IMG/VR virus record: IMGVR_UViG_3300042923_001008
Span: 1 to 44,603 of that record
Reading direction: 5' to 3' (one strand)
DNA: 44,603 nt
Source: a virus
Shown: positions 1 to 44,603 of the stretch, in pieces
Position numbering within the stretch: the first letter of the stretch is position 1
How the letters are laid out: each line of letters opens with the position of its first letter
Program-made: the position numbers and the translations under genes
The notes under the pieces: generated by a model
What the model was told of the DNA's origin: nothing
Database searches by the model: none
Seen by the model: only the letters and a program-made list of their open reading frames with translations

Positions 1-105
1 CGGCATGAAATTGTTTGTGAGAATTGCTATTAGCCTTTCCCTTGGAGAATCAATTATCCTGCAGCCCACAACCCCTGCTGCATTACATCCTAAGCCCATG
101 CACAT
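1..105 (-). pseudogene. feoB: Host feoB fragment interrupted by the prophage
   Basis: On the minus strand, bases 105 to 1 read without a stop as an internal piece of the ferrous iron permease FeoB. The residues begin [12 protein letters not shown] and continue through [16 protein letters not shown]. This is the conserved stretch of the membrane gate (nucleoside-recognition) domain, with the invariant GCN and SPR..RL motifs. FeoB imports Fe(II) across the inner membrane. The frame meets phage DNA at 98-107, so the gene is split: the part seen here continues off the left edge toward the C-terminus. The N-terminal part would lie beyond the prophage right end and is not in the window. Identity is confident from the motif alone; whether the host has another feoB cannot be seen. 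Confidence 0.88.
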
Positions 106-224
106 AGATAATGACAAAATGCAATATAATTAATATTATATTTTCCAATGAAATTTCAATGTTCTACCGTCTATTTCTATAAAATCAATCAGTGTTGTTA
201 CGAATGTCCTTTGTTCTTCGATTG
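98..224. repeat. 127-bp exact direct repeat, left copy (attL side)
   Basis: These bases are identical to 44477-44603. The base before the repeat differs: c at 97 from feoB, t at 44476 from the phage right end. The repeat therefore starts at the crossover core ATGCACATAG and runs into the 3' end of the integrase gene. It is the expected signature of one phage end joined once to the host (attL) and once to the other phage end (attP). It is not a biological terminal redundancy. Confidence 0.9.
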
Positions 225-1548
225 ATCCATTATTAAAAACTGTATCGTACTGAGCTAATATTTTTTTTATATCAGTTAAAGTCTGTTTTTTTACAATCGG
301 AATATCCAATGAATGCTTTAAAGACTCTTTTTCATCTTGAAGTTGATTTACTCTTTTAGTTATTTGTTCCATCGGTATTGAACCAACTTGATACAAATCA
401 AGCATTCTTGTGATTTGAGTTTCAATTTCAGAAATTCTATTAACCTTAATATCGGTATCTTCAATATTATTGTCATCTTTAGATTCTGAAATAATTTCCT
501 TTAAATAGTTATCATCAATTTTAAGCTTAATTATTTCAGATTTAACTATTTCATCAAGTTCTTCAATATTCCAATTTTCATTTTTACAATTTGGATCCTT
601 TACAAATTTTCCTGTGCTTTTAGATCTTGAATAACATTTGTAGTAACCATGATTTGCACTATATTTGGCCTTGCATCGTGCACATATTAGGGAATTACTT
701 AACAGGTACATTGCTTTAAATGGAGTTTTTCTATGTCCAGTAATGCTTGTTTCTCTTTCTTTAAACTTTTGTTGTGCTTGATAAAATATATCATCAGGAA
801 TAATTGGCTCATGAGTACCATCATACGAAACTCCATTGAATCTTACTTTTCCAATATAGATATTATTCATTAGACAACTTCTAACAGCAGTTTCACTAGA
901 CCAGTTTTTCCTTTTAGTCTTATACAGTTTTTGTTTCATATGATTTCTTATCGCTAATATTGCATAGCCTTTTAAGAACATATCAAATACTTCTCTTACC
1001 TGCATAGCTTCATATTCATTGATTACAAGTTCTCCTTCGGCGTAATCATAACCAAGAGGCACGAAAGAACTACCATGATATTTACCTGCTTTTGCTCTTC
1101 CTATACGTCCCATTGTGAAACGTTCGGTAATTTGGTCTTTTTCTAGCTGAGCAAATACTGATAGTATGCCTATCATTGCACGTCCAAATGGTGTTGAGGT
1201 GTCAAAATTTTCACTCATAGATACAAATTCTACATCATGAGAAATAAATTCATCTTCAATTAAAGTCAATGTATCTTTTTGACTCCTGGAGAGACGATCA
1301 AGTTTATAAACAACCACCATGTCAATTTTGCCGGCTTTTATATCTTTGAGCATTTTCTTTAAAGCCGGACGATCTGTGTTACCACCTGAATATCCACCAT
1401 CAGTATAAAATTTATATATGTTCCAATTTTTAGCCAAGCAATATGCTTTGAGCCTTGTTGTCTGCTCATCAATGCTATAATTTTCTAATTGATTTTCTGT
1501 ACTTACGCGAAGATAGCATGCTACTCTATTAAACCGCTTAATTTCCAT
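136..1548 (-). CDS. int: Large serine recombinase (phage integrase)
   Basis: A 470-residue serine integrase that would integrate and excise the prophage. The N-terminal resolvase domain begins about residue 8 and has the catalytic serine in YLRVSTE (Ser16), followed by the KLDRLSRS arginine motif near residue 84. A recombinase domain follows. A zinc-ribbon with CARC and later Cys pairs lies near residues 290-325, and a coiled coil near 370-415 is typical of attachment-site pairing control. The start follows AGGAGAG on the minus strand. The stop lies about 30 bases from the crossover core, so the gene abuts its own attachment site. The length is normal for the phage-type subgroup and no truncation is seen. 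Confidence 0.96.
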   Translation of the reverse strand: MEIKRFNRVACYLRVSTENQLENYSIDEQTTRLKAYCLAKNWNIYKFYTDGGYSGGNTDRPALKKMLKDIKAGKIDMVVVYKLDRLSRSQKDTLTLIEDEFISHDVEFVSMSENFDTSTPFGRAMIGILSVFAQLEKDQITERFTMGRIGRAKAGKYHGSSFVPLGYDYAEGELVINEYEAMQVREVFDMFLKGYAILAIRNHMKQKLYKTKRKNWSSETAVRSCLMNNIYIGKVRFNGVSYDGTHEPIIPDDIFYQAQQKFKERETSITGHRKTPFKAMYLLSNSLICARCKAKYSANHGYYKCYSRSKSTGKFVKDPNCKNENWNIEELDEIVKSEIIKLKIDDNYLKEIISESKDDNNIEDTDIKVNRISEIETQITRMLDLYQVGSIPMEQITKRVNQLQDEKESLKHSLDIPIVKKQTLTDIKKILAQYDTVFNNGSIEEQRTFVTTLIDFIEIDGRTLKFHWKI

Positions 1549-1644
1549 ATTTCTCTCCTACTACTGAATTTGCTTGCTACAAGCGTGGTTTTATTCATTA
1601 TAGAATATGTAACTTAATTATGCAATTAAAAAAACAAGCAATTA

Positions 1645-1674
1645 TTGGACAAAATATTAATATTCTGTTATAAT
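1645..1674 (+). promoter_or_regulatory. Sigma-A-type promoter for small ORF 1
   Basis: TTGGAC (1645-1650) and TATAAT (1669-1674) are 18 bases apart, or TGGACA and TATAAT 17 apart. They lie about 50 bases upstream of the ribosome site of the small gene at 1738. Read by eye only. Confidence 0.55.
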
Positions 1675-1737
1675 ATTCCTTGTCCCTAATGCCTATATGA
1701 TTTCTCAAAATACATAAATCTTTAAAGGAGAAATTAT

Positions 1738-1854
1738 ATGAATCAGAAAAAAATGATGATCATTGAATATATAGAAAACACAAATGATAATAACATAGTC
1801 AATTTTATATGGGCAATAATTATGGGATATAAAGAAAAAAAAGCAGGTCAGTAG
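1738..1854 (+). CDS. Small protein paired with XRE regulator (copy 1, 38 aa)
   Basis: A 38-residue protein preceded by AAAGGAG at good spacing and by a plausible promoter. Its C-terminal half resembles the protein at 2399-2527: both contain an NT.D motif, then a run of I/L residues, then GY and KK. It converges with the XRE gene at 1868-2164, and its end lies inside the shared two-way terminator. No domain is recognised. The matching placement and sequence of the two copies argue that it is real and works with the adjacent regulator, but its function is unknown. Confidence 0.6.
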   Translation: MNQKKMMIIEYIENTNDNNIVNFIWAIIMGYKEKKAGQ

Positions 1855-1866
1855 ACTTGCTTTTTT
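1835..1866. terminator. Two-way terminator between small ORF 1 and XRE 1
   Basis: AAGCAGGTC (1841-1849) pairs with GACTTGCTT (1854-1862) across a 4-base loop with one G-U pair. An A-run lies on the left and a T-run on the right, so it can end transcription in both directions between the two convergent genes. Confidence 0.8.
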
Positions 1867-1867
1867 G

Positions 1868-2164
1868 TTATTTTGTTTCTTTTACATAGTTTTCTAATGC
1901 TATTATCTTATTTTTAATTTCATTAATATCCTCGGAAAGCTTAATTTTATTGATATTTATTTTTTTATCTCTATTTAATAAATAGTCTATAGAAACCTTA
2001 TAGTAATCTGCGATTTTAATCAGCATTTCAATGCCTGGCATACGTATATCATTTTCATAGCTTGAATAGCACGTTTTTGATACACTCAGGTCAATTGCAA
2101 CTTCCTTTTGCATTTTATTTCTTTCTGTTCGTAGCTTCCTTAATTTTTGTCCAAACGTATCCAT
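1868..2164 (-). CDS. XRE-family transcriptional regulator 1 (98 aa)
   Basis: A short DNA-binding protein with an N-terminal HTH_3/XRE domain at residues 5-60. The core reads KLRKLRTERNKMQKEVA, then recognition-helix residues VSKTCYSSYENDIRMP and the usual ending IADYYKVSIDYLL. A short helical, probably dimerising tail follows. The start follows AGGTGGGGGA on the minus strand. It has no peptidase domain, so it is a Cro/short-CI type and not a LexA-like repressor. A palindromic TTGAAATTCAA at 2202-2212 just upstream is a possible operator. Its role in lysogeny is inferred from position. Confidence 0.9.
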   Translation of the reverse strand: MDTFGQKLRKLRTERNKMQKEVAIDLSVSKTCYSSYENDIRMPGIEMLIKIADYYKVSIDYLLNRDKKININKIKLSEDINEIKNKIIALENYVKETK

Positions 2165-2201
2165 TCCCCCACCTCAATAATAAAGTATAATACAATTAAT
2201 A

Positions 2202-2212
2202 TTGAAATTCAA
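2202..2212. promoter_or_regulatory. Small palindrome upstream of XRE 1, possible operator
   Basis: TTGAAATTCAA is a perfect 11-base palindrome located about 40 bases upstream of the leftward XRE start and just left of the rightward promoters. It suits a dimeric HTH protein, but AT-rich palindromes this short also occur by chance. Confidence 0.3.
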
Positions 2213-2243
2213 ACAAATATAGGTAAATGAGGAAAATATGCGG

Positions 2244-2272
2244 TTGACAATTAACTAAACGAGGACTAAAAT
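2244..2272 (+). promoter_or_regulatory. Rightward promoter A (TTGACA-N17-TAAAAT)
   Basis: Consensus -35 TTGACA (2244-2249), 17-base spacer, then TAAAAT (2267-2272). The -35 lies in GTTGACAATTAA, which recurs at the next promoter 65 bases on. The repeated 12-mer may be a shared operator. Confidence 0.6.
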
Positions 2273-2308
2273 TATAGAGGATAGATTTTCGACAAATTTT
2301 ATAAACAG

Positions 2309-2337
2309 TTGACAATTAATTACAATGGGTTTATAAT
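2309..2337 (+). promoter_or_regulatory. Rightward promoter B (TTGACA-N17-TATAAT)
   Basis: A perfect consensus promoter: TTGACA (2309-2314), 17 bases, TATAAT (2332-2337), leading to the small gene at 2399. It repeats the GTTGACAATTAA block of promoter A. Two strong promoters ahead of a 42-residue gene imply high expression unless they are repressed by the neighbouring HTH proteins. Confidence 0.75.
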
Positions 2338-2398
2338 TTGTTTAATCGAACAAACGTTCTGTTTAAAACTACTAATATGTTAACAAGAGGTGGCGCAA

Positions 2399-2527
2399 TT
2401 GGGGACAGCAGGAACATCATCAATAGAAGAAAAAAGGAAAGAAGCAATTTTTGCTTTACAAAACACTAGTGATTTAAAACTTATTGAATTAATTTTAGCA
2501 ATGATAAATGGATATAATAAAAAATAA
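2399..2527 (+). CDS. Small protein paired with XRE regulator (copy 2, 42 aa)
   Basis: A 42-residue protein starting at TTG behind AGAGGTGG. It shares with the protein at 1738 the pattern NT.D, I/L-rich helix, GY and terminal KK, so the two are probably paralogues. It is driven by the strong promoters at 2244-2337, converges with the XRE gene at 2544-2924, and overlaps the shared terminator. Its function is not recognised. The duplicated arrangement suggests a modulator or antagonist of the facing regulator, which is inference only. Confidence 0.6.
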   Translation: MGTAGTSSIEEKRKEAIFALQNTSDLKLIELILAMINGYNKK

Positions 2528-2552
2528 GTCTCAATTTTGAGGCTTATTTTTT
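2521..2552. terminator. Two-way terminator between small ORF 2 and XRE 2
   Basis: AAAATAAG (2521-2528) pairs with CTTATTTT (2543-2550) and CTCA with TGAG inside it, giving a long stem with a 4-base loop and A/T runs on either side. It covers the stop codons of both convergent genes. Confidence 0.8.
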
Positions 2553-2924
2553 ATTGAGATAATTATTAAAAGCAATAAACATATCTTCGAAGTAATCCCA
2601 GCTTTTATCTGGTTGATTTAGCATAAAGGTAATAAATTTTTTCTTAAAGTCGTTTCTTTTATTTTCTGGTTCAGCTGCTAATTTTCCTATGAGAAAAGCC
2701 AGTTCCATATCTTTATCTTCATTAAAAATTTCCCCAGCACCCGTTCTTAACCAGTCTTCTCTTACATTAAAAGCTGTACAAATATCAGATACAACTCTAT
2801 CAGTAACATTTATAAGCCCATTTTCCAAATTACCTAAATTAGATCTACTTACACGTATTGCCTTTGCAAATTCTTCTTGAGTATATTTTAATGTTTTTCT
2901 TAATTCTCTAATTCTTTCGTTCAT
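2544..2924 (-). CDS. XRE-family repressor 2 (126 aa), likely immunity repressor
   Basis: The HTH_3 domain lies at residues 1-60: MNERIRELRKTLKYTQEEFA, then SRSNLGNLENG and a C-terminal helical part. The start at 2924 is chosen because GAAGGAGGTG lies just upstream on the minus strand; a longer reading frame begins before this ribosome site. It has a leftward promoter (2953-2981) back to back with the rightward early promoter (3006-3034), the usual arrangement of a CI-type lysogeny repressor. No LexA-like autoproteolysis domain is seen, so induction may run through the antirepressor at 6168 or another protein. The repressor role is inferred. Confidence 0.9.
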   Translation of the reverse strand: MNERIRELRKTLKYTQEEFAKAIRVSRSNLGNLENGLINVTDRVVSDICTAFNVREDWLRTGAGEIFNEDKDMELAFLIGKLAAEPENKRNDFKKKFITFMLNQPDKSWDYFEDMFIAFNNYLNKK

Positions 2925-2952
2925 AAGAGCACACCTCCTTCTAACTTGACTC

Positions 2953-2981
2953 ATTATATTACAAAAAAACATGCTTGTAAA
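2953..2981 (-). promoter_or_regulatory. Leftward promoter of repressor 2 (PRM-like)
   Basis: On the minus strand, TTTACA (2981-2976), 17 bases, then TATAAT (2958-2953). It lies directly upstream of the repressor ribosome site and back to back with the rightward promoter at 3006. Confidence 0.7.
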
Positions 2982-3005
2982 TAGCAAATTTTTATATTTA
3001 AGTGC

Positions 3006-3034
3006 TTGACAATGTCAAAATGGCGATATATAAT
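3006..3034 (+). promoter_or_regulatory. Rightward early promoter with overlapping operator (PR-like)
   Basis: TTGACA (3006-3011), 17 bases, TATAAT (3029-3034). The -35 sits inside a perfect palindrome TTGACAATGTCAA (3006-3018), a good operator for a dimeric repressor. Binding there would block the early operon, as in CI-controlled lytic promoters. Confidence 0.75.
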
Positions 3035-3076
3035 GCTATTAACAAGCAAAGGACAACCTTGGAGGTGAACAGGTTA

Positions 3077-3250
3077 ATGAATATTAAAGAAAAAGAAGAA
3101 AGAATTAACAAGACTTTAGAGATGATGACAGAAACAGATTTAAAAGCTATATGCTTTGAAGCATTTTTAGACGGTTTAGAAAAAGGCATAAAGATTAGGA
3201 TATTTAACTATGAGGGTGGAATACCCACAAAACAGTGTAACAGCCTGTAA
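3077..3250 (+). CDS. First early gene, small phage protein (57 aa)
   Basis: The first gene after the rightward promoter. The start at ATG 3077 follows GGAGG by 11 bases; an upstream in-frame reading from 3002 is rejected because it would overlap the promoter. The protein is a charged helical 57-mer with a FEAFLDGLEKGIK segment. The family is not recognised. Position next to the immunity switch would suit a Cro-like or excision-control role, but no HTH is seen. Confidence 0.65.
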   Translation: MNIKEKEERINKTLEMMTETDLKAICFEAFLDGLEKGIKIRIFNYEGGIPTKQCNSL

Positions 3251-3324
3251 GTGATTTCGTTAACTTTCAGGGTGGATTGAAAATAAATTTATATACAAAT
3301 AAACTAATAAAAAAGGAGATAAAA

Positions 3325-3774
3325 ATGTTATTTGGAAGTTGTGAAAACTCAGTAAAACAAGGTTATGAAGTTAGAAAGGATGGTTTTAAGCATTGTGGTT
3401 ATTGCGGAAGTATGGATCCTGTGGAACTTGCAGAATTAATTGAAAAGGGTGAGGCTACGTTACATGGTTCAGATTGGAAATATGGATATCCTCATAAATT
3501 TTATGTTGATATTCCAAATCCTAATGCAGGTCAAATAGTACAGATAGGAAGCAAGTGTTATTATCAAGGAGATAAATACATTGATGAACCTATTATGGGA
3601 CCGGATTCCGAATACCTTCATTTAAAATTTTACACCGAGCATCTTAGGTTAATTGATGATGCATCCTTTGAAAAGGTAGCACCCATAATTAGCAAAGCAT
3701 GTGGAATAACTTTTATAAGAGATGATATAGGGTTATTAAAATATTCTGCACCTTACGCGGGCTATCAAAAGTAA
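3325..3774 (+). CDS. Phage protein with CxxC motif (149 aa)
   Basis: Start at ATG 3325 behind AAAAAGGAGAT. The N-terminal part has HCGYCGSMDP, which looks like a half zinc-binding site, and a YVDIPNPNAG stretch follows near residue 70. Further cysteines are scattered and do not form a clear second CxxC, so metal binding is uncertain. The style is that of small conserved phage proteins, but I do not recognise a named family. It lies between the first early gene and the transposase, inside the tentative inverted repeats, so it is either an original phage gene or a passenger of the element. Confidence 0.7.
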   Translation: MLFGSCENSVKQGYEVRKDGFKHCGYCGSMDPVELAELIEKGEATLHGSDWKYGYPHKFYVDIPNPNAGQIVQIGSKCYYQGDKYIDEPIMGPDSEYLHLKFYTEHLRLIDDASFEKVAPIISKACGITFIRDDIGLLKYSAPYAGYQK

Positions 3775-3819
3775 TAATAATTCAATAAAGTAAACTTGAA
3801 ACCGCTTGAAATCAATGAA

Positions 3820-3860
3820 TACGATTTGACATGTGTTATGTTACAAAAAATCAAATCGTA
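3820..3860. promoter_or_regulatory. 10-bp inverted repeat directly upstream of the transposase
   Basis: TACGATTTGA (3820-3829) and TCAAATCGTA (3851-3860) are perfectly complementary across a 21-base loop. The right arm ends where the ribosome site AGGAAGG begins. A hairpin here could limit transposase translation from read-through transcripts, as known for other insertion sequences, or bind the transposase. Confidence 0.5.
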
Positions 3861-3877
3861 GGAAGGAATTTTAAGCA

Positions 3878-5083
3878 ATGAATATATTAAATATAGAGGA
3901 ATTTAATGTACTAAAACAGGAAGAAAATGAGTTTGATTACAGGTTTACTGTAGAAGTAAAGGAAGAACCGGACTTTTGTCCAAACTGCTTGAAGAACGGC
4001 AAGTTCATAAAGCACAGCATCAAGGAAAGAGAAGTGTGGGATTTAGATATGCACAGCAAGAGAGTAAAGATAGTAATCAGGCAGCGTAGGTATAAATGTC
4101 CATACTGTGGAGCGACATTCTATGAACTCCTCAACTCAGTAGCAACAAACGCTAAGATTACAACCAGGCTGTATAAAAAACTGCAAGATGCAGGTCTACA
4201 GCACCCTTTCACACAGGTTGCAGGGACATACGGCGTTAGTCATATGACGGTTAAAAGAAGCGTTCAAGACTATATAGATAAAATGGACAAACTAAGAGAA
4301 GTCAAAGCCCCACGTGTTATAGGTATAGACGAAGCACATCTAAATAAGACGTTTCGTGGAGTAATTACGGACATACAGAATAGGCAATTGATTGAGTTGT
4401 TGCCAATAAATACAAAGAAGGAAGTTAAGAAGTTTATATCATCATTACCTGGCTACAAAGACATAGAAGTCGCAACAATGGATATGGCTCCTGCATACAA
4501 ATATGCAATGAATGAATTAGTTCCAAACGCACTTTGTATAGTAGATAAGTATCATGTCATACAAGCGTCAAATAGGGCTTTTAACAAAATTAGAACTGAA
4601 CTTAAGGGTTCTATATCTAAAGAGCAAAAGAACCTGCTTTTAAGGGATAGATGGGTGCTTTTAACTAACAAAGAAAGCCTGGACGAAAAGGCAAAAGCAA
4701 TGAGAGACCGTTGGTTTAGTCAGTTTCCGATACTTGCAACAGCGTACTGGATCAAAGAAGGGCTTAGAGACATATATAACGCTGTGGACAGATATGAAGC
4801 CTTCCAAATGTACTATGCTTGGGAATGTAGTATTCCGCAAGACATGAAGGAATATCAAGCCGTAAGAAATATGATAAATGGCTGCAAACAAGAGGTATTT
4901 AATTACTTTCTTACAGAGACAAAGTATACAAATGCTTATACAGAAAGTATCAATAATCAAATTAAGCGTATTGAAAAGATAGGCAACGGCTATTCATATG
5001 AAGTGTTAAGAGCAAAGATTTTGTACAAGTCTGCTTTAGAAGATAAGCCTAAATATGGCTCTCAAGGCTTCACAGAAATATGA
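3878..5083 (+). CDS. ISL3-family transposase (401 aa)
   Basis: Cuts and joins element ends. The N-terminal zinc-finger pair CPNC (about 35) and CPYC (about 76) is followed by an HTH near residues 95-130. The DDE catalytic domain has VIGIDEAH (first Asp about 150), a second acidic block ATMDMAPAYK (about 207) and a C-terminal glutamate in NAYTESINNQIKR (about 358). This order is diagnostic of the ISL3 family. The length is near the usual 400-430 residues and no frameshift is seen, so it may be active. It sits in the early operon in the direction of transcription. Base composition is slightly richer in G+C than its neighbours, which suits later arrival. Confidence 0.93.
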   Translation: MNILNIEEFNVLKQEENEFDYRFTVEVKEEPDFCPNCLKNGKFIKHSIKEREVWDLDMHSKRVKIVIRQRRYKCPYCGATFYELLNSVATNAKITTRLYKKLQDAGLQHPFTQVAGTYGVSHMTVKRSVQDYIDKMDKLREVKAPRVIGIDEAHLNKTFRGVITDIQNRQLIELLPINTKKEVKKFISSLPGYKDIEVATMDMAPAYKYAMNELVPNALCIVDKYHVIQASNRAFNKIRTELKGSISKEQKNLLLRDRWVLLTNKESLDEKAKAMRDRWFSQFPILATAYWIKEGLRDIYNAVDRYEAFQMYYAWECSIPQDMKEYQAVRNMINGCKQEVFNYFLTETKYTNAYTESINNQIKRIEKIGNGYSYEVLRAKILYKSALEDKPKYGSQGFTEI

Positions 5084-5113
5084 ATAATTTTACAAACAGG
5101 AGAGTGATATAAA

Positions 5114-5233
5114 ATGAATGAACCACATTTTCAGGGTTGGAATACAAATAATAAAAAAACAAGTATTTCCACCTTGAAAGTTAAATACCCAAAGATTAAA
5201 GATTTAAAAGTCCAAGACAAAGAATCTGCATAA
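5114..5233 (+). CDS. Small lysine-rich protein (39 aa), doubtful
   Basis: A 39-codon frame with a good AGGAGAG site, starting MNEPHFQGWN and ending in a lysine-rich tail. The right inverted repeat of the candidate transposon lies inside it, so it may be a hybrid of element and phage DNA or a remnant. No family is recognised. Confidence 0.4.
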   Translation: MNEPHFQGWNTNNKKTSISTLKVKYPKIKDLKVQDKESA

Positions 5234-5273
5234 TGTACAAACATCAATACATAAACTTTAGAGGGGTGGTTTA

Positions 5274-5426
5274 ATGAAAAAAAACGAAAAAAAGGATGAA
5301 TCAGTCAAAATAATACACATAATGAAAGACGGCACTTCTAGAGATTACATTGATGGATACATAATTCCCGGCAATGATAGTACTAAAATAATATATCAAA
5401 TGCTTGCTGGATTAAAAGCAGTTTAA
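5274..5426 (+). CDS. Small early phage protein (50 aa)
   Basis: Start at ATG 5274 behind GAGGGGTGG. A lysine-rich start is followed by KIIHIMKDG and a YIIPGND stretch, then a helix. This kind of short protein recurs in early regions of clostridial and bacillar phages. No function is known to me. It lies in the early operon between the transposase and two other small genes. Confidence 0.65.
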   Translation: MKKNEKKDESVKIIHIMKDGTSRDYIDGYIIPGNDSTKIIYQMLAGLKAV

Positions 5427-5499
5427 AGTATCAAATTTTTTAGCAATTATAAGAAGTGATAAAAAGAATATTAAAAAACATTACAAGGAGGCAAGATAA

Positions 5500-5811
5500 A
5501 TGTTTAAAGTACATTATTATAGCAAAGAAGATATTGAAAAATTTGCAGAAAAGCAAGGTTGTAAGTTTGTTCAAGAAAGTGGTTTGTTTTATATGGATAT
5601 TGATTTTACCAAGGTGGCAGGTTTTGAAAATTTATCAGAAAGAGCAAAAGAAGTATTCATAAATGTATATAAAAGACACAATACAACTGTTGGACTTAGA
5701 GACAACCATTGCTGGATACCAGAATCAGTAAAGGAACATAAGACATATGTAGAAGTGCATTTTTTCAACAATCAATGGCTGCATTATATGCCAAATGGAG
5801 AGTGGTATTAA
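5500..5811 (+). CDS. Phage hypothetical protein (103 aa)
   Basis: The start is set by a strong AAGGAGG at 5484-5491; an overlapping frame from 5456 has no ribosome site and is rejected. The protein is soluble and mixed alpha/beta, rich in aromatic residues at the C-terminus (FFNNQWLHYMPNGEWY), with no cysteine cluster or membrane segment. The family is not recognised. The stop overlaps the next start (TAATG), implying translational coupling. Confidence 0.75.
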   Translation: MFKVHYYSKEDIEKFAEKQGCKFVQESGLFYMDIDFTKVAGFENLSERAKEVFINVYKRHNTTVGLRDNHCWIPESVKEHKTYVEVHFFNNQWLHYMPNGEWY

Positions 5812-6041
5812 TGGATAAAAAGAAGAAGAAAACTACGATTACATTTACACAGGTAGAAATGTTTGAATTAAGATTTTCAATAATTTCTGCAATTATAAGC
5901 ACAAAAGATGAACTTAGAAGATGTGAGTCTCTTCCTGAAAAAGATGAAGAAATGGAAGAATACATTCAAGGCTTAAAATACGAACTTGAAAGAAGAGAGA
6001 ATTTAAAGAAAAAAATATTTAGCACATTACTTCCAAAATAA
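5811..6041 (+). CDS. Small coiled-coil phage protein (76 aa)
   Basis: Start at ATG 5811 overlapping the upstream stop; an earlier in-frame start at 5775 would lie deep in the preceding gene. It has a lysine-rich N-terminus and then a largely helical, charged body with heptad character (residues 25-70). It resembles small early phage proteins in style, but no function is assigned. It is the last gene before a hairpin at 6064. Confidence 0.7.
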   Translation: MDKKKKKTTITFTQVEMFELRFSIISAIISTKDELRRCESLPEKDEEMEEYIQGLKYELERRENLKKKIFSTLLPK

Positions 6042-6063
6042 CACAAATAACACTAAGGATAAT

Positions 6064-6082
6064 AAGAGCCCCAAGCTCTTTT
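6064..6082 (+). terminator. Weak hairpin terminator after the first early block
   Basis: AAGAGC (6064-6069) pairs with GCTCTT (6075-6080) across a 5-base loop and is followed by a short T-run. The stem is only 6 bp. A second small inverted repeat, CTACC with GGTAG, lies just downstream before the antirepressor. Together they may attenuate antirepressor transcription. Confidence 0.45.
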
Positions 6083-6167
6083 ATAAAAATTTTTTATAAG
6101 GACAAAGCCCTTAACCTACCAGTTTATTCGGTAGATTTAAAAATATTCCACAGAGGAGGAAAAATAT

Positions 6168-6893
6168 TTGAACGAACTAAAGATTTTTAACAACCAAGAA
6201 TTTGGAGAGGTAAGAGCAAGTGAAATAAACGGAGAATCATGGTTAGTTGGAAAAGATGTTGCTTCGGCACTAGGTTATTCCAATCCGAATGATGCATTAA
6301 TAAGACATGTTGATGATGAAGATAAAGCTGGTATCGTGATTCACGATGGCAGGCAAGAAAGAACTATGGTTTGTGTAAATGAAAGCGGTCTTTACTCTCT
6401 GATCCTTGGTTCCAAACTTCCAACAGCGAAAAAGTTTAAACACTGGGTGACATCTGAGGTGCTCCCGGCAATAAGAAAAACCGGAGCTTATAAGTTGCCA
6501 CTTTCAAAGAAAGATGAAATGAAGCTTTACCTGGAAGCTCTTGAAGAGCAGGACTTAAAGATTGAAGAAGTAAAAAAGGATCTGCAGGAATTTAAGCAAG
6601 ACCTTCCTGTTCTGGGAGTTGAATGCGACAAGATTACATTTGCAGTAAAGAAAAAAGGTATTGAATGTCTTGGCGGTAAAGAGTCAGCTGCTTATCAGGA
6701 CAAGTCTCTTAGAGGAAAAGTATATTCAGACATTCATGGTCAGGTTAAGCGTGAATTTGCAGTGACTACATATAAGGCTATAAAAAGAAGTCAGGTTGAA
6801 TTAGCAGTTAAAATAATCGGTGAATATAAAGTTCCATTCGCATTGAAAAATGAGATTGAGCAGTGCAATAACCAGATGTTTATTTCTGCATAG
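6168..6893 (+). CDS. Phage antirepressor, BRO-N plus ORF6C domains (241 aa)
   Basis: The N-terminal BRO domain (residues 5-110) carries WLVGKDVASALGYSNP, VDDEDKAG and KFKHWVTSEVLPAIRKTGAY. The C-terminal half (about 140-235) matches the ORF6C type, seen in IKRSQVELAVKIIGEY. Such proteins antagonise the lysogeny repressor or bind DNA in early phage control. The start is TTG at 6168 behind GAGGAGG. Small hairpins upstream at 6064-6145 may control it. Neither repressor here shows a self-cleavage domain, so an antirepressor is a plausible induction route, though the target is not visible from sequence. Confidence 0.92.
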   Translation: MNELKIFNNQEFGEVRASEINGESWLVGKDVASALGYSNPNDALIRHVDDEDKAGIVIHDGRQERTMVCVNESGLYSLILGSKLPTAKKFKHWVTSEVLPAIRKTGAYKLPLSKKDEMKLYLEALEEQDLKIEEVKKDLQEFKQDLPVLGVECDKITFAVKKKGIECLGGKESAAYQDKSLRGKVYSDIHGQVKREFAVTTYKAIKRSQVELAVKIIGEYKVPFALKNEIEQCNNQMFISA

Positions 6894-6905
6894 GAGGGAA
6901 TAGCT

Positions 6906-7202
6906 ATGAATAAGATTTTGGAATTTCCGGCAACAATGGAAGTAAACATCAACGATATTGTTGATGAAGAAATTTGTGAAAATGAAGAATGTTCATTGAA
7001 AGTAGAAAGAACAGAGGAAGTTTTAAGTAGCATTTATGAAGTTAGTGATCTTATAAAATCCTTACCACTTCCTACCGAAGACAACAACAATCTGATTCAC
7101 AAACTTTCTGGACTTATATTAAAAGCGGAGCATGATGCATTCAATCAAGGGTTCAGTTTCGGTGTTGAAGTAGCAAAGTACATGGAGGTAGAAGAAATAT
7201 GA
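6906..7202 (+). CDS. Acidic phage protein (98 aa)
   Basis: Start at ATG 6906 behind GAGGGAA. A strongly acidic protein with ENEECSLKVERTEEV and a predicted helical C-terminus ending near GFSFGVEVAKYM, which is typical of small early phage proteins. No family is assigned. It ends in ATGA with the next gene, so the two are coupled. Confidence 0.75.
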   Translation: MNKILEFPATMEVNINDIVDEEICENEECSLKVERTEEVLSSIYEVSDLIKSLPLPTEDNNNLIHKLSGLILKAEHDAFNQGFSFGVEVAKYMEVEEI

Positions 7203-7711
7203 GAAAGAAAAGAATTTCATTGATAATACCTCTTGCATTAAGTTTGTTGTTAAACCTGATTTATGGAATTGATGGAGCTGCACATGTTAATGCATATGAA
7301 CAGAAAATTGAGAGACAAGCAGCTCAGCTAAAAGATAAGCAGGAACAGATTGAAGTGCTTGAAATTATACTGGAACATCAAGAAGAACCTGTGACAAAAG
7401 AAACATATGCCGGTGAATTCACTGTTACATATTACTGCAGCTGCACTGAATGTTGTGGCAAGACTGACGGAATTACTGCTTCAGGAACATTTGCTCAGGA
7501 AGGTACAACAGTTGCTGCAGATTGGTCCATGCTTCCACCAGGAACAGAAATATTCATAGAAGGCATATGTTTTAGAACTGTTGAAGATAAAGGAGGTGCA
7601 ATTAAAGGTAACAGATTAGATGTTTTTATGGACAGCCATGATGCAGCATTAGAAGCCGGAATAGGACAGGCTAAAGTTTATATCATAGGAGGAAATGATG
7701 AGGAAGTTTAG
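7199..7711 (+). CDS. Membrane-anchored 3D-domain protein (170 aa)
   Basis: An N-terminal hydrophobic helix (residues 6-24) acts as signal or anchor. A coiled coil (about 35-62) precedes a 3D domain (about 70-165) with FTVTYYCSC, GITASGT, DWSMLPPGT and NRLDVFMDSHDAAL. The last motif holds the three aspartates that name the domain. The fold is a double-psi beta barrel found in lytic transglycosylase-like and Rpf-like proteins, so it probably acts on peptidoglycan outside the membrane. An exported cell-wall protein in the early, not late, operon is notable. It may remodel the envelope early or affect superinfection. Start ATG 7199 overlaps the previous stop. Confidence 0.88.
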   Translation: MRKKRISLIIPLALSLLLNLIYGIDGAAHVNAYEQKIERQAAQLKDKQEQIEVLEIILEHQEEPVTKETYAGEFTVTYYCSCTECCGKTDGITASGTFAQEGTTVAADWSMLPPGTEIFIEGICFRTVEDKGGAIKGNRLDVFMDSHDAALEAGIGQAKVYIIGGNDEEV

Positions 7712-7862
7712 AGTTTTTATCACAAAAGACATTTACAGCTTCAGCAAGGACATAACAGCAAAGAACCAAAAACAAGCTATATTCAGAACAAGACAAGCAT
7801 ACAGACAGGACAACAATGAAAAAGCAGACTGGGAAATGCGTGCAGTAGAATTGAGGTGCTAA
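7695..7862 (+). CDS. Small basic phage protein (55 aa)
   Basis: Begins inside the end of the 3D-domain gene behind TAGGAGG, with ATG 7695 or the adjacent ATG 7698. The protein starts MMRKFRVFITKDIYSF, is rich in Lys, Arg and Gln, and ends VELRC. The family is unknown. It abuts the next start directly (TAAATG), supporting an operon of small early genes. Confidence 0.65.
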   Translation: MMRKFRVFITKDIYSFSKDITAKNQKQAIFRTRQAYRQDNNEKADWEMRAVELRC

Positions 7863-8009
7863 ATGGAGCCATATTATGATCTTCACAATATTATAAGCCT
7901 CAAGGATTGTAAGCAGCATATAAGTTTTAGAGAATATGTAACTGCAATTACTAGCAAAAGGCGCAAGTCAAAAACAATCAAGAGAAACAAAGGTAAAAAA
8001 AGGAGGTAA
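7863..8009 (+). CDS. Small basic phage protein (48 aa)
   Basis: ATG immediately follows the previous stop, and the stop overlaps the AGGAGG of the next gene. The C-terminal third is almost all Lys and Arg (from SKRRKSK onward), suggesting nucleic-acid binding. No family is recognised. Support is mainly tight packing without gaps between neighbours. Confidence 0.55.
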   Translation: MEPYYDLHNIISLKDCKQHISFREYVTAITSKRRKSKTIKRNKGKKRR

Positions 8010-8013
8010 TTAA

Positions 8014-8394
8014 ATGTTTGAAGATACAAAGGTTACTCTTTCACTTGAAGATTTTGACAGCTTAAGGCAGTACAAAAGAGAGTATGAACAGTTGGCCATG
8101 CAAATATCAAAGTGTGTAAAGTTTGATTTTGAAGCATATGAACAGAAACTACTTGAAATCAGTAAATGCAGTTTGTTAAAAGAAAATGAAATTATTATAG
8201 CAGAAGAAGCAGCCATGGAATTTGCAAAGATAACCGTGAACTTAAATGAACTTGAAAAGGTAATATTGAACAACTGCATTGAGGACAAAACAGGAAATGA
8301 CATTGAGTTGTTTGATACATTACCTGATCCAGAGGTTAAGTACGTGTATGTAGGAGGTGGTTTTTGTGAGGAACACTCTCGGAGATCTAAATAA
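8014..8394 (+). CDS. Phage hypothetical protein (126 aa)
   Basis: Start at ATG 8014 just after AAAGGAGG. A helical, acidic protein with a LSLEDFDSLRQYKREYEQL start typical of coiled-coil early phage proteins, and a glycine-rich tail (VYVGGGF). No catalytic motif is seen. The end overlaps the next start by 29 bases. Confidence 0.75.
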   Translation: MFEDTKVTLSLEDFDSLRQYKREYEQLAMQISKCVKFDFEAYEQKLLEISKCSLLKENEIIIAEEAAMEFAKITVNLNELEKVILNNCIEDKTGNDIELFDTLPDPEVKYVYVGGGFCEEHSRRSK

Positions 8395-8596
8395 TCATCT
8401 GTTTGCTCAACTTGAAAGACTAAATGATGAAGATTTAAAAGGCGAAGCTCTAAAAGAGGAAATGGAAAGAGCAAAGTCAATAGGTTATGTAGCAAAGCAG
8501 ATCATAGATAATGCATCGCTTGTTTTAGAAGCTCAAAAGATGATGGATGATAAAATGAATGCAGATTTAAAACTACCAAAAATGCTGGAGGGATAA
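8366..8596 (+). CDS. Conserved small phage protein (76 aa)
   Basis: GTG 8366 is chosen because AGGAGGTGG lies at 8352-8360. The protein begins MRNTLGDLNNHLFAQLERL and continues as charged helices. Proteins with this start are common in the early or replication region of Firmicute phages and are usually left unnamed. They are often next to an HNH gene, as here. No function is claimed. Confidence 0.75.
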   Translation: MRNTLGDLNNHLFAQLERLNDEDLKGEALKEEMERAKSIGYVAKQIIDNASLVLEAQKMMDDKMNADLKLPKMLEG

Positions 8597-9223
8597 ATGA
8601 ATTGCAAGTATTTTCAGGAGCATGTTGACTTTTTAAAAGAAAACATCGTTGGTGCAAGCTTCAAGGAATTAACAGAAATGTTTAATAAAAGGTTTGGCAT
8701 GGAATTGAAAACATCCTCACTTATTTCACTAGCAGATAGACACGGATTGCATAATGGAAGAAATACAGCGTTTAAGACAGGTTGGGAACCAACGCAATTC
8801 AAGAAAGGTCAAATAGCTTGGAATAAAGGAAAAAAGAAATCGTGGAAAGGTGGCGAAGAAACTCAATTTAAAGTAGGTCATAGGCCTCACAACTGGGTGC
8901 CAATTGGATCAGAGCGAATAACTAAAGATGGTTATATCCAAATTAAAATTCAGGAAGGTAAATTTCAGAAAAACTGGAAAGGCAAGCACATATTAATTTG
9001 GGAAGAGCATAACGGTCCAGTACCAGAAGGACATAATGTCATATTTGGAGATGGAGACAGGCGAAATTTTGATTTAAATAACTTGATCCTTGTTTCAAAA
9101 AAACAAATGTTAGGACTGAACAGGAACAACTTAATTCAAAATGATGCAGAACTAACTCGTATAGGAATTGTAATAGCTGATTTGAACTATAAAGTAAGCG
9201 AAAGAAGGAAAAAATCAAAATGA
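8597..9223 (+). CDS. HNH endonuclease (208 aa)
   Basis: N-terminal HTH-like segment (about 15-55: SFKELTEMFNKRFGMELKTS) followed by glycine/lysine-rich repeats (FKKGQIAWNKGK). An HNH fold lies at about 105-170 with HILIWEEHNGPVPEGHNV, DGDRRNFDLNNL and the usual ending LILVSKKQ. This is the HNH_3 type often found as free-standing homing nucleases in phage genomes. It is joined end to end with its neighbours (TAA ATG, then ATGA), so if it was an invader it is now embedded in the operon. Its DNA target is unknown. Confidence 0.9.
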   Translation: MNCKYFQEHVDFLKENIVGASFKELTEMFNKRFGMELKTSSLISLADRHGLHNGRNTAFKTGWEPTQFKKGQIAWNKGKKKSWKGGEETQFKVGHRPHNWVPIGSERITKDGYIQIKIQEGKFQKNWKGKHILIWEEHNGPVPEGHNVIFGDGDRRNFDLNNLILVSKKQMLGLNRNNLIQNDAELTRIGIVIADLNYKVSERRKKSK

Positions 9224-10209
9224 GAATAGGATTAATAGATATTGACGGCAAACTTCCGAACTTGGCTCTGATGAAGATAAGCAGCTTTTACAAAGCAAAT
9301 GGGTGCAGTGTTGAATTTGTGCAATCCGGTAATGATTACGATAGGATTTTCGCAAGTGCAATTTTCACCAGATCATACTGCGATTGTTTAAAGTTAAAGG
9401 ATTACTACGGAGAAAAAATTGAAATTGGCGGCACTGGATGGGACATAAAAAAAGAATTGCCGGATGTAATTGAAAGTATGAAACCTGACTATGATTTATA
9501 CAAAGTTTCAGACATAGCTCCAAGAATGAAAGGAATAATGACCAAAGTTCGCAAGCTAGAAAAGGCTGAAGAGATAATAAATGCTGGTATGGGTTTTACA
9601 AGTAGAGGTTGCATTAGAAATTGTGGCTTTTGCTTCGTGCCAACTAAGGAAGGAAGTTTCAGAGACATTGCAGAAATAAAGGATTTAATCAATCCAAGGT
9701 CGAATGTGCTGATACTTCATGATAATAACTTAACTGCAGATCCATATTGCATTGACAAGCTGCACGAAATTAGAGACAGAAATCTCATTGTAGATATAAA
9801 TCAAGGCTGTGACGTGCGATTAATGAATGAAGATATCGCAAAAGCTTTATCTGAAGTAAAGCATTTAAGGTCAATACATTATGCATGGGACCTGATGGGA
9901 TTTGAAGACCAAGTATTAAAAGGTATAAAAACTCTATCAAAACATATTAAAACTTATAATCATATGTGCTTTATGTTAGTTGGTTTCAACACTACTTTTG
10001 AAGAAGATATGTATAGGTTTAGAAAGTTGGATGAATTAGGTATCAGGCCATACGTAATGAAATATAACGAAAAAAACGATGACGAAAGGCTTAATAAATT
10101 TACCAGATGGATTGATTCAATGATTTACAAAACAGTGCCTGATTTTGAAAAATACGAGCCATGGAAGAAAATTAAGGACAGTTACAATAGTCAGATAAGT
10201 TTATTTTAG
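9220..10209 (+). CDS. Radical SAM protein with B12-binding-like N-terminus (329 aa)
   Basis: The cluster motif C-x3-C-x2-C is present as GCIRNCGFC (about residues 131-139) in a classical radical SAM barrel. A C-terminal MLVGFNTTFEEDMYRF and later strands complete it. The first roughly 100 residues resemble a cobalamin-binding/Rossmann-like domain (start IGLIDIDGKLPNLALMKIS, then a GG.GWD motif), as in the methylthiotransferase-like architecture, but lacking its TRAM domain. It would use SAM and an iron-sulfur cluster to make a substrate radical. The substrate is unknown. It overlaps the HNH gene by 4 bases and is followed by a zinc-ribbon mini-protein. A role in nucleotide or host-RNA modification is a guess. 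Confidence 0.88.
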   Translation: MRIGLIDIDGKLPNLALMKISSFYKANGCSVEFVQSGNDYDRIFASAIFTRSYCDCLKLKDYYGEKIEIGGTGWDIKKELPDVIESMKPDYDLYKVSDIAPRMKGIMTKVRKLEKAEEIINAGMGFTSRGCIRNCGFCFVPTKEGSFRDIAEIKDLINPRSNVLILHDNNLTADPYCIDKLHEIRDRNLIVDINQGCDVRLMNEDIAKALSEVKHLRSIHYAWDLMGFEDQVLKGIKTLSKHIKTYNHMCFMLVGFNTTFEEDMYRFRKLDELGIRPYVMKYNEKNDDERLNKFTRWIDSMIYKTVPDFEKYEPWKKIKDSYNSQISLF

Positions 10210-10217
10210 GAGGTTGT

Positions 10218-10352
10218 ATGAACCTTAAGTGCATTGAATGCCGGGAACTTTGGCAGATAAGTGTAAAGAAGCTTAATAAAAAGAATTACTTATGTCCAAA
10301 GTGTACAAAAAAGAAAAAGACCGCCCTGCGCCAACAGAAGCGATCCGCATAA
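10218..10352 (+). CDS. Zinc-ribbon mini-protein (44 aa)
   Basis: Starts at ATG 10218 behind AGGAGG. Two CxxC knuckles, CIEC at residues 5-8 and CPKC at about 26-29, form a likely zinc ribbon, followed by a Lys/Arg tail. It may bind nucleic acid or act as an adaptor. It directly follows the radical SAM gene and shares its direction. No family name is known to me. Confidence 0.7.
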   Translation: MNLKCIECRELWQISVKKLNKKNYLCPKCTKKKKTALRQQKRSA

Positions 10353-10554
10353 AAAATTTAATTCAACTAAAGCATATCAGAAAAATTCATGAAATACAAG
10401 GAGTAAATATGATTTTTGATAGCAGCTAAAGTGTAATGAAAAGTTAATACTCAACATTCAGGATTTTGATTTTAAATACATAAAATCATTACCCTTTATT
10501 AAAAGCACTCAAAATTCAATAAAAAATAAATATTTATACAAGAAAGGATAAATC

Positions 10555-10929
10555 ATGAGCGATGAAAAAGAGAAGAGCATTCTGGATATGGTCCAGGGTG
10601 GTGTAACAGAGATCATAAACGAGAATGTTGCGGAGATTTTGTTGAATATCAAAAATCCGAACACTGATCTGAAAAAGAGGGAGCTGGTAATAAAAGTAAG
10701 TCTTACCCCTGCAGATGACAGACGAAAGAAAATTAATGTCACCTACAATACAAGTCCTAAGTTAAGACCTATTAACCCAATTGCAACAAGCATATATGCA
10801 GCTTCAGATGAAAACGGACAAATGACAGCGGTGGAACTAATGGAAGACATTCCAGGACAAATGAAAATTGATGGAGCAGTAGCTCCGCAACCGGTAGTAA
10901 TAAATTTTCCAAAAATAAAATTAAACTAA
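10555..10929 (+). CDS. Phage 'replication terminator'-type protein (124 aa)
   Basis: It resembles the short phage protein usually annotated as replication terminator: an acidic start, then VAEILLNIKNPNTDLKKRELVIKVSLTP and ending in a VVINFPKIKLN strand. The name is historical and the function unproven. The start follows AGAAAGGA. It stands just upstream of a DUF2303-like gene and the replication initiator, the usual position in such phages. A roughly 200-base gap before it (10353-10554) holds no credible gene; it is AT-rich and may contain a promoter that I cannot fix. Confidence 0.75.
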   Translation: MSDEKEKSILDMVQGGVTEIINENVAEILLNIKNPNTDLKKRELVIKVSLTPADDRRKKINVTYNTSPKLRPINPIATSIYAASDENGQMTAVELMEDIPGQMKIDGAVAPQPVVINFPKIKLN

Positions 10930-10946
10930 AAAATATAAAGGAGAAC

Positions 10947-11690
10947 ATGGAAATGGAAGGATTAAGACAAGCTATTGAAAAAATCGAGGACCTTGTAAGA
11001 GATTCAGAAGCAAAAGTAATTGAAATTAACGGAGAAACTTATTCCACAAGGCTGCTGACAGAAGTGCCAAAGGTATATTATAGGCCAGGTGAAGTTAATT
11101 TGAATACACTCGACAGTTTAGTTGACATGATTAAGGTTGAGCTTCATAAAGCAACGGTACCTCTGTTCGTTAAAGTAACAAGTCCTGAATGCGTTTCAGC
11201 ATTTACGACTTATCACGAAAATGAGGACTGCTCAAGAGATTATATGTATATTGCAAGAGCAGAGCTGCCAAGAGTTGACCTTAACAAATTTATTGAGCAC
11301 GAAGATTTCATGATTGCACTAAGAAGCAAATTTATTGAAAGTGAAGATATCAGTTATCTGCTCACACTCCTGGCTTCAATAACAGACAAAAATTCTGTTG
11401 AAAGCAATGACGATGGAATAAGTCAATCCGTACAAGCAAAAAAAGGTGTGGTAATGGTTCAAACAGTAAACACCAAACCAAGAGTGACACTACAGCCATA
11501 CAGAACATTCTTGGAAGTTGAACAGCCGGCAAGTGAATTCTTACTCAGACTCAAAGAAGGCGGTTACGTAGCACTCTTTGAAGCTGATGGAGGAGCATGG
11601 AGGCTTGCAGCAAAGAAATCCATTAAAGAATATTTGACAAAGGCATTGTCAAGTGAAATAGAAGCAGGCATCGTAGTTGTAATTGCATAA
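10947..11690 (+). CDS. DUF2303-like phage protein (247 aa)
   Basis: Length, order and motifs suit the DUF2303 family of phage early proteins: an N-terminal YSTRLLTEVP, a central TLDSLVDMIKVE, and a C-terminal VTLQPYRTFLEVEQPASEFLLRL. These proteins sit next to replication genes and their role is not established. Start at ATG 10947 behind AAAGGAG. The assignment to the domain family is by pattern memory, so treat it as probable. Confidence 0.65.
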   Translation: MEMEGLRQAIEKIEDLVRDSEAKVIEINGETYSTRLLTEVPKVYYRPGEVNLNTLDSLVDMIKVELHKATVPLFVKVTSPECVSAFTTYHENEDCSRDYMYIARAELPRVDLNKFIEHEDFMIALRSKFIESEDISYLLTLLASITDKNSVESNDDGISQSVQAKKGVVMVQTVNTKPRVTLQPYRTFLEVEQPASEFLLRLKEGGYVALFEADGGAWRLAAKKSIKEYLTKALSSEIEAGIVVVIA

Positions 11691-11694
11691 TAAT

Positions 11695-11716
11695 AGGGGG
11701 ATTTATTCCCCCTTTC
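11695..11716 (+). terminator. Short GC hairpin, weak terminator or processing site
   Basis: AGGGGGA (11695-11701) pairs with TCCCCCT (11707-11713) around a 5-base loop, followed by only TT. It falls between the DUF2303-like gene and the replication initiator. It could partly end or stabilise the transcript. Confidence 0.45.
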
Positions 11717-11732
11717 GAAAGAAGGTGGGTGC

Positions 11733-12461
11733 ATGGAAGAGATAAACAAAAGCTATTATGCAATAATTCCGGCAAATATCAGATATGACGAAAGTATAGT
11801 ACCTAACGCTAAACTCCTTTATGGCGAAATAACTGCACTTAGTAATGAAAAGGGGTATTGCTGGGCTAGCAATAATTACTTTGCTGACTTGTATAAAGTA
11901 AGTAAAGTATCAATCTCCAAATGGGTTAATCAGTTAGTTGAAAAAGGGTATCTAAGTTCAACGATAATTTACAAAGAGGGTAGTAAAGAAATCTTATATA
12001 GGTATTTAAGAATAGTTAATGACCCTATTAAAGAAAACTTTAATACCCCTATACAAGAAAAGTTAAAAGATAATAATACATTATCTAATAATACATTTAA
12101 TAAAGATATAGATAGTCCATCTGACGATGAACCGGAAGACCCTAAGATTGATAAAAATCAGGCAGTTGTTGATTTATACAAGAATACATGTACAAATCTT
12201 GCAAAGGTGGCAAAACTGACTAGCAAAAGAAGAACGGCAATAAATAAGCTTCTGAAAGAAATGTCCCTTGAAGAAATAGAAAAAGCATTCAAGATAATCA
12301 ACTATTCTGAATTTTGTAAGGGAGTCAATGAGAGAGGCTGGAAAGCAGATTTTGATTTTTGTATCAGGCCGGATAAGCTTACCAATGCTCTGGAAGGTAA
12401 ATACAGCGGTACAGTTAAAAACTCATCACAGAACAAAACACAACAAAGCAGATATCTATAG
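11733..12461 (+). CDS. Phage replication initiator (HTH_36 plus DnaD-like C-terminus, 242 aa)
   Basis: The winged-helix domain is at residues 5-95: YYAIIPANIRYDESIVPNAK, LSNEKGYCWASNNYFA, VSKVSISKWVNQLVEKGYL. This is the HTH_36 signature of phage replisome organisers. A low-complexity linker rich in Asn follows, then a C-terminal helical domain ending in GWKADFDFCIRPDKL, the motif typical of these initiators. It would bind the phage origin, often located inside its own gene, and help load the helicase encoded next. A pair of 12-base direct repeats lies in the linker-coding DNA. Confidence 0.88.
   Translation: MEEINKSYYAIIPANIRYDESIVPNAKLLYGEITALSNEKGYCWASNNYFADLYKVSKVSISKWVNQLVEKGYLSSTIIYKEGSKEILYRYLRIVNDPIKENFNTPIQEKLKDNNTLSNNTFNKDIDSPSDDEPEDPKIDKNQAVVDLYKNTCTNLAKVAKLTSKRRTAINKLLKEMSLEEIEKAFKIINYSEFCKGVNERGWKADFDFCIRPDKLTNALEGKYSGTVKNSSQNKTQQSRYL
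12071..12097. repeat. Direct repeats in the initiator gene, candidate origin element
   Basis: TAATAATACATT occurs at 12071-12082 and 12086-12097, 15 bases apart, inside a very AT-rich stretch coding for the initiator linker. Phage initiators often bind iterons in this part of their own gene, next to an AT-rich unwinding region. Only two copies are seen, so this is suggestive only. Confidence 0.4.
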
Positions 12462-12471
12462 GAGGTTTAAA

Positions 12472-13683
12472 TTGGAAGATATACAAAAAGTTTTACTGTC
12501 AATAATATTAGTTTACCCACAAGAAAGACACTTGATTTTCAAAGGGCTAAGCGAAAAGCATTTCTCAGGACAATACAGAACGGTGTTCAAAGAGTGTGTA
12601 AAACTCTATCAGTCAAATAAAGAGATAGATCCTGTTGTCATAGTGGCTGATTTAGGGAATGAATATATGAATTTGGTTGTCATGCTATCTGATGTGTCTC
12701 TTATAAATAAGCCAAACACAGACGAATACATAAGTTTACTGAAAAACGCTTATAACAAAAGACAAGCAATGACTAAGACAAAAGAATTGATATTGAAAAT
12801 TGAAAAAGATGAATTGAATAATCAGGAAATTCAGGATGCTTATTTAGAAATATGCAAGCTCTTTAACGAAGAAGAGAAGGTAAGAAAAATAAACATAGTG
12901 CAAGGTTTCAGTGAGCTGCTTGATGATCTAGAAAGCAAGACTGAGTATATAAAGACATGGTTTAAGAAGTTGGACAAGTATGTTCTCATTGACAGAGGCG
13001 ATTACATAATAATTGGAGGTCGTCCAAGCTCCGGGAAAACAACTATTGCTATTAACATGATGATGAATATGGCTGCAGAGTATAATGTTGATTTTTTCAG
13101 CTTAGAAACAAATGCATTGAAGGTGTTTAGAAAGATTGCTGCAAGTACTGCAAAAATCAGTATTAATAAAATTCAAAATAAAAATATGCTTGATGATGAT
13201 TACAGAAATCTATTAGCTACAGCAAACAGTGTAACAGGCTACAAATTGAATGTCATTGAAGCTGCCGGCATGAGTGTCCAGGACATAACTTCAATTGCTC
13301 TGCAAGACAAGGCAGACATAATAGTTATTGATTATCTGCAATTGCTTTCGGCCCAAGGAAAAAGCTTATATGAGCAAACATCAAATATCTCTAAGGATTT
13401 ACACATATTTGCACAAAAAGAAAAAGTAACTGTCATTGCTCTGGCTCAGCTGAAAAGAACTGACAGAAAAGAACCTACAATGAGCGATTTGAGAGAGTCC
13501 GGACAGATAGAGCAAGATGCTGATGTCATATTGTTGATGCACAACCCTGCAGAAATCGAAAATGAGGATCTAAACAAACAATTCCGTGATTGCATTATTG
13601 CAAAGAACAAGACAGGCATGACCGGAAAAATCAAATTTGATTTTCATGGTGTAACTCAGACCTTCCAGGAGGCTTATCAATGA
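12472..13683 (+). CDS. dnaB: DnaB-like replicative helicase (403 aa)
   Basis: The start is TTG 12472 behind ATAGGAGG; a longer frame to 12328 overlaps the initiator without a ribosome site. The N-terminal helical DnaB_N domain covers about 1-110. The RecA-like ATPase has Walker A GGRPSSGKTT (about 180), a SLE motif, Walker B IIVIDYLQLL (about 285) and the motif LRESGQIEQDADVIL, as in DnaB. It unwinds DNA ahead of the phage replisome. A little shorter than bacterial DnaB (about 450), it has all motifs. It ends in ATGA with the next gene. Confidence 0.95.
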   Translation: MEDIQKVLLSIILVYPQERHLIFKGLSEKHFSGQYRTVFKECVKLYQSNKEIDPVVIVADLGNEYMNLVVMLSDVSLINKPNTDEYISLLKNAYNKRQAMTKTKELILKIEKDELNNQEIQDAYLEICKLFNEEEKVRKINIVQGFSELLDDLESKTEYIKTWFKKLDKYVLIDRGDYIIIGGRPSSGKTTIAINMMMNMAAEYNVDFFSLETNALKVFRKIAASTAKISINKIQNKNMLDDDYRNLLATANSVTGYKLNVIEAAGMSVQDITSIALQDKADIIVIDYLQLLSAQGKSLYEQTSNISKDLHIFAQKEKVTVIALAQLKRTDRKEPTMSDLRESGQIEQDADVILLMHNPAEIENEDLNKQFRDCIIAKNKTGMTGKIKFDFHGVTQTFQEAYQ

Positions 13684-13853
13684 AAAAATCAACTTGTAAA
13701 GATTGCAATGAAAGGTATCTTGGATGCCATGACAGTTGTGAAAAATATCAAGCCTTTAAAGCACAGTGCAGATCAGTGAATAATAAAGAGCGTGAAGATA
13801 GATGCAACAGTGTCGGCTGGGATGGATACATGAAAGTTAAAAAAATGATTTAA
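13680..13853 (+). CDS. Small cysteine-rich zinc-finger protein (57 aa)
   Basis: ATG overlaps the helicase stop. The sequence has CKDCNERYLGCHDSCEKY, the cysteine/histidine pattern of a short family found just after replication genes in many clostridial phages. It probably binds zinc. Its function is unknown. The packing (4-base overlap upstream, AAGGAGG of the next gene at its stop) supports it as a gene. Confidence 0.75.
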   Translation: MKKSTCKDCNERYLGCHDSCEKYQAFKAQCRSVNNKEREDRCNSVGWDGYMKVKKMI

Positions 13854-13865
13854 GGAGGTTGAAAG

Positions 13866-14231
13866 GTGAAAAATCCTTATCATTTCAACAATAAAAAAGA
13901 ATTCAATGAAGCAGCTAATAAGAAGTTTAAGCCTTTACTGAATGCAGAAATAGAGAAATATCACAAAATTTATGATGATGAGATTGAAAAAATAAGACAG
14001 CAATCAGAAGGCAACGCAACTAAAAGAGCAATAACGCTTCTTCTGCCGGTTATGAGTACAAGCCTATATGAAACACTTCATATAGGCGAAGAAAAGCAGG
14101 AGAAAGTGATCCAGCGCTTAGCTGAAATCATGATGGAATGCACAAATGAAAACATCTATGAGTGGCCTGAGTATAAAGAATTCTGCGAGAAAAAAGGATT
14201 GAAGTATTTTGAGATGGAGGTTGAAAAATGA
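13866..14231 (+). CDS. Phage hypothetical protein (121 aa)
   Basis: GTG start at 13866 after AAGGAGG. A helical, charged protein starting MKNPYHFNNKKEFNEAANKK, with a KRAITLLLPVMSTSLYETL helix in the middle. No known motif. It overlaps the next gene by 4 bases (ATGA). Conserved phage proteins of this size occur here, but I cannot name a function. Confidence 0.75.
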   Translation: MKNPYHFNNKKEFNEAANKKFKPLLNAEIEKYHKIYDDEIEKIRQQSEGNATKRAITLLLPVMSTSLYETLHIGEEKQEKVIQRLAEIMMECTNENIYEWPEYKEFCEKKGLKYFEMEVEK

Positions 14232-14668
14232 ACGAGATTGACAAAGGACTATATGGAAAATATATTGTACATAAAAATGACTTAACTCCGATTTATGACT
14301 GCTTTGTATTAAGACCAGACAAAGACCTTTCAGCAGTAGTGGCACTTCGAGCATATGCAGCAGCTACAGAAAATAAAAAACTTGCAGAAGATATTTATAA
14401 CTGGATTGGGAGACTAGAATACAAAAAATCACTTGGAAAACAATTAAGTGGTGGTTGGATTCCTGTAAGTGAAAGATTGCCAGAAAATCAACCAAGTTGG
14501 ATAGGTGGAACGACTTATATTATAACATTAAAAACGCAAAACACTATAGTTAGATTTGCAAAATATAAAGAGAAAAAATGGATTGGCGATTTTGGGAAAA
14601 TAATTTCAGATGATGATGTTATTGCATGGCAGCCATTGCCTGAGCCGTTCAAGGAGGTAGAAAAATGA
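14228..14668 (+). CDS. DUF551-containing phage protein (146 aa)
   Basis: The C-terminal half holds the DUF551 signature: GGWIPVSERLPENQP at about 75 and VIAWQPLPEPFKE at the end. The N-terminal half (IYDCFVLRPDKDLSAVVALR.YA) is another recurrent phage segment. The protein is therefore a fusion of two common modules with unknown function. It overlaps its neighbours by 4 bases on both sides, indicating translational coupling. Confidence 0.85.
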   Translation: MNEIDKGLYGKYIVHKNDLTPIYDCFVLRPDKDLSAVVALRAYAAATENKKLAEDIYNWIGRLEYKKSLGKQLSGGWIPVSERLPENQPSWIGGTTYIITLKTQNTIVRFAKYKEKKWIGDFGKIISDDDVIAWQPLPEPFKEVEK

Positions 14669-14832
14669 GCTGTAAATGTGCAAAATACGATGGAGAAGGA
14701 AGATTTAATTGCTCAGTAAGTGGTGATGGATGTATGTTTTTAATTCCCAATAGTAAAGCTTGTGCTGAAATATGGGAAGAAGGACCGGATGCAGAAACGG
14801 AAGATATTAGTGAGGAGGTAGAAAATGAATAG
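14665..14832 (+). CDS. Small cysteine-containing phage protein (55 aa)
   Basis: ATG overlaps the previous stop behind AAGGAGG. It has MSCKCAKYDGEGRFNCSVSG, with cysteines spaced as in a small zinc-binding fold, then an acidic tail. The end overlaps the next gene by 8 bases. No family name is known to me. Confidence 0.65.
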   Translation: MSCKCAKYDGEGRFNCSVSGDGCMFLIPNSKACAEIWEEGPDAETEDISEEVENE

Positions 14833-15310
14833 ATTAACTAAAAGAAACTCAAACGGTGGAGCTTACATGGCAATTGCAGACCATTTGTCAAAGAGAGACC
14901 AAGAACTTGAAGGTTCAAAAACTGCGCTTGAAGGCATTCTTGCTATATTTCAAAAACTTGCAGCCTACGAAGACACAGGACTAGAGCCACAAGACGTTCT
15001 TTCATCGGATGAAATGAAAAAAATAAATATTAAATTAGGACAGTTAATTGACTATATTAACTTGGAAGAACAAGGCAGATCGATTAAATTACCTTGCAAG
15101 GTTGGAGATACGGTATTTTATGTATCAGGTGGATATATTAGGGAGTTTGAAGTAATGGAAATTCATATTGGAGGAACTAAGCATAAAATTAGTTTAAGTT
15201 TAAGGGATAATGAGACTTGTATATATTGGAGAGTCTACGAAAATAACTTAAATACAAATGTATTTCTCACACGAGAAAAAGCTGAAAAGGCATTGGAGGC
15301 AGAAGCATGA
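14825..15310 (+). CDS. Phage hypothetical protein (161 aa)
   Basis: Start ATG 14825 behind GAGGAGG. It carries RLTKRN at the N-terminus and LAAYEDTGLEP at about 45, a pair seen in many Firmicute phage proteins of the replication region. A later domain has LPCKVGDTVFYVSGG, suggesting a small beta barrel, and a final FLTREKAEKALE helix. It is widely conserved but uncharacterised. It is coupled to the next gene by a 4-base overlap. Confidence 0.8.
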   Translation: MNRLTKRNSNGGAYMAIADHLSKRDQELEGSKTALEGILAIFQKLAAYEDTGLEPQDVLSSDEMKKINIKLGQLIDYINLEEQGRSIKLPCKVGDTVFYVSGGYIREFEVMEIHIGGTKHKISLSLRDNETCIYWRVYENNLNTNVFLTREKAEKALEAEA

Positions 15311-15510
15311 GCGAGTTTGTTGCAGTAAAAGGGCTAATAGTTAGAAAAGATAATATTGCATTTGTCAGCAAGAGTTTATTTAAAGATATTCAATTTGGAA
15401 TAACAACAAATAATTTCAATCAAGTACAAACAGTTACTTTCGAGGAAGATCATGAAAGAGATAGAGTATTTGACAAAATAATGGTTGCCTTAACAGGTGA
15501 TTTGGAATAG
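15307..15510 (+). CDS. Small phage protein (67 aa)
   Basis: ATGA overlap with the preceding gene. A mostly beta-rich short protein starting MSEFVAVKGLIVRKDNIAF with an acidic C-terminal helix. No motif is recognised. Its place in a tight chain of early genes supports it. Confidence 0.7.
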   Translation: MSEFVAVKGLIVRKDNIAFVSKSLFKDIQFGITTNNFNQVQTVTFEEDHERDRVFDKIMVALTGDLE

Positions 15511-15520
15511 GAGGATAAGC

Positions 15521-15742
15521 ATGAGCAAGTGGAAAACAACAGTAAAATGCGTTGAAGAGTTTAATCCAGGCAAAGGAACAACAAAAGGACAAACATACAA
15601 CGTTGAAAATGGCAGAATTACATATGACAACGGAATGCAAAGCTTCAATGAACATGAGAATCTTGAAGGATTAAATAAAGGCAACGTATCAAAGTTTGAG
15701 GAACTTAAGAAACGTGGAAGACCAAGAAAGGTAGAGGCATAA
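15521..15742 (+). CDS. Small phage protein with basic tail (73 aa)
   Basis: Start ATG 15521 behind TAGGAGGA; a longer frame from 15497 is rejected. It contains NPGKGTTKGQTYNVENGRIT, the pattern of a short beta protein seen in phages. A final KKRGRPRK is an AT-hook-like basic patch that could touch DNA. Function unknown. Confidence 0.72.
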   Translation: MSKWKTTVKCVEEFNPGKGTTKGQTYNVENGRITYDNGMQSFNEHENLEGLNKGNVSKFEELKKRGRPRKVEA

Positions 15743-15744
15743 GG

Positions 15745-16434
15745 ATGATTAAAAATTGTGGAAACTGTGAATATAGCAATCTTGCTGCAGGTTGGACACC
15801 TTGTGACAAATGTGAGAGGTTTAGTAATTGGAAATCAAAAGATGAAACTTCTGAGATTGCGAAACTAGCAAAGCGAATTGTAGAAGCAGAAAAGGAACAG
15901 CATGAAGGAAAAGACTATTGGATAAATATATGTAAAATGCAACAAAAACAAACTGACAAAGGGATTAACAAATATGGTCAAATACTTGAAGAAAACATCA
16001 AAATGACTAAAGATGAACGTATTACATATTTGCAGGAAGAAATGATTGATGCATTGATGTATTGCGAACATCTAAAATCAAATAACTGGGGATTGACTCC
16101 TAATGAGTATCAAAAGCTTGCATTAAGAACGGCTAATACTAAAGCTATGGAAGATCCAATTGAAAAAATTACAAACGGCTCTTTAGGATTATCTGGAGAG
16201 TCAGGAGAAGTTGCGGACCATATTAAAAAATTCAAATATCAAGGTCACGAACTTGACAGAGAGCATTTGGCAAAAGAACTCGGAGATATATGCTGGTACA
16301 TAGCACTACTAGCTGATGGCATAGGTTACAATCTAGAAACTGTCATGCAAATGAATGTAGACAAGCTTAAAAAAAGATATCCAGAAGGATTTGAAATTGA
16401 AAAAAGTCTACATAGAGAAAGCGGGGATAAATAA
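15745..16434 (+). CDS. MazG-like nucleotide pyrophosphohydrolase with zinc-finger N-terminus (229 aa)
   Basis: N-terminal CGNC and CDKC pairs (residues 5-8 and about 20-23) form a likely zinc knuckle. A middle segment (YLQEEMIDALMYCEHL) resembles one helical MazG half. The C-terminal part (about 125-225) has GLSGESGEVADHIKK and LAKELGDICWYIA, the E-x2-E and E-x2-D metal ligands of MazG NTP pyrophosphatases. It would hydrolyse dNTPs or alarmones to monophosphates. Phage MazG proteins are thought to tune nucleotide pools or (p)ppGpp during infection. It overlaps the SSB gene by one base. Confidence 0.85.
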   Translation: MIKNCGNCEYSNLAAGWTPCDKCERFSNWKSKDETSEIAKLAKRIVEAEKEQHEGKDYWINICKMQQKQTDKGINKYGQILEENIKMTKDERITYLQEEMIDALMYCEHLKSNNWGLTPNEYQKLALRTANTKAMEDPIEKITNGSLGLSGESGEVADHIKKFKYQGHELDREHLAKELGDICWYIALLADGIGYNLETVMQMNVDKLKKRYPEGFEIEKSLHRESGDK

Positions 16435-16847
16435 TGAATAGTGTCGTACTTATAGGCCGATTGGCCAGAGATCCTGAACTGAGGTTTGTTCCTTCAACTG
16501 GAATGGCAGTAACAAAGTTTACATTGGCAGTTGATAAAGAACTACCAAAAGACAAGAAACAAGAAGCAGCAAGTCAAGGAAAGCAGACAGCTGATTTTAT
16601 TAACATAACTGCATTTGGGAAAATGGCAGAGAATGCTGCAACATTCCTGGCGATAGGTAAGCAATGCGCTGTACATGGTAGAATATCAACTGGAAGCTAC
16701 ACAACTCAGTCAGGCGAAAAGAGATACACAACAGAAGTCATTGCAGACAGAGTTGAATTCATCGGAAGTAGTGGACAGACTCATCATCAGGACCAAGAGG
16801 ACGAAGATATATTCACACCGGTTGAAGATGAAGACATACCATTCTAG
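16434..16847 (+). CDS. ssb: Single-stranded DNA-binding protein (137 aa)
   Basis: An OB-fold SSB starting MNSVVLIGRLARDPELRF, with ADFINITAFGKMAENAATFL and GRISTGSYTTQSGEKRY. A flexible acidic linker leads to the C-terminal tip DEDIPF, the conserved partner-binding peptide. It coats ssDNA during phage replication and recruits replication proteins. Length is normal for phage SSBs. Its start overlaps the MazG-like stop. Confidence 0.97.
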   Translation: MNSVVLIGRLARDPELRFVPSTGMAVTKFTLAVDKELPKDKKQEAASQGKQTADFINITAFGKMAENAATFLAIGKQCAVHGRISTGSYTTQSGEKRYTTEVIADRVEFIGSSGQTHHQDQEDEDIFTPVEDEDIPF

Positions 16848-16856
16848 GGAGGCAGC

Positions 16857-17147
16857 ATGGGAAGACTAATAGATGAAAAAGTATTTACAAACATAAATTT
16901 AAATGTTGGACAAACATACAAAATAAAAATAGTCGAAGGAACAGAAGAAGAATTAAGAGAAGTTGAAACTGAAAAAGGAAATGTGACTAAAAAGTTCAAG
17001 ATCATCATGGTTAAAGAAGCAAAGCTAATCCAACAAACAAAACACTTCTTCGTCTTCGAGTATCAGAGTAAATCAGGCGACATGCTAAGAGCGACCATAA
17101 CGAAGTTTGACTATTACAAGCAACCAGACTTAATCAAGGAGGCATAA
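16857..17147 (+). CDS. Phage hypothetical protein (96 aa)
   Basis: Start ATG 16857 behind AGGGAGG. Beta-rich and lysine-rich, with YKIKIVEGTEEELREVE and a FKIIMVKEAKLI strand. It may be an OB-like or small barrel protein next to SSB, but no family is recognised. It overlaps the next gene by one base. Confidence 0.75.
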   Translation: MGRLIDEKVFTNINLNVGQTYKIKIVEGTEEELREVETEKGNVTKKFKIIMVKEAKLIQQTKHFFVFEYQSKSGDMLRATITKFDYYKQPDLIKEA

Positions 17148-17605
17148 TGACAATAATTGAAAAATACAGAGAGCTTACAGAATCTATTGCAGTAATTAAA
17201 TCATGTATTGTTAGCACTGAACGGGACATAAAGAAAACTATAAATACATATCAGCCAGGCGATGCAGGAGCAATTGATTTTTCAAAACCTGCTGTACAGA
17301 CATCAATATCTCAAGAGTCTTTGACCGAAGTATGGACAAGACTTCATGATTTGAATGAAGAGCTGCAGGATCTTAAGAATGAACTACAGTCATTGTACAA
17401 GCAGCGTGACGAACTGGAGCGCACTATAAATGATTTAGGTGATGTCGAGAAAAAAGCTATGATGTTTAGGATTAAAGGACTTTCTAATTGGAAAATAGCC
17501 AAGGAAATGAATTATTCTGTAAGAGGCATCGAAGAAATCTTCAAAAGAATTTATAAAAAACAAAAAGAGTGTGGTGAAAGTGTGGTGCGAAATGTAGTAA
17601 TATGA
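17147..17605 (+). CDS. Sigma-70 region 4-like / late transcription regulator (152 aa)
   Basis: A long helical N-terminal half (coiled coil around residues 60-100, LNEELQDLKNELQSLYKQRDEL) is followed by an HTH of sigma region 4 type (about 108-140: MMFRIKGLSNWKIAKEMNYSVRGIEEIFKRIYKK). This is the DUF1492/ArpU/RinA style. Such proteins close the early operon and switch on the packaging and structural genes. It lies just before the terminator at 17652 and the late module, in line with this role. The target promoter cannot be named. Confidence 0.85.
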   Translation: MTIIEKYRELTESIAVIKSCIVSTERDIKKTINTYQPGDAGAIDFSKPAVQTSISQESLTEVWTRLHDLNEELQDLKNELQSLYKQRDELERTINDLGDVEKKAMMFRIKGLSNWKIAKEMNYSVRGIEEIFKRIYKKQKECGESVVRNVVI

Positions 17606-17651
17606 TACCGTACCAAGGTACAAAAAATAATAAAGGTTCTTTACATTGAGC

Positions 17652-17678
17652 AAAGGCATCCAGAGCGGATGCCTTTTT
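17652..17678 (+). terminator. Rho-independent terminator of the early operon
   Basis: AAAGGCATCC (17652-17661) pairs perfectly with GGATGCCTTT (17667-17676) around a 5-base loop and is followed by T residues. It closes the early operon after the late-regulator gene. Confidence 0.9.
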
Positions 17679-17740
17679 AATATTGAATTACAGGGGTGCG
17701 AAACCTCCCTAAAAAATGAGCATCCATCCCGATATATTAA

Positions 17741-17833
17741 GTTTTGTAGTGGCGGAATAGGTAGACGCTTAAAACTAAGGCTTCCCGGTTCAGACATGAA
17801 GTTATGTAAGGTGCAAATCCTTACCTGCAAAAC
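17741..17833 (+). tRNA. Degenerate tRNA-Leu-like element
   Basis: GTTTTGTA (17741-17748) can pair with TGCAAAAC (17826-17833) with one G-U as an acceptor-like stem. A Leu-type D arm follows (GGCGGAATAGGTAGACGC). The T arm has GTAAGG and CCTTAC around a TGCAAAT loop. A small variable-arm hairpin (ACAT/ATGT) fits a class II tRNA. The anticodon arm is missing: only CTTA/TAAG around four bases is present, so no anticodon can be assigned. The stem lengths are off by one (8 or 7+6 bp). No CCA is encoded. It may be a decayed phage tRNA or a tRNA mimic. Confidence 0.5.
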
Positions 17834-17857
17834 AAATTTTAGAAAGAAGGTGACGAT

Positions 17858-18040
17858 TTGACTATTGGAGAGATAATTCAAAGGCAACAACCGGATGTTT
17901 ATAGGCAACTAATGAAGCTTATGAAATCCAGCAAAGAAAAGAAAGTTATTGAAGAAAAAGTTGATTTCAAACGGCTCATGGAGGATGCTCCAACATACAA
18001 GCGTCATCATGGATCATGGAGGCAGGTGCGACATGGATGA
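17858..18040 (+). CDS. Small phage protein before the recombinase (60 aa)
   Basis: TTG 17858 behind AGAAGGTGA. Starts MTIGEIIQRQQPDVYRQLMK and is rich in Lys and helices. The end, KRHHGSWRQVRHG, is a basic tail that overlaps the recombinase start by 4 bases. Similar short genes precede recombinases in this position in other phages. No function is assigned. Confidence 0.7.
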   Translation: MTIGEIIQRQQPDVYRQLMKLMKSSKEKKVIEEKVDFKRLMEDAPTYKRHHGSWRQVRHG

Positions 18041-18588
18041 ACTATGTAGAGCCAATTAGAGACAGAGACAAAATTGAAGAAATTGCTAAGTATCTCAAAA
18101 GTACAAGCACTAGGAATTATATCTTATTTGCAATAGGAATATATTCTGGACTTAGAATAAGCGATATTCTGAAACTGAAAGTAAGAGATGTTAAGAACAG
18201 AGACTCTATAACAATAAAAGAAATTAAAACTAAGAAGTTAAAGTCATTTGCTATAAACAGTAATTTAAAAAGGGAACTAAAAACATACTGTTCAGATAAA
18301 GACTCTAATGAATATCTTATTAAATCAAGAGAAGGATTGAATAAACCTATCACTAGGGAACAGGCTTACAACATACTTAGTGAAGTAGGAGCAATGTTTG
18401 GCCTTGAATCAATAGGAACTCATTCCCTTAGAAAAACTTTTGGATATCATTTTTACATGAAATATAAAGATATCGTGTCTCTGCAAAAGTTATTTAATCA
18501 TACTGATCCCAGCATTACCCTAAGATATATAGGCATTGAGCAGAGCTATTTTAATAAACTGATGAAAGGTATGGACTTTAATATCTGA
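18037..18588 (+). CDS. Tyrosine recombinase, catalytic domain only (183 aa)
   Basis: Phage-integrase fold of the XerC/D type. Catalytic residues are seen in order: Arg in SGLRISDIL, Lys in the beta hairpin IKTKKLK, HSLRKTFGYH, the NHTDPS histidine and the LRYIG tyrosine. The usual N-terminal core-binding domain is absent; the protein starts a few residues before the catalytic domain. Start ATG 18037 fits GGTG spacing better than 18016. Such short recombinases sit just ahead of the terminase in many Firmicute phages. It is separate from the serine integrase and has no obvious target here; concatemer or dimer resolution is a possible role. Confidence 0.88.
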   Translation: MNYVEPIRDRDKIEEIAKYLKSTSTRNYILFAIGIYSGLRISDILKLKVRDVKNRDSITIKEIKTKKLKSFAINSNLKRELKTYCSDKDSNEYLIKSREGLNKPITREQAYNILSEVGAMFGLESIGTHSLRKTFGYHFYMKYKDIVSLQKLFNHTDPSITLRYIGIEQSYFNKLMKGMDFNI

Positions 18589-18762
18589 TTTTTTATCTAT
18601 TTAATTTCACATAACGAGTAGGTGTTAAATTAAATATTTATAATTTGTTTAACCATTGAAATACAAACAAAAAATAATAATGCACGAGTTTAACACAATA
18701 TAGATTATAATAAACTCCATGCAAGTTTTGAAACGTAATCTTGCAAAATCTGAGGTGATTAC

Positions 18763-19194
18763 TTGCCTAAGAAAATATGTAACTATAGAGGCTGTCATAA
18801 CATCATAAAATATACTGAACGTTATTGTGAACAACATAAGCAATATGCAAATGATAGATTTAAAACTTATGACATCCTAAGACGTGATAAGAAGGCAGCA
18901 ATATTTTATAACTCTATAGAATGGATTACAACAAGAGAAGTTGTTCAAAACAAATTTAATCATATAGATGTGTATGCTTATTACATTGACAAAGTTATCA
19001 TACCCAGCACACTCGTACATCATATACATGAATTAAAAGATAATTGGGATAAGAGATTAGACATAGAGAATTTAATTCCTTTGTCTGATAGGAGTCATAA
19101 GATTATACATGAAGCTTATAAAAAGAATAAAATTGAAACACAAAGGTTATTATTTAGTTTAATGAAACGGTGGAGCGAGGAGTTTAAAGGGTAG
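18763..19194 (+). CDS. HNH endonuclease next to terminase (143 aa)
   Basis: TTG start behind TGAGGTGA. An N-terminal zinc-binding segment (CNYRGCHNIIKY then YCEQH) is followed by the HNH fold: VHHIHELKDNWDKRLDIENL and IPLSDRSHKIIHEAY. HNH proteins in this place are known in cos-type phages to help terminase cut cos DNA (as studied in HK97 and phi-type phages). The gene lies between the tyrosine recombinase and the small terminase. The 174-base gap before it (18589-18762) is AT-rich and shows no gene. Confidence 0.93.
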   Translation: MPKKICNYRGCHNIIKYTERYCEQHKQYANDRFKTYDILRRDKKAAIFYNSIEWITTREVVQNKFNHIDVYAYYIDKVIIPSTLVHHIHELKDNWDKRLDIENLIPLSDRSHKIIHEAYKKNKIETQRLLFSLMKRWSEEFKG

Positions 19195-19290
19195 GGGGTA
19201 TCAAAAAAGTATGCGAACCCGTTCCAAATACCACGTATCCATCTCCACGCAAACTAAATTCGGTTTTTGAAACGAAAGGAGGTTTTTGAC
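19195..19290. other. Probable cos region
   Basis: A gene-free 96-base gap between the HNH nuclease and the small terminase, richer in G+C than nearby gaps, with AGTATGCGAACCCGTT and CCACGTATCCATCTCCACGC in its middle. cos sites of phages with an HNH-terminase pair usually lie here. The exact nicks cannot be read, and the call rests on context. Confidence 0.45.
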
Positions 19291-19800
19291 ATGGCCGGAA
19301 GAAAAAAGATGTCTATTGAAGCAATTCTTGCAAAAGGCAATAAAAGTCATTTGACCAAAGAAGAAATTGAAGAAAGAAAAAGCAAAGAAGAAAAATTGTC
19401 CAAGCTTGCATCAGATAAAATTAAACCGCCTGCTTGGTTGTCTCCAAGAGCAAAGAAAATGTTTAAAGAGACTGTGAAGGAATTAGAGGCAATACAATTA
19501 CTTGCCAACATAGACAACTATAACCTGGCTATACTGGCAGATGCAATGGACAAATATATTAAGTGTACTATAGATTTGCATAATGCTGACTATGTTGAGA
19601 CCTATATCAATAACAAGGGTGGAGAGAGCAAACAAAAAAATCCTCTTATTACAGTGCAAATTGATTATGGAAATTTAGTTAGAAAAATTTCAAATGATTT
19701 TGGACTGACTCCAAGCGCCAGACTTAAGATTATAGACGACAATACTCCTGAGCTTTCTGAAGAAGATAAGGATGTAGAAGATGAGTTCGAAAGTTTATAA
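19291..19800 (+). CDS. terS: Terminase small subunit, P27 family (169 aa)
   Basis: Start ATG 19291 behind AAAGGAGG. The N-terminus MAGRKKMSIEAILAKGNKSH is a common P27-family beginning, followed by the PPAWLSPRAKKMFKETVKEL helix and LTPSARLKI near the end. The small subunit recognises the packaging site and recruits the large subunit. It overlaps the large terminase gene by 20 bases. Confidence 0.93.
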   Translation: MAGRKKMSIEAILAKGNKSHLTKEEIEERKSKEEKLSKLASDKIKPPAWLSPRAKKMFKETVKELEAIQLLANIDNYNLAILADAMDKYIKCTIDLHNADYVETYINNKGGESKQKNPLITVQIDYGNLVRKISNDFGLTPSARLKIIDDNTPELSEEDKDVEDEFESL

Positions 19801-21517
19801 TACGATACTTGCTGAATTAATCGATTATTCCAATGACATCATTAACGGAACGATAGTCGCATGTTTAAGGCATAAACAAGCATGTCAAAGATTTCTTAAT
19901 AATCTTAAAGCTATGGAAACAGATGAATATGACTATTACTGGAATGAAGAAGCAGCGAGAAAAATAGTAAAGTGGTATTCATACTGTAAACACAGCAAAG
20001 GACCGCTTGAAGGAAAACCTATAATACTTAATCCATGGCAAAAATTTGTTGTTTGTAATATTGAAGCTTGGAAACATAAGGACACTGATAACAGAAGATT
20101 TAGATATGGTTACATACAGGTAGCAAGGAAAAACTCAAAATCTCAGCTTGAAGCCGGTATGGCAAGCTATGAGTGTGGTGCACAAGGATATGCAGCTGCT
20201 GAAGTTTATACTTTGGGAGTTGAAAGAGAACAGGCACGAATTGTATTTGATGAAGTTGAGTTAATGCTCACAAAACCTCTCAAGAAGAAGTTTGACATTA
20301 TCCAAACTGAGATAAGACATAAAAAGAGTAAAAGTTTTATAAGGCATTTAAGTAAGAAAGCTGGTAAAACTGGAGACGGTAAAAACCCGCAAATGGCTAT
20401 CATTGACGAATACCATGCTCATCCAGATAGCAAAATGTATGATGTAATGAAATCAGGAATGATGGCCAGGGAGGAACCATTAATTGTAATAATAACTACT
20501 GCCGGACTTGATTATGAAGAAACTGTATGTTATTCAGAATATCAGGACTGTTGTAATATACTTGATGAGACTATAGAAAACGAATCATATTTTGTTATGA
20601 TTTGTGAACTTGAAAAGGATGATAATCCTTTTGATCCTTCAGTATGGATTAAAGCGAATCCTGTCCTATGCACATACCCGGAAGGCATTAAATCAATGAC
20701 TGATAATGCAAAACTTGCAAAAGAGTCGGTTGATGAAAATAAGTTATTAGAGTTTAAAACTAAGAATTGTAATATTTGGGTTGCTGGCGGTGAAAAAAAA
20801 TATTTAGATATTGCTTATTGGAAAAAATGTAAAAGAAATATTCTTCTTGAAATGTTCAGAGGACAAGATTGTTATATCGGCATAGATTTATCTAAGTCAG
20901 GTGACTTAACTTCTTGTAGCTTTGAATTTCCGTTTATAGAAAATGAGCTTAGAAAATATTTTATTCATTCTCATAGTTTTATACCTGAAAAAGTAGTAAT
21001 TGAAAAAATGAAAACTGATAATGCAAATTACGATTTGTGGATTAAAAAGGGATTACTTACATCAACTACAGCAAACGAGGGCTTAATAACTGATTACTGG
21101 TCAATGTTATTTTATATTGAGTCTCTTAAAGAAGAATTTGATTTAAATATTCGTCAAATTGGTTATGATGCACATAATGCATCAATGTTAGTATCAGAAT
21201 TAGAAAACCGTGGATACGAGTGTGTACAAATTGCACAAAGTTGTGCAAAGCTTGATGAACCAACAGTTAGTTTTAGAGACTTAATTATGGTTCAACAAGT
21301 GGTGCATGATGGAAATAAGCTATTAACTTGGTCCATGAACAATGCAGAAACAGATAGCAATAGCTTTGGAGAAATAAAAATATCCAAGAAAAGCAAGTTT
21401 AAGAGAATAGATCCAGTGGCAAGTTCAATATTTGCTCACAAATTAGGTATGCAGCATTGGAATGAATTTGACTCTATTAAAGGAACTGAGGATTATCTTA
21501 AAATGATGGGATGGTAA
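19781..21517 (+). CDS. terL: Terminase large subunit (578 aa)
   Basis: DNA-packaging motor and nuclease of the HK97 type (Terminase_1). The ATPase has VARKNSKS in place of a strict Walker A (about residue 115) and Walker B MAIIDEYHAH (about 205), followed by a coupling motif IITTAG. The RNase H-like nuclease domain has IGIDLSKSGDLTS (about 368) and a later IGYDAHNASM (about 465), supplying metal-binding aspartates. Length is normal. It begins inside the small-subunit gene and is followed at once by the portal. Confidence 0.97.
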   Translation: MSSKVYNTILAELIDYSNDIINGTIVACLRHKQACQRFLNNLKAMETDEYDYYWNEEAARKIVKWYSYCKHSKGPLEGKPIILNPWQKFVVCNIEAWKHKDTDNRRFRYGYIQVARKNSKSQLEAGMASYECGAQGYAAAEVYTLGVEREQARIVFDEVELMLTKPLKKKFDIIQTEIRHKKSKSFIRHLSKKAGKTGDGKNPQMAIIDEYHAHPDSKMYDVMKSGMMAREEPLIVIITTAGLDYEETVCYSEYQDCCNILDETIENESYFVMICELEKDDNPFDPSVWIKANPVLCTYPEGIKSMTDNAKLAKESVDENKLLEFKTKNCNIWVAGGEKKYLDIAYWKKCKRNILLEMFRGQDCYIGIDLSKSGDLTSCSFEFPFIENELRKYFIHSHSFIPEKVVIEKMKTDNANYDLWIKKGLLTSTTANEGLITDYWSMLFYIESLKEEFDLNIRQIGYDAHNASMLVSELENRGYECVQIAQSCAKLDEPTVSFRDLIMVQQVVHDGNKLLTWSMNNAETDSNSFGEIKISKKSKFKRIDPVASSIFAHKLGMQHWNEFDSIKGTEDYLKMMGW

Positions 21518-21529
21518 GGAGGTGACAAA

Positions 21530-22813
21530 TTGAATGTATTTAAAAAAATACAAAGCAAGATAATGAATTTAATTAGTATAAGTACTACTGCAGATATGCA
21601 AAGTACAGAACTTTTGGAATGGCTTGGTATAAGTCAAACTCCTAAAAGTTTGGTAAGTGAAGTTACATATTTCACATGTCTAAAGATGTTATCAGAAACA
21701 CTTGGTAAAATGCCATTGAAATTTTATCAAAATACCAATGATGGTGTTAAAAAAGCAAAGTCTAATGCAGCGCATAAACTTTTGAGTATCAGACCAAATC
21801 CTCTGATGACACCGTCTATATTCTGGGCAACTGTTGAGCAGAATAGAAACCATTATGGGAATGCGTATGTTTGGATTAGAAGAAAATTTATAAGAGCTAA
21901 ATACGGAGGAAGTTATGAAATAAAAGATTTTTGGTTAATGCCTTCAGATTGTGTAAGGGTATTGATTGACGATATTGGGGTTTTTGGTAATCAAGGATCT
22001 ATTTGGTACAATTATACTGATAAGTATTCCGGAAAAAGTTATGTATTTAGGCCTGATGAAGTAATGCATTTTAAAACTTCATATAGCTTTGACGGAATTC
22101 TTGGAGTACCGGTAAAAGATATTTTAAAGGCTACTGTAGAAGGTGGGCTTGAAAGCCAAAATTTCATGAATAATTTGTATAAAAGTGGTTTAACGGCAAA
22201 GGCTGTGCTTGAATATGTAGGTGATTTAAACAAAGAAGCACAGAAAAAGCTTGTTGAAGGATTTGAAAGCTTTGCCAATGGCTCAGCGAATACAGGAAAA
22301 ATCATTCCGGTACCTTTAGGCATGAAACTTGTACCACTTGATATAAAGCTTACTGACAGCCAGTTTTTTGAACTTAAAAAATTTAGTGCATTGCAGATTG
22401 CTGGTGCTTTTGGAATTAAACCTAATCAAATTAATGATTACGAGAAATCTTCTTACGCAAACAGTGAAATGCAGCAGTTGAGTTTTTATGTAGATACTGA
22501 ACTCTTCATACTCAAGCAATATGAGGAAGAAACAAATTATAAGACGCTTACTGAGCAAGAACTCGAACAAGGGTTCTTTTTTAAATTTAATGAAAAAGTA
22601 ATATTACGTACTGACAGTAAGAGCCAGATAGAATCATTATCGAAGGCAGTCAATAATGGCATATATACGCCAAATGAAGCAAGAGAGTATTTAGATAAAC
22701 CTAATAAAAAAGGAGGAGATAAACTTGTAATGAACGGTAATTACATACCAATTGAAATGGTTGGGACTCAATATATTAAGAAAGGAGGCTCGGAAGGTGC
22801 CGGAGAAGAATAA
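21530..22813 (+). CDS. Portal protein, HK97 type (427 aa)
   Basis: TTG start behind AAGGAGGTG. The sequence follows the HK97 portal family: VTYFTCLKMLSETLGKMPLKFYQ, LLSIRPNPLMTPSIFW, HYGNAYVWIRR, HFKTSYSFDGILGVPV, and IAGAFGIKPNQIN near the end. It forms the dodecameric ring through which DNA enters. Length agrees with the family (about 400-430). The end overlaps the protease gene by 17 bases. Confidence 0.96.
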   Translation: MNVFKKIQSKIMNLISISTTADMQSTELLEWLGISQTPKSLVSEVTYFTCLKMLSETLGKMPLKFYQNTNDGVKKAKSNAAHKLLSIRPNPLMTPSIFWATVEQNRNHYGNAYVWIRRKFIRAKYGGSYEIKDFWLMPSDCVRVLIDDIGVFGNQGSIWYNYTDKYSGKSYVFRPDEVMHFKTSYSFDGILGVPVKDILKATVEGGLESQNFMNNLYKSGLTAKAVLEYVGDLNKEAQKKLVEGFESFANGSANTGKIIPVPLGMKLVPLDIKLTDSQFFELKKFSALQIAGAFGIKPNQINDYEKSSYANSEMQQLSFYVDTELFILKQYEEETNYKTLTEQELEQGFFFKFNEKVILRTDSKSQIESLSKAVNNGIYTPNEAREYLDKPNKKGGDKLVMNGNYIPIEMVGTQYIKKGGSEGAGEE

Positions 22814-23549
22814 AAAATACTGGGAATTTAAGGCTAAAGCTAAAGATGAAGCAGATTTGTACTTATATATAGAGATTGCTTCATGGGGTGGAGGAGGTTA
22901 CGCACATTCAGCTCAAAGTTTCAAACGTGAATTAGATGCATTAGGAGAAATAAAAGTGCTAAACGTTTATATTAATTCACCTGGCGGAGACGTGTTTGAA
23001 GGCAATGCTATCTATAATATGCTAAAAAGGAAAGCCAAAAGCTGTGAATTAAATGTGTATGTAGACGGTTTGGCAGCAAGTATAGCCTCTGTTATTGCTA
23101 TGGCAGGAACTAAGGTAATCATGCCTAGTAACACAATGATGATGGTTCACAATGGCTGGATGTATACATATGGCAATTCTAAGGAATTGAGAGATGCAGC
23201 TGATATGCTTGACAAAGTCAACATATCTATCAGACAAGCCTATTTGAATAAAGCCGGCGATAAGCTTGAGGATGAAACTATAGCTGATTTAATGGATAAA
23301 GAGTCTTGGCTTACAGCTCAAGAGTGCCTTGACTACGGATTATGTGATGAAGTTATAGATGAAAAGCAAGTTGCTGCTAAGTTTGATACATCATTACTTA
23401 AAAATTTTAAAAATGTTCCTAATATTTTTTCTGGGAAAGAGAATAACCAAATAGATCAAGCTTCAGAGGAAATTAAGGGAGAAAAACTACTAAAAGACAA
23501 TCTTGAAGTAGAAAAAGCAAAATTATTATTAGAAATCGAATTAATTTAG
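22797..23549 (+). CDS. ClpP-like prohead protease (250 aa)
   Basis: GTG 22797 is chosen because AAAGGAGG lies at 22781-22787; the frame is open further upstream inside the portal gene. It has the ClpP/SppA fold: VYINSPGGDVFEGNAIYNML, the catalytic serine in DGLAASIASVIAMAG, and histidine in MMMVHNGW. The Asp would follow in the VNISIRQAY helix region. It trims the capsid precursor. The C-terminal tail is helical and ends just before the capsid gene, without fusion. Confidence 0.94.
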   Translation: MPEKNKKYWEFKAKAKDEADLYLYIEIASWGGGGYAHSAQSFKRELDALGEIKVLNVYINSPGGDVFEGNAIYNMLKRKAKSCELNVYVDGLAASIASVIAMAGTKVIMPSNTMMMVHNGWMYTYGNSKELRDAADMLDKVNISIRQAYLNKAGDKLEDETIADLMDKESWLTAQECLDYGLCDEVIDEKQVAAKFDTSLLKNFKNVPNIFSGKENNQIDQASEEIKGEKLLKDNLEVEKAKLLLEIELI

Positions 23550-23566
23550 AAAGGGAGAAATGAACT

Positions 23567-24763
23567 ATGAATAAAAAACTACAAGAAATGCTTAACAAAA
23601 TTAATGCAAAGAAAACTGAGGCAAAAGGATTCTTGGATGATGGCAAAATTGACGAAGCAAAAGCAGCAAAAACAGAATTAGAACAGATGCAGGCAGCTTT
23701 TGACATTGCAAAAGATTTGTACGATGAAGAGAAAGAAGAAGTTGAAGATAAAATCAACAATGATGAAATGAAAGAAGTAACTGATAAAAAAGTCGGTATT
23801 GTTAATGCTTTTGTCAATGTTATTAAAGCTGGAATATTGAAGAAACCGGCAAGTGAAAAGGATGTTGAAATTCTTAATCAGATGAATGAAGCAGATCCTG
23901 TTGGTGGCGTATCTGATGGTGGCGTAACTGTACCAAAAGACATAAGAACTCAGATTAAAGAGCTAAGAAGAAGTGAAGATGCTCTTGAAAATCTTGTTAA
24001 TGTTGAACCTGTATCAACTTTGACTGGTTCAAGAGTTATTGAAGTTAATGCAGATCAGGTACCTTTTGACAACGTAGAAGAAGCAGCGCAATTTCCTGAT
24101 GTTTCTACTCCACAATTTGAAACTATTGACTATAAGGTTAAGAAAAAAGGCGGCATTTTAAAAGTAACAAGAGAGTTGCTCCAGGACACAGCTGAAAACA
24201 TACTTGGTTACTTAAGAAGATGGATAGCAAAAAAAGCTAAAACAACAAGAAATTTTCTTATTTTATCACAACTTAACACAAGTTTCGGAACTTCACCTAT
24301 AGCTATCTCTGATATAGACGATTTAAAAGATGTTTTCAATGTAACTTTGGATCCGGCTATTGCTCTTGGTGCAAAAGTCTTGACAAACCAAGACGGTTTT
24401 AATTGGTTAGATAAATTAAAGGACCTTGATGGTAAATACATTTTGCAACCTAACCCAGTTAATGCTACACAAAAATTATTATTTGGCAGATATCCTGTCG
24501 TCGTAGTTTCTAATAAGGTGTTAGCTTCTACTGTTGTTGGACCAGTGGAATTGCCTACAGGATACAAATATCCTCTATACATGGGTGATTTTAAAGAAGC
24601 AATAACTCTTTTCGACAGAGAAACACTATCAATTGAATTCTCTACAGAAGCAGGAGATCTATGGGGTAAGGATTTGACAGGTGTGAAAGTAAGAGAAAGA
24701 CTTGATATAAAAACAGTTGATGATGAAGCTGTAGTAAAAGGCGAAGTTACTGTTACAGTATAA
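23567..24763 (+). CDS. Major capsid protein, HK97 fold (398 aa)
   Basis: An N-terminal coiled-coil delta domain (about 1-80), lysine- and glutamate-rich, acts as an internal scaffold and is cut off by the protease. The mature part begins near GGVSDGGVTVPKD and shows the HK97 order: RVIEVNADQVPFDN, KVKKKGGILKVTRELLQD, VLTNQDGFNWLDKLKD and YPVVVVSNK. About 310-320 residues remain after cleavage. It assembles the icosahedral head. A terminator-like hairpin follows. Confidence 0.97.
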   Translation: MNKKLQEMLNKINAKKTEAKGFLDDGKIDEAKAAKTELEQMQAAFDIAKDLYDEEKEEVEDKINNDEMKEVTDKKVGIVNAFVNVIKAGILKKPASEKDVEILNQMNEADPVGGVSDGGVTVPKDIRTQIKELRRSEDALENLVNVEPVSTLTGSRVIEVNADQVPFDNVEEAAQFPDVSTPQFETIDYKVKKKGGILKVTRELLQDTAENILGYLRRWIAKKAKTTRNFLILSQLNTSFGTSPIAISDIDDLKDVFNVTLDPAIALGAKVLTNQDGFNWLDKLKDLDGKYILQPNPVNATQKLLFGRYPVVVVSNKVLASTVVGPVELPTGYKYPLYMGDFKEAITLFDRETLSIEFSTEAGDLWGKDLTGVKVRERLDIKTVDDEAVVKGEVTVTV

Positions 24764-24785
24764 AGGAGCTTTTAAGCTCCTTTTC
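24762..24785 (+). terminator. Hairpin after the capsid gene
   Basis: AAAGGAGC (24762-24769) pairs with GCTCCTTT (24776-24783), 6-base loop, then T residues. It would let part of the late transcripts end after the highly expressed capsid gene while read-through supplies the tail genes. Confidence 0.7.
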
Positions 24786-24802
24786 TTTAAGGAGTTGATT
24801 AA

Positions 24803-25177
24803 TTGGAATTAGCCGAATTAAAACTATATTTGAAAAAAGATGAAGATGACGAAAACGAATTAATACTAGGATTACATTTAGCAGCAGAATTATATCTAAT
24901 TAATGCAGGAGTAATAGTAAATAATAGCGAGTTATATGGTATTGCCATAAAGTTATTAGTAGGGCATTGGTATGACAACAGAAGCATTATTGGCAAGACT
25001 GATAAAAAAATCGCATTTAGCTTAGATAGTATCATTACTCAATTAAAATATGCAGATATCGAATATAATGAAGCTGTAATTTCATTAATAAAAGTTGCTT
25101 TAAGTTTTGATACAGTTCCTGTAATTAGTATAAACAAAGCTAAAGATATTTTAATTCAAGCTGGTGGCATGGTATGA
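24803..25177 (+). CDS. Head-tail connector, gp6-like (124 aa)
   Basis: TTG start behind AAGGAGTTGA. The sequence ELAELKLYLKKDEDDENELI, then LHLAAELYLINAG and LLVGHWYDNR, is the gp6/DUF (phage_connect) pattern of the adaptor ring under the portal. The first gene after the capsid is in the expected position. The end overlaps the next start by 4 bases. Confidence 0.88.
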   Translation: MELAELKLYLKKDEDDENELILGLHLAAELYLINAGVIVNNSELYGIAIKLLVGHWYDNRSIIGKTDKKIAFSLDSIITQLKYADIEYNEAVISLIKVALSFDTVPVISINKAKDILIQAGGMV

Positions 25178-25500
25178 GTATGAATCCAGGCAATTTAAAT
25201 AAGAGAATAAAGATATTTAAAACCACACCTGGTGGTGATGATTATGGAGATCCTCTCGATGTTCCAGAAACTGTCCATGAATGCTGGGCAAGTGTAAAAA
25301 ACAAGAGTGGTACAGAGCAATTTAAGGCTGCTACACCTTTCAGTAAAGTAGTGACAAGTTTTTTAATCCGTTATACTAAAAAAGTCCTTGATACATCAAT
25401 GAAAGTTGATTTTAAAGGTGATGTTTACAATATCATCTATGTAGACAATTACAATTTTAGTAATGAGTGGATAGAAATAACAGCTGAGAAGGTGAGTTAA
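25174..25500 (+). CDS. Head closure protein (108 aa)
   Basis: Begins MSMNPGNLNKRIKIFK and has the later WASVKNKSGTEQFKA typical of phage head-tail adaptor (SPP1 gp16 / HK97 gp7-type) proteins, which stop DNA leaving the head until the tail joins. It forms a tight ATGA-coupled chain with its neighbours. Confidence 0.9.
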   Translation: MSMNPGNLNKRIKIFKTTPGGDDYGDPLDVPETVHECWASVKNKSGTEQFKAATPFSKVVTSFLIRYTKKVLDTSMKVDFKGDVYNIIYVDNYNFSNEWIEITAEKVS

Positions 25501-25964
25501 TGGCTAAGCTAAAATTCAAAGTTGAAGGCATGGAAGAACTTAACAGGTCCTTAAAAAAACTCGGTAAGGTACCGCAAAAACATGTTACAAGTTCATCAAA
25601 AAAAGGTATGAATATCGCTTTAAAAGAAAGTAGAGCTAATGCTCCATATGATACCGGGCAACTGAAAAAAGGCATTATCCTGGCTGGCGAACGGTCAATG
25701 GTAAAAGGTAAAAAAGTCTACAGAATTGTATTTGACAGAGCTATGAATGATGTCTTTCAAAAGAAAAATGCAGAAGGTAAGGTAACAGGATACTATCCAG
25801 TATCTCAAGAGTACGGCTTTTTTGCTAAGAATGGCCGTTATATTCCTGGGTACCGCTTCATCAGCGACAGTTTGACTGAGAATACAGAAAAGATAGAAAA
25901 AACAATAGTGAGCACAATGAAAACAAAAATTGATGCAGAGATTGCGAAAGTGGGGTTGAAATGA
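25500..25964 (+). CDS. HK97 gp10-type tail-completion protein (154 aa)
   Basis: FKVEGMEELNRSLKKLGKV and RANAPYDTGQLKKGI are the HK97-gp10 family signature, followed by YGFFAKNGRYIPGYRF near the C-terminus. These proteins act in tail completion or head-tail joining. The start overlaps the previous stop by one base (TAATG). Confidence 0.92.
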   Translation: MAKLKFKVEGMEELNRSLKKLGKVPQKHVTSSSKKGMNIALKESRANAPYDTGQLKKGIILAGERSMVKGKKVYRIVFDRAMNDVFQKKNAEGKVTGYYPVSQEYGFFAKNGRYIPGYRFISDSLTENTEKIEKTIVSTMKTKIDAEIAKVGLK

Positions 25965-26344
25965 TGGAAACAGCTTTAAGATATGAATTAAATACAAACA
26001 TTCTTGACATCAAGGATAAAATCTACCCTACAAACGCACCTGAAGGAGCTACCGGGCCTTATCTTATTTATGCTAGAATTAGCACTAAGCCAGTAAAAAC
26101 ACTTGAAGGATACACGAATAAAGAGTCTATAAGCTATATGTTCTCTATCATGGCAGTTAAATATTCGGACATGGTAAGGGTTAGAAAGCAAGTTAAAGAA
26201 CTATTAATTGGCATGACTCAAAGAGAAATAGGCAGCACAACTAAGTTTTTCGTTGAGGACATTGATATTAACAACATAGACGAGCAATATGAACACGAAC
26301 TCGGTGTTAACCGGGGAATTATTGATTTTACAATATATTTTTAG
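25961..26344 (+). CDS. DUF3168-like tail terminator (127 aa)
   Basis: Small tail-terminator-like protein: N-terminal LRYELNTNILDIKDKIYPTNAP then GPYLIYARIS and a later YMFSIMAVKYSDMVRVRKQ helix pair. Order (after gp10-type, before the tube protein) and pattern match DUF3168 proteins, which cap the tail tube on the head side. It is coupled to the previous gene by ATGA. Confidence 0.85.
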   Translation: MMETALRYELNTNILDIKDKIYPTNAPEGATGPYLIYARISTKPVKTLEGYTNKESISYMFSIMAVKYSDMVRVRKQVKELLIGMTQREIGSTTKFFVEDIDINNIDEQYEHELGVNRGIIDFTIYF

Positions 26345-26360
26345 AAAGTGAGGTAATAAT

Positions 26361-26786
26361 ATGGGTAAAGCAACTAGAGCATTAGGCACCAAGATATCAA
26401 AAGGTACAACAACACCGGTAGAAATTGGTGGATTAACTAACATAGGTGGAATAGAAATCACTGCTGAAACTATGGATGTAACAACGCTAGAATCAGAAGG
26501 CGGTTACAGGGAATTTATACAGACATTTAAGGATGGAGGAGAAGTACCTCTTGAGGGATTATTTGATCCTGAAAGTGAGGGGCAATTAGCTATGCAAACT
26601 TCTCTTGATAGTGGAGCAGTTGAAGATTATAAAATAACATTCCCAACTACTCCTAAAGCGGAATGGGCTTTTAAGGGTATGGTAACAGCATTCAAGGTTG
26701 GCGACGCTGAGCTTGATGGAGCAATAGCTTTCGGTACCACTATAAAAGTTAGTGGAAAACCAGTATTAACAATTACAACAGTATAA
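26361..26786 (+). CDS. Major tail (tube) protein (141 aa)
   Basis: A beta-sandwich tube protein: TRALGTKISKG, IGGLTNIGGIEITAETMDVT, ESEGGYREFIQTFKDGGEVP and a final TTIKVSGKPVLTIT. This is the compact major tail family of long-tailed siphophages. It polymerises in hexamers on the tape measure. A strong hairpin terminator follows, as usual after this abundant product. Confidence 0.95.
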   Translation: MGKATRALGTKISKGTTTPVEIGGLTNIGGIEITAETMDVTTLESEGGYREFIQTFKDGGEVPLEGLFDPESEGQLAMQTSLDSGAVEDYKITFPTTPKAEWAFKGMVTAFKVGDAELDGAIAFGTTIKVSGKPVLTITTV

Positions 26787-26807
26787 GCCAGGCAATCCTG
26801 GCTTTTT
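26785..26807 (+). terminator. Terminator after the tail-tube gene
   Basis: AAGCCAGG (26785-26792) pairs with CCTGGCTT (26797-26804), 4-base loop, then TTTTT. Placed directly behind the tube-protein stop codon. Confidence 0.88.
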
Positions 26808-26889
26808 ATTTGCTTATGAAATTATTTTTAATTAAATTATTAAATAAAATACTGTACAGAATGAATAAAATTATGAAAGGATTGATAAA

Positions 26890-27222
26890 ATGAGTTATTT
26901 TCCAATAAAACTTGATAAAATTCGAAACCTAAAATTCGATATGCGTGCTATCAACCGCATAGAAAAGAAGTATGGCAGGCCATTAATGAAAATTGAAGGA
27001 ATGCAAGACGGAATGCTTACCATGGATGAAACCGCTACTATAGTTTGGGCAGGATTAGCACATGAAGACAAAGAGTTAACTCCAGATAAAGTAATGGATT
27101 TAATAGATGAGCATTCAAACTTAAGGGATGTATCTAAAGAGATGTGGACAGCTCTTAATGAAGTGTTTAAAAACGATGAAAAAGAGGAAGCAGAGGAAGA
27201 AGCTAACGAAAAAAACGAGTAA
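26890..27222 (+). CDS. Tail assembly chaperone, zero-frame product (110 aa)
   Basis: Corresponds to lambda gpG in position and role. It starts at ATG 26890 and ends in an acidic tail and TAA at 27220-27222. It contains the MRAINRIEKKYGRPL and YFPIKLDKIRNLKFD segments of these chaperones. A canonical slippery heptamer A AAA AAC lies six bases before the stop, letting some ribosomes slip -1 into the next frame and make a longer G-T type fusion. The chaperones coat the tape measure before tube assembly. Confidence 0.92.
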   Translation: MSYFPIKLDKIRNLKFDMRAINRIEKKYGRPLMKIEGMQDGMLTMDETATIVWAGLAHEDKELTPDKVMDLIDEHSNLRDVSKEMWTALNEVFKNDEKEEAEEEANEKNE

Positions 27223-27251
27223 CCGACAGTAAGAGTGAGCCTTTTACTGTC
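27210..27251 (+). promoter_or_regulatory. Programmed -1 frameshift signal
   Basis: Slippery A AAA AAC at 27210-27216 is in the correct phase (codons AAA AAC in the zero frame). Eight bases downstream begins a perfect 8-bp stem: GACAGTAA (27225-27232) with TTACTGTC (27244-27251), 11-base loop. The zero-frame stop lies in the spacer. The three parts match a classical -1 frameshift element. Confidence 0.93.
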
Positions 27252-27572
27252 AAAGGTGCAATGAAGCTCGCTGCTGAAGTAGAAATTCCATTTAGTGAAT
27301 TTTGGGAAATTACTCCATATGAACTAAATTTAAAGGCTAAAGTATATTTTAGAAAGCAAAAACAAGAGTATAAAGATAGATTATCATTAGAATATTATAA
27401 TGCAATGTGGACAATACAATGGCTGGGTAAGCAACACCCAGAGCCGCTCAATAAAATACTTGATAATTTGTATAAAGAGAAAAAGGTTATGACTGATAAA
27501 CAGATGCTTGAACAGGCTAGAGTACTAAACAAATTATTCGGCGGAGAAGAAATCCTTGATAAAAATGGTTGA
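27216..27572 (+). CDS. Tail assembly chaperone, -1 frame extension (118 aa)
   Basis: The -1 frame is open from the slip site through to 27572, adding 118 residues to the first 109 for a fusion of about 227. It begins after the slip as RVTDSKSEP and continues through IPFSEFWEITPYELNLKAK and LNKLFGGEE, typical of gpT or Gp15-like domains. An ATG at 27261 lies in this frame but has no ribosome site, so independent translation is unlikely. The fusion recruits tail-tube subunits to the tape measure. Confidence 0.9.
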   Translation, partial: RVTDSKSEPFTVKGAMKLAAEVEIPFSEFWEITPYELNLKAKVYFRKQKQEYKDRLSLEYYNAMWTIQWLGKQHPEPLNKILDNLYKEKKVMTDKQMLEQARVLNKLFGGEEILDKNG

Positions 27573-27583
27573 TATTGTATAAT
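27556..27583 (+). promoter_or_regulatory. Promoter of the inserted membrane-protein gene
   Basis: TTGATA (27556-27561), 16 bases, TATAAT (27578-27583). It lies at the end of the chaperone reading frame and 37 bases before the TTG start of the next gene. A near-consensus promoter within a late operon is unusual and suggests independent expression. Confidence 0.6.
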
Positions 27584-27619
27584 ATAATAATAATAACAAT
27601 ATTTTTAGGAGGGGTTATT

Positions 27620-27958
27620 TTGGGAGCATACGGGTCACCAGATACGGGGAATTTGTATAATGAGGAAAAGCCACTTAAAATAAAAAAACATAAGGGACGA
27701 ATACAAACGAATTTAATATTTCTAATACCTGTCATAATTTTCAATATTTCTTTTGTACTTACTTTAGGGATAAAATTTGACAATATCCTCACTGCGTTGA
27801 TGTTTGATAGTATTGTTTTTAGTGCTGTTTCTGCTATAAGCTTAGTGCACAATTTAGTGAAGAAAAATAAGGTTAAAGATGACATAATATTCTTGCTTTC
27901 AAGCATTGTGGCTTTCTTTGTATTTTCGATTACTTTAGGTTCAAAATTAAATTCATAA
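27620..27958 (+). CDS. Three-helix membrane protein inserted in tail module (112 aa)
   Basis: TTG 27620 follows TAGGAGGGG, so the reading starts here and not at 27569. A short polar N-terminus (MGAYGSPDTGNLYNEEK, then a KIKKHKGR basic patch) leads to three hydrophobic helices (about residues 33-52, 60-78, 88-108). It has its own promoter and terminator and stands between the chaperone and tape measure, where no structural gene is expected. This is the form of a moron, expressed from the prophage. It may alter the envelope of the lysogen, for example blocking DNA entry of related phages. No family is recognised. Confidence 0.75.
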   Translation: MGAYGSPDTGNLYNEEKPLKIKKHKGRIQTNLIFLIPVIIFNISFVLTLGIKFDNILTALMFDSIVFSAVSAISLVHNLVKKNKVKDDIIFLLSSIVAFFVFSITLGSKLNS

Positions 27959-27974
27959 ATATATAAACAAATTA

Positions 27975-28003
27975 AAAAGCATCTAAAATTAGGTGCTTTT
28001 TTT
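27975..28003 (+). terminator. Terminator of the inserted membrane-protein unit
   Basis: AAAAGCATCT (27975-27984) pairs with AGGTGCTTTT (27991-28000) with one G-U pair and a 6-base loop, then more T. It ends the small unit just before the tape-measure ribosome site; late transcripts must read through it. Confidence 0.85.
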
Positions 28004-28028
28004 ATACCTCAAAAAGGGAGGTGAATAA

Positions 28029-30266
28029 ATGGCTAAATCAAATTTTATAGTTAGAGGTGGCGCTGATTTTTCGGCAATACCAAAAGAATTACAGAAACTG
28101 CAAGGACAATTTAATGGTTTTTCAAAATCTATTGGTGCAGGATTGAAAATAGCAGCTGCTAGTGCAATAGTTAAAGAACTTGTAAGTTTTGGGAAAGAAG
28201 CATTACAAGTAGCCTCTGACTTGCAGGAAGTGCAAAACGTTGTTGATGTAACATTCGGTAGCATGTCAAGTGAAGTAAATCAATTTGCAAGTAATGCGTT
28301 AAAGCAATTTGGATTGTCTGAACTATCAGCTAAGAAGTTTACGTCTACTATGGGTGCTATGTTAAAGAGTTCAGGAATATCTGGAACTCAAGCAAAAGAT
28401 ATGTCTATTGAGATAGCTAAACTTACTGCAGATATGGCCAGCTTTTATAACTTAGATCATGAAGAAGCATTTACAAAAATACAAGCAGGCCTTTCTGGTG
28501 AAACCGAGCCGTTAAAACGACTTGGAATTAACATGAATGTTGCAAACATGGAAGCCTATGCAATGTCTCAAGGTATAAATAAAGCTTGGAAGGAAATGTC
28601 TCAAGCAGAACAAACATTGCTTAGATATAATTATCTTTTGAGTGTTACAGGCGATTCTCAAGGTGATTTTGCAAGAACTTCCGGAAGTTGGGCAAATCAA
28701 GTTAAATTATTAAAAGAGCAATGGAAGGAATTTATGGGTTTAATAGGACAGGCATTAACAAAAATCTTGCTGCCTATTGTTCAAGCATTAAATAAGATGC
28801 TCGAATTCCTAATTAACATAACAAAAGAAATTGGTAAGATATATACAATGATTACCGGTAAGGAAGTGGCTGTTGAAAGTAACAATGCAATAGCTGGTAC
28901 AGCATCAGATGCGGCTGAAGGAGAAGAAGATCTTGCTGATGGCATAGGTGAAGCATCAAAAGCTGCTAAAAAGGCATTGGCCTCTTTTGATGAATTGAAT
29001 CTGCTTCAAAGTGGGCTTGGAGAGAGTAGTTCTGTTGGATTGCCAGGAACAACTAATATCGGTGGATTGAACACATCAATTACAACAACAAAGGTTGATG
29101 ATGGGTTTGATGAAGCAAGGGAAAACGGAGAGAGATATTTTGTTTGGCTTGAAAACAGATGGAAGGGCTTAAAACAAACATTAGAAATGCCTATAAGAAT
29201 ACCATCTCCAGTGTTTGCATCTTTACAAGAACCAATATGGCAGCCTAATTATGGTTTAGAAGGAGTGCCAACATTTATACCTGCTCCCGTTTTTGAACCA
29301 TTGCCTAATCCAATATGGCAGCCTAACTGGAATATTGGCGAGTCATTACAAGCAGCAACAAGTTATGGATTGCAAAAATTTAATGAATTTAAAACAAACT
29401 TCTCTTTTGGCATGAATGAGCTTGTAACAAGTGTTTCAACATCAGCTATTACACTCAAGGATAATGTAGTAACATCTACTCAAGGAATGTTTGAAAGCGC
29501 TTCAATTATTTATGCAAACATGAAGACAAATGCTATTGAAAACATGAAGTCGATGAAAGAAACATTGGTTGTCAATGCTCAAGAAATGCAAACTGAAGTA
29601 TCATCTGCAGTATCTGGAATGGCCACAAGTGCAGCTAGTTCAATTTATCAAATGGCTAATAGTGGTATAAATAATATTAATAGCATGTTTAGTTCAACTT
29701 ACGCCAATTTAAGTAATTGGATAAGTAATTCAACTTCATCTTTAGCTGAATGGGGAAATGGAATGATATCAACTATCTCAAGTACAGTAAACGGAATGAT
29801 TGAAGGCCTTGTAAGCGGACTTAAATCAATGTACGAAAAACTAAAAGAATATGCTAAGGCAACCGGTGAAAAAATGAGTGGCTCTTTTAGTGGCTCTTAT
29901 AGCTTAGCAAAACCCAAATTTATTAGTCCGGTAGGAATAGCAATAGGCGCTTTATCATTAATGAAAGGTATTTTAACCATGCCGAGAATGGGTGCCGGAG
30001 CTTATGCAAAAGGCGGTATTATTGACAAACCAACCTTAGCTATGATGGGTGAAGGTGGCAAAAAAGAAATAGTTATGCCAATGCAAAGTAATACGGGGTG
30101 GATTGCAGAACTTGCTACTATGATAACAGGTACAATGCCCGGCCAAAGTAGTGGTGGAGACATGATCATAATCGTAAAAATTGGCGAAGATACGATAACT
30201 GAAAAGATGGTAAGCAATATGAACAGGCTAAGCCGTATTAACGGAAAAACGATAATAACAGTATAG
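28029..30266 (+). CDS. Tape measure protein (745 aa)
   Basis: Start ATG 28029 behind GGAGGTGA. Long helical protein: N-terminal VRGGADFSAIPKELQKLQ, a TMP domain (about 60-230, LQEVQNVVDVTFGSM to SWANQVKLLKEQW), hydrophobic segments near 235-275, a Pro-rich middle with two related PIWQPN repeats near 395 and 430, a Ser/Met/Thr-rich coiled region, and a C-terminal AYAKGGIIDKPTLAMMGEGG (often near the end of such proteins). At 0.15 nm per residue it predicts a tail of roughly 110 nm. No peptidase or lysozyme domain is seen. Confidence 0.96.
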   Translation: MAKSNFIVRGGADFSAIPKELQKLQGQFNGFSKSIGAGLKIAAASAIVKELVSFGKEALQVASDLQEVQNVVDVTFGSMSSEVNQFASNALKQFGLSELSAKKFTSTMGAMLKSSGISGTQAKDMSIEIAKLTADMASFYNLDHEEAFTKIQAGLSGETEPLKRLGINMNVANMEAYAMSQGINKAWKEMSQAEQTLLRYNYLLSVTGDSQGDFARTSGSWANQVKLLKEQWKEFMGLIGQALTKILLPIVQALNKMLEFLINITKEIGKIYTMITGKEVAVESNNAIAGTASDAAEGEEDLADGIGEASKAAKKALASFDELNLLQSGLGESSSVGLPGTTNIGGLNTSITTTKVDDGFDEARENGERYFVWLENRWKGLKQTLEMPIRIPSPVFASLQEPIWQPNYGLEGVPTFIPAPVFEPLPNPIWQPNWNIGESLQAATSYGLQKFNEFKTNFSFGMNELVTSVSTSAITLKDNVVTSTQGMFESASIIYANMKTNAIENMKSMKETLVVNAQEMQTEVSSAVSGMATSAASSIYQMANSGINNINSMFSSTYANLSNWISNSTSSLAEWGNGMISTISSTVNGMIEGLVSGLKSMYEKLKEYAKATGEKMSGSFSGSYSLAKPKFISPVGIAIGALSLMKGILTMPRMGAGAYAKGGIIDKPTLAMMGEGGKKEIVMPMQSNTGWIAELATMITGTMPGQSSGGDMIIIVKIGEDTITEKMVSNMNRLSRINGKTIITV

Positions 30267-30279
30267 GAGGGGTGCAGAG

Positions 30280-30636
30280 ATGGCATTGCTAAATATTGAT
30301 GGCGCAGATCTCCCTGCGCCTTCTAAATTTAAAATACCTAACTTTGATTTGGATTCCGGAGATACAGGAAGAAACGAGTTAGGTATACTTCAAAGAGACA
30401 GAGTAAGACAAGGGATATTTAAGGCAGAAGTTGAATGGAAAGCAATTACAAGTTCTCAGCTTGCTACAATTAAAGCGGCAACACTTCCAGCAAGTTTTCA
30501 AGCAACAATATTAACTGAGACAGGATATGTAGCTAAAACAATGTATGCTGGGGATAGAAATATTGAAGTGGTTAAATATGATCCCGATTATAATAAAATT
30601 CGTTGGGATGTAAGTTGTAACTTGACTGAATATTAA
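30280..30636 (+). CDS. DUF6711-like tail protein (118 aa)
   Basis: Starts behind GGAGGGG at ATG 30280. Contains LLNIDGADLPAPSKFKIPNFD, RNELGILQRDRVRQG, EVEWKAITSSQLATI and a final DPDYNKIRWDVSCNLTEY. Small proteins with this pattern lie directly between the tape measure and the tail-tip gene and probably serve as a distal-tail component. The name DUF6711 is recalled and not checked. Confidence 0.78.
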   Translation: MALLNIDGADLPAPSKFKIPNFDLDSGDTGRNELGILQRDRVRQGIFKAEVEWKAITSSQLATIKAATLPASFQATILTETGYVAKTMYAGDRNIEVVKYDPDYNKIRWDVSCNLTEY

Positions 30637-30648
30637 GGCGGTGAATGT

Positions 30649-33207
30649 ATGTATCCAGTAACAGAATTATTTCAACAAAAAATAAAAGAAAATACAAGGA
30701 CATTTAAGTTATCTGTACAAATACAACATTCTACCGGCGTTCTAGAGCTTACTGACAAAGATATAGTCGGAGGCTCTATTGTTTTTAGTGAGAGCAGCCA
30801 GACAGGAGACAATTTTACTATCGGCGGTATAGTCGCAAGTACATTTGAATTTGAGTTGTTAAGAAAACCAGAGTATTCATCTATAGAATTTGAAGGGGCT
30901 ACAGTCATTCCACAGGTAGGATTATTAATATCAGCATCTGTAGACACTGAAAACTACTTTATCAACGCTCCTCAGCCTTCAGAACTTGAAGACAGCCAAA
31001 TTCAAGAGCAGTGGGAGTATGTACCGCTTGGAAGATTTAACATTGATGAAATAAATAAATCGAGAAATAGTATTAGAATTAAAGCAATAGATAACATGAT
31101 TGAACTTGACAAGCCCTACAGTTTGTCACAATTAAGCTATCCGGCAACACTATATCAAATATATCAAAACATATGTACAGTAGCCGACGTTCTTCCTGCA
31201 ACAACTTCATTTGTAAATCAAGCATACCTAGTTCAAAATAAACCTGAAGGCGACTTAACATTAAGGGATGTATTAGGGTATGTTGCAGAATTAAGCGGCA
31301 GCTTTGCCCGAATGAACAGAACAGGAGCGTTAGAATTAACCTGGTATACTGCAACAGGATTAACCTTAACAGGGGCTAACAGATTTGACTTTAAACCACG
31401 AGAAGACCTAATTCAAATTAAAGGCATCATGGCATCAGTAGATGATGTTATTTATTTAGCTGGTACTGATGATTATGCTGTTGATTTAAGTGACAATATG
31501 CTACTACAAGGCGATTATGCTACAGTGTTAGGGAATATATATAATAAAGTTAAAGACACTGTATTTACACCGTTTGAAAGTCGTTGGCAGGGTAATCCAG
31601 CAATTCAGGCAGGAGATATTATAACACAAGTTGACAGGGATGGTGTGTCTCATACAACACTGGTAACGCACAGTACTTATAAATATAGAGGTGCAAGCAC
31701 TTTATCAGCTAAGGGGTTGCCTATTAAAGCTAAAGGTTATAAAGGTTCAACCAACAAGAAAATAAGCAATATAGTTAGAAAAGAAATAAAGCCTATTGGC
31801 GATAAATTAACTTCTTTGGAACAAGCTCAAATAAATGTCACTGAATTAATTGCTAACATGTTAGGCGGATATACTTTCCAAGAAGCCGATGCTTTCTATA
31901 TTGCGGATAATCCTGTTCTAGCAGATGCTCAAAAGGTGTGGAAGTGGGGAATTGGTGGTTTTGGGTACAGCTCCACAGGCGTTAATGGACCATATATAAC
32001 TGCAATAAGTGCAGATGGAACGATAGTGGCCATGCTTGTGGCTGCAAACATAATCACAGCGAACATGGTTAAGACAGGAATATTGAGTAGCGAGGATGAC
32101 AGCACCTGGATAAATCTGAATGATGGAACATTCAATTTTAAGAATTTTTTAAAGTATGACGGCAGCGTGTTTACACTTAATGATCCAACGGTAATAAAAT
32201 CGAATATCTCATATAAAGGGACTACAATAGACACCGTTTCAGGTATCAGAGTGAATTTTGCTGATGGCGGCCATGCTCAAATGGGGGATGGCTCCATATT
32301 GGTGCAACATGCTGATGGTTCGCATACAGTAATTGATGGTAGGGGAATTATGAGGTTGTTTAGCATTCCAATATTTGAGGACGTACCAACCGCAACGGAT
32401 ATAATCGATAACTTCGAAACTGGACTTTTAGCTGATACTAGGGTTGACTTAACAAATTCTGAAGCTGAAAACAATGAAGTAAGAAGTCCAGCAGACTATA
32501 TTACAATTACAAGTGCTGAGAAGTATGCAGGCACTTATGGACTCCAAGTGAGAACCCCTAATGTTGGGTTGATTATAACTGGATACAATTCAAGCACTCA
32601 CCTTTATACGGGATACTTTTATACAGCTATAAATTGCGTATTCTTGAATTATATGCCTACAAAAGATACAACTCTTACATTAAAGTATAAAGTTTCCGGA
32701 GTACCGAATCACTTTTCGGGTAAGGTGATAGTACAAGATGTTGACTATTCGAGTGAGCCAATTCAAGAATTTTCTTTGACAAGTACATCATGGGTTAGCA
32801 TTTCAGCTTCACTCACTGCACATCACACTTACAGAATGCGTGTGGTTATGTCAGCTTCGGATAATTTCAGCGACCCGGATATAGATACCGATGCAATAAT
32901 GTATGTTTACCTGGACGATATAGTATGGGAATTAGATGTAAATGAAAGTGTAATTACAGGCTATGAAGAAGGTACAAAACCTTACAATGATTTCACGTAC
33001 ATCAAGAAGGATGAGATATTAACCGGAACTACTCAAAAGCAGATAGTTCTTCCGGATTACTTTAGAGGTCTAAATTTTGATGTGTTAGTGACACAACTTG
33101 AAAACTATGCTACACCAACTTTACTTTCTATCAATAACAAAGTTCCAAGCTTCACGGTGTCAGGTGAAAACACTAAATTCATGTACACTATAATTCTAAA
33201 TAGTTAG
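30649..33207 (+). CDS. Tail-tip / baseplate hub protein with C-terminal carbohydrate-binding-like domain (852 aa)
   Basis: The N-terminal 370 residues resemble a gp27-like hub: VTELFQQKIKENTRTFKLSV, GGIVASTFEFELL and YVPLGRFNIDE. A helical joint then leads to a central region around 430-560 with GGFGYSSTGVNGPY and NIITANMVKTGILSS, the latter a common segment before receptor-binding repeats. The last roughly 250 residues are beta-rich, with DNFETGLLADTRVDL and YVYLDDIVWELD, like a jelly-roll CBM. It should bind the host surface. I see no peptidase motif. It is followed by small tail genes. Confidence 0.88.
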   Translation: MYPVTELFQQKIKENTRTFKLSVQIQHSTGVLELTDKDIVGGSIVFSESSQTGDNFTIGGIVASTFEFELLRKPEYSSIEFEGATVIPQVGLLISASVDTENYFINAPQPSELEDSQIQEQWEYVPLGRFNIDEINKSRNSIRIKAIDNMIELDKPYSLSQLSYPATLYQIYQNICTVADVLPATTSFVNQAYLVQNKPEGDLTLRDVLGYVAELSGSFARMNRTGALELTWYTATGLTLTGANRFDFKPREDLIQIKGIMASVDDVIYLAGTDDYAVDLSDNMLLQGDYATVLGNIYNKVKDTVFTPFESRWQGNPAIQAGDIITQVDRDGVSHTTLVTHSTYKYRGASTLSAKGLPIKAKGYKGSTNKKISNIVRKEIKPIGDKLTSLEQAQINVTELIANMLGGYTFQEADAFYIADNPVLADAQKVWKWGIGGFGYSSTGVNGPYITAISADGTIVAMLVAANIITANMVKTGILSSEDDSTWINLNDGTFNFKNFLKYDGSVFTLNDPTVIKSNISYKGTTIDTVSGIRVNFADGGHAQMGDGSILVQHADGSHTVIDGRGIMRLFSIPIFEDVPTATDIIDNFETGLLADTRVDLTNSEAENNEVRSPADYITITSAEKYAGTYGLQVRTPNVGLIITGYNSSTHLYTGYFYTAINCVFLNYMPTKDTTLTLKYKVSGVPNHFSGKVIVQDVDYSSEPIQEFSLTSTSWVSISASLTAHHTYRMRVVMSASDNFSDPDIDTDAIMYVYLDDIVWELDVNESVITGYEEGTKPYNDFTYIKKDEILTGTTQKQIVLPDYFRGLNFDVLVTQLENYATPTLLSINNKVPSFTVSGENTKFMYTIILNS

Positions 33208-33217
33208 GAGTATGGCC

Positions 33218-33388
33218 ATGGAAACTTATGATTTTTATTATGGAACTCAACTGGTAGAGTTTGAACGTCCTGAAGTGCCTGCCGTAATAGCCAAACAAGG
33301 TATTGCAACTAATATAGCAGGCTCTAAATACTCATTAAATATCAAGCCCTCTAATTCAAAGGTGGTGGTTAAAAATGTTTGTAATTAA
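33218..33388 (+). CDS. Small tail-region protein (56 aa)
   Basis: Start ATG 33218 with TTAGGAG nearby; another in-frame ATG at 33212 is too close to the ribosome site. The protein starts METYDFYYGTQLVEFERP and ends VVVKNVCN. It overlaps the next gene by 14 bases in another frame. Function is unknown. Confidence 0.62.
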   Translation: METYDFYYGTQLVEFERPEVPAVIAKQGIATNIAGSKYSLNIKPSNSKVVVKNVCN

Positions 33389-33692
33389 ACAAAATGATAC
33401 TCTTCCAAGCTTAGAAGCACAATTAATTGATTATGCAGGAGCTCCTATTGATTTAGATCTATGCGGAGTACATTTTCACATGCAGGGTTATAACGGATTA
33501 GTTAAAATAAATAGACCTACAACTATAGTGAATGTAGAAACCGGGGATGTTAAAGTTGAGTGGCAGACAGGAGATACAGACACAGTAGGAACGTTCAAAT
33601 GCGAATTTGAAGTAAATATGCCTGATGGTAAGATTATAACGGTACCCAACGACGGGTATTTTTTAATTTCAGTTGTAAAAGAATTAGCTTAG
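33375..33692 (+). CDS. BppU-like baseplate protein N-terminal domain (105 aa)
   Basis: The pattern MFVIKQNDTLPSLEAQLIDYAGAPIDLD, VHFHMQG, ETGDVKVEWQTGDTDTVGTF and a final DGYFLISVV matches the N-terminal domain of baseplate upper proteins (BppU, Ig-like). Here it is free-standing, without the fibre part, which may be provided by the genes at 33709 and 34108. It would link receptor-binding proteins to the tail tip. Confidence 0.78.
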   Translation: MFVIKQNDTLPSLEAQLIDYAGAPIDLDLCGVHFHMQGYNGLVKINRPTTIVNVETGDVKVEWQTGDTDTVGTFKCEFEVNMPDGKIITVPNDGYFLISVVKELA

Positions 33693-33708
33693 AAAGGAAG
33701 TGGAGATA

Positions 33709-34107
33709 ATGGCATTTAACACAAAATCAATAGTAAAAGATGTAAACGCAAAGCCGGTACCACAGTATTATAATCCAACATTGGATGTATATGAGGTGTT
33801 ACAAGGTGCAAATGGTGCTAACAAGGTAATGCTTTACACTGCAGCTGGGGCTGCTATTGACTTAGCTTCGTTAATTGCGACAATTGTCACAGCGATTAAC
33901 ACGACAGGGACAGCACAATTAAGAGCTGGAACAAATAATATCGGTAAGGTTAATGTATCTACTGATGAAAGAGACAGAAGAGGTAAGGCGGCCAATAAGC
34001 CTGCAGCGAATGCAGTAGAAAATGGCACAACATATTGGAGCACTGATACAGATCCTCATGCTGAAGCTGTTGAGGTATCAAACGGAACAAGCTGGGTGGT
34101 GATTTAA
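33709..34107 (+). CDS. Small tail fibre-associated protein (132 aa)
   Basis: Start ATG 33709 behind AAAGGAAGTGGAG. The N-terminal half reads KPVPQYYNPTLDVYEVLQG, typical of phage surface proteins that dock to the hub. It has an Ala/Thr/Ile-rich centre and a C-terminal NGTTYWSTDTDPHAEAVEVS that looks like a small beta domain. No catalytic motif. It sits between the BppU-like and fibre genes. Confidence 0.72.
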   Translation: MAFNTKSIVKDVNAKPVPQYYNPTLDVYEVLQGANGANKVMLYTAAGAAIDLASLIATIVTAINTTGTAQLRAGTNNIGKVNVSTDERDRRGKAANKPAANAVENGTTYWSTDTDPHAEAVEVSNGTSWVVI

Positions 34108-35385
34108 TTGGATCCTATTTTAAATAAAAAAATCAAAAATCTTGGGACACAAATTAACAATTTGGATGCCAAAGCAACAAGTTTACAAGGTCAAGTTAAT
34201 GTTTTGGTTGTAGAAGGTGATAGTTCGGTTGAAGCGGCACAAGCAAGAGTTAATGCAAGTGGTACAACTTTTACAAATTTAAAAGCAAGGCTTGATAACG
34301 GTGATTCGGAATTGGCTAATATTGCGCCCAAACCAACTGTTAATGCACTTGCTGAAATATATGATACTACTGTACATGACACTGAAACAGGAGCATTAAG
34401 AATACAAGTTGGTGGAGAGTCTAATCTTAATGCAATGCAGACTTATAACAATACAGGGGTAGAAGAAGGCGGAACGCATACAAACGCTGATGGCATGGAA
34501 ACACAATTAGTGCATCATTACAATGATAAAAATGTGGCACAATGGGACAATGTAGGTCGTGGAAACACTATCTTAAAACTAAAACAAGCAAGAAATAGCA
34601 TAATGGCAAAACATGACCAAACAGGCAGTGGCAACTACATTGAATTGGAAAGAGATTGCTCTGACTTAAAATCTACATACACTATTACACATGATAGTAG
34701 CATTACAAGAATTGTTGATTTAGCAGTAAATGACGTGGTTTACGATAAGTATTCATATAACATCTATAAATCTTTAACTGCAAGATTAGCGGTTGATTTA
34801 TGGGGAGAATCTTTCAATGATGGTACGAAATGGAGTTATATAACAGGTTTTGGCAACGAACAATTAATGACAATGAAAGCCGTAAACTTGAAAACGGAAG
34901 GACTTACAACAACTGATGATTATGTTGTTGGTTTTTGGGGAAGAATGGGTGGAAAGCTTAAAGACCTTTTATTTAAACCTATTTATTTCTTTACTAAAGG
35001 AAATATAAACGAATACGGACAGCCTGCTATACAGTTGTATTCTTTAAACAAGGGTGGTTCGCTGATTAAAACAAAAAATATAGGCAACTCAAAAGGTGCA
35101 TCTATTTATGTTGAAAACTATTCTAGTGAAGTTTTATCGCCCGGCATGAGAATAGATGGAAAAAGCTCGAACAGTATGTATAATGGGTACAATTACAGCA
35201 ATTCACCTTATTTAGTTTTTCAAAGCATGAATACAACAAATCCTGATATATTAAGTATAAAAGATGTAAATGGTAACTTTTTATTTAAAATTAGCGGTGA
35301 TGGTAAAACTATATTTATGATAGATAGCGGAGACGGCACTTTGAAATCTTTGAGTATAACAAACGGAGCAGTAACTGTTTCATAG
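34108..35385 (+). CDS. Tail fibre / receptor-binding protein (425 aa)
   Basis: TTG 34108 directly follows the previous stop. A short N-terminal coiled coil (IKNLGTQINNLDAKATSLQGQVN) would trimerise; NASGTTFTNLKARLDNGDSEL is a module seen at the base of many Gram-positive phage fibres. The large C-terminal part is beta-rich with repeated Asn, Gly and Tyr, as in beta-helix-type fibres (LAVDLWGESFNDG, IDSGDGTLKSLSITNG). It probably binds the cell-wall receptor. No enzymatic motif is seen. The C-terminus is likely fast-evolving. Confidence 0.85.
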   Translation: MDPILNKKIKNLGTQINNLDAKATSLQGQVNVLVVEGDSSVEAAQARVNASGTTFTNLKARLDNGDSELANIAPKPTVNALAEIYDTTVHDTETGALRIQVGGESNLNAMQTYNNTGVEEGGTHTNADGMETQLVHHYNDKNVAQWDNVGRGNTILKLKQARNSIMAKHDQTGSGNYIELERDCSDLKSTYTITHDSSITRIVDLAVNDVVYDKYSYNIYKSLTARLAVDLWGESFNDGTKWSYITGFGNEQLMTMKAVNLKTEGLTTTDDYVVGFWGRMGGKLKDLLFKPIYFFTKGNINEYGQPAIQLYSLNKGGSLIKTKNIGNSKGASIYVENYSSEVLSPGMRIDGKSSNSMYNGYNYSNSPYLVFQSMNTTNPDILSIKDVNGNFLFKISGDGKTIFMIDSGDGTLKSLSITNGAVTVS

Positions 35386-35394
35386 GTGTGAGAT

Positions 35395-35469
35395 ATGATG
35401 TATTTAATAATTTGGATTGTATTGGTATCCATAGTAATATTGTTTTTCATGGGTGCAGGTAGTAGGTAG
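35395..35469 (+). CDS. Single-helix micro-protein (24 aa)
   Basis: A 24-codon frame starting at a double ATG (35395 or 35398) behind GTGTGAGAT. Nearly all of it is one hydrophobic helix (MYLIIWIVLVSIVILFF), ending GAGSR. It could be a tiny inner-membrane peptide related to lysis or fibre-region coupling, but the site is weak and the frame very short. Confidence 0.4.
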   Translation: MMYLIIWIVLVSIVILFFMGAGSR

Positions 35470-35492
35470 GCAACAAAAGAAAAATTTGTATG

Positions 35493-35520
35493 TGTACAAA
35501 GCAATACAAAAGAGTATAAT
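35493..35520 (+). promoter_or_regulatory. Promoter for the YopX-like gene
   Basis: TGTACA (35493-35498), 16 bases, TATAAT (35515-35520). It lies 41 bases before the YopX-like start, after the end of the tail genes. Confidence 0.5.
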
Positions 35521-35560
35521 ATAACATATAGACACATAGGGAACAAAATGAGGTGAATTA

Positions 35561-35980
35561 ATGAGAGATATTATATTCAGAGCATACGATAAAGTAAGAA
35601 AAGAATATCTATCTTCCGGTCAGATATTGATTTCAGTTGAACCTAGAAGCCGACCTGAAAAAAGTAATTTTTACTTAGATATTTTAAAAGACGCTAATAT
35701 GTATAATGACAGGTTTGTTATTGAGCAATATACAGGACTTAAAGACAAGAACGGTAAGTTGATTTATGAAGGTGATATTGTAAAAGGGTTTATCCCAGAA
35801 ATGGCAAACGAACCGGAGCGCATAGGGATTGTTAAATTTGGTAACTACGGATGGATTATTGATTTTGAAACTGAAAAATGGGAATGCAGAATTCCTAAGG
35901 TTGGATTTTGCTCATTTAGAAATTATGAAGTTATAGGCAACATAAATGAATATCCTGAGTTGTTAAAAAAAGAGGACTAA
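35561..35980 (+). CDS. YopX-family protein (139 aa)
   Basis: YopX-type phage protein: IIFRAYDKVRKEYLSSG, EQYTGLKDKNGKLIYEGDIV, then a beta segment and EVIGNINEYPELLKK at the end. These proteins form oligomers in crystals of the B. subtilis SPbeta homologue, but function is unknown. Unusually for YopX genes, which mostly lie in early regions, this one stands between tail fibre and lysis genes. It has its own promoter and converges with a ribbon-helix-helix gene, overlapping it by 4 bases. Confidence 0.9.
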   Translation: MRDIIFRAYDKVRKEYLSSGQILISVEPRSRPEKSNFYLDILKDANMYNDRFVIEQYTGLKDKNGKLIYEGDIVKGFIPEMANEPERIGIVKFGNYGWIIDFETEKWECRIPKVGFCSFRNYEVIGNINEYPELLKKED

Positions 35981-36147
35981 ACATCCTCTTTTTCATGTGT
36001 TGACAGGTATTCTTTAAGTGCTAAAGAGATAAGAGAAGACATGGTGCGTTCTTCTTTCTGACAGAATCTAATCATCCTGTCTTGAAGCTCTTCGTCCATA
36101 GTAATGTTCATTTTAAGTTTTTTCTTATCATCATTCAATTTAGCCAT
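35977..36147 (-). CDS. Ribbon-helix-helix (Arc/CopG-type) regulator (56 aa)
   Basis: Reads MAKLNDDKKKLKMNITMDEE then LQDRMIRFCQKEERTMSSLI and a final LALKEYLST. The short beta strand LKMNITMD, two helices and the TMSSLISLAL turn fit an RHH DNA-binding dimer. The start follows GGGGGTGAT on the minus strand and it has a TTGACA/CATAAT promoter (36166-36194). A divergent-type operator could include the palindromic-looking ACATTATGGTGGTAT area. It points against all late genes, so it is probably expressed in the lysogen. Confidence 0.85.
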   Translation of the reverse strand: MAKLNDDKKKLKMNITMDEELQDRMIRFCQKEERTMSSLISLALKEYLSTHEKEDV

Positions 36148-36165
36148 AAAATCACCCCCAACAAC

Positions 36166-36194
36166 ATTATGGTGGTATTTTGTTCCCTTGTCAA
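36166..36194 (-). promoter_or_regulatory. Leftward promoter of the RHH gene
   Basis: On the minus strand TTGACA (36194-36189), 17 bases, CATAAT (36171-36166), leading directly to the RHH ribosome site. Strong -35, one mismatch in the -10. Confidence 0.65.
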
Positions 36195-36255
36195 TAAAAA
36201 GTTATATAAACGTTGACATTTCAACAATTTTAGAAATAGAAAAATTTCGTTTACT

Positions 36256-36283
36256 AGAGACTTTAATATGAGGTCTCTTTTTT
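36256..36283 (+). terminator. Hairpin with T-run before the lysis region
   Basis: AGAGAC (36256-36261) pairs with GTCTCT (36273-36278) across 11 bases, then TTTTT. The stem is short; it may attenuate transcripts entering the lysis block. Confidence 0.5.
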
Positions 36284-36325
36284 GATACAAAATATAGTCC
36301 ATGAGACTTAAAAAGGAGAGTGAAC

Positions 36326-36592
36326 ATGAATATAGCAGCAGTAAAACAAGCTTTTACATCAAAGTATGATGAACAGATCCGCACAATAAGCAAAGAAAAA
36401 GAAGTTGACATGGGCGTTGCCATGGACATTCTTGTTGCACATGTGAGAAACAGAAACAAGACGGAAGAACAATTGTCAAACACAGCGTACTACTATAACT
36501 TCACAGGATGTGAACATTTGAATTATGAAGAACTGGATGAGGAAATTAAAGTCTTAGAAGACAATTTCATAATTCCTAAGGTAGTAGGATAG
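36326..36592 (+). CDS. Conserved phage protein near the lysis cassette (88 aa)
   Basis: ATG 36326 behind AAAAAGGAGAGTG; GTG 36320 is too close to the site. An acidic helical protein with MNIAAVKQAFTSKYDEQIRT and YYYNFTGCEHLNYEELDEEI. It belongs to the usual set of small proteins found between fibres and holin in clostridial phages. Function is not known. Confidence 0.75.
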   Translation: MNIAAVKQAFTSKYDEQIRTISKEKEVDMGVAMDILVAHVRNRNKTEEQLSNTAYYYNFTGCEHLNYEELDEEIKVLEDNFIIPKVVG

Positions 36593-36628
36593 AAAGAGGG
36601 GAAACCTTCTTTTCTACTGAGGTGTTCT

Positions 36629-36961
36629 ATGGATGAATGGATGACAAAATATTGGCTCCAAACAATCTTTGGAGCAATAGTGGCCAGCATCACATTTTTA
36701 GGCAAAAGAAAAATGAGGGAACTTGAATGTAAATTAAAAGAACAAGAAGCGATTAAGCTGGGTATGCAAGCATTGCTCAGAGACAGAATAATTCAATCTT
36801 ACAATCATTATCTTGAAAAAGGCTTTTGCCCTATTTATGCTCGAGACAACATTCAAAATTTATATAATCAATATCATAATTTAGGCGGTAACGGAACAGT
36901 AACAAAGTTAGTAGAAAAGTTGAGCGAATTGCCAACAGAACCACAAGATAGAAAGGGGTAA
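36629..36961 (+). CDS. Membrane-anchored lysis-region protein (110 aa)
   Basis: One N-terminal hydrophobic helix (YWLQTIFGAIVASITFL) followed by a charged helix (KMRELECKLKEQEAIK) and the conserved LLRDRIIQSYNHYLEKGFCPIYARDNIQ then YHNLGGNGTVT. This is a recurrent phage protein placed next to the holin. It may assist or regulate hole formation, but that is unproven. It ends two bases before the holin ribosome region. Confidence 0.85.
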   Translation: MDEWMTKYWLQTIFGAIVASITFLGKRKMRELECKLKEQEAIKLGMQALLRDRIIQSYNHYLEKGFCPIYARDNIQNLYNQYHNLGGNGTVTKLVEKLSELPTEPQDRKG

Positions 36962-36964
36962 AAC

Positions 36965-37264
36965 ATGGATATTGAAATGCTAAAAGAATTTATTAAACCG
37001 GAATTGTTAATATTAATTCCAGTGCTATATTTTATAGCAGTAGCTATAAAAAACACTTTGCTGATTAAAGATAAGTTTATTCCTATGGTTTTAGGACTAT
37101 TGGGAATAGTGCTTGCAGTAATTTACATATTTGCATCAGAAGAAATTACAGGAACGCAAGCTATATTTAAAGCAATTTTTACAGCAATAACACAGGGAGT
37201 ATTGTGCGCCGGTGCAAGTGTTTATGTTAATCAATTAATAAAGCAAACAACGAAAGAAGAGTGA
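36965..37264 (+). CDS. Holin (99 aa)
   Basis: Three to four hydrophobic segments (LLILIPVLYFIAVAIK, FIPMVLGLLGIVLAVIYIF, AIFTAITQGVLCAGASVYV) with a charged C-terminus ending KQTTKEE. Size, layout and place directly ahead of the amidase suit a Phage_holin_5-like protein that opens the membrane for the endolysin. Confidence 0.88.
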   Translation: MDIEMLKEFIKPELLILIPVLYFIAVAIKNTLLIKDKFIPMVLGLLGIVLAVIYIFASEEITGTQAIFKAIFTAITQGVLCAGASVYVNQLIKQTTKEE

Positions 37265-37268
37265 TCCT

Positions 37269-38522
37269 ATGAATTACTTAGTAATATTGGATGCTGGCCA
37301 TGGCTTGGATACATCAGGGAAGAGAACACCTCTCTTTTCTGATGGCTCTTTCATGCGTGAAAATGAATTTAATCGTTCAGTTGTAAGAAAGATAGATGCT
37401 ATTTTGGAACAGTTTGAAAATATAGATGTGGTATTTACAACAACAGAAAAAAGAGAAATTGGCTTACAAGAAAGAGTAATACGAGTTAATGACTTATATG
37501 ATAAAGTAAAGAGCCTATATGATAAAATCGTCTTGGTATCTGTACATGCTAATGCACTAAACGGATCATGGGGAACACAAAACGGAACATCAACATATCA
37601 TTATCCCGGCAATCAAGTTGATAAAGAATTTGCTACAGTGATTAATAATAATTTAATTGCTAAGACAAAGTTATTTAACCGTGGTGTTTTAGAGGGTAAC
37701 TTCCAGATAGTAAGAGAAGTAAAAATGCCTGCTTGCCTTTGTGAATGTGCTTTTATGGATAATTTGACAGAGGCAAAGTTATTATTAACTGATGAATTCA
37801 GACAAGCATGTGCAGAAGGCATTAAAAGCGGTTTAATCGAATATTTTGGAATGAACAAGCAAATAGTCAATGTTGAATATTCTGCGACTACAAACGGCAC
37901 GTATCAACTTAAGGGTTATGTAGAAGACTTTGGTGTAAAGATAGTTAATAAAAAAAATACTGCTATTGAAGAACCATTTTGCACAAATGGTACTTTCTTT
38001 TGGAATGATACTTTAGGAGCAAAGTATTCAACAAGTATTTTATATGCAGACGGTGTAATTTATCAAAACTATGCAAATCACCTTCCTTGTGCTCAAAACG
38101 TATTTATAGTTTTTAAAGACGGCAGAGTAAAAATGATGAAGCTAAGAAATCTAAGCGAATTAAACTTAGATACTGTTCGTATTGCAATAGGCGGTATTGG
38201 GTTAAGGAATACGCAAGATGCTACATTCAAATATGATCCAGCAGCAGAAGGATTTGCCGGTGCATTCTCAGATGTGCTGAGAAGAACCAATAAAACGGTT
38301 ATAGGATATAATGTTAAAGAAAATAAAATATGTTTGATGTGCCGAAAAAATATTATACATAGTGGCACACTATATGACTTATTGGAACTTGTAAAAGATT
38401 GCGAATTTGATATTGCTTTATCAGTAGATGGTGGAGGCTCATCATTCATGAACAATGCTGATGAAATGGTTCTTAATGGGGATGGAAGGGTTATTCATAA
38501 TATAATTGGCTTTGGACTTTAG
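37269..38522 (+). CDS. Endolysin: Amidase_3 plus phosphodiester-glycosidase-like domain (417 aa)
   Basis: N-terminal N-acetylmuramoyl-L-alanine amidase (Amidase_3): DAGHG (zinc His), ENEFNRS (Glu), VSVHANA (His) and CLCECAFMDN (Glu) by about residue 165. The C-terminal half (about 200-417) resembles a NAGPA-type phosphodiester glycosidase, with AIGGIGL, NKTVIGYNVKEN and the closing SVDGGGSSFMNN, NIIGFGL. In most endolysins this end is a cell-wall-binding domain. It would cleave the amide link of peptidoglycan, and the second domain may bind or cut an extra wall glycan. No signal peptide, so holin is needed. Confidence 0.93.
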   Translation: MNYLVILDAGHGLDTSGKRTPLFSDGSFMRENEFNRSVVRKIDAILEQFENIDVVFTTTEKREIGLQERVIRVNDLYDKVKSLYDKIVLVSVHANALNGSWGTQNGTSTYHYPGNQVDKEFATVINNNLIAKTKLFNRGVLEGNFQIVREVKMPACLCECAFMDNLTEAKLLLTDEFRQACAEGIKSGLIEYFGMNKQIVNVEYSATTNGTYQLKGYVEDFGVKIVNKKNTAIEEPFCTNGTFFWNDTLGAKYSTSILYADGVIYQNYANHLPCAQNVFIVFKDGRVKMMKLRNLSELNLDTVRIAIGGIGLRNTQDATFKYDPAAEGFAGAFSDVLRRTNKTVIGYNVKENKICLMCRKNIIHSGTLYDLLELVKDCEFDIALSVDGGGSSFMNNADEMVLNGDGRVIHNIIGFGL

Positions 38523-38565
38523 GAGGTGATCCTATATCTAGTATGGTGATGCTGCCATAAATATA

Positions 38566-38594
38566 ACCGGACATACTGTGTCCGGTCTTTTTTT
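38566..38594 (+). terminator. Strong terminator after the endolysin
   Basis: ACCGGACA (38566-38573) pairs with TGTCCGGT (38579-38586), 5-base loop, then C and seven T. It ends the late operon; the opposite strand also has an AT run, so it may serve the convergent gene at 38593. Confidence 0.92.
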
Positions 38595-38832
38595 ATTTTT
38601 TGTACATATACCAGGTGTTAGTCTTAACCCCATACTTTAATTCGTAAATGGCACTGCCTTTATGCTGACATACAAACATAATATTGTTATTCCCAAAATT
38701 CTTGTCTTCGTATACTTTCAAAATCTTTTCTACCATTACTGGCTCATCTTCATACCAGAACTTGACCGGCTCGATTTTTCCGTCAGCGTGGAAGATGGCC
38801 ATAACTTTAATAGGTTCATTTATAATTTTCAA
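38593..38832 (-). CDS. Small leftward protein (79 aa)
   Basis: TTG 38832 behind GAGGTGA on the minus strand. The protein begins MKIINEPIKVMAIFHADGKIE, then VKFWYEDEP and IMFVCQHKGSAIYELKY. A mixed alpha/beta fold rich in aromatic residues, with no transmembrane segment. It is set against the late direction right after the lysis terminator. That suggests constitutive or lysogenic expression. The family is known to me only as a Firmicute hypothetical. It is the first gene of the accessory region. Confidence 0.75.
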   Translation of the reverse strand: MKIINEPIKVMAIFHADGKIEPVKFWYEDEPVMVEKILKVYEDKNFGNNNIMFVCQHKGSAIYELKYGVKTNTWYMYKK

Positions 38833-38841
38833 AATAATCAC

Positions 38842-39351
38842 CTCAAAAATATATTATCATATAATCACAAAAACTCCAGCGTAAAATCTAAAAACCTATC
38901 GAATAGCATAGCCATAAAATAACAAAACTAAACTGTTAATATAAATAATCGACAACATAAATAACGTTGCGTAAAACTCAATCTATGCCCTGCAAATATT
39001 AAAACGTCATTTTAGAAACGGCTTTCTATACGGAAAACTAAAAAGATAATGAAATATAGAAAATATACCCTCTGGGTGGTTCCTGTAGAGAAACGATTTT
39101 AATTCCATTTATTCAAATCCATTTAAAATAAATCCATTTTATCAATTCTATTTCATTTTCATTAAAATCTTTCTCGGAATGGTTAAGCCAAGGGGCCATC
39201 GGCGGTTCTATAATCACTTCTTTTACAGAAATCCGTTTCTTTTTCAATTTTTTCTGGATTTTTTAAAAAATTTCTGAAATGTGGTAAGCTTGCTTACCCA
39301 TGAAAAAATTATTTAAAAAATACTTGATTTGAAATTCAGTCTTTCCTTAAA
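38842..39351. other. About 500-base gene-free AT-rich region
   Basis: No believable gene on either strand. It holds a GC-richer patch near 39181-39218 (GGTTAAGCCAAGGGGCCATC), oligo-T tracts around 39225-39270, and the hairpin GGTAAGC/GCTTACC at 39283-39298. Promoters for the flanking divergent genes should be here but I cannot fix them. It could be remnant sequence from an earlier insertion. Confidence 0.5.
39283..39307. repeat. Inverted repeat plus left direct repeat near the XerD-like gene
   Basis: GGTAAGC (39283-39289) and GCTTACC (39292-39298) form a 7-bp hairpin with a 2-base centre. Overlapping it, CTTACCCATGAAAAA (39293-39307) recurs with one change at 40417-40431 beyond the recombinase gene. 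The layout looks like a recombination core site with inverted arms. Confidence 0.5.
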
Positions 39352-39378
39352 ATGTTTGAAACAATTAAGGAGGCATTG

Positions 39379-40380
39379 ATGGAAGATAGTAAGGAATTAA
39401 TCATCATAAAAATTTTGAGTGAATTGCAAGAAAAGTATCAGATAAATAATATTGATGTGAAAAACATTCTTGAAAGAAATTTGGAAAATTATAGCCTGAT
39501 TTCAAATGAGACTGCATTGATGGTGTCAGATCTGCCGGAGAAGGTAAGGTTCTTCATTGGCCTGAAGTCACTTGAAGGGTTATCTAAATTATCACTGAAG
39601 AGATATCAGGAAGAACTGGCCATGTTTCAAAGGTATGTCAACAAGCCGGTATGCCAGATAACTGTTAATGATATCAGAAGGTATTTTGCGATGATACAAT
39701 CAGAAAAAGAATATCAGAAAATCACTATTAACGGAAAGTTAAGTATATTGCGAAGTTTTTTCGGAACACTATATAAGGAAGAAATGATTGAAAAAGATCC
39801 TACAGTCAGACTGAAAAATATCAAAGTTGATGTGAAGTCTTTGAGGGACCATCTTACGGCAGAAGAGTTGGAGATAGTAAGGAACGCCTGCAGCAATATC
39901 CGGGAGAAGGCAATAGTTGAATTTCTTTATAGTACCGGCTGCAGGGTTTCGGAAGTCACTAATACTAAGATTTCAGATTTAAACTGGAATGAGAACAGTC
40001 TTATGGTCCATGGCAAGGGAGATAAATTCAGAATTGTTTATTTCTCGGTTAAGTGCAAGATCTACCTGAAAGAATATCTTGAAAAAAGGAATGGAGAAAG
40101 TGAAATACTTTTCGTTGGTGAAAGGAAACCGTACATCCCACTTAACAAATCAGGCATTGAAAAAATAATTAAGAAGATTGCTTCCAGAACAAACATAAAG
40201 AAAAGCATTTATCCGCACATTTTCAGGCATACATTTGCAACTCTGGCACTACAAAGAGGCATGGACATCACGCTCATTCAGCAATTATTGGGCCATACCG
40301 AAATCAATACTACGCAGATTTATGCGAAGACAAGCACGAAGCAATTGCAAATTGCGTACGAAAAATTCATAGCAGCATAA
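39379..40380 (+). CDS. XerD-like tyrosine recombinase (333 aa)
   Basis: Start ATG 39379 behind AAGGAGG; upstream in-frame ATG 39352 has no site. The N-terminal extra region (1-60) is followed by a core-binding SAM-like domain (about 62-145, SKLSLKRYQEELAMFQRYV). The catalytic domain has STGCRVSEVTNTK (Arg), HGKGDKFR, HIFRHTFATLAL (His, Arg), LLGHTEINTTQIYA (His, Tyr). All catalytic residues are there. It is the third site-specific recombinase in this phage. Its base use is a little richer in G+C than the flanks. Near-identical 15-base repeats stand either side, so it may move a cassette of its own. Confidence 0.93.
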   Translation: MEDSKELIIIKILSELQEKYQINNIDVKNILERNLENYSLISNETALMVSDLPEKVRFFIGLKSLEGLSKLSLKRYQEELAMFQRYVNKPVCQITVNDIRRYFAMIQSEKEYQKITINGKLSILRSFFGTLYKEEMIEKDPTVRLKNIKVDVKSLRDHLTAEELEIVRNACSNIREKAIVEFLYSTGCRVSEVTNTKISDLNWNENSLMVHGKGDKFRIVYFSVKCKIYLKEYLEKRNGESEILFVGERKPYIPLNKSGIEKIIKKIASRTNIKKSIYPHIFRHTFATLALQRGMDITLIQQLLGHTEINTTQIYAKTSTKQLQIAYEKFIAA

Positions 40381-40401
40381 AAGCCGGGGATTCCGGCTTT
40401 T
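40379..40401 (+). terminator. Terminator after the XerD-like gene
   Basis: AAAAGCCGG (40379-40387) pairs with CCGGCTTTT (40393-40401) around 5 bases, ending in T residues and overlapping the stop codon. It ends the recombinase transcript before the leftward gene. Confidence 0.9.
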
Positions 40402-40416
40402 ATTACGGCTGTCTTA

Positions 40417-40431
40417 CTTACCCATTAAAAA
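40417..40431. repeat. Right direct repeat near the XerD-like gene
   Basis: CTTACCCATTAAAAA differs at one base from 39293-39307. The two copies bracket the recombinase gene and its terminator, about 1.12 kb apart. It may be the other end of a small integrated segment. Confidence 0.45.
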
Positions 40432-40444
40432 GCAAGAAATTTAA

Positions 40445-40771
40445 TTACGGATAATTTTCATCCTCTAAAACAAAGAAATTATTAAATAATCCTAGAACCT
40501 TATATTTGTATTCTTCGTTTTCTAGTCTGTATAAACTATATAATTTATAATCCTCTCTTATCACTGAAGTGTCTGCAATCATTTCAACCATAAAATTCAT
40601 AACAGACTTCTCAAATTCTGTAGTTTCTTTTCCTTCTTTATATTGTGTAAAACCCTCCTGGGCTTGCTGCTTATACCATTCTTTATAATCGGCATAACTT
40701 GGATTAGTTGCAACTCCGAATATTATTATTAATATTGATGCTAACGTAATGATTATTACATTCCTTTTCAT
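40445..40771 (-). CDS. Exported DUF4359-like protein (108 aa)
   Basis: Starts behind TAGGAGAAAC on the minus strand. An N-terminal hydrophobic helix (MKRNVIIITLASILIIIFG) then ATNPSYADYKEWYKQQA, the pattern of DUF4359, a small family with a single membrane helix or signal and an outward domain. The rest is helical and acidic and ends VLEDENYP. It is transcribed leftward from the repeat-rich gap at 40772-40880, opposite the RHH-like gene. Function is unknown; a surface location could fit lysogen-expressed exclusion. Confidence 0.75.
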   Translation of the reverse strand: MKRNVIIITLASILIIIFGVATNPSYADYKEWYKQQAQEGFTQYKEGKETTEFEKSVMNFMVEMIADTSVIREDYKLYSLYRLENEEYKYKVLGLFNNFFVLEDENYP

Positions 40772-40779
40772 AGTTTCTC

Positions 40780-40860
40780 CTAAGAAATTATAATTTACTA
40801 TAATATTTAGTAATATTATTTCTTAGAAAACATATATTATACTAAGAACTTAAAATTTCT
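40780..40860. promoter_or_regulatory. Divergent control region with alternating inverted repeats
   Basis: CTAAGAAAT (40780-40788) and ATTTCTTAG (40818-40826) are a perfect 9-bp inverted pair. CTAAGAA returns at 40842-40848 and TTTCTTA near 40856-40862. The array lies between the leftward exported protein and the rightward RHH-like gene, which can be its autoregulator, as RHH proteins bind repeated short sites. TATAAT-like boxes are inside it. Confidence 0.5.
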
Positions 40861-40880
40861 TATAAGAGGGATGTGATTTA

Positions 40881-41054
40881 TTGGCTAAGAATACAATTCC
40901 TGCAGACGCTATAAGCTATAAGAATACTCGTGAAGATATTGAATTGAAGGAATGGCTAAATACTAAGAGTTGCAAATCAGCATTTATCAAAGATGAACTA
41001 AGAAAAGTAATGAAAGTAGAAAAGCAAAAAGAGACATTTCTAAGATTAGAATAA
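40881..41054 (+). CDS. Ribbon-helix-helix-like small protein (57 aa)
   Basis: TTG 40881 behind GAGGGATGTGAT. It reads MAKNTIPADAISYKNTREDI, then ELKEWLNTKSCKSAFIKDEL, and a charged C-terminal helix. The layout (short strand, helix-turn-helix with a KSAFIKDEL second helix) suits an RHH DNA-binding protein of the ParR/CopG group, frequent at the start of plasmid and conjugative-element operons. It opens the final rightward cluster. It probably autoregulates that cluster through the repeat array upstream. Confidence 0.65.
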   Translation: MAKNTIPADAISYKNTREDIELKEWLNTKSCKSAFIKDELRKVMKVEKQKETFLRLE

Positions 41055-41059
41055 CAAAT

Positions 41060-41124
41060 GCTCCCCCGACTCCTGGCAGAGTAAATTAAGGGAGAGCAAA
41101 ACCACCGATAAAGGGTAGTGTTTT
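41060..41124 (+). ncRNA. Structured leader with two hairpins before the VirB2-like gene
   Basis: GCTCCCCC (41060-41067) pairs with GGGAGAGC (41090-41097) with one mismatch and a 22-base loop. Next, AAAACCACC (41098-41106) pairs partly with GGTAGTGTTTT (41114-41124), leaving an internal loop. No long T-run follows. They stack without gap and may form an attenuator or a separate RNA. No riboswitch class is recognised. Confidence 0.4.
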
Positions 41125-41174
41125 ATATGCTATCACAAAATTTATTAAAAACAAATCGAATTTTGGAGGTAGTT

Positions 41175-41573
41175 ATGGAAATAAAAAAAGCACACAAAAG
41201 TGCTAATGTTTTTGCCTTACAACAAGTTGTAATTCAAAATATGCGACAACTTTTCAAAAAATGCATGTCTACAGATAAACTGTTCTTAAAAGTCATATTT
41301 TTACTCTTCATTTTTCTATTTTATTCTACAAATGTTTATGCTATGGATACTTCAAGAATTGACAATGCCGGAAGACGGATTTACTACTTTGTGGTTGCTC
41401 TTGGTAAATGGGTTATAATTGTTAAAGGTGCTGTAGATGTAATCACCGCAGTCGTTAACGGCGATTTCCAAAATGCAAAAAAATTATTTATCGGTTACAT
41501 ATTCGCATTCGGAATACTATTTGCTATGCCATGGATGTTTGATGAAATAGAAAATATATTTAAAGGGATGTGA
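41175..41573 (+). CDS. VirB2/TrbC pilin-like membrane protein (132 aa)
   Basis: ATG 41175 behind TTGGAGG; the frame is open from 41118 but with no ribosome site. A 37-residue charged lead is followed by a signal-like helix (LFLKVIFLLFIFLFYSTNVYA). After a likely cut site come two helices: YYFVVALGKWVIIVKGAVDVITAVV and LFIGYIFAFGILFAMPWMF. This two-helix layout with a signal and a short loop (NGDFQNAKK) is that of VirB2/TrbC-type pilins or the short T4SS membrane proteins of Gram-positive conjugative elements. The unusually long lead before the signal is odd. It stands 4 bases ahead of the next gene. Confidence 0.6.
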   Translation: MEIKKAHKSANVFALQQVVIQNMRQLFKKCMSTDKLFLKVIFLLFIFLFYSTNVYAMDTSRIDNAGRRIYYFVVALGKWVIIVKGAVDVITAVVNGDFQNAKKLFIGYIFAFGILFAMPWMFDEIENIFKGM

Positions 41574-41577
41574 TATC

Positions 41578-41784
41578 ATGGAAGCTGTTTATAAATTTGC
41601 TGAAACCATGAACATAATCTTTGAAGTAATCTTTCATCCAATTCGAACTTTACAGGGTATCAGCTATGCGGTATGTCTTGTCTGCTCCGGGATGATGATA
41701 ATATTAGGTATAATCGGATTCAAAAACTGCTATAGGTACGCAGCTATGTTCTTAATTTTATATCTATTCATAAATCTACTGTGA
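41578..41784 (+). CDS. Small two-helix membrane protein (68 aa)
   Basis: ATG 41578 behind AAAGGGATGTGAT. An amphipathic start (MEAVYKFAETMNIIFEVIF) followed by two membrane helices (ISYAVCLVCSGMMIILGIIGF and YAAMFLILYLFINLL) with a short turn (KNCYR). No family is recognised. Such small membrane proteins sit between VirB2-like and ATPase genes in Gram-positive conjugation loci. The gene lies 10 bases ahead of the ATPase start, implying a complex with it. Confidence 0.65.
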   Translation: MEAVYKFAETMNIIFEVIFHPIRTLQGISYAVCLVCSGMMIILGIIGFKNCYRYAAMFLILYLFINLL

Positions 41785-41794
41785 GGTGAAGATC

Positions 41795-44041
41795 ATGAAG
41801 ATAGAAACCATAAATCCTGAATATATTTATTTAAAAGTTATTCCGGTAACAAGTGTCCGAAACAATGATTCTTATAAAGTAGCTCAGGCTATTCAATCAA
41901 CATATAAACCATTTCTTAGCAGATTTACATTTCACGATTACAAGGAGTTATTTAATACGACATTTCCCCAGCTGATAAAATATGAGCTTCCTTGTAAAAC
42001 CTCATATATGATATATATTACTAAGAAAGTCGTTGAATTCTATTTTATAGTTGATAAAAAATATAAATGCATTCTCAAAGAAGCTCTAGGTCGAGTGTGG
42101 CCTTCAGTAACTATTTACGAGACAGTAAATTTACCGATGTTCTCATCAAACGCAATGTATAAGCAGCTTGTTTATGCTAAAGAGGATGCCTTAAGTCTTG
42201 CAGTAGATAGAAGAGACAATGAGCTCATGGCCAACAACTTAAATATTATTGATGTACTGCAAGAGACTGACAAGGTTGGAATTTTTTATAATTTTATTCC
42301 GGTAAGCCAACACTCCTGGAGAGCAACGTATAAAAACACAATAAACAAATATATCGCAGGAGCCCCAGTTGACAAGAACAAAGTTAATGCAACCTATGCA
42401 GTAAAAACAATCATAAATGAGATTTACAATCTGCTGAATTCATTTAACACTTCCAATAAGATAAATATACTGAGCACAAAAGAACTTTCGAAAATAACCC
42501 AAAATAAGGCCTCAGAATTCATAGTTAATACACAGATTGCTTTAATATCTGACAGTCATAACAAATTAAACAGTATAAATAATTTACGTTCCGTTGCCAA
42601 TAGCTTCAGGTCAATTGATGATGATAACTATTTGAAATATAAATCAACCAAAAAGTTTAATCATAATGATCTAAATATAGGCACTGAAATCAATAAATGC
42701 AGCTTAAAAGAAATTGGTAACTTTATATCACTGCCAGGCAGAGAGCTGCTTGAACGTTTCGGAATTGAACATATTAACACATTAGAAGTTGAGGTTCCGG
42801 AGGAGTTGAGAAACGGTTATATAAAATTAGGCTGCAATACTTTTAAGGGTAATGCAATTACTACCACAATGAGTAAAGATAAGAATTTAGCGAATCTGGG
42901 GCTTGTGCTGCTAGGTCCACAAGGCTGTGGCAAAAGTACTTTCATTGGGAATTATGCAAAAGATGCTTCGGGATCAGGTGAAGGTGTTATACTTATTGAC
43001 TACATTAAGAACTGCGAATTATCATCAGAAATTGAAAAGGTTGTTTCATATAATAGATTAATAATCATAGACTTATCAAAGCAGGAGCAGATGCAGTCAT
43101 TTGGGTTTAATGAAGTGAGTAACTTTAATCCAAAGTCCACCTATGAAAGTTTGGAAGTAGCAAATATGCAGACACAGCTATTAATTGCTTTTATAGATGC
43201 TATCAATCCAGAGCAACAATTAACACCAAGAATGCGTAGATCATTAGCTTCAGCTGCTAACATTGTATTCATTCATCCTAACATGTGTATGAGAAATGTG
43301 TATGAATGTCTAGCAGATCATAGAAAAAGGCAAGAATACATCAACCTGGTGCCAGATGAAATGAAATCTTATCTGCAAGATGATATATTTAACCTGATTG
43401 ATATGAACGAATATGACAATAAGACCGGTGAGACAACTGGAACCAAATCAAGCAAGAATGAATTTGTAATGGACCGTATCAGTATTCTTATGGAAGATAT
43501 AAAGCTCAAGTATATGTTTAACAAGAACATGGATGACAATATAGACTTTGTTAAGGCAATGGACCAAGGTAAGGTGATATTAATTAAAATGCCTGACAGC
43601 AAATATCCAACAACAGTTCATAAAAATATTCTAACAACATTCTTTGTCTCTAAAATATGGCTTGCAAGTCAATTAAGAGGCGGTATGTATAAAGAGCCAA
43701 CTAGAACGCATGTAATAATTGATGAGGTGTTCCAGGCTCCTACAACTGAATTTATACTTAAAGACATTCTGGTGCAAGCTAGAAAGTTTCAGACGAAGTT
43801 TGTTTTTTCAGCACATTATCTAAGCCAAATTGAAACAATCAAGGAAGCTCTTAAAGCTTCCGGAAGTAGTTACATGATGATGCAGGGAACGGATAAGAAG
43901 AACTTTGAAGAATTGAAAGAGGACCTGGCTCCATTTGAGTTGCAGGATCTTCTAAACCTGAAGAGGTACTATAGTCTTAACCTTATAAAAACATCCAACG
44001 GTTATGCTAAATTTATTACAGAGTTGCCTAAACCAGTTTAA
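41795..44041 (+). CDS. VirB4/HerA-type AAA+ ATPase (748 aa)
   Basis: ATG 41795 behind GAGGTGAAG; GTG 41786 is inside the ribosome site. The first 330 residues are soluble with strand-rich blocks (YIYLKVIPVTS, YYFIVDKKY-like) and match no domain I know. An ATPase follows: Walker A LGPQGCGKST (about 372), IILIDYIKNCE, LIIIDLSKQE, Walker B HVIIDEVFQAP (about 648) and a C-terminal FVFSAHYLSQIETIKEAL sensor-like segment. This is the HerA/VirB4/TraG-like FtsK superfamily. No membrane helix. In type IV secretion such proteins power pilin dislocation or DNA transfer. No relaxase, VirB6, VirB8 or lytic transglycosylase genes are nearby, so a full channel is absent. Confidence 0.82.
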   Translation: MKIETINPEYIYLKVIPVTSVRNNDSYKVAQAIQSTYKPFLSRFTFHDYKELFNTTFPQLIKYELPCKTSYMIYITKKVVEFYFIVDKKYKCILKEALGRVWPSVTIYETVNLPMFSSNAMYKQLVYAKEDALSLAVDRRDNELMANNLNIIDVLQETDKVGIFYNFIPVSQHSWRATYKNTINKYIAGAPVDKNKVNATYAVKTIINEIYNLLNSFNTSNKINILSTKELSKITQNKASEFIVNTQIALISDSHNKLNSINNLRSVANSFRSIDDDNYLKYKSTKKFNHNDLNIGTEINKCSLKEIGNFISLPGRELLERFGIEHINTLEVEVPEELRNGYIKLGCNTFKGNAITTTMSKDKNLANLGLVLLGPQGCGKSTFIGNYAKDASGSGEGVILIDYIKNCELSSEIEKVVSYNRLIIIDLSKQEQMQSFGFNEVSNFNPKSTYESLEVANMQTQLLIAFIDAINPEQQLTPRMRRSLASAANIVFIHPNMCMRNVYECLADHRKRQEYINLVPDEMKSYLQDDIFNLIDMNEYDNKTGETTGTKSSKNEFVMDRISILMEDIKLKYMFNKNMDDNIDFVKAMDQGKVILIKMPDSKYPTTVHKNILTTFFVSKIWLASQLRGGMYKEPTRTHVIIDEVFQAPTTEFILKDILVQARKFQTKFVFSAHYLSQIETIKEALKASGSSYMMMQGTDKKNFEELKEDLAPFELQDLLNLKRYYSLNLIKTSNGYAKFITELPKPV

Positions 44042-44085
44042 AAATATATAATGTAAATAAAAATGAACTAGGGAGATTAATAACT

Positions 44086-44412
44086 ATGGAAAACTTAAGT
44101 ATTGATATAAAAGATGTTACAGCATTGGTTGAAGACTATATTCATCTTAGTGCAGCTGATCAAAAAGAAATTAGAAGTAAAGTTTTTTATAAAAGATGTT
44201 TCGGACATATTTTACAAAATAAGCCGAAGGAAGAAGCAATAAAAGAAATCAATGAAAAATTAGAAATTATGTCTAAAATTATAAAATTAAATGATGAACA
44301 GTTAAAGGAATTAATAGAAAAGGCTAAAATTAACGGAATAGATTTTAATAATGATAAAGAGTCCGAACTTGAGACTATTGAAATAAATATAAAATTTAAA
44401 AATATTAACTAA
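44086..44412 (+). CDS. Last cluster protein, helical (108 aa)
   Basis: Start ATG 44086 preceded by AGGGAG. A charged helical protein starting MENLSIDIKDVTALVEDYIH, with the segment DQKEIRSKVFYKRCFGHIL and lysine/glutamate-rich C-terminus. No known motif; no membrane helix. It follows the ATPase by 44 bases, runs the same way and is closed by a strong terminator, so it is likely in the same transcript. An accessory or immunity-type role would be speculation. Confidence 0.75.
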   Translation: MENLSIDIKDVTALVEDYIHLSAADQKEIRSKVFYKRCFGHILQNKPKEEAIKEINEKLEIMSKIIKLNDEQLKELIEKAKINGIDFNNDKESELETIEINIKFKNIN

Positions 44413-44415
44413 ACT

Positions 44416-44448
44416 AAAAGAACTGCCATAACAGACAGTTCTTTTAGA
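44416..44448 (+). terminator. Terminator at the right end of the prophage
   Basis: AAAAGAACTG (44416-44425) pairs perfectly with CAGTTCTTTT (44436-44445), 10-base loop. It closes the last gene just before attP. A matching A-run on the left lets it act from the other side as well. Confidence 0.88.
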
Positions 44449-44457
44449 ATATTGCTT

Positions 44458-44503
44458 TTGCATTTTGTCGCTGTCTATGCACATAGATAATGACAAAATG
44501 CAA
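44458..44503. other. attP: attP of the serine integrase
   Basis: TTGCATTTTGTC (44458-44469) and GACAAAATGCAA (44492-44503) are perfect 12-bp inverted arms around a 22-base centre. The midpoint falls between 44480 and 44481, giving the non-palindromic dinucleotide CA inside the core ATGCACATAG, which is also the start of the attL repeat at 98. A 46-bp site with such arms and an asymmetric central pair fits large serine integrases. The right half of this site is found at 113-124 in attL; the left half is replaced there by feoB. Confidence 0.85.
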
Positions 44504-44603
44504 TATAATTAATATTATATTTTCCAATGAAATTTCAATGTTCTACCGTCTATTTCTATAAAATCAATCAGTGTTGTTACGAATGTCCTTTGTTCTTCGA
44601 TTG
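44477..44603. repeat. 127-bp exact direct repeat, right copy (attP side)
   Basis: Identical to 98-224. Here it follows phage sequence, so it shows the left phage end again after the right end. Length 127 equals a k-mer size in common use in de Bruijn assemblers, which suggests a contig that walked around the excised circle (or a tandem copy) and stopped at the branch to feoB. Confidence 0.9.
44515..44603 (-). pseudogene. int: Repeated 3' end of the serine integrase gene (partial, window edge)
   Basis: The last 89 bases repeat the integrase C-terminal codons and stop codon at 136-224. It is a second view of the same gene end on the circular or tandem form, cut by the window edge. It should not be counted as a separate gene. 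Confidence 0.85.

Follow-up and report, generated by a model that had tools for sequence, protein, structure and literature searches.

A VirB2–VirB3–VirB4-like gene cassette in a clostridial temperate phage and its relatives in phages of spore-forming bacteria

The DNA analysed here (the window) is the whole of IMG/VR record IMGVR_UViG_3300042923_001008, 44,603 nucleotides long. The record represents a complete temperate phage of 44.4 kb, with terminase, portal, protease, capsid, tape measure and holin genes. An exact 127-nt repeat occurs at both record ends (98–224 and 44477–44603), indicating that the record contains an attL in addition to the excised circle (44379 bp). The window phage is a clostridial temperate phage.

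At 40881–44041 lies a cassette of genes for a ribbon-helix-helix (RHH)-like protein, a pilin-like protein, a 68-aa two-helix protein and a 748-aa ATPase, followed by a further ORF and a terminator-like repeat (Table 1). The five ORFs and the terminator of the preliminary description were all confirmed, on the plus strand and tightly spaced (4 nt between the pilin and 68-aa genes, 10 nt between the 68-aa and ATPase genes). Start codons were corrected: ATG 41175 (RBS GGAGG) is the most likely start of the pilin-like ORF, rather than GTG 41118; translation of the ATPase begins at ATG 41795 (RBS GAGGTG). Gene order and protein topology correspond to virB2-virB3-virB4. As described earlier, VirB6, VirB8, VirD4 and relaxase are missing, the cassette having no genes beyond those for the RHH, pilin, two-helix and VirB4 proteins. 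The 108-aa gene is absent from the closest relative, a Sedimentibacter locus (L015; ATPase 78% identical) in which host genes directly follow the cassette, and was therefore not assigned to the core. A DUF4359-like gene also adjoins the Sedimentibacter cassette (5579–5893).

Table 1. Features of the cassette and its surroundings in the window
Feature	Coordinates	Strand	Evidence
Secreted DUF4359 protein gene, divergent from cassette (context)	40445..40771	-	Pfam PF14271, 1.6e-6
57-aa ribbon-helix-helix-like protein, first gene of cassette	40881..41054	+	ORF; weak PHROG matches only
132-aa VirB2-like pilin (GTG 41118 also readable as start)	41175..41573	+	ORF, topology, alignment of 17 relatives
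Cis-element/putative antisense small RNA, inside 5' end of pilin gene	41189..41270	-	Element defined across relatives
68-aa two-helix membrane protein, virB3 position	41578..41784	+	ORF; HMM match, E 6.9e-6
748-aa VirB4-like ATPase	41795..44041	+	PHROG 5156, E 9e-96; predicted structure; alignment
108-aa predicted helical protein, accessory, without conservation in relatives	44086..44412	+	ORF
Terminator-like inverted repeat, 14 pairs	44414..44447		Sequence

The ATPase comprises an N-terminal VirB4 domain (residues 1–333) and a RecA-like motor (333–748). Its Walker motifs are as clear as first reported: Walker A (G374–K380) and Walker B (D643, E644), together with R663 and K664, are intact and conserved over eight divergent relatives. 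Sequence profiles of VirB4/TraG (PF03135, PF19044, NCBIfam) did not recognise the protein; the profile check returned only phrog_5156, a PHROG of unknown function, and a sequence search of the PDB gave no match. In structure searches with the AlphaFold model, the motor aligned with VirB4 (4ag5; Z 27.9, 336 residues aligned). The N-terminal domain, modelled alone, matched only VirB4/TrwK (Z 15.1, 235 residues aligned, rmsd 3.3), the next unrelated fold scoring Z 8.6. The predicted structure shows a full VirB4 by fold, in both domains. The protein has no membrane helix, unlike VirD4/TcpA.

In an alignment of 17 relatives, the pilin-like protein displays a basic leader and a hydrophobic stretch with VYA at its end, besides two more hydrophobic helices, that is, the signal sequence, paired hydrophobic helices and short polar loop of VirB2. 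No Pfam pilin family matched it, and the label VirB2-like is given on topology and position. The M23 peptidases of related cassettes have a C-terminal membrane anchor to which the 68-aa protein is homologous, and the 68-aa protein also resembles the helix pair of some pilins; a plain VirB3 assignment was dropped, since these similarities leave only 'virB3 position' as a safe description. The RHH-like gene occupies the place that ParR-like partners of actin-like filaments hold in relatives, where position and pattern are similar. An RHH fold of the 57-aa protein is weakly supported: Pfam did not confirm it for the window copy, and RHH_1 gave a weak match (E 0.02) to gp18 of vB_BboS-125.

A conserved DNA/RNA element accompanies the cassette. 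Its consensus in relatives is GGACRYGCA-N17-19-GCATA followed by a hairpin and terminator; the window copy reads AGACATGCA-N17-GCATA at 41240–41270, then a hairpin, the intrinsic terminator-like hairpin lying at 41189–41204 and preceding T7. Scanning 2.9 million viral contigs for this pattern at the DNA level alone yielded 11 loci, eight of which are the VirB4 cassette. Rfam holds no family for the element at the eight loci checked, and the cassette-linked element is new here. Two other patterns were discarded as markers: a looser upstream motif, GGACAGGCA-N-ACATA, proved unspecific, as none of its 30 viral loci carries the ATPase, and a third pattern matched two loci, of which GBK2 has the cassette and the other lacks it.

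The cassette recurs in many unrelated phages, with about 60 phage records sharing its conserved form. It is carried by the obligately lytic phages SPO1, SPP1 (gp31-32) and TP-84, by phage G and by prophages of Paenibacillus, Peptostreptococcaceae and Sedimentibacter; cassette neighbours were found in SPO1, SPP1-like phages, TP-84, vB_BpsM-61, Ray17, Goe26, FADO, Staley and vB_BboS-125. A single-protein pattern scan of viral contigs gave no match, and in a phylum-wide survey of genomes the cassette was too rare (2 of 398) to be informative. Only two distant matches, neither mobilizable, came from a plasmid collection, indicating that this is no ordinary plasmid gene. These findings bear on the alternative first considered, a decayed ICE remnant captured by a phage. 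The virB2-3-4 order would suit such an origin, as would a chromosomal relative (G003, locus L018) with a MobC/relaxase pair some 2.4 kb away and a TraG-type ATPase at a distance of about 9 kb. However, all cassette genes are intact, the phage records and plasmid matches speak against it, and a relaxase lies close to the cassette in only that one of the 28 carrier bacterial genomes tested. We reject this origin, which is largely refuted and very improbable.

The cassette had been described as stand-alone. This holds only in part: a peptidoglycan hydrolase and a filament gene accompany it in relatives, as does the conserved RNA element. The M23 peptidase domain (4.5e-27) is fused in relatives to the two-helix (68-aa) protein family. 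An actin-like (ALP_N) filament gene is found in SPO1 (gene 27.9, 2e-27), FADO, vB_BboS-125 and loci L012, L015 and L018, and a tubulin (TubZ) filament gene in L019. Among Paenibacillaceae carriers, 8 of 11 have ALP_N, about one per genome, lying 2–3 kb from the cassette in seven of these. Many relatives encode plasmid segregation systems of the ParM/Alp7A-ParR and TubZ-TubR types directly upstream of the cassette, with the RHH gene in the ParR position, whereas the window keeps the RHH-like gene only.

Comparison with the inner-membrane complex of the R388 type IV secretion system (TrwK/VirB4, TrwM/VirB3, TrwL/VirB2) reveals the same two-domain VirB4 fold and the same virB2-virB3-virB4 order, but the window lacks VirB6, VirB8, VirB10, VirB11, VirD4 and relaxase. 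With VirB6, VirB8, VirD4 and relaxase absent, we speak of a cassette that acts like a portion of a type IV secretion system, and not of such a system itself. Bacillus phage G encodes a member of the ATPase family (gp156) within a fuller complex, gp156 adjoining a TrbL/VirB6-like gp153 (1.8e-11) and a TraG-type VirB4, gp155 (1.6e-15); among relatives, VirB6 is found in phage G only.

In SPP1, gp31, gp31.1, gp31.2 and gp32, like their GBK2 counterpart, match the window in order: RHH-position, pilin-like, two-helix and VirB4-like ATPase proteins. A trans-membrane translocon of gp31.1/31.2/32 was proposed by Godinho et al. 2018 (PMC6316719), and the SPP1 cassette lies on an early transcript, genes 31.2 and 32 being dispensable in the laboratory (PMC6316719). 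That paper contains no VirB4 fold analysis, survey, or link to filament, M23 or RNA elements. SPP1 is obligately lytic, whereas the window copy belongs to a temperate phage; in SPP1 and GBK2 the element lies upstream of the cassette (L115, L105), while in the window it is antisense within the pilin gene. Beyond the SPP1 paper, our literature search (subscription journals excepted) found no described phage type IV secretion module.

The earlier proposal of a reduced secretion-derived complex is well supported by the VirB2–(VirB3-position)–VirB4 order, the full VirB4 fold and the recurrence in phages. We favour a phage-encoded envelope translocon, in line with the independent proposal for SPP1, and with DNA as the probable substrate. 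Specifically, the cassette may be a minimal, phage-owned relative of the type IV secretion inner-membrane part, made of a VirB2-like pilin, a two-helix protein in the virB3 position and a VirB4 motor; we put the chances of this proposal, including its role as a membrane pump with phage DNA as the likeliest cargo, at about even. The pilin and two-helix proteins would together make up a pore or the base of a short pilus in the cytoplasmic membrane, and the VirB4 motor would extract or assemble them, pump substrate, or both. The M23 peptidase, where present, would open the wall. The RHH protein may mark the cargo, in which case phage DNA would be the likeliest substrate, and a filament, where encoded, may deliver phage DNA to the pole or membrane. 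The linked putative small RNA probably serves to adjust how strongly the pilin is expressed. Such a machine would be accessory, used under conditions absent from ordinary plaque growth.

Superinfection exclusion, or defence against phages or plasmids, would instead have the membrane complex block or destroy incoming DNA, powered by a VirB4/HerA-type motor. Prophage cassettes lie between lysis genes and att, like many exclusion genes, and the cassette is dispensable in SPP1. The ATPase shares a RecA-like motor superfamily with HerA-SIR2, HerA-DUF4297, DndH and MADS mad8; its motor resembles those of HerA and DndH by fold, and its weak similarity to mad8 (1e-14) was the only match to a defence library, the other four cassette proteins giving none. 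However, the mad8 match comes without other mad genes, the N-terminal domain is VirB4-like, and neither a nuclease, SIR2 or DUF4297 partner nor any other effector was found at the cassette. The recurring pilin, wall peptidase and filament partners suit transport better than cleavage. The suggestion of a cargo protecting lysogens is also weakened by the presence of the cassette in obligately lytic phages and by its early, dispensable status in SPP1. We consider exclusion or defence unlikely.

Known systems need VirB4 for pilin handling, and the pilin-like protein has a signal peptide; the cassette might thus, in infected cells or lysogens, secrete a protein or build a short pilus on the surface without moving DNA. 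Several phages encode secreted proteins next to it (DUF4359 in the window, signal-peptide proteins beside the TP-84 and vB_BpsM-61 cassettes), but no effector gene is common to relatives, and the repeated pairing with DNA-segregation genes argues otherwise. We hold this reading to be rather improbable.

The cassette might conceivably carry the phage genome into the dormant spore, the filament and RHH protein taking DNA to the pole and VirB2/3/4 with the wall peptidase pumping it across the sporulation septum, across which SpoIIIE pumps the chromosome; this we offer as speculation with a low chance of being correct. The annotated hosts are all spore-formers, bar one suspect record (Microcystis MaeS); Herelleviridae infecting Bacillus and Lysinibacillus have the cassette, whereas no match came from 494 capsid-related phages that infect Staphylococcus, Enterococcus, Listeria and Lactobacillus; and in Peptostreptococcaceae it occurs in 18 of 54 SpoIVA-positive versus 1 of 17 SpoIVA-negative genomes (Fisher p 0.03). 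Phage and host phylogeny and prophage load confound all of these comparisons. Upstream of 41 cassettes, promoter patterns of sporulation sigma factors showed no convincing enrichment (sigK-like 4 versus 0.8 expected, sigE-like 1, sigF/sigG 0), leaving the spore reading without promoter support.

To our knowledge, no need for a secretion-type membrane motor has been recognised in tailed phages. The retention of a VirB2-3-4 core in many unrelated phages of spore-formers, the model phages SPO1 and SPP1 included, with filament genes, a wall peptidase and an RNA element, points to a stage of the phage life cycle that has so far gone unrecognised. The RNA element provides a specific handle for finding further copies, and the cassette would show how small a type IV secretion system can become and yet stay selected.

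A VirB4 motor with pilin-like and two-helix membrane partners, in virB2-3-4 order, forms a unit that is retained in unrelated phages. In the window, ORF calling gave five ORFs at 40881-44412, all on one strand; with the inverted repeat that closes them, they bear out the five same-strand genes and terminator of the preliminary description (40881-44445).

Features of the cassette region (ORF starts chosen with the RBS considered)
Feature	Position	Strand	Remark
RHH-like protein, 57 aa	start TTG 40881	+	ORF
Pilin-like protein, 132 aa	start ATG 41175	+	ORF
Element, window copy	41270-41189	-	antisense to first 32 pilin codons
Two-helix protein, 68 aa	start 41578	+	ORF
ATPase, 748 aa	start ATG 41795	+	ORF
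Helical protein, 108 aa	start 44086	+	ORF
Terminator-like inverted repeat	44414-44447		closes the five-ORF set

The window, an IMG/VR virus record, also encodes terminase, portal, head protease, major capsid, tape measure and holin, together with an amidase and a large serine integrase. Owing to an exact 127-nt direct repeat (98-224 and 44477-44603), the right end continues into the integrase and the excised circle is contained. Bases 1-97 are host DNA and encode a fragment of a Gate-domain protein (E 0.0044), FeoB-like by eye; the integration site is probably a feoB-like gene. The phage is therefore represented both in integrated form, with a host flank at the left, and as an excised circle. 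Repeat and gene content place the cassette at the att-proximal end of a complete temperate phage, past the lysis genes. Elsewhere in the window are a transposase-like gene in the early region (3878-5083; phrog_5749, 6e-104), a fusion of an endolysin-type amidase with a phosphodiester glycosidase (NAGPA) domain (37269-38522) and, beside the large serine integrase (136-1548), a lone XerA/XerC-like tyrosine recombinase (39352-40380), possibly a dimer resolvase.

None of the T4SS and HerA profiles of Pfam/NCBIfam matched the ATPase, and PHROG 5156 (function unknown) covers its full length (9e-96). An AlphaFold model built with 12 relatives (pLDDT 82.5) had TrwK/VirB4 of R388 as its top Foldseek match (1.4e-13). 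In VIA-align, residues 333-748 reached Z 27.9 with Thermoanaerobacter VirB4, and lower values with DndH (26.0), TrwB (25.9) and HerA (23.9). Since the motor by itself leaves the family undecided, residues 1-337 were modelled separately (pLDDT 82.0, pTM 0.82). For this domain, clear matches came from TrwK/VirB4 chains alone (Z 14.2-15.1 over 231-241 residues, rmsd 3.3-4.0); an ESX-3 protein came next, at Z 8.6. Foldseek was concordant. Alignment with relatives showed the catalytic residues to be intact. Structure prediction of the ATPase, proposed in the preliminary description jointly with the two membrane proteins, returned a VirB4 fold in both the motor and the N-terminal domain: of the VirB4/HerA-type assignment made there, VirB4 stands by structure and profile matches to VirB4, T4SS or HerA are lacking. 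By fold, the ATPase is VirB4 over its entire length, and it lacks membrane helices; existing sequence profiles miss this family membership. The cassette is not a complete T4SS. A HerA or MADS locus was rejected on the features tested, on which the cassette does not qualify as an ICE locus either, the origin previously offered as the alternative.

In the pilin-like protein a basic leader precedes a hydrophobic stretch with a terminal signal-peptidase-like A-x-A motif; two hydrophobic helices with a short polar loop complete it. The pilin slot is filled in 16 relatives, most with this plan, the SPO1 protein in the alignment being much shorter. In Paenibacillus, Desulfosporosinus and other relatives an M23 peptidase (PF01551, 4.5e-27) occupies the virB3 position, which the 68-aa protein holds in the window. 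The C-terminal membrane anchor of these peptidases shares homology with the two-helix proteins encoded as separate genes (E as low as 1.8e-10; 6.9e-6 for the window protein), which indicates a wall peptidase fused to, or split from, the two-helix subunit. Two Paraclostridium-type cassettes (loci L014 and L022) have in this slot a different secreted protein of ~210 aa, with no match in Pfam.

Searching phage records by tblastn with four ATPase family members matched 35-61 records per query. Carriers were SPO1 and relatives, Goe26, LysYB1/2, TP-84, D6E, GBK2, SPP1-like and 055SW001-type phages, Ray17, vB_BpsM-61, vB_BboS-125, phage G, Slash/Staley/Stahl, FADO/PJN02, Alicyclobacillus MMB025 and Terrisporobacter TPDSL_ph2. 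Among plasmids, the family occurs in two only. A genome contig scan gave eight loci, the nearest in Sedimentibacter acidaminivorans (78% identity), which shares with the window XerC-like and DUF4359 genes upstream of the cassette; the XerA/XerC-like gene adjoins the cassette there too. Surveys found the cassette in 14 of 297 Paenibacillaceae, 19 of 71 Peptostreptococcaceae and 2 of 398 genomes across the phylum. Microcystis phage MaeS (MT362618.1), labelled cyanobacterial, has a Slash/Staley-type ATPase, and its host label may be wrong.

Hosts of carrier phages are all spore-forming, except in the record of MaeS, a phage similar to the Slash group. A SPO1-type capsid protein occurs in 634 phages, 494 of which infect Staphylococcus, Enterococcus, Listeria or Lactobacillus; none of these 494 is among the ATPase matches, which include SPO1-type Bacillus phages and two Lysinibacillus phages. 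Within Peptostreptococcaceae, the cassette is present in 18/54 SpoIVA-positive versus 1/17 SpoIVA-negative genomes (p 0.03). This host distribution could be a product of phylogeny and prophage load, and a search for a sporulation promoter at the cassettes found none; we consider a role tied to spore formation of the host quite unlikely.

The promoter search brought up a motif, GGACRYGCA-N17-19-GCATA(M)GCT, which accompanies most cassettes and may lie on either strand: 5' of the RHH gene, between the RHH and pilin genes, within the pilin gene or past the ATPase. A hairpin usually lies 3' of the two blocks, often with an intrinsic terminator (16 of 31 instances versus 2.4 expected), and the mean folding z of the 31 instances is -2.07. 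Comparison of six copies from Peptostreptococcaceae showed that, of 17 consensus pairs, 7 have changed on both sides with pairing retained. Scanned blindly against 2.9 million viral contigs, the DNA pattern alone gave 11 loci: six encode the ATPase, two partial ones have the cassette's RHH gene, and three look like chance matches in coding sequence. GBK2 and SPP1 were among the cassette loci recovered. The window copy is an exact match (0.01 expected with two mismatches allowed) ending in AGCACttttgtGTGCT and then T7. No Rfam family corresponds to this element, a putative RNA, whose GGAC and GCATA blocks may be either promoter or part of the RNA. RHH-pilin gaps (loci L002, L022, L064, L067-L074, L079) hold a further conserved noncoding stretch, marked by GAGCC...GGCTC and GAATTATAAAAATATAATTC hairpins.

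An actin-like filament gene (ALP_N) lies upstream of the cassette in SPO1 (27.9), FADO, vB_BboS-125, Sedimentibacter, one IMG/VR contig and most Paenibacillus cassettes, and is replaced by TubZ at two Paenibacillus loci. The 11 Paenibacillaceae carriers have ~1 ALP_N per genome, in seven of them 2-3 kb upstream of the cassette, a proximity beyond chance (~0.3% per genome, a rough estimate). The small RHH-like gene, its fold weakly supported by Pfam, follows the filament gene in the position of ParR and persists where that gene is absent, as in the window. An automatic tally over 54 loci, some of them related, found the pilin-like gene in at least 41, the RHH-like gene in at least 32, a filament gene in at least 20 and a wall hydrolase or the 210-aa secreted protein in at least 12, all lower bounds because small genes escape automatic calling. 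Phage G has VirB6-like and TraG-type VirB4 proteins besides its family member; gp153-gp156 (locus L099, 1770-7334) encode in a row a TrbL/VirB6-like protein, a small protein, the TraG-type VirB4 and the family member, which gives this jumbo phage a T4SS inner-membrane set that is almost complete. Immediately 3' of the SPO1 ATPase, gp27.3 (locus L004, 8657-9481) matches Replic_Relax (PF13814, 2.9e-12) and is a candidate partner for DNA processing among the SPO1-branch cassettes. Four Paenibacillus loci (L017, L086, L087, L089) have, by eye, AgrB-like protein and AgrD-like peptide genes 3' of the ATPase.

For SPP1 gp31.1/31.2/32, the idea of a translocon was already reached by Godinho et al. (PMC6316719), who found 31.2 and 32 dispensable. 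New here are the VirB4 fold in both domains, the broad survey, the links to filament and peptidase genes, and the RNA element. The pilin-like protein, two-helix protein and VirB4 motor would together make up a pore in the membrane or the base of a pilus, which the peptidase would allow to pass through the wall; its likeliest cargo would be DNA, because the cassette is repeatedly linked with segregation genes.
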